From: a virus
Direction: 5' to 3' (one strand)
Virus record (IMG/VR): IMGVR_UViG_3300043099_000007
Location: 1 to 21,940 of that record
DNA length: 21,940 nucleotides
In this document: positions 1 to 21,940 of the stretch, piece after piece
Layout of the letters: the number at the start of each line of letters is the position of its first letter
Numbering within the stretch: the first letter of the stretch is position 1
Made by a program: the position numbers and the translations under genes
The notes under the pieces: generated by a model
Told to the model about the DNA's origin: nothing
The model's database searches: none
What the model saw: only the letters and a program-made list of their open reading frames with translations

Positions 1-720
1 TTTGGCTTGGTTACCGTACTCTCCGGTTAGTTTTCCTGTCTGTGAAACAACAGGTGTTGCTTTGCCATTGACAACCTCATACAAGGTATCGCCAACAGCT
101 TGCAGTCTTGGTGGAGCAGCAACCAATGGAGTTGCTCGACCACCAGCAACAGAGTAAAGAGCGCCACCAGCCTCTCTAATCTCAGGTTTCGGGCCAGCAG
201 CAAGCTCTTGCTGTTTGGTCAATCCTTCAACCAGATCCTTAAAGTCTTTCGGACTCAGGAATGACCTAGCAAGGTTCAACGCTTGCTGATTCAACACAGG
301 ACGATTTAGCGTTCCAGCCTCGGCAGACTGGATCAGCGCAGCCAACGGATCAGCAGCCTGTGCGCCAGTAGTTAGTGCTTGCTGACGCTCAGTCGTCATC
401 AACTGCGGCATGATGCCTTGCAAGGCTCTCTGCTGCTGCTGCAACCTCTGCTGTTCAGCCAGCTTCAGCGCCATCTGCTGACCTTGGATCTGCTCCGACA
501 GCGCACCTCGATATGCCTGTTGGCCAGCCTGGAGTCCAGCACCGATAGCCTGACCGATGTTGGTTCGCTGTCGACTAGGCCCACCGGCTTGCAACAGACC
601 AGCAGCAAGACCTAGCAGACCCTGCTGTCGAGCCTGTTGAAGTGCAATCTGCGACTCATCTCCGAGCAACCCAGAGACATACTGAGGTTGCGGAAACAGT
701 CGATCAAGGATTCCATCCAT
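1..720 (-). CDS. Ala/Gln-rich phage protein, probable internal virion protein (C-terminus missing)
   Basis: The frame is open from ATG codons at 723 and 720 to the window edge, about 240 codons with no stop, so the 3' end is missing. The upstream strand reads TGAGGTGA immediately before ATGATGG. The second ATG (720) has the better SD spacing, so I chose it; 723 is possible. The product is rich in Ala, Gln, Leu and Gly. Residues about 20-70 hold Gly/Ala-rich helices (GLLGLAAGLLQAGG), followed by a Gln-rich probable coiled coil (about 80-105). Residues about 185-235 contain two similar short units of the type ALYSVAGGRATPLV and TLYEVVNGKATPVV, which suggest small beta repeats. I recognise no enzyme domain. 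Composition and position as the last gene after the tail module fit a phage internal or ejected virion protein, but that role is inferred. Confidence 0.75.
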   Translation of the reverse strand, partial: MDGILDRLFPQPQYVSGLLGDESQIALQQARQQGLLGLAAGLLQAGGPSRQRTNIGQAIGAGLQAGQQAYRGALSEQIQGQQMALKLAEQQRLQQQQRALQGIMPQLMTTERQQALTTGAQAADPLAALIQSAEAGTLNRPVLNQQALNLARSFLSPKDFKDLVEGLTKQQELAAGPKPEIREAGGALYSVAGGRATPLVAAPPRLQAVGDTLYEVVNGKATPVVSQTGKLTGEYGNQAK

Positions 721-728
721 CATTCACC

Positions 729-1262
729 TCACAGCAGAGACAGTCTGCGCGATTCAATCGGCTCTAGGTCTTGCAGGAATGGCACAGGAGGCAATCCAAA
801 CCTGCTTTGCATGGTCATCATCCTGCGATCCATCGGGATAGTGTCAAACATTCCAGCATCGATAGCGCGGATCTGATCGAGTGTGATCGGAACCTGCTGA
901 CCAGGACGCAGCGGCATCGCCTGTGCCACAGGAGCTTTAGGCTGCATGGCTCCAGCCAACTGAGCGCCAGCCATGAGGCTTGCAGGAGTCGTTGCTTTTG
1001 ACATGAATCCAGCCAGAGGTGACGCAGGAGCAGCAGCTAATTGAGTCTCTAGCGCCATACCAGGGATAAAAGTTCCTCCAGCAGCAGCACCAGTACCTGC
1101 GGCTCCAGCACCAGCAGCAGTGCCGCCCATGAGAGCAGGAGCAACAGTACCACCACCGAAACCAAGAGTCGCTCCAATGAGCGCGCCCTTGACCGGATCT
1201 TTCTTATTAGTGGCAGCACCAGCGACAGCCCCGATAGCGGCAAGAGTTACGGGATCGGCCAT
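729..1262 (-). CDS. Gly/Ala-rich virion-type protein with glycine-zipper segment
   Basis: 177 residues from ATG 1262. The SD GAGG overlaps the TAA stop of the gene before it (1265-1267). The first 60 residues are strongly Ala/Gly-rich with a glycine-zipper pattern (GALIGATLGFGGG) after a short polar stretch (TNKKDP). This kind of segment can insert in or cross membranes. The C-terminal third is soluble in character, with PITLDQIRAID and a Met/Arg-rich stretch (about residues 128-155). No catalytic motif is visible. Neighbours on both sides are Ala/Gln-rich proteins of the same style. Together they resemble the internal or DNA-ejection protein cluster that follows the tail genes in podophages. 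Function is inferred from composition and context only. Confidence 0.75.
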   Translation of the reverse strand: MADPVTLAAIGAVAGAATNKKDPVKGALIGATLGFGGGTVAPALMGGTAAGAGAAGTGAAAGGTFIPGMALETQLAAAPASPLAGFMSKATTPASLMAGAQLAGAMQPKAPVAQAMPLRPGQQVPITLDQIRAIDAGMFDTIPMDRRMMTMQSRFGLPPVPFLQDLEPIESRRLSLL

Positions 1263-1264
1263 GA

Positions 1265-2389
1265 TTACCTCGCAGGAGCCTGTTGCGGTTGATTGAATGC
1301 AGACACCAACGCAGCACCACCAAGCAAACTGGCAGCAGGGTTAGTGTAAGACGGTGCAGCCTGTTGAGCACCTTGCGGAAACCCTGACAGAAATGCGCTG
1401 TATTGCGACAGAGCACGATACGGAGCTTCCTGCTGGAAGTTGTATCGATTGATAGCGTCTTGCAGAACCTGACGCTGATACTGCTCTTGCAACTGACCGG
1501 CTTGCAAGAGCTTCTGAGCACCAGCGTAATCCTGTTCAGCCAGAGCAGGAGCAAGTTGCGAGGCTTGCAGTTGAACACCAGCAGCACCCTGAGCAGCACC
1601 GGCAAGTCCCTGAGCAGCCTGGAGTTGAGCAGACAGCATCTGTGCTTGCGTCTGACCCAAACCACCAGCAGCAGACAACTGAGTCGCCAGTTGTTGCTGT
1701 GCAGCCTGTTGTTGACGCGCTAGAGCCTGTTCTTGGAGTTGACGTTCCATCTGGTAGCCTTGGAACCCAAGACGCTCACCCAGACCAGCCAATCCCTCTG
1801 CAAGTCTGCCAGCAGCACCTTCCTGCAATCCAGCAAATGCACCAGATCCAAGGCGACCAGCACGAGATGCTGCGCTCAGATTTTGCTGAACTTGTTGCTG
1901 GAACTGCTCAGTTATAGGACGAGCCAGCGATTGGAAAGCGCCCTGTAGGAACGGGTTTGCTCCGAGATACGCACCGCCAGCAGTAGCCTGAGTCCCGGCA
2001 GCAGCAGGATTGAATCCAGCGCCACCATAAATGTCGCCATACATTGCCGCCGCAGGATTGTACCCAGCAGCACCGTAGACATTCTGGAACATACCAGCAC
2101 CGGGTGACTGGAAACCAGTCAAACTCTGTGCTGCCTGTTGAGCTTGCTGAACTAGCGGAGATCCTGCCTGTGCGCGTTCAGCAGCAGACTGGATAGCCTG
2201 TTCAGTAAATCCAGAAGGCCCGACATAGGTTTGCCCAGGAAAAAACTGCGGGACAAATGCACCAGGGATCTGTCCGGTCTGGAACAGACTCTGAGCGCCA
2301 CTCAGACCCTGCTCAACAAACGGAACAAGTCTAGGATCAATCCTAGTTTCGGTTACTTCCGGTCTGCTTCTGCTTCCACCGAATGGCAT
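1265..2389 (-). CDS. Ala/Gln/Gly-rich probable internal virion protein
   Basis: 374 residues from ATG 2389, preceded by GAGGGGAAG at good spacing; the frame also extends to a TTG at 2404, which I reject because the SD fits 2389. The start lies one base after the upstream TAA. The N-terminus (MPFGGSRSRPEVTETRIDPR) is polar. A middle region holds short Tyr/Gly/Asn repeats of the type YGAAGYNPAAA and YGGAGFNPAAA. From about residue 150 to 320 it is a long Gln/Ala/Leu-rich helical region with strong coiled-coil character. The C-terminus is Pro/Gln/Ala-rich. This low-complexity profile is common for phage internal virion proteins that sit in the capsid and leave with the DNA. I do not recognise a named family, and the role is an inference from composition and position after the tail genes. 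Confidence 0.8.
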   Translation of the reverse strand: MPFGGSRSRPEVTETRIDPRLVPFVEQGLSGAQSLFQTGQIPGAFVPQFFPGQTYVGPSGFTEQAIQSAAERAQAGSPLVQQAQQAAQSLTGFQSPGAGMFQNVYGAAGYNPAAAMYGDIYGGAGFNPAAAGTQATAGGAYLGANPFLQGAFQSLARPITEQFQQQVQQNLSAASRAGRLGSGAFAGLQEGAAGRLAEGLAGLGERLGFQGYQMERQLQEQALARQQQAAQQQLATQLSAAGGLGQTQAQMLSAQLQAAQGLAGAAQGAAGVQLQASQLAPALAEQDYAGAQKLLQAGQLQEQYQRQVLQDAINRYNFQQEAPYRALSQYSAFLSGFPQGAQQAAPSYTNPAASLLGGAALVSAFNQPQQAPAR

Positions 2390-2390
2390 T

Positions 2391-2888
2391 TTACTTCCCC
2401 TCAATCCATTTGATCGGCTTGTCGTGCTGAGTAAAAAACTTCCACATATCTAGGCTTACTGCTCTTGCAGCAGGATAACCCTTTTTCAGCATGACAATCA
2501 TGGGACACATCTGCAATGCAACAAGCCTTAGAGTCAAAGCGTATGCCCTGTCCTCTTTGCCGCCTCTTTCAAGCTCCACAGAATCATGGTAGGCATTGAT
2601 TGATTGAACAATCAACGGCATCAGAAATGATCTGTGCTTGTTGAAAAACTCATTGCAAGGAAATGTAACAAGAGCATTCCAGAAAACCGCATCGATCTCC
2701 TGTCGGGACGGTTCCTTGTCTTTGTCGATCAAGTCATCCCAAAGCTCTGCAATGCTGCTGAACGCTACTACAAAGTCAACAGCACTATGGTCACCGTCAA
2801 ACCACTCTAATAGCTTGGCATCACGAATAGCCCTCCACTCTTGGCTATCGTGTGACTTCTGCGACCCATTTTGTAGGCTTGAATCCAT
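2391..2888 (-). CDS. Phage protein of unknown function
   Basis: 165 residues from ATG 2888, with CGGAG five bases upstream. The frame extends to a GTG at 2951, but that has no good SD and would lengthen the overlap with the upstream gene. Even with the chosen start it overlaps the GNAT-like gene by 44 bases in another frame. The product is a compact, Trp- and charge-rich soluble protein (EWRAIRDAKLLEWFDGDHSAVDF, split here: EWRAIRDAK then LLEWFDGDHSA). It has a predicted helical body, includes NEFFNKHRSFLMPLIVQSIN, and ends near KWIEGK. There is no signal peptide, membrane segment or recognisable catalytic motif. Homologues of this type are, as far as I recall, found as unnamed proteins in tail or ejection gene clusters of environmental phages. 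Function unknown. Confidence 0.75.
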   Translation of the reverse strand: MDSSLQNGSQKSHDSQEWRAIRDAKLLEWFDGDHSAVDFVVAFSSIAELWDDLIDKDKEPSRQEIDAVFWNALVTFPCNEFFNKHRSFLMPLIVQSINAYHDSVELERGGKEDRAYALTLRLVALQMCPMIVMLKKGYPAARAVSLDMWKFFTQHDKPIKWIEGK

Positions 2889-3246
2889 AACGCTCCGCAA
2901 TCTTTCGCCACCCAGGACGACTGCTGTCGAATGAGATTTTACGCGCTCCACCCGCTAGCGCAATCTCATGGGCATGACGGAAACCATCTTCCATCAGAAA
3001 CTTGCCCCAACCAGCCCAGATATGCAGAGTGTCACCCATCGGTTGCAAAACTCCAAACCCGACAGGATTTCCGTCCTCCACCATCAACCAGAGCATTGAC
3101 CGTCCTTCAAAACAGTCAACGTAAATGTCCTCTGGTATCCACTGATCCCTGCTTGCCCTCTTAACCTCCAGCAGTCCAGGTCTTACAAATTCCCACACTT
3201 CCCGCAGTCTATGCGGCTCTACAAACACTCTAACCGAGGACGACAT
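2845..3246 (-). CDS. GNAT-like acetyltransferase-fold protein
   Basis: 133 residues from ATG 3246. The frame continues upstream to a TTG at 3279; no strong SD precedes either start, so the N-terminus is uncertain by 11 residues. The order of elements fits a minimal GNAT fold: an N-terminal helix pair with residues PHRLREVWEFVRPGL; a strand pair containing LWLMVEDGNPVGFGVLQP (about 52-69), resembling GNAT beta3-beta4; a helix after GKFLMEDGFRHAHEIALAGG; the strand ARKISFD; and a C-terminal end RPGWRKIAERYGFKPTKW (110-127), typical of GNAT motif B. The classic Q/RxxGxG/A acetyl-CoA loop is not obvious, so activity is uncertain. It overlaps the preceding structural gene by 17 bases and the following gene by 44. 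In phages such proteins may modify virion or host proteins, or may be non-enzymatic structural parts. Confidence 0.65.
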   Translation of the reverse strand: MSSSVRVFVEPHRLREVWEFVRPGLLEVKRASRDQWIPEDIYVDCFEGRSMLWLMVEDGNPVGFGVLQPMGDTLHIWAGWGKFLMEDGFRHAHEIALAGGARKISFDSSRPGWRKIAERYGFKPTKWVAEVTR

Positions 3247-4009
3247 AGCGATACGTCTTATCCGCAGTCGAGTTCGCAAAATGACTGATCGTTGCCTGAC
3301 CGTATCCTATGGATGACGCATACACATCAGATGTGGATGACTCGTCGACCTTGTTGGCAGTCACAATGACACTCGGTGTCGCTGGTCTTGTCGGAGTGGT
3401 CTGCGCTGCAAGATGCTCAATCACCACCAAAGTGCTTGTCGTCGCCCACATGACCTGGATGTAGTCGTTGGCAACAACTTCCACATAAAAGTTCAGAGAC
3501 GCAATCAGGTGACCGTCTGTGCCGCCATGACTGTTTGGAACCGAAAACTTGGAGTTGCTGTTTGCAATGTCAGTACCGTTCTTCCTGAACCAAACATCCA
3601 CATCCTGGATCTGTACATCATCGTTTGCAAACTGAATCGAAAACTGAATGTTGTAGACACCAGCAGTCTCAAACGTGATCCTGGAGTTGCTGACAACACT
3701 GATGCCTTTGGAAAAGTCAGTCGTGTTGTAGGTGACAGCATATGCCGTTGTCGTGTTGGCAGCAGCCTGATCTGTTGAGTCAGAAAACGATCCAAACGGA
3801 ACAGGATCAGCCATCGCCGCAGCAGACGATGGCATCAGCAGAATCAAGCTCTCAGGACTGATCCGAGCGTCATACAACGTCGTAGACGTAGCATCACCAG
3901 TCGCCAGAGTGACATAGCCGAGACTGTTGATCTTGCCATCCAGCACACGATTGACAATCTCAGCAACCTCTCGCTGACTACCACCCTGCTGAGGCAACCT
4001 GCGAAACAT
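3230..4009 (-). CDS. Phage structural protein with C-terminal jelly-roll-like region
   Basis: 259 residues from ATG 4009, which shares one base with the upstream TGA (TGATG), indicating coupled translation. The N-terminus (FRRLPQQGGSQREVAEIVNR) is a helical head typical of small podophage tail-associated proteins. Residues about 28-65 form a short beta region (YVTLATGDATSTTLYDARI...LILLMP). The C-terminal part, about residues 90-190, has the features of a C1q/TNF-like jelly roll seen in phage fibres: SNSRITFETAGVYNIQFS, then DVDVWFRKNGTDIANSNSKF, then LNFYVEVVANDYIQVMW. It follows the gp10-like gene, so it is probably a tail- or collar-associated protein carrying a receptor- or sugar-binding domain. 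The exact role is inferred. Confidence 0.75.
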   Translation of the reverse strand: MFRRLPQQGGSQREVAEIVNRVLDGKINSLGYVTLATGDATSTTLYDARISPESLILLMPSSAAAMADPVPFGSFSDSTDQAAANTTTAYAVTYNTTDFSKGISVVSNSRITFETAGVYNIQFSIQFANDDVQIQDVDVWFRKNGTDIANSNSKFSVPNSHGGTDGHLIASLNFYVEVVANDYIQVMWATTSTLVVIEHLAAQTTPTRPATPSVIVTANKVDESSTSDVYASSIGYGQATISHFANSTADKTYRYVVLG

Positions 4010-5430
4010 CAGCGACCACCAACAGGAACAATGTCCACATCAATCCCAACAGCAGTGTCGTAGTTCCCTGTCGGGGTGATACTCAGACGATGGTAGTTTC
4101 CTCGAGATCGTAGACTCACCCGGTTCTCGCTATCAGCAGCAACCGCTGTAGAGTAGCTTATAGCCCCGTCCAAGCGTTTTCTGCTTGCGACTGATACCGT
4201 AGCACTACCGTTGTCAATCTGTGGCCTAGCAAGCCTTATAAGCGTTTCCTGGCCTTCTACGGTGATGTCACCTGTGTTGATCGTTCCAGTCAGATCAGAT
4301 CCAGCAAAGGTCACAATCCTGGCCCCGGATACACCACCCAGGATCAGTTTGCCACCAGTCCACAGGCGCGAATCCAGAGAGGCTGGCAGCGCATCCAGAC
4401 TAGCTGAGATATTGTCCAACTGCTCCAAAGTAGTAGACGCAGTGGCAATGCTGGAGATGTAGTCCGCACCAGAGTCACCGTGTGACCAACGATCTGTTGA
4501 CCAGTTGTAGATCAGGAGCTTCTGGACGTTGAAAATGTCCCGGAAGCACCACAGAACCAGTTTGTTGACCGGATCTACAGCAGCACTCATCTTGCTGAAC
4601 TGAGATGGATCTGCGTTAGCGTAAAACCACCTATCAACCCTCTCTGCTCCGATAGGCTTGACCTGCTGACCATCGGTCATAAAGAACCCGTCATCGCTCA
4701 GGAAGAACGTCATCGGGCCATATTGAGCAATCGACCGAGACTCGTAACAGCCTACGTTTCGAGCAATGTTGTCGAACTGGAAGAACAACGGTGCGCCGAT
4801 GTAGGTCATGCGATACAGACCACGTTCCATCAGCACGACACCAAACTCACCTCCGGTGATACCGCGAATCTCACCACCGTCAGGAATGTCCTGCGTGTCG
4901 GATTGGCTGGCAGCACCAGGAGTCCAGTCGGTTTCATCATTTATGTCCGACCAGAGTACACGGTTAGGATAAGTTGCGGTTTTGCCAGCGACAACAAAGT
5001 CCCGCACAACGGTCACAAACGATGCAGTAGGAGCAGCAGCAGCAAGGTCAGCAAACCTTGTGCTGGATGCCATGTTCCATGCTTGGAGTTTGTCAACACC
5101 GTTGGACGCAATCACCTGAGATCCAAACTGAGTGAACTGCCAAAAGTCAGTTGTGGAGTAAGCAGTCGGAGTCCTGGAAACATCATCCAGATCAGCGTCA
5201 GCAGGATCGAACTTGAACAGTTTGCCAGCACCAGCAGCAAACAGCGTGGTAGCGCCAGCCCATCGGCCAGGAAACACCGTCAGCAGATTCTCACTAGCAG
5301 CATCAGACAGGTTAGCTGTTCCATTCAGCGATCCATACCCTGATGCTGTAGGAAGCACATTCTTGGCCTCTGTCAGGTTTCCTGCAACACCAGGACGGTC
5401 AGGCGTCCATTGACCAAACACCACTCTCAT
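4009..5430 (-). CDS. P22 gp10-like tail hub / packaged-DNA stabilisation protein
   Basis: 473 residues from ATG 5430. This start forms an ATGA overlap with the previous stop; a TTG four codons upstream is less likely. The protein is beta-rich with repeated short strands and Trp/Phe-containing turns, consistent with a propeller-like fold. Recognisable stretches are the N-terminal RPGVAGNLTEAKNVLPTASG (14-33 if Met5430 is 1, about), FTQFGSQVIASNGVDKLQ, NRVLWSDINDETDWTPG, ERGLYRMTYIGAPLFFQFD and GPMTFFLSDDGFFMTDG. These resemble the gp10 family of tail proteins that closes the portal-adaptor channel in P22-like phages. The position downstream of the adaptor gene supports this. It likely acts in the short tail. 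Family assignment is from memory of sequence style, not from a search. Confidence 0.7.
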   Translation of the reverse strand: MRVVFGQWTPDRPGVAGNLTEAKNVLPTASGYGSLNGTANLSDAASENLLTVFPGRWAGATTLFAAGAGKLFKFDPADADLDDVSRTPTAYSTTDFWQFTQFGSQVIASNGVDKLQAWNMASSTRFADLAAAAPTASFVTVVRDFVVAGKTATYPNRVLWSDINDETDWTPGAASQSDTQDIPDGGEIRGITGGEFGVVLMERGLYRMTYIGAPLFFQFDNIARNVGCYESRSIAQYGPMTFFLSDDGFFMTDGQQVKPIGAERVDRWFYANADPSQFSKMSAAVDPVNKLVLWCFRDIFNVQKLLIYNWSTDRWSHGDSGADYISSIATASTTLEQLDNISASLDALPASLDSRLWTGGKLILGGVSGARIVTFAGSDLTGTINTGDITVEGQETLIRLARPQIDNGSATVSVASRKRLDGAISYSTAVAADSENRVSLRSRGNYHRLSITPTGNYDTAVGIDVDIVPVGGR

Positions 5431-6131
5431 TGTGTCGTCCAAGTATTCGATCCGGTTGCCTTTGGCGTCCAGACATCAGAGCCAGGAACAACATCCGTCC
5501 ACACATTAGCCTCATCATCAGGGTTGCTCCACACACCAGTGAGTGTAACAGTCCCGACAGAAGTTGTCGCTTGCAAACCAGTGACATATAGATAATTGTT
5601 GCTCTCTAAAGTGATCGTCCCTAGAACAGTCGTCCCTTGAACACCAGTAACAGGAACAACAACTAGAACAGTAACCGTACCAATTTGACCTGTTGCCGAT
5701 ACACCAGTCAGAGCAACAACCGCATCAGCAGTTACAACTACAGAACCAACAAGTCCAGATGCTGATACACCTGTTAAATCAACAAAAACGTTGATCGCAA
5801 CAACAACAGAACCGACATCACCGTTAGCAGACACCCCAGTAACTGACGCTACTGCTTCAGCAGCGACAGTCACAAACCCAACTTGACCAGTAGCCTCTAG
5901 CCCCGTAACAAGAACATCGGCTCCTGCTACGATAGCAACAACACCGACTTGTCCGGTGGCTTCTATGCCTGTGACGGATACATCCGCACCTGCGGCAACC
6001 GCTACCGTCCCAACAGATCCGGTGGCAGACACGCCCGTGACATTGACAGTAACACCACCACCGGGAGAAGCCTCAAACAGCCAGCCGAGACTGCCGTTGT
6101 TGGTGGAATTAGTGCCAGCGTACCAAGTCAT
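5427..6131 (-). CDS. Tail-associated protein of tandem ~22-residue beta repeats
   Basis: 234 residues from ATG 6131, in an ATGA overlap with the fibre gene stop. A short N-terminal cap (MTWYAGTNSTNNGSLGWLF) precedes eight tandem units. Each has a (V/L)TG followed by three residues, then (T/N/S)G-x-(V/I)G-x-V-x-V. The TG-containing triplets start at residues 31, 53, 75, 97, 119, 141, 161 and 183, so the period is 22 except for one 20-residue unit. The regular hydrophobic/Gly pattern suggests a beta-helix or beta-solenoid shaft. The C-terminal tail is Trp-rich (NVWTDVVPG, DVWTPKA, NTWTTQ), a kind of ending often seen on phage tail proteins. It lies between the large fibre gene and the gp10-like gene, so it is probably part of the fibre or spike complex. 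No enzymatic motif is present. Confidence 0.8.
   Translation of the reverse strand: MTWYAGTNSTNNGSLGWLFEASPGGGVTVNVTGVSATGSVGTVAVAAGADVSVTGIEATGQVGVVAIVAGADVLVTGLEATGQVGFVTVAAEAVASVTGVSANGDVGSVVVAINVFVDLTGVSASGLVGSVVVTADAVVALTGVSATGQIGTVTVLVVVPVTGVQGTTVLGTITLESNNYLYVTGLQATTSVGTVTLTGVWSNPDDEANVWTDVVPGSDVWTPKATGSNTWTTQ
5540..6041 (-). repeat. Eight tandem ~66-bp coding repeats (22-residue VTG units)
   Basis: At protein level the unit is (V/L)TGxxATGxVGxVxV plus a variable linker. Seven of eight spacings are exactly 22 residues apart except the 141-to-161 step, which is 20. At DNA level the copies are diverged (for example 'acaccagtcagagcaac' and 'acacctgttaaatcaac' at equivalent positions). 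The array is therefore old or under selection for protein shape rather than freshly duplicated. Confidence 0.85.
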
Positions 6132-9100
6132 AGCGGATATGCCCTGACACCAGTGATTGTCAAATAATTTACATCAGCGGCAGTCCCCGATCCAGTAAAA
6201 ACAAGCGTCCCAGGCGAAGCAGCAGATGTACCTTGTACAGTCAGGATGTTTCCTGCTGTACCAGTAGCAGTCCACGATGTAGTGATCCGCTGGGTAGTCG
6301 TGCCGATGTTGATTGTGTTTGCACCAGCAGCGGTGCTGCTAATCGTTTTGAACGTGTTGTTGCTAAAGAGTGTCAAAGTACCAGCACCGCCTTGGTTTAA
6401 CGTGATGTTGGTGTAGGCAACACCACCGCCAACGAAGATCTTAGCCGAAGCAGAGGTCAGAGAGATTGTGCCGGTGCCGGTGACGGTGAGGTTGGTGGAG
6501 GTGGCTGTGTCCCATCCTCCTGTTCCTGCTAAAACCCATGTTCCAGAACCTATGGCAATGGTTCTAGTGTTAGAGTTAGTAGATGAAAAACCGCTTGACG
6601 CGCCAGATAAAGTTACGTTAAACCCATCAGCATCAAAAGTTCCTGCGGTTACTGTAAAAGCAAAGCCTGCGCTTCTGTCGCAAACAAAAGCATCTTGCAA
6701 CGTTACAGAACCTCCTGGGCTATCAATGATAAAACTCTGCGTAAAAGTCTTGCCAGCGCTCGTAATCGTTTGACTGCCTCGGCCAGCAAACGTAAGTGAT
6801 GCAGTGCCACTCAGCGTTGTACCAGTGCCATTGATTAAGTTGCCACAAACTAGGTTTGTGAAGGTTGACGTCATCGCAAGCGTCACCGTATTGCTTGTCC
6901 GAAGGGACATGTCAATCGTGCCAATATTGTATGCTCGGCTAATTGTGATTGTGCTGCCAGATGCTGGATACGTTGCCGCAGGAAAGATGACTGTATCTTG
7001 AGCGAGTGGGAACTGTGTAATATCGGCTGCGCCGCCAGATGTTGCTGACCAGCCGGTAGAAGAGTCCCAGGAATCTGATCCGGTCGAGCGAACATAAACG
7101 GTTTTTGGTGATGGAAATGTAATTCCACTATTGCCTTTTACATCACCTAGTCGAGTCCCAGAGATCGGAGCCGCTGCTCCGGTGACAGTGATGTCTCGGA
7201 AGTCTACGTCAGTCCCAGAGAACGCGGCGACGGTCAGTGTGCGGGTTGTACCAATAATGTCAGATCTAATAAACCGTCTATATGCAGCATTTGTGCCCGC
7301 AGAAAAAGTCAAAGTGCCAGTGATGGTTTGATTTGCGGTAAGCGTTATCTGGTTTAGACCAAGAGCAGTTAAACCAGAAAAAGACAAGTTGTTGAAGCTG
7401 TTTGCACCGTTGATCGTGGTGGCTCCGGCACTGGTCTCGGTAAAGCTGACGTTGTAGAAGGTCTGGTTGTTGCCAGAGAATGTTGGGCCGTTGGCAGAGA
7501 GGTTTATTTGTGAAGTGCCTGCTGTGACAGTTAGATTAGCTCGGTTGGTTTCTGTGGTGCCGAAATTGATTGGCGCAGCACCAGAAAGTTGAGTGGTTCC
7601 TGTACCAAAATCAATTGTTCTGGAATTTCCATTGTTTGAAACTATTTGTGACGCAGTTAAATTGTAAGTTGCAAGGTCAATTGATCCATTGTTAACCGTC
7701 AGCGCTGACGACGATCCCATATCCAACGCACTGCCAAGCGCCCAGGCGCAATCAACACCATTTATCGTTATATCACTCGCCAGCGTCACTGCATTTGTCG
7801 TAAACGTCAATCCCGTCGAGTTGCTTGATAGCGTCATCCCTCCGGTATACGTCCTCGTCAGCCCCGTAGCAGGCAGCGTCACGTTGCCATGTATACCGAC
7901 CATCGCAGTCGTTCCGGCAAGCGTCACGTTACCCGATGCTGGGCCAGCAATCGTGAGCGACTTCATGCGAATCCCGCCAGTTACGGCGTTCACCGTAGCG
8001 GTATAGGCTGTGGCATTAGAGCTTGAGTCGAACACTACGTCGTCGTGGCTGCGGGGTACAGAAGCACCAGAACCCCCACCTGAACCAGTAGACCATCTCG
8101 CGGTGTCTGACCAGTTGCCCGTACCGCCAACCCAGTAGCGTGTGGAGTCTGCGGGTTTAGCGGTGCGGTAGACAGGCGCTCCAGCGGTTCCTGTGCTGTT
8201 GGCTCCAGCATAGAACTCACCGGGGCTTGTGGCTGCGAAGCCAATGCTGCCCATTGCAAGGTAATCAATGCCCGAGGTGCAAGCACCAGCAAGGATGTGG
8301 CTAGTGCCAGTGCCGGTGAGGGTGACTACGTTGCCTGCGCTGCCTGTAACCGTCCACTTGCCAAAAGTCTGAGTTGTGGAGCCAAGAGCAATGGTGTGGG
8401 CTACGGTTTTAGTGCTAGCTAGTTCAGTGAACTGGAAATTATTCTCTAATGTTAATGTTGATGTGCCTGTTGTGCCGCCAATAGTTAATTTGTTATATGA
8501 CGACGCGACAGTTGTTGCCGTAAATGTTCTTGCGGACGAACTTGTATCAGACAGAACAATATTGGCCGTTCCTTTGTAAAAGTTTAAAGTGCCGCCAACA
8601 TTCCACACGGTGCCAGTTCCAGAAAGCGTCCAAGTACCGGAACCCATCTTTACCGTTCCGGGTGTAGTCGATGATGGATTAAATAGAACGAGTCCTGTCG
8701 TCACGTTATAACTAACCGCATCAAACGTTCCAGAATCAAGACGCAAGGTATGAGAGCTGTTTATTGATAACGCATCAGCTAGTTGCACCGTACCATTTAC
8801 AGTACCTAATACAAGTGTTGTACCAAAAGAAACCCCATTACTTGTTATTGTTTGCGTTCCTCTTTTTCTAAAAAAATAGCCGCCCGTAGCAACACTAGAT
8901 GTAACGCCTGTTCCAAATTTCCAATCTCCATATATTTCTGGGCTATTTGTAGAACCGTTTAACGTCATCGCACTTGTTCTTGCACTGGCATCAAACGTGC
9001 CGATGTTCCACGCAGCATTGATCGTGATTGTTCCCGTCACGCTGTTTACTGCTTCATCAAACACCGCCGTGTCTTGTGCGAGCGGGAAGTTGTTTATGTC

Positions 9101-11173
9101 CGGTACTCCACCAGTGCCGGGTGCCCAAGCCGTAGCACTCCAGTTCTGAGCGCCAGCGAGGTTCCAATAAACGGTCTTGGCCGCAGGGAACGTAATCCCA
9201 GAGTTCCCACCGCAGTCACCTGCTCGGGTGGGCGATGATCCTGCTGCTGTACCTGCGATAGTGATGTCTCGGAAGTCGCAGTCTGTTGCGGAGAGAGTGC
9301 CTACGGTAAGAGTGCGGGTAGTTCCGAGGGTATCTGAGCGGACAAAGATGCGACGGATTGGCGATGCTCCGGCGACGGTGAGGGTGCCGGTGATGGTTTG
9401 ATTATCACTAATATTTACAAATCTAAACCCAGCGCTTGCTGGGGCAGTAATTGTTAAATTATTAAAAGTGTTAGCCCTGTTAAATGAAGATGCGCCGCTT
9501 GCTGCGCTGCTAGTTATTGCAACATCGTAAAAAGTTTGCCCACCACCTGAAAACGCCTGGCCTATTGTCCCCGTACAAGATATTGTCGATGTTCCGGCAT
9601 TAAAAGTAAGGTTTGTGCTAATAGTGAATATTAGGTTAGTACTTAACGTCACCGTACTCGACCCAAGCGTAATCGTCCTGATGTTTGAGTTACTAGACGA
9701 TAGCGATCCAGCCGTGACATTAAAGTTCTTGGTGTCAAACGTGCCGTTGGTAACGGTGAGGGTTTGTGACCCAATGTTCAGGGCATCAGCAAGCTCGACT
9801 GTGCCGCTGTAGGAGTCAACCGTAATGCCGCCGCTAAATGTCTTGCCTGCGCTGGTGATGGTTTGCGTGTTACGGCCAGAGAACATCAAGGTGTTTGCAG
9901 TGCTTAATGTGGTTCCAGAACCGTTTTTCCAGTCGCCATAAATCGTAAACGCTGCGCCAATTGCCAGCGTCATGGCACTCGTGCGACCGGACATATCCAC
10001 CGTCCCTGTGTAGGGAACAGCAGAGTTCATCGTTATCGTGCCCGTCACCGAACCTGCGTTTGTGAACGTAGCGGTGTCCTGCGCGAGTGGAAAGAAGTTA
10101 GTGTTTGGCGTACCTGTGCTTGTATCCGACCATCCGTTTGCCGACCAGTTCTGTGCGCCAGCAAGATTCCAATACACCGTCTTAGGCGTACTGAACGTGA
10201 TCCCACGGATGCCACGCAAGTCACCAATCCTAGTACCTGAGATCGGCGCAGCAGTGCCGATAACGTAGATGTCCCGGAAGTCTGCGTCTGTCAGACTCGG
10301 TGTGGCGTTGATGGTGAGAGTTTGGGCTAGACCGTAGGTAGCTCCACGAAACCAGACTCGGCGGTTGCCTGCGGTGCCTGTTGTGGACAGTGTGCCGTTG
10401 ATGGTTTGGCGGGAGTCAAAGGTTATCGGCGTCACACCAGCGGATGCGGAAGCGGTTACAGATAAATTGTTAAACGTGTTTGCGCCTGTGATTGCTGCTC
10501 CACCCGCATTGGTGCTGGTGAAAGCTACATTATAAAAAGTTTGACCCCCGCCGTTAAAAACTATTCCGTTTCCCGATGTGTTTATTTGCGATGTTCCAGA
10601 AGTAAAAGTAAGCCCGGTGCTGGTGGCAAAATCAATTGAACCGGTTAACGTTACCGTGCTTGATCCTAAATTTATGGCTCGTGTGTTTGAATTTGATGAC
10701 GCTAAAGTGGCGGCATTTACGTTGTATCCGTTGGTATTAAATGTACCTTGAGTAACAGTTATAGACCCGCCAGAACGTACCGTAACTGCATCTCCTAGCG
10801 CAACCGTAATTCCAGAGCCAGCAACAGTAAAGTTAGTAAAAGTTTTACCAGCAGTTATAAGTGTGCTCGTACCTGTGATTGTTGCGGTGCCTGTGTGCGT
10901 ATAAGTCATTCCGGCAACAAGAGTCACACTACCTGCAATAGTAATATTTGCACTACCCGCAATCGTTCCCGTGAACCCCGTACAGTTGATTGACTTAGCC
11001 CCGGTATTGCCGGTGCTGATCGTGCAAGTACCGGTTGAGGCGGCATCAAAGAACACATCATCCGCGCTCGTAGGCACAGACGCGCCACCAGCACCACCGG
11101 ACGTTGTTGACCACTTAGTACCAGCGGTGCCATCCCAGTTCGCCGTACCACCGACCCAATAGCGATCTGCCAC
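6128..11173 (-). CDS. Giant modular beta-rich tail fibre/spike protein
   Basis: 1681 residues, starting at GTG 11173 with AGGGTG seven bases upstream and a start two bases after the previous TAA; no ATG competes. The protein is almost entirely Thr/Ser/Gly/Val/Asn, with low charge, as in beta-helical fibres and surface proteins. It divides into five modules of about 325-345 residues beginning at residues 4, 331, 666, 1012 and 1357. Each begins with a Tyr-Trp block (RYWVGGTANW, KTVYWNLAGAQNW, KTVYWNLAGAQNW, RYWVGGTGNW, and KTVYVRSTG). Shared inner motifs include FPLAQDT, TQTITS.GK, GQTFY and (C/V)DFRDI. Modules 3 and 5 share a terminal type of ending (ALGSTTQTFGKWTVTGSAGN and NIGTTTQRITTSWTATGTAGN). 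It likely forms the long fibre contacting the host surface. No lyase or glycosidase residues could be assigned. Confidence 0.85.
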   Translation of the reverse strand: MADRYWVGGTANWDGTAGTKWSTTSGGAGGASVPTSADDVFFDAASTGTCTISTGNTGAKSINCTGFTGTIAGSANITIAGSVTLVAGMTYTHTGTATITGTSTLITAGKTFTNFTVAGSGITVALGDAVTVRSGGSITVTQGTFNTNGYNVNAATLASSNSNTRAINLGSSTVTLTGSIDFATSTGLTFTSGTSQINTSGNGIVFNGGGQTFYNVAFTSTNAGGAAITGANTFNNLSVTASASAGVTPITFDSRQTINGTLSTTGTAGNRRVWFRGATYGLAQTLTINATPSLTDADFRDIYVIGTAAPISGTRIGDLRGIRGITFSTPKTVYWNLAGAQNWSANGWSDTSTGTPNTNFFPLAQDTATFTNAGSVTGTITMNSAVPYTGTVDMSGRTSAMTLAIGAAFTIYGDWKNGSGTTLSTANTLMFSGRNTQTITSAGKTFSGGITVDSYSGTVELADALNIGSQTLTVTNGTFDTKNFNVTAGSLSSSNSNIRTITLGSSTVTLSTNLIFTISTNLTFNAGTSTISCTGTIGQAFSGGGQTFYDVAITSSAASGASSFNRANTFNNLTITAPASAGFRFVNISDNQTITGTLTVAGASPIRRIFVRSDTLGTTRTLTVGTLSATDCDFRDITIAGTAAGSSPTRAGDCGGNSGITFPAAKTVYWNLAGAQNWSATAWAPGTGGVPDINNFPLAQDTAVFDEAVNSVTGTITINAAWNIGTFDASARTSAMTLNGSTNSPEIYGDWKFGTGVTSSVATGGYFFRKRGTQTITSNGVSFGTTLVLGTVNGTVQLADALSINSSHTLRLDSGTFDAVSYNVTTGLVLFNPSSTTPGTVKMGSGTWTLSGTGTVWNVGGTLNFYKGTANIVLSDTSSSARTFTATTVASSYNKLTIGGTTGTSTLTLENNFQFTELASTKTVAHTIALGSTTQTFGKWTVTGSAGNVVTLTGTGTSHILAGACTSGIDYLAMGSIGFAATSPGEFYAGANSTGTAGAPVYRTAKPADSTRYWVGGTGNWSDTARWSTGSGGGSGASVPRSHDDVVFDSSSNATAYTATVNAVTGGIRMKSLTIAGPASGNVTLAGTTAMVGIHGNVTLPATGLTRTYTGGMTLSSNSTGLTFTTNAVTLASDITINGVDCAWALGSALDMGSSSALTVNNGSIDLATYNLTASQIVSNNGNSRTIDFGTGTTQLSGAAPINFGTTETNRANLTVTAGTSQINLSANGPTFSGNNQTFYNVSFTETSAGATTINGANSFNNLSFSGLTALGLNQITLTANQTITGTLTFSAGTNAAYRRFIRSDIIGTTRTLTVAAFSGTDVDFRDITVTGAAAPISGTRLGDVKGNSGITFPSPKTVYVRSTGSDSWDSSTGWSATSGGAADITQFPLAQDTVIFPAATYPASGSTITISRAYNIGTIDMSLRTSNTVTLAMTSTFTNLVCGNLINGTGTTLSGTASLTFAGRGSQTITSAGKTFTQSFIIDSPGGSVTLQDAFVCDRSAGFAFTVTAGTFDADGFNVTLSGASSGFSSTNSNTRTIAIGSGTWVLAGTGGWDTATSTNLTVTGTGTISLTSASAKIFVGGGVAYTNITLNQGGAGTLTLFSNNTFKTISSTAAGANTINIGTTTQRITTSWTATGTAGNILTVQGTSAASPGTLVFTGSGTAADVNYLTITGVRAYPL
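6131..11164 (-). repeat. Five ~1-kb imperfect direct repeats inside the fibre gene
   Basis: Approximate module boundaries on DNA are 11164-10184, 10183-9179, 9178-8141, 8140-7106 and 7105-6131, derived from the positions of the RYWVGG and KTVY blocks. Several short DNA stretches are still nearly identical between modules, for example 'gatgtctcggaagtc' near 9262 and 7190 against 'gatgtcccggaagtc' near 10268, and 'gatggtttgatt' near 9391 and 7322. Confidence 0.85.
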
Positions 11174-11175
11174 GG

Positions 11176-11448
11176 TTACACCCTATAGAACCAAACACCA
11201 TCGATTTCAACGAGTTTAGCTCCAGAGGGCGGGACTCCTTCTAGCTTTTGATAGACCTCACCACCAATCTCCTTGGTGGTTTCCGGCTGTTCTACGGGCG
11301 GTGCAGTGACGACAGCAATCCAGTTATCCCGGCGCTGTTCTTTCATCGCCTGGATCTCTGCCTCGGTGAAGGTGTGATCTTCCGGCAGGTGCAGAGCGTC
11401 AGCAAACTTGCCGTGTGGCGTTTCAAACTGGAAGTCAATCTTGATCAT
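11176..11448 (-). CDS. Small conserved phage protein, function unknown
   Basis: 90 residues from ATG 11448. The SD (AGAGG) overlaps the TAA stop of the preceding gene. The protein is acidic and soluble: a beta start (MIKIDFQFETPHGKF), a helix FTEAEIQAMKEQRRDNWI (about 28-45), a Pro-rich linker (APPVEQPETT), and a C-terminal beta pair (AKLVEIDGVWFYRV). No catalytic motif is visible. Its place directly before the giant fibre gene suggests a fibre-assembly chaperone or a connector part, but this is only a guess from position. Its reading frame is clean and well spaced on both sides. Confidence 0.75.
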   Translation of the reverse strand: MIKIDFQFETPHGKFADALHLPEDHTFTEAEIQAMKEQRRDNWIAVVTAPPVEQPETTKEIGGEVYQKLEGVPPSGAKLVEIDGVWFYRV

Positions 11449-11457
11449 GCCAACCTC

Positions 11458-11880
11458 TTACGCAATGCGAATGATTGCATTAGACGCATCAGCAGTCGGG
11501 AATTGCACAACAAAATCACCATTTGTGCTGGTCTTGTCAGATCCAAAGTCAAGCACAGCAATCGCTCGATTGGACTTGCTGCTGTTGTAGATCAATGCAC
11601 CGCGAGCAGTGAATGATGCACTTGACCAAGTGCTATCTGAGAAGTCTACAAACGCAGTTGTGCCACTGGACGAGATTGTAGCTCCTGAGAGCGTGTTTCC
11701 TCCGGTGGTGTACCCGTTACCATTAGCAACCTCATCCGTGCTGCTGTAGGCTGTTGTAGAGGCTCCAAGTGTGGCCGATGATGTGAACAACGCGATTTTG
11801 ATCGTATCTGTATCAAGATCGTGTGTGCCACCAAGAAGCTCCGTCTTGAAGCTGGTACACATTGCTTGGGTGATAGCCAT
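11458..11880 (-). CDS. Conserved virion protein (Ser/Thr-rich, beta), possible decoration or tail protein
   Basis: 140 residues from ATG 11880, with AGAGG seven bases upstream. It begins AITQAMCTSFKTELLGGTHD, continues with TDTIKIALFTSSATLG, then GNGYTTGGNTLSG, FVDFSDSTWSSASFTARGAL, and ends in VLDFGSDKTSTNGDFVVQFP and IIRIA. I recognise this as a widespread family of small phage virion proteins that are usually unnamed. Its strands and Trp position are highly characteristic of the family. It sits between the adaptor gene and the fibre block. A decoration or tail-associated role is plausible but not shown. Length is close to what I expect for the family, with no sign of truncation. Confidence 0.8.
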   Translation of the reverse strand: MAITQAMCTSFKTELLGGTHDLDTDTIKIALFTSSATLGASTTAYSSTDEVANGNGYTTGGNTLSGATISSSGTTAFVDFSDSTWSSASFTARGALIYNSSKSNRAIAVLDFGSDKTSTNGDFVVQFPTADASNAIIRIA

Positions 11881-11883
11881 GAT

Positions 11884-12504
11884 TTACCTCTTCTGAACTG
11901 TCATAACCATAGGATTGCCAGAATACTCTGCCTGCTCATCCGATACAGTGAGATCCTGCAAAGACCGCTGAAACAATGCCGCCCATGTCTGAATCCTGGC
12001 ATCATTCATCAGATATGGCTCTGCTTCTGTCAGCGCACCATAAAGCAGAAGATCAGGACAAACACTCGTAAATGTGTTCGTGCTTGTGCTGTCACTCAAA
12101 AACGTCGGCGCAGCGTAATACAACATCCACAGCGTGTAGTTGCTGTCTGCCACAGGAGCAAACTGCATTTCCTCTGACAGGATGGTGTAGGCGACAGGCT
12201 TGCCGCTCTCAGTCACCCGCGCATTCCTGGTGAACGAAGCAGGAGACAGGTATCCGATGGGGATCTCTGGATTGCCATCCAGATACAGGTTACGCATCTG
12301 GAGGAAGTCGCTTGGCAGACCGACAGTGCTATCACCACCAGTCATCGTCGTGCTAGACAGCTTTAGCATCTCGCGGATGCGAAGCTGCCTCCGCAGACGG
12401 ATCTCAGCCAGCCGGATAAAGTCAGGGATCTGGCTACTTAGATCGCTTCTTGCGAGATAGTTTGCGACTGCTGTTTTCAGGTCGCTGTAGGTTGCTAGGG
12501 CCAT
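11884..12504 (-). CDS. P22 gp4-like head-to-tail adaptor
   Basis: 206 residues from ATG 12504. The start lies inside the upstream glycosyltransferase gene, with only a weak SD (AAAG). N-terminal helices with TYSDLKTAVANYLARSDL and IPDFIRLAEIRLRRQLRIRE (about 26-45) are characteristic of the gp4-type adaptor family that binds beneath the portal ring. A beta region (LKLSSTTM...VGLPSDFLQMRNLYLDG) and a C-terminal helix bundle (CPDLLLYGALTEAEPYLMND, then WAALFQRSLQDLTVSDE) follow. Adaptors of this kind seal the packaged head and provide the platform for the gp10-like protein encoded downstream. The size agrees with the family. The assignment rests on visible motif style and gene order. Confidence 0.75.
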   Translation of the reverse strand: MALATYSDLKTAVANYLARSDLSSQIPDFIRLAEIRLRRQLRIREMLKLSSTTMTGGDSTVGLPSDFLQMRNLYLDGNPEIPIGYLSPASFTRNARVTESGKPVAYTILSEEMQFAPVADSNYTLWMLYYAAPTFLSDSTSTNTFTSVCPDLLLYGALTEAEPYLMNDARIQTWAALFQRSLQDLTVSDEQAEYSGNPMVMTVQKR

Positions 12505-13153
12505 GCTTTACGTCATCCCATCCAAAGGTCTTGACGCCAATGTGTCCGATGTGCATTGACAGTTCATGGTCAACATACACCGGAATGTCATTCTCCATGC
12601 ACCGGACGCAGAACGTAACATCCTCACCGATGACATTGCCGTGGTCAGTCCAGATGACATCAAACCAAGGCTTTGGAATCTTTTCAAAGACTTCCCTGTT
12701 GACTAGTGTAACCGCAAAACCCACAGCGGTCACCTGTTCTATACCCTTCTTGCCCCTGCTTTCAACCTTGTGCCAGACCTGATATGGCTCACCAGTAGGC
12801 TTGCCATTGAGCATTTCACGCTCGATCTTGAGATTCAACGCAGTCGGCAGAATCGGTTCTCTGCGGGTCGTGGCATTCACTCCACAGATCGACACATTCC
12901 TGGATTGCAGGATCTCCAGCGTATCAGCAGGGAACCGCTGATCAGAGTCAATCCACAGAACTTGATCTGCTCCCCACTCTAGAGCCTCTTGAGCCAGTTT
13001 CTCCCGCTGAGTGAAGATCAGCGTTCCTGGCATCTGCAACAGTTGTATTTCGTTCTGACCCCGTTTTGCCTCGTATCCGACCAATCTTGCAAGGTCAAAA
13101 CAGAATCCGCTCATCACCTCGTCCCGACATGGGACACAGATTGCAACCTTCAT
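12434..13153 (-). CDS. GT-A fold glycosyltransferase (GT2-like)
   Basis: 239 residues from ATG 13153, preceded by the strongest SD in the window (AAGGAGG). Motifs appear in the order of a GT-A enzyme: an N-terminal strand KVAICVPCRDEV (2-13), the helix FTQREKLAQEALEWGAD, a DxD-type site WIDSDQRFP (DSD at 69-71) for metal and nucleotide sugar, GFAVTLVNREVFEKI (145-159), a GEDVTF acidic site (176-181), and a HIGHIG histidine site (201-206). The basic C-terminal tail (RKLSRKKRSK) is encoded in the 71 bases that overlap the adaptor gene. Expected role: transfer of a sugar from a nucleotide sugar to an unknown acceptor. The acceptor could be virion protein, modified DNA or a host surface glycan. 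It sits inside a structural operon, as accessory cargo often does. Confidence 0.85.
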   Translation of the reverse strand: MKVAICVPCRDEVMSGFCFDLARLVGYEAKRGQNEIQLLQMPGTLIFTQREKLAQEALEWGADQVLWIDSDQRFPADTLEILQSRNVSICGVNATTRREPILPTALNLKIEREMLNGKPTGEPYQVWHKVESRGKKGIEQVTAVGFAVTLVNREVFEKIPKPWFDVIWTDHGNVIGEDVTFCVRCMENDIPVYVDHELSMHIGHIGVKTFGWDDVKHGPSNLQRPENSSRKLSRKKRSK

Positions 13154-13156
13154 GCT

Positions 13157-13163
13157 CCTCCTT
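13157..13163 (-). promoter_or_regulatory. Consensus Shine-Dalgarno of the glycosyltransferase gene
   Basis: On the minus strand the sequence is TAAGGAGGAGCATG: a full AAGGAGG that shares its first bases with the TAA stop of the 102-residue gene. It is stronger than the SDs of the adjacent structural genes, which mostly show AGAGG or GAGG. Confidence 0.75.
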
Positions 13164-13470
13164 AAACGCTTCCTGGGTAAGTCCTCCAGACTCGGTTATC
13201 AGGGTCATTCAACCAAGCCTTAAATCGTTTTTCGTCTGTCACCATGAATCCACGCATGATGCCCATCTTGTTGAGGACATCAATCACCGTGTTTGGAATC
13301 CTGGCAACATGGGTCATAACACTGTCAACCTTCTTGGTTGCAGCGTTGACCTGTCGCTTATTGGCTTCCACGATCTCAGACACATCCTGCTTAGTGGTCA
13401 GGATTACTTGATCGTCTTGCAGTGTCGCTACCGTGTAGCGAGTCTCACTGATACTGAATAAGTCTTTCAT
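13162..13470 (-). CDS. Conserved phage protein, function unknown (102 aa)
   Basis: 102 residues from ATG 13470, which overlaps the HNH stop as ATGA. A TTG five codons upstream is rejected. The N-terminal half (ETRYTVATLQDDQVILTTKQ) is beta-like. It is followed by a helix with heptad character (DVSEIVEANKRQVNAATKKVDS). The C-terminus holds IPNTVIDVLNKMGIMRGFMV and DPDNRVWRTYPGSV. No enzymatic motif is visible. It lies between major capsid/HNH and the adaptor. Removing the HNH and glycosyltransferase genes would leave capsid, this gene and adaptor adjacent, so it is probably an ancestral head or connector protein. It is likely present in relatives lacking the inserted genes; function unknown. 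Confidence 0.75.
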   Translation of the reverse strand: MKDLFSISETRYTVATLQDDQVILTTKQDVSEIVEANKRQVNAATKKVDSVMTHVARIPNTVIDVLNKMGIMRGFMVTDEKRFKAWLNDPDNRVWRTYPGSV

Positions 13471-14051
13471 GTCACATGACTCCAAGTCCTACCTATCCGC
13501 ACACCCCTGATGCAATTTGGAGACACATTAAATCGTCTTGCCAAAGCAGCGTGACTGTCTGTGCTTTGCTTGATCTGCCGCACGATTTCAGCATTGATCA
13601 GCGACTTGCCATTTCCCTCGCCGACTGGAGCAACAACACGCTTCCTGCCCTTGCGGATCATGTCCTGTGTGTTTTCTTTCGGTGTTCCAAGCGATAGATG
13701 AGACGGGTTAACGCAGCCAGGATTGTCGCAACTGTGCATGATGTGCATTCCAACTGGAATTGTTTGGCCTTTGTTAGCCAACAACCAACTGACCCTATGC
13801 ACACCTTCAGCACCTTCAGACTTCTTGCCTAGACTGATTCTGCCGTAACCGTTTGGCATCTTTTGACCAGTCCATTCCCAACATTCTTCTGGACTACGCT
13901 TATCAACTCTCATCCAGAATCGCTCTTCTAGTGGCGCTTGAGACCACTTTCTAGTTTCTGGACTGCCGTACTTCTTAACTCTCTGATAATGCTTTTGGCA
14001 GAACCCCAGAGACTTTTTCGGTTGACTACAACCTTTGACAATACAAAACAT
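13467..14051 (-). CDS. Free-standing HNH endonuclease
   Basis: 194 residues from ATG 14051, with GGGAG eight bases upstream; longer starts (ATG 14066, GTG 14090) lack an SD. An N-terminal zinc-finger-like set C3, C8, C18, H21 is followed by a Trp-rich linker (ECWEWTGQKMPNGYGRI, 57-73). The HNH core comes next: VHRVSW (H85), then MHSCDNPGCVNPSHLSLGT, with H106, C108, N110, C113, N115 and H118. This is the His-Asn-His pattern plus the Cys pair that stabilises the fold. A KENTQDMIRKGR stretch precedes a C-terminal helix-turn-helix (about 155-190, with ALARRFNVSPNCIRGVRIGRTWSHV) that probably binds DNA. All key residues are present, so it should be active. It lies between capsid and connector genes with no intron or intein signs, as expected for a homing endonuclease that spreads between phage genomes. 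Confidence 0.92.
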   Translation of the reverse strand: MFCIVKGCSQPKKSLGFCQKHYQRVKKYGSPETRKWSQAPLEERFWMRVDKRSPEECWEWTGQKMPNGYGRISLGKKSEGAEGVHRVSWLLANKGQTIPVGMHIMHSCDNPGCVNPSHLSLGTPKENTQDMIRKGRKRVVAPVGEGNGKSLINAEIVRQIKQSTDSHAALARRFNVSPNCIRGVRIGRTWSHVT

Positions 14052-14053
14052 GA

Positions 14054-14085
14054 AAGGTACTCCCATCTTTCGACAGGAGTACCTT
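14054..14085 (-). promoter_or_regulatory. 14-bp RNA hairpin with GAAA tetraloop containing the HNH gene SD
   Basis: On the minus-strand transcript, arm AAGGUACUCC plus UGUC pairs with GAUG plus GGAGUACCUU. This gives 14 consecutive pairs (two are G-U wobbles) closed by a GAAA (GNRA) tetraloop, with no bulge. The SD GGGAG of the HNH gene lies in the 3' arm, two bases before UCAUG. It starts 24 bases after the capsid gene stop. It could hide the SD, stabilise the capsid mRNA 3' end, or act as an RNase III target. A strong U-tract for a classical terminator is absent. Confidence 0.85.
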
Positions 14086-14109
14086 ATCACGCTATCAGCA
14101 CACGGTCAA

Positions 14110-15054
14110 TTACAGAGCTGGATTAAGATCGAAGCACCCGCCATGAGCTGCCTCGTTCCGCATCTCCAGCGTGAACTCAGCGAGAAGCTGGGTTTTCTCA
14201 GCATCGCCGGTCTTCGCCAGATCATTCGTCGCAAACGGACGCAGATACGCAATCGCAGCATACTCAGGATCGAGCAGCAGCGCGTCACGAGTCCGCATGA
14301 AGCGATCCGGGGTGACCGACAGCGTACCAAAGTCGCTCATGTAGACATCAGCCGCCCCAATAATTGTCGTCGGCTGATCACCAGGAGCCATGTAACGCTG
14401 AGCAGCGATACCAGCGAAACTCGACACCTTCTGCTTCAGACCACTGTTGACCACCAGCAGTTTCGGATTGCCACCCGAAACAAACACCTCGGCAACAACA
14501 TCTTTCAGCAGCGTCTCGGTGAAAGTCCGGGTAGCACCGTCCGAGCGAGTCGAAACACCAATCGTCGTCGGATCAGTGCCAGACGTACCAGCGGAAGTGT
14601 TGGTCTTCAGCCAGGACAGAATCGCACCGAGTTTCCGAGCGGTGGTGGAAGAGCCAGCAGTCTGCCCTTGGTTGGCAGTGATGATGGTTTCCATGTCGCG
14701 CTTCAGTTCCGACGCAGCCTTAGAAAGCTGATACGCCTTCTCCGACTTCCGGCCAGCCTTGTTCACGGCCTCGAGGGTGTTCGAGATGGAAATTGTCTTC
14801 TGTACAATTTGCGTATAATTTCCAAGACGAACAGTCGGGCTGATCGTGGTAGCAACAGCATCAGCGCCCTCAACCGCAGCGTTTGCAGTCGTAGCAGCAG
14901 CCAGCGAATCGCTTTGCCATTCGTGGTAAACAGCAGTCGCTTTGGTACGAGCCAGGGTGGACAGGATCGGGGTTTCGGTCGGACTGATGTCGTAGATAAC
15001 ATCAATCAAATCTTCGCGCATACCGATTGCGCTGTGTGCGGTAAAAGTGCTCAT
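14110..15054 (-). CDS. Major capsid protein, SU10/DUF5309 type
   Basis: 314 residues from ATG 15054, with AAGGA eight bases upstream; the frame extends 9 codons further to a non-ATG start that would overlap the scaffold gene. The N-terminus (STFTAHSAIGMREDLIDVIY) and the following DISPTETPILSTLAR, EWQSDSL, RLGNYTQIVQKTISISNTLE, RKSEKAYQLSKAASELKRDME and LLVVNSGLKQKVS are hallmarks of the SU10/DUF5309 major capsid family with an HK97-like fold. The C-terminal half holds VYMSDFGTLSVTPDRFM and KTGDAEKTQLLAEFTLEMRN. It is the shell protein assembled on the scaffold encoded just upstream. Codon use is highly biased, which also explains the long open antisense frame. No protease gene is seen nearby, so any maturation cleavage is unresolved. 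Confidence 0.93.
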   Translation of the reverse strand: MSTFTAHSAIGMREDLIDVIYDISPTETPILSTLARTKATAVYHEWQSDSLAAATTANAAVEGADAVATTISPTVRLGNYTQIVQKTISISNTLEAVNKAGRKSEKAYQLSKAASELKRDMETIITANQGQTAGSSTTARKLGAILSWLKTNTSAGTSGTDPTTIGVSTRSDGATRTFTETLLKDVVAEVFVSGGNPKLLVVNSGLKQKVSSFAGIAAQRYMAPGDQPTTIIGAADVYMSDFGTLSVTPDRFMRTRDALLLDPEYAAIAYLRPFATNDLAKTGDAEKTQLLAEFTLEMRNEAAHGGCFDLNPAL

Positions 15055-15064
15055 TTCAAAATCC

Positions 15065-15982
15065 TTACAGGAATCGTTCAAAAATGGCAGCAGCGTCTCG
15101 CGCTTTGCCGGTCTTTTTCAGGACTTTGCGCTGATCCCTGATTGCCATCTCCTCTGTGTTCACCGGCCTACTGGTTCCCGGTTTCAACACTTTCGGAGCT
15201 TCCGCAACCTTCTTCTGGACACCCGGCTTCTGAGACAGAAGTTTGTCGTATTGAGCCGCCTTCCAGAGAGTCAATACAGCGCGTGAATCGTAGACCTGGG
15301 CAAGTTCCTGATCCGTGAAACCGAGTTGTTTGGCGTAAGCCCTGATCTCGCCTCTAACCGTTTCACCCTTCTGTGGATCTGCAAACTCAGGGATCGCTTG
15401 AGCCAGCTTCTGCTGTTCCTCGGCAACGATGCTTGCAAGTCTCTGCTGATGCTCCGATTGTTGCTGGTAGGCAATTCGTTGCTGTTCAGCTTGGACTGCT
15501 GCTAGTTGCTCTCGGCGCTGCTGTAACTCTGCGACCTTGACCGCATATCCGATTGGATCAGATTCTTTCAATGCCTCAAGGTTCTCGCCCTTCGACTGTT
15601 CTGCCAGCACCTGCTGAATAGCTTGCAGACGCTCTGCATACTGGTCTCGGAGAGCTTTCGCTTGCTCGACAGCCTGTCTCTCTGCTTCCAGAGCCTTCCG
15701 CTGTTCCGCTAGCGATTGGGTTTTCTGAGTGTAATCCGTGCCAAGCTGGTAAGACTTGATCAGTTCATCCAGAGTAACCTCGCGTTCCTCACCGGCTGCT
15801 TTCACCCGGTAGCGCGGAGTTTCCTCAACCTGCTCAGTCTGTTCCTGCTCCTGCTCTACAACCTCTTCCTGCGGTTCCTGCTGGTCGGCTTGTGGAGCCT
15901 CAGCATCGCCCATCAATCCAAGAATTGCGGCAGCGCCACTGTTTACATCAAGCTGTCCACTTCCTTGCGGAGTAGTGTCCAT
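15065..15982 (-). CDS. Capsid scaffolding protein
   Basis: 305 residues from ATG 15982, with GAGGG upstream, ending ten bases before the capsid start. The N-terminus is acidic and Gln-rich (EPQEEVVEQEQEQTEQVEE, about 38-55), followed by a small YRVKAAGEEREVTLDELIKSY domain (58-78). From about 85 to 210 it is Glu/Gln/Ala/Leu-rich coiled coil. The C-terminus is basic with a conserved-looking end (KVLKKTGKARDAAAIFERFL, 286-305) that likely contacts the shell. This architecture (acidic start, coiled coil, basic end), together with its position just before the capsid gene, is diagnostic of podophage scaffold proteins. It organises procapsid assembly and leaves before or during packaging. Confidence 0.87.
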   Translation of the reverse strand: MDTTPQGSGQLDVNSGAAAILGLMGDAEAPQADQQEPQEEVVEQEQEQTEQVEETPRYRVKAAGEEREVTLDELIKSYQLGTDYTQKTQSLAEQRKALEAERQAVEQAKALRDQYAERLQAIQQVLAEQSKGENLEALKESDPIGYAVKVAELQQRREQLAAVQAEQQRIAYQQQSEHQQRLASIVAEEQQKLAQAIPEFADPQKGETVRGEIRAYAKQLGFTDQELAQVYDSRAVLTLWKAAQYDKLLSQKPGVQKKVAEAPKVLKPGTSRPVNTEEMAIRDQRKVLKKTGKARDAAAIFERFL

Positions 15983-15990
15983 TCAGACCC

Positions 15991-16218
15991 TCACAAAATT
16001 TTCCATCGTTTAGACCTGATCTCAGTCGTATCGGCAATCGCTTGGAAATGACTTTTGATCAAATCTATTGCGCGAATCATTCTATAGGAATTTTCTCTAG
16101 CGTCAACCTCGTGATCACTAGAGTTAACAATCCTGTCAACAAACCCTTGTTTCAGGCTTTCCAGTTCCCTGACAAACTCATCATCCCGGAGCAGATTAGC
16201 TGCGCGATCTGGACTCAT
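15991..16218 (-). CDS. Small conserved protein between portal and scaffold (75 aa)
   Basis: 75 residues from ATG 16218, with an ATGA overlap with the portal stop. The protein is helical and highly charged: LRDDEFVRELESLKQGFVD (10-28), then IVNSSDHEVDARENSYRMIR and AIDLIKSHFQAIADTTEIRSK. No enzyme motif is visible. Its start overlaps the portal and it ends eight bases before the scaffold, so it is made in step with head genes. It may be a packaging or portal-assembly helper; this is inferred from position. Function unknown. Confidence 0.8.
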   Translation of the reverse strand: MSPDRAANLLRDDEFVRELESLKQGFVDRIVNSSDHEVDARENSYRMIRAIDLIKSHFQAIADTTEIRSKRWKIL

Positions 16219-18221
16219 CCCGGGATTTCCACGTTCGCACTAATACCCGCGCCGATCTTGGCAGCTTTCAACTGTGCCTCTGCCTCAAACTCTTGTTGCT
16301 TCAACTGGAGTTCAGCAGCAGCCTTTTCCCTGGCAAGCTGAATATCGGCTTGAGCCTTCATCCGTTGAGTCTCGATTGCTGCCATTGCTTTCTGCTGCTC
16401 GATCTGGATCTGTGCTTGAGCCTGAGCAATCATGGCATCGACAGCAGGATTGGGTTGCGGTTGCTGAGGAGGAGGATTGGACAGTTGCTGATCCTGTTCT
16501 GGAGTGATGTCCCGGAAGAACTCAGTTGAGTCCTTGAATCCAGCAGCCTCAACAAACCTGCCAAGAGTCGCCCGATACTGCCCGAGACTGACCAACGGGT
16601 TAGCCGGCCCTGCCAACTGTAGGATCTGCTCCTGTTTGGCCAAAACCATCTGGAGCATTGCCATCTGTTCTTGCTTCGTACCAGTCCCAAGACCAACCCG
16701 AATGCTGACATCGTACTGATTGCTCCACTCTCGCGGATCCATCGGCACAAACTTGCCTCGCATACGAAGCAGAACTTGCTTGTCCTGGTACTTGCAGAGC
16801 AAGTGCAAAATGCCCTTGAACAGCGATTTAACGCCAGTCTCAGCAAAGATCCTAGCGATCAGTTCAATCTTGCCTTGAGCAGCGTTGGTTACCGCAGCAA
16901 CAGCAGCAGCAGTGACGTTTTGCAGGATGTTTGGATCGAGTCCCTGTTGAGCATCTGATACACCAGTCCGTTTCTGCTGAACCTGATCGAAATAGCCCAT
17001 CATCGGGAAGATTTGATCACCGATGGATGGAACCGTGATCGGAGTCATCGCACCAGGACTTTTCATCCTGACGACACCACCCGGAGTCACATTGAGCAAG
17101 TCATCGATGTTGACCTGACCCTCGACCACACCCATCCGAGCATTGTTCGACAGATACAGGTTATCCAGCGACTGACGCACCAGAGTCGACTTGATCAGTT
17201 GCAGATCAATCGTCCTGTCTGCCAGCGACTGACCAAAGAACTTGTGCGGGATCGGGATCGGGCAAATAACGTGGAACGGAACATAGTCCGTCTTCTCGTT
17301 GCTCAGAATCTCGTTGTTGCTGTAGAAGATCTTCCGCAACTCAGCAAGACCGTCACCGTCGTAGTCCACATAAATGTAGCACTCGAAAACCTCGACCTCC
17401 TGCATCGACTCATCCAGCGAGGTAACCTCGAAAGGTTCCTCTCCCGGCGTGTATCGAGCAAGACGCTCCTCGGTGAAGTCCAGGCTGTTGAATGCTGGCA
17501 ACGCGTCAACAGTCTCCTTGTCGAATCCCATCTGGATCAGAATCGACCTGGGAACCAGAGTACGGTGAGCAAGGAATGGCGCATCCTGAACGGTTCTGGC
17601 CTTCTTTGAGACGATCAACTCTTCCGGAGGGACGTTCTCAACGACAACTCGACCGATCTTGTTGCGCTTCTGGACGACAACACTGCGAGTCTGCGTGACC
17701 TCACCGTCAATCTCGACTTCCTCGATCTGCTCTGCAACAACCTGTCGGGTTCCGTCTGCCAGCAACAGTGCAAGCTCGATCTCAGAAAGGTTCTTGTAAA
17801 CCTCCTCGATCACATCCAGCTTTTCATCCCAATACGCTTTGACCGTCCCGGTCTTCTGGAGCAACGCATCCTTGAACCAGTGATGCAGGATAGTGAATCC
17901 AGGATTCTGCTTGTAGAACACCCAGTTTACGTAGTCCGTTGCTTGCTTCGCACCTTCCTCATCACCTGGTCCTACAGGCTCATACTGGATGATGTCATCA
18001 GCGCGAGTGAATACCCGGATCAAATCTGGCAACGCACCGTCTATAGCCTCTGCAACCTCAGCGGTGATGATCTGTGATCGACCTTCTACCTCGTTGCCAT
18101 AGGGCTTGCGGAGGTAGTAATCCATCGCTTTTGCGCGTTCAGCGGAAGTCTCTGTGTCGAGATAGCCAATAGCGTCATCGATCTCAGACGACAGAATGCC
18201 CTTGAGCCTACCTTCATCCAT
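16215..18221 (-). CDS. Portal protein
   Basis: 668 residues from ATG 18221, with AGAGGTG five bases upstream. N-terminal region MDEGRLKGILSSEIDDAIGY and RAKAMDYYLRKPYGNEVEGR, followed by VAEAIDGALPDLIRVFTRAD, are typical of large P22-like portal proteins. The stem/clip part includes QEVEVFECYIYVDYDGDG and KIFYSNNEIL; the crown part includes PIPHKFFGQSLADRTIDLQ and QLIKSTLVRQSLDNLYLSNN, then RTGVSDAQQGLDPNILQNVT. From about residue 575 a Pro/Gln linker leads to a long Ala/Gln/Glu helix (AQAQAQIQIEQQKAMAAIE onward), a barrel-like coil. Length is near the large-portal class. It forms the dodecameric ring for DNA entry and exit and binds terminase and the gp4-like adaptor. Confidence 0.92.
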   Translation of the reverse strand: MDEGRLKGILSSEIDDAIGYLDTETSAERAKAMDYYLRKPYGNEVEGRSQIITAEVAEAIDGALPDLIRVFTRADDIIQYEPVGPGDEEGAKQATDYVNWVFYKQNPGFTILHHWFKDALLQKTGTVKAYWDEKLDVIEEVYKNLSEIELALLLADGTRQVVAEQIEEVEIDGEVTQTRSVVVQKRNKIGRVVVENVPPEELIVSKKARTVQDAPFLAHRTLVPRSILIQMGFDKETVDALPAFNSLDFTEERLARYTPGEEPFEVTSLDESMQEVEVFECYIYVDYDGDGLAELRKIFYSNNEILSNEKTDYVPFHVICPIPIPHKFFGQSLADRTIDLQLIKSTLVRQSLDNLYLSNNARMGVVEGQVNIDDLLNVTPGGVVRMKSPGAMTPITVPSIGDQIFPMMGYFDQVQQKRTGVSDAQQGLDPNILQNVTAAAVAAVTNAAQGKIELIARIFAETGVKSLFKGILHLLCKYQDKQVLLRMRGKFVPMDPREWSNQYDVSIRVGLGTGTKQEQMAMLQMVLAKQEQILQLAGPANPLVSLGQYRATLGRFVEAAGFKDSTEFFRDITPEQDQQLSNPPPQQPQPNPAVDAMIAQAQAQIQIEQQKAMAAIETQRMKAQADIQLAREKAAAELQLKQQEFEAEAQLKAAKIGAGISANVEIPG

Positions 18222-18381
18222 TTTGCACCTCTGCCCTGCGAGTGTATTGCCGTTTAGGTGGAGGATCTGCCTGTTTCAGCGCAGCAATCTCCTGCTCCAA
18301 CTGGCGAATGCGCTCACGCAATTCGTGAATGGTTTGGTCAAAATCTCGACGGAGAACGATGTTTCCCTGCGGAACTAGCAT
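18214..18381 (-). CDS. Small coiled-coil protein between terminase and portal (55 aa)
   Basis: A clean 55-residue frame fills the terminase-portal gap. ATG 18381 shares one base with the terminase TGA (TGATG coupling). An in-frame ATG at 18393 would add four residues (MGGL). The stop TGA lies inside the first codons of the portal (18216-18214), so both ends are coupled to neighbours. The sequence reads MLVPQGNIVLRRDFDQTIHE, then a heptad helix (LRERIRQLEQEIAALKQ), then a basic proline-containing tail (PPPKRQYTRRAEVQNG). It is a predicted parallel coiled coil with a basic, possibly nucleic-acid- or portal-binding end. Function unknown. A similar small protein at this place in related phages would confirm it. 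Confidence 0.8.
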   Translation of the reverse strand: MLVPQGNIVLRRDFDQTIHELRERIRQLEQEIAALKQADPPPKRQYTRRAEVQNG

Positions 18382-19637
18382 CAAACCACCCATTTTGCAC
18401 TATGTTTAATCGGTTTACCCCAATCGTCATTGGACATCATTTCCAGTGACTCTGCAAGATAACGCCAAGCATCAGCAGCGTGAGAATGCTCATCATGCAA
18501 TGGCGCACCAGCCTCCTGCGTGACCTGATTGATAGCCCTGCGATACCGTTTGAGATGGTTTACAAGTTCCATCGTCTTGTCAGCGTCGAAATAAGACCTT
18601 GGAAAGACCATCCTGGCGATTCTGATGCCTTCCTCTGGGTTGCCCCTTGGCAGCACGGTAACTCGCCTTCCAAGCGTTTCTAGCAGGTTCTGGGTGGACT
18701 TACCGGTCTGGAAGTTCTTGTTTGCTCCATCGTGCGGGATGAAGTCTGTTCCCCATCTCCATTTCCTCGACTCGATCTCCATGACATAGCTGTCAATGGT
18801 TCGATGAGAGTCCTCGATGAAGTCAATGATCCTGACTTCTGAGGCAACCTTCTGGACAAAGATGATCGACATGGAGTCGTTCCATCCCAGATCCCAGACA
18901 GTGTGAACCTTAAGCGTTGCATCGTATGGCACAGACCTGATCCGGCCTTCTCGCTGTAAAGCCTCGATCTCATTGGCGTAAATAGCACCGTCTACAGCAG
19001 GTCTGCATCGACCTTCCCAGACAGTGAGATACCCCTGCGGATCTCTGTCTAGCCAGTCTCTGCGCTCCTTGTCCAGTTCTGGTGGAAACCAAGGATTGTC
19101 TGACCAGTTGACCTCGCACACCCATGAATCAGACGGTGGTTGCACCACAAACCGGGTGAAGGTTTCATCCGTATCAAGTTCAGGATTGAAGCTGATCCAG
19201 ATTTCTGATCCAGGCTTACGGATCGTAGGTATCAGTACATCCCAGGACTTGCGAGTGACAACCTGTGCTTCTTCCACCCAACAGATGTCAGTGCCTTCGT
19301 AAGATTTCATGTTTGCCACACCTTGCTGGCGAATACCTGCAAAGGTGAATTCTGTCCCGTTGGAACCGATGATCCTGTTTTCTTGCACCTCGTACAGGCT
19401 ATCCAGTCCTAGCAGACTGATCTGATCCTTCAGCAGCCGGTGAACGGACTCCTGGATGGATTTCTGCGTCTCTCTAGCACAGAGAACCCTGATCGGTTTG
19501 GATGCTCCTAGTGCTACCAATGCCCGAGCAATCGACCAGGACTTGCCTGAACCCCTGCCACCGTGAAGGATCTTGTATCGCTTAGGCTGGAAGAGCGGCA
19601 GTAGCTTCTGCGGGATCTCAACTCTGGTTCTGGACAC
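18381..19637 (-). CDS. terL: Terminase large subunit (ATPase and nuclease)
   Basis: 418 residues from GTG 19637, overlapping the small terminase gene by 20 bases. Walker A is GGRGSGKS (26-33); Walker B is TDICWVEEA (116-124) with catalytic Glu; the coupling motif is SFNPE (149-153). The RNase H-like nuclease domain has D249 in VWDLGWNDS, D303 in PHDGANK, and D389 in HSHAADAWRY. All motor and nuclease residues are present and the length is normal for the terminase_3/PBSX-like group. It pumps DNA through the portal using ATP and cuts the concatemer. The start is uncertain because no strong SD precedes the GTG, but there is no better start before Walker A. Confidence 0.95.
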   Translation of the reverse strand: MSRTRVEIPQKLLPLFQPKRYKILHGGRGSGKSWSIARALVALGASKPIRVLCARETQKSIQESVHRLLKDQISLLGLDSLYEVQENRIIGSNGTEFTFAGIRQQGVANMKSYEGTDICWVEEAQVVTRKSWDVLIPTIRKPGSEIWISFNPELDTDETFTRFVVQPPSDSWVCEVNWSDNPWFPPELDKERRDWLDRDPQGYLTVWEGRCRPAVDGAIYANEIEALQREGRIRSVPYDATLKVHTVWDLGWNDSMSIIFVQKVASEVRIIDFIEDSHRTIDSYVMEIESRKWRWGTDFIPHDGANKNFQTGKSTQNLLETLGRRVTVLPRGNPEEGIRIARMVFPRSYFDADKTMELVNHLKRYRRAINQVTQEAGAPLHDEHSHAADAWRYLAESLEMMSNDDWGKPIKHSAKWVV

Positions 19638-19905
19638 CGACGATCTCTAGAACCGTTTGGATTGGCCCACCGTTTGCCCCGGAGACATTTGTCTCTACAG
19701 GGATCAGCCTTGCTGCGAGCTTGTAGAACTCAGTCAGGTGCTTTGGATCTTCCATTGCCCACTGCACCATTCTGTCTGTACCGCCGAGCTTATCAAAGGC
19801 ATCAGCGATAGCTTGCTTCATGCTCTGATGGACTTTGTTTGGACTACCTTTCGGTCTTCCTCGTCCTTGCCTAGTTAAATTCTCTTTCTGTATTTTATTT
19901 ACCAC
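19618..19905 (-). CDS. terS: Terminase small subunit
   Basis: 95 residues from GTG 19905, with TAGGAG eight bases upstream; the SD overlaps the TAG stop of the oxygenase gene. A basic N-terminus GRGRPKGSPNKVHQSMKQAI (14-33) carries the AT-hook-like GRPKGSPN found in many small terminases. It is followed by a helix AFDKLGGTDRMVQWAMED and EFYKLAARLIPVE (60-72). The C-terminus (VLEIVGVQ) is short. It should recognise the packaging site and regulate the large subunit. It is at the short end of the family, but nothing suggests truncation, since the stop is inside the next gene by a normal coupled overlap. Confidence 0.85.
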   Translation of the reverse strand: MVNKIQKENLTRQGRGRPKGSPNKVHQSMKQAIADAFDKLGGTDRMVQWAMEDPKHLTEFYKLAARLIPVETNVSGANGGPIQTVLEIVGVQNQS

Positions 19906-19915
19906 AGTCCGACTC

Positions 19916-20608
19916 CTAACGGGTCATCGGTTTCACTCGATCCTTAATCAGCCTTTCGATCTCTGGATCACCCATCTGCTCCGGTGTTGGTGCAAACAAT
20001 GCTCTCTTACGATTGTCTGTGGTTGTTGCCGGTTCAGACAAATAGTATACAGCGATTGAGTTTCTGGTTACATCAGCAGGACATTTGATTGGATCAGGCA
20101 GTCCATGCCATGAGCCTCTAGTGTCGAAGATCACTGCCCTGTTGAACTTCGGCTCAATGACCTTTGCAAGAGTTCTGCTGTCCTTGTACAGGCCCAACCC
20201 ACCACCCCAGGACGATTCCCATGCAGGAGACAGGTAAACAATAAGGTTAAGGCGACGTTGCAAATGTAGCTTTGGATGGATGTTGTAATCCAGGTGAACA
20301 TTGAGCTTCCCTCCTCTGCTGTGCTGATGCCAGCCACCACCGTGTAGTCCTTGGTCAGCGAACAGATCCTCGTCTACCATTGCCTCCAGGGACTGTGTGA
20401 ACTTGTCGCTGGTTAGCCAAGAAAAGGTTTTGTATGTCTCTGGTGGGAACTTGTGCCAGTCGTTGCAGGTTCGCTTGACCTCTAGTGGATTGTCATACCG
20501 AAACCAGCATGGATCATCTGGCTGCGGAAACTCTTCTGCTAACTGATCTGGATTGGTGAAGAAGTCATCGATCACACAATGCCAATATGGATTGTGGTTT
20601 ACGATCAT
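19916..20608 (-). CDS. 2-oxoglutarate/Fe(II)-dependent oxygenase
   Basis: 230 residues from ATG 20608, ATGA overlap with the ART-like gene. The double-stranded beta-helix signature is present: HLD iron site (H105, D107) in KLNVHLDYNIHP, a distal His (H168) in FDTRGSWHGLPDP, and a 2-oxoglutarate-binding Arg (R182) in TRNSIAVYYLS. Strand NLIVYLSPAWESSWGGGLGL (121-140) matches the family, in which a Glu often stands where the third Gly is here. The N-terminus (YWHCVIDDFFTNPDQLAEEF) fits prolyl-hydroxylase-like members. It would hydroxylate a protein side chain or other substrate using oxygen and 2-oxoglutarate. Such genes are common cargo in aquatic phages. Here it lies just before the terminase genes. 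Substrate unknown. Confidence 0.88.
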   Translation of the reverse strand: MIVNHNPYWHCVIDDFFTNPDQLAEEFPQPDDPCWFRYDNPLEVKRTCNDWHKFPPETYKTFSWLTSDKFTQSLEAMVDEDLFADQGLHGGGWHQHSRGGKLNVHLDYNIHPKLHLQRRLNLIVYLSPAWESSWGGGLGLYKDSRTLAKVIEPKFNRAVIFDTRGSWHGLPDPIKCPADVTRNSIAVYYLSEPATTTDNRKRALFAPTPEQMGDPEIERLIKDRVKPMTR

Positions 20609-21696
20609 TCGACGTTCAAGATACGCACTGCTTCTTCTTCTCCAGGGAATACAACAAAGTTGCGAGTCCCCTTTCCTTTCTGCCTAGATTGCTCATCAAA
20701 ATACTTAACACCAGGAACACCAAACTGCCTGAGTGCAGCCTCACCAGACCCGGTTTTCCCAGTCAGTGATTCCCATGTATTCAAAAACTGATTTACAGTT
20801 ACATTCGGCCCATACAATAGTGACAAATCACCACCAAGATCATCTATCGCACTTTGTGGAAGCATTGACTTAGTTTGTTGGATTGCTTCTTTTACCTGTT
20901 TTGACTGTCTGCCGATTGGCTTATCCCAGTCAATCATCTTGCCAATCATATCGTCTGGGATGTCTACTGTGTAAACAACACCAGACGCCTTTACTGGATT
21001 TAGCTTTTCTACTGAGTCAGCCAACCCAGAATATGTCCTTGCGTATTTTGACTCCCTGATTGTCTTTGCAATTGACTCAGGGTTTTCGCCCATTATTAGG
21101 TCTCTAACAATCTCGTTTGCTTTTGCCATATAAGCTGATTGCAATTGAGGCTGAACATTACCTGCGTTTTCAACCAAAGCATCAACTAGATCGCTTGATC
21201 TTAAGGGGCCAGCAGATGTTTCGTATTTATCAACAGCAGTTGTCGTTTTGTAATAATTTGCAATATCAGGGGATTCGGCAAAGTAAATCCCATGCCCATA
21301 CATTTGAGCACCCTCGCCACTTCCGATCTTGCTTGCATCAAACTTACTGAATCTGTATGGACTGCCATGATAGCCAGTCAACGCAAGCAGACCAGCTTCC
21401 GGGTTAGCCTTCATCATCTGCACAGCATCAGCCAGCAAGCTCGGAACCTGAGCAGCAGCCTTAGCACCAACGGAAAAAGCTCCTGCTGGCGCTCCGATCC
21501 CAGGCATACTGCCCAGTGCCTGACCAGTTCTGTACATATCTTCTGCCAACAATCCACCGTACTGAGGTTTGTCAAGCCCTAGATAACCTCTACCGATACC
21601 ACCAGCAATAGCAGCAAACGGCTCACCAATATTGCGCTGGTAAGCCCCGTAAGCCTGTTCTAGTCCCAATGCGCGGAGTAGCTGGCTGACATCCAT
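20605..21696 (-). CDS. Protein with ADP-ribosyltransferase-like (ART-PolyVal type) domain
   Basis: 363 residues from ATG 21696, one base after the preceding TGA; the frame extends upstream but that would cover the previous gene. Residues 1-105 are Gly/Ala-rich and helical (GEPFAAIAGGIGRGYLG, 25-41; VGAKAAAQVPSLLADAV), like internal virion proteins. From residue 109 an ART-like domain starts: GYHGSP (108-113), FDASKIGSGEGAQMYGHGIY (119-138), YFA (138-140). These match the His and Tyr of the H-Y-E type ADP-ribosyltransferases found in polyvalent phage proteins. The C-terminus FGVPGVKYFDEQSRQKGKGT...NFVVF is also typical of that group. The third acidic residue is not assigned. The probable reaction is transfer of ADP-ribose from NAD+ to an unknown target; activity is inferred. 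Confidence 0.78.
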   Translation of the reverse strand: MDVSQLLRALGLEQAYGAYQRNIGEPFAAIAGGIGRGYLGLDKPQYGGLLAEDMYRTGQALGSMPGIGAPAGAFSVGAKAAAQVPSLLADAVQMMKANPEAGLLALTGYHGSPYRFSKFDASKIGSGEGAQMYGHGIYFAESPDIANYYKTTTAVDKYETSAGPLRSSDLVDALVENAGNVQPQLQSAYMAKANEIVRDLIMGENPESIAKTIRESKYARTYSGLADSVEKLNPVKASGVVYTVDIPDDMIGKMIDWDKPIGRQSKQVKEAIQQTKSMLPQSAIDDLGGDLSLLYGPNVTVNQFLNTWESLTGKTGSGEAALRQFGVPGVKYFDEQSRQKGKGTRNFVVFPGEEEAVRILNVE

Positions 21697-21697
21697 G

Positions 21698-21940
21698 TCA
21701 CTTGCCCTTATTGCGTTCGCTGATAGCCTTAGCTTTAGCCTTAGCGTCTGCCTTGGATGACGCACCCCAGGCTCTCAGTGACAGCAGCAGACGGGTTGGC
21801 TTGCCATCCTGGTACTCTGGCCCAGGCATACCACCCATCCGAGCCAGGAATGATGCTCTGCGCGGATTGTCACCAGACTTAACAGGAGCCTTCAGGTCTG
21901 ATCCTGGATTGGCTCTTTCGTAGGACTTCCTACCAGCCTC
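21698..21940 (-). CDS. C-terminal part of a small basic phage protein (DUF6321-like)
   Basis: The frame is open from the right window edge to TGA at 21700-21698; 80 residues are visible and the 5' end is missing. The sequence has YERANPGSDLKAPV, RRASFLARMGGMPGP, DGKPTRLLLSLRAW, and a Lys/Ala tail ending in ERNKGK. The combination of K(A)PV, ASF.ARMGGM.GP and G(K/R)PTR..LSLR.W resembles a small basic domain found in many environmental phages (I recall it as DUF6321). Function unknown; a DNA- or virion-associated role is possible because of its basic charge. The coupling to the next gene (one base between stop and ATG) shows it is in the same operon. Confidence 0.72.
   Translation of the reverse strand, partial: EAGRKSYERANPGSDLKAPVKSGDNPRRASFLARMGGMPGPEYQDGKPTRLLLSLRAWGASSKADAKAKAKAISERNKGK

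Follow-up and report, generated by a model that had tools for sequence, protein, structure and literature searches.

The 21,940-nucleotide stretch of viral DNA analysed here (the window) appears to encode a two-unit, beta-helical virion fibre in which the join between the units is ancient, the final closing motif is split across two genes, and the second of these supplies a coupled docking tip protein, a reading to which we give a probability of about 0.66. By sequence, the fibre is laid out as a start cap (cap A), middle modules and a close, followed by a second cap A and a second close. Its chain stops after the strand YLTITGVRAY, and the ORF of the next protein opens at an overlapping ATG that has a Shine-Dalgarno-like site of its own. 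Termination-reinitiation would couple the synthesis of this next protein to that of the fibre. That protein would then dock at the fibre end, supplying the missing closing motif and carrying a distal or interface domain.

The fibre ORF lies at 6128..11173 on the minus strand, reading from a GTG start at 11173 to 6131, with its stop codon at 6128-6130, and encodes 1681 amino acids predicted to form five beta-helical modules of ~335 residues. The earlier note had given these coordinates correctly and without a strand. Module 1 (M1; residues 1-330, 10184..11173) carries the start-type cap A and a linking end, b; module 2 (residues 331-665, 9179..10183) has the middle cap B and the linking end b; module 3 (residues 666-1011, 8141..9178) has cap B and the terminal-type closing end, a; module 4 (residues 1012-1356, 7106..8140) returns to cap A with the linking end b, joining an M1-like front to an M2-like back; and module 5 (residues 1357-1681, 6131..7105) has cap B and a closing end cut short at ...YLTITGVRAYPL. 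All five are read on the minus strand, giving the order A-b, B-b, B-a, A-b, B-a.

The modules were compared pairwise after cutting at the boundaries of the earlier note, whole-protein self-BLAST having returned the identity match only. All ten module pairs aligned above shuffled sequences (z 7 to 44), which bears out the five starts proposed there, and the block RYWVGGT.NW is indeed confined to residues 4 and 1012. The best-matching pair is M1-M4, at 49.1% identity over 320 residues (z 44), ahead of M1-M2 at 47%, and M3 and M5 align end to end at 42.7%; the opposite outcomes, with M1 and M4 no closer than other pairs or the endings of M3 and M5 failing to align, did not occur. In a module tree built from 42 relatives, none of them as much as 80% identical to another, every module position forms its own clade, and the groupings M1+M4 and M3+M5 each have a support of 1.0. 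Quarter by quarter, the caps divide {M1,M4} from {M2,M3,M5} and the endings divide {M1,M2,M4} from {M3,M5}, with M4 resembling M1 over the first ~120 alignment columns and M2 over the last ~100. The terminal-type ending assigned to M3 and M5 thus groups the two, but in M5 it is incomplete, the rest lying on the next ORF.

The sequence that joins the two units (EFYAGANSTGTAGAPVYRTAKPADSTRYWVGGTGNWS, residues 986-1022, 8108..8218, minus strand) is a constant feature of the family. An IMG/VR search yielded 450 related stretches, of which the best 80 were kept and duplicates then removed; all 51 distinct full-length relatives in this set, 60-88% identical in pairwise matches, share the five modules of the window fibre together with its joint, EFYAGANSTGTAAAPVYRTAKPADSTRYWVGGTGNW. 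Of 116 distinct M3/M4 junctions among the matches listed, 115 run in frame from the closing motif of M3 into a start cap, the remaining one (L274) reads into the variant cap YWVNGTGNW, and all are free of stop codons at this point. By its A-b, B-b, B-a, A-b, B-a order, the window fibre belongs to the same five-module family as that of Limnohabitans phage DC31. Across the family alignment, module 1 comes in three lengths of about 335, 280 and 165 residues, while modules 2-5 are constant. Since the order is the same in all 51 relatives and DC31, and the joint is open throughout, fusion is an old, fixed trait of the fibre family as far as comparison of these sequences can tell. This contradicts any reading of the fusion as recent or specific to the window phage, for which the start-middle-end-start-end order itself would speak. 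The earlier note had also imagined two receptor-binding tips arising from such a duplication; there is no separate tip at the M3/M4 joint, M3-M4-M5 being predicted as beta throughout, and the next ORF, at the M5 end, is the sole candidate for a separate tip. A recent, lineage-specific tandem duplication giving two tips is thus the least credible of the readings weighed here, with its recency refuted by the shared order.

Complete units of this kind also occur by themselves. A further search brought up numerous phage proteins, 440-1600 residues long, that have a single N-terminal start cap and a single closing motif near the C-terminus, the latter of the form YLSIRDSNATGGAxWYAGANSTNxGNNTGWIF, and complete fibre units are thus real stand-alone phage genes. 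One of them, of 818 amino acids (L251), has exactly the two-module layout of the fibre's second half, its first module being 44% identical to M4, and in five other proteins (L207, L234, L252, L257, L269) two or three complete units are strung together, each start cap following directly on a closing motif. Looking for separate genes that start like M4 brought up this stand-alone superfamily, though not a direct separate-gene version of the fibre family itself. When genomes were scanned with a single-unit fibre, six bacterial sequences matched weakly, at 25-35% (from Saprospiraceae, Dyadobacter and others), and were of no help.

The claim of two fibre genes fused head to tail accordingly holds in that one gene contains two complete start-to-end units, of a type that exists alone and is concatenated elsewhere. 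The further suggestion that the second unit lost a middle module fits the hybrid character of M4 but is not required, because two-module units such as L251 also stand alone. The hybrid M4 fits what would be expected of a copied M1-M2-M3 without the M1/M2 join, and later conversion between modules could give the same pattern. Alternatively, no genes were fused, and a single fibre gene grew by internal duplication of modules, cap A marking any module that follows a closed one. The recurrence of tandem units in other proteins agrees with this, as do the weakly correlated pairwise module distances (0.14-0.41), with M3-M4 more closely linked than M4-M5; the modules thus recombine almost independently, so that the two halves of the fibre do not behave as two units today. 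The pairing of M1 with M4 and of M3 with M5 as whole modules over 42 relatives, together with the stand-alone units of the same layout, argues against it, and we regard growth within a single gene as unlikely, while giving it more weight than the other alternatives.

The second half of the argument concerns the end of M5. The window fibre chain ends within the closing motif of that module, and the ~17 residues missing from it, WYAGTNSTNNGSLGWLF (6075..6125, minus strand), form the N-terminal part of the next ORF. In DC31 and the other in-frame relatives the two halves are continuous, the last module ending ...YLTITGVRAYSLDTTWYAGANSTNNGSLGWYF before a short or long C-terminal part; the closing motif WYAG.NSTNNGSLGW thus stands on the C-terminus of the same chain in the in-frame class only, and on the next ORF in the window and the split class. 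The two ORFs overlap by the stop-start sequence ATGA (6128..6131, minus strand), preceded by a Shine-Dalgarno-like AGGG (6142..6145, minus strand) 10 nt before the overlapping ATG and within the GVRAY codons. The split recurs at the same place in many relatives, with overlaps of three types (ATGA, TAATG and TGATG), and the exact ATGA-type pattern is matched by 38 IMG/VR stretches.

Codon usage at this site sets the two classes apart. AGR (AGG/AGA) is the Arg codon of GVRAY at 26 of the 29 distinct split junctions and at 7 of the 45 in-frame ones (Fisher p 2e-10, ignoring relatedness), whereas elsewhere in these genes Arg is encoded by AGR in 33% (split) and 31% (in-frame) of cases. When relatedness was controlled by tree-based independent pairs of AGR against split state, the whole-length tree and that of M2 gave 6-8 to 0 (p 0.016-0.03); the trees of M3 and M5 point in the same direction, with too few independent pairs for testing. 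A Shine-Dalgarno-like 4-mer is present in 18 of 20 distinct split sequences and 6 of 36 in-frame ones. From the codon bias, the Shine-Dalgarno-like sites and the direction of the independent pairs, we conclude that the overlapping ATG is, by this comparative evidence, a real start selected as such. The stop-start spacing of -4 or -1 nt (spacing classes as in PMC12548453), combined with these sites, is that of a translationally coupled gene pair.

Programmed -1 frameshifting at the overlap, which would join both ORFs into one fused chain, is suggested by a downstream frame that is -1 in every split relative and by in-frame relatives that carry the same motif as one chain. No slippery heptamer precedes the stop in any of the 20 distinct split junctions, however, and Shine-Dalgarno-like sites are enriched exactly there; moreover, all three types belong to the ordinary stop-start overlaps (PMC12548453), and overlaps of this sort always put the second gene in the -1 frame. 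Frameshifting is accordingly improbable. It is harder still to credit that the stop at 6131 and the mosaic alleles described below are assembly or sequencing artefacts. Every relative but DC31 is a metagenome contig, and conserved module joints could mislead assembly, but the split is found in many independent contigs, in three overlap types and with codon signatures; besides, two contigs from different samples (L008 and L085) carry essentially one fibre allele, and open frames are kept in all mosaics.

The downstream ORF (5427..6131, minus strand), of 234 amino acids and beginning MTWYAGTNSTNNGSLGWLF, is thus the candidate tip protein in the preferred reading, that of coupled translation. Behind the closing motif it contains TGVSATG-type repeats (5532..6044, approximate limits, minus strand), and in one relative, L256, the closing motif is followed by the same repeats in frame with the fibre, so that the fused state is probably ancestral. 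On the module trees the split state changes 8-12 times, against a shuffled value of 12.8; the trees of M2 and M5 fall below that value, those of M1, M3 and M4 near it. The C-terminal tail of the ORF (5430..5531, minus strand) places a Trp every 10 residues (ORF residues 201, 211, 221 and 231). Its likeness to the SU10-type fibre-dock loop (gp17 W839/847/857) is one of similar spacing, with no homology shown, and we set it aside as a lead only. Among 104 distinct start-cap proteins, 18 close with a similar Trp-rich tail, and a short hydrophobic tail such as GNFFLFF or NFFLMF stands at the end of many fibres that differ in other respects (L005, L079 and L190, for example).

In the split class, several unrelated C-terminal types stand behind the common closing motif. 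The motif would therefore act as a common docking tag, and tips could be exchanged without altering the fibre. The motif is poorly predicted in a fused relative, L005 (pLDDT about 55 in a single-chain prediction), so that its docking role is no more than proposed. We accordingly advance only tentatively, and with less than even confidence, the fuller model of a beta-helical fibre closed in trans by a separate tip protein, with tips exchangeable and phages switching between the fused and split states. If true, a closing motif split at a fixed place would illustrate the way in which phages keep a conserved shaft apart from exchangeable tips, and the tips of uncultured phages could be clearly recognised by it.

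Phages with flanks 99-100% identical to those of the window differ from it in sharp blocks inside the fibre. Two of them (L004 and L006) are identical to the window through modules 1-2 and then fall to 50-80%, L006 returning to 100% near residue 1165, while L085 departs from the window in module 1 and again beyond residue ~630. An in-frame relative, L007, shares 1297 nt at 99.85% with the window fibre (residues 81-512), and the sole window backbone protein recognised in it is the nozzle-like protein, at 22% identity. The fibre and an upstream 90-aa ORF (11176..11448, minus strand) are found together in SU10-like phages (the window), in one phage with matches to a T7-type portal and capsid (L028) and in one long-tailed phage (DC31). 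In almost every relative this small ORF comes before the fibre; it reaches 98% identity between unrelated phages and could be a chaperone or attachment factor. Judged by these shared and exchanged segments, the fibre family moves among phages with different capsids and tails, its modules being swapped by recombination. The family is widespread in freshwater, mostly unannotated, present in short-tailed and long-tailed phages alike, and reshuffled module by module within near-identical phages.

By its portal (Pfam, 1e-222), major capsid (1e-97) and adaptor (2e-34) proteins, the window phage, of freshwater origin, is an SU10-like podovirus. The fibre gene lies between the gene of the SU10-type adaptor (11884..12504, minus strand; Pfam SU10_adaptor 2e-34) and that of a nozzle-like protein (4009..5442, minus strand) matching the nozzle of PDB 8zkm/8zkk at E 2e-10. 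AlphaFold2 predicts M3-M5, modelled as a single chain, as all-beta (mean pLDDT 87.7, pTM 0.79). Pfam and PHROG searches with the fibre found no family, PDB sequence and fold searches found nothing significant, and across Pfam, PHROG and PDB there is no recognisable fold or catalytic family of a pectate-lyase-like tailspike depolymerase. The best model in a viral fold library is a phage 'parallel beta-helix repeat' protein, 50% identical, and matches there are phage homologues only. The name fibre therefore rests on position, beta-helix prediction and relatives; on this basis the gene probably encodes one very long attachment fibre on the virion. By eye, three further ORFs of the window stand out: one at 13467-14090, between the major capsid and the next structural genes, is HNH-type endonuclease-like and could be a homing endonuclease; one at 20605-21765, with HGSPYRFSKFDASKIGSGEGAQMYGHGIYFAE, looks like an ADP-ribosyltransferase-type phage domain; and one at 19916-20608, upstream of the terminase genes, resembles a 2-oxoglutarate/Fe(II) oxygenase.

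Among known systems, the parallel beta-helix tailspikes of P22 and HK620 show a weak beta-helix resemblance to the window fibre that is not significant (best E 0.49), and the tailspike comparison found no catalytic or known binding domain in it. The T4-type gp37 with the gp38 adhesin of T2-like and S16 phages would be a functional parallel if the downstream ORF makes a separate protein that caps the fibre end; gp38 is not known to complete a motif found fused in relatives, as is proposed for the window protein. In Alteromonas phage A5/V22, a fibre and a small neighbouring gene are common to phages of distant families through recombination (PMC10579305), although that fibre is unrelated to the window's and has no split closing motif.

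In the Kuravirus SU10, the long tail fibre proteins gp12 and gp13, proximal and distal, are encoded directly after the adaptor gp11 (PMC9509320). Both phages thus have two consecutive genes after the adaptor, a likeness of gene position, and in SU10, unlike the window, the long fibres are separated from the nozzle by further genes. Three spaced Trp residues of the SU10 nozzle hold the trimeric fibre, which the Trp tail of the downstream ORF matches in resemblance only.

The closest known counterpart is the DC31 fibre (PQ492658.1, minus strand), which has the same five-module order at about 50% identity and an intact, in-frame closing motif. In that circular-genome record the gene is cut by the arbitrary linear ends (L002 1-4120, L003 12984-14210) and carries no single-CDS annotation, only short opposite-strand CDSs being annotated at the record start. 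DC31 differs from the window phage in being long-tailed, with a tape measure gene and a tail of 203 nm (PMC12195039), in not being SU10-like, and in its unsplit fibre; with its Limnohabitans host, it offers a culturable system for this fibre family.
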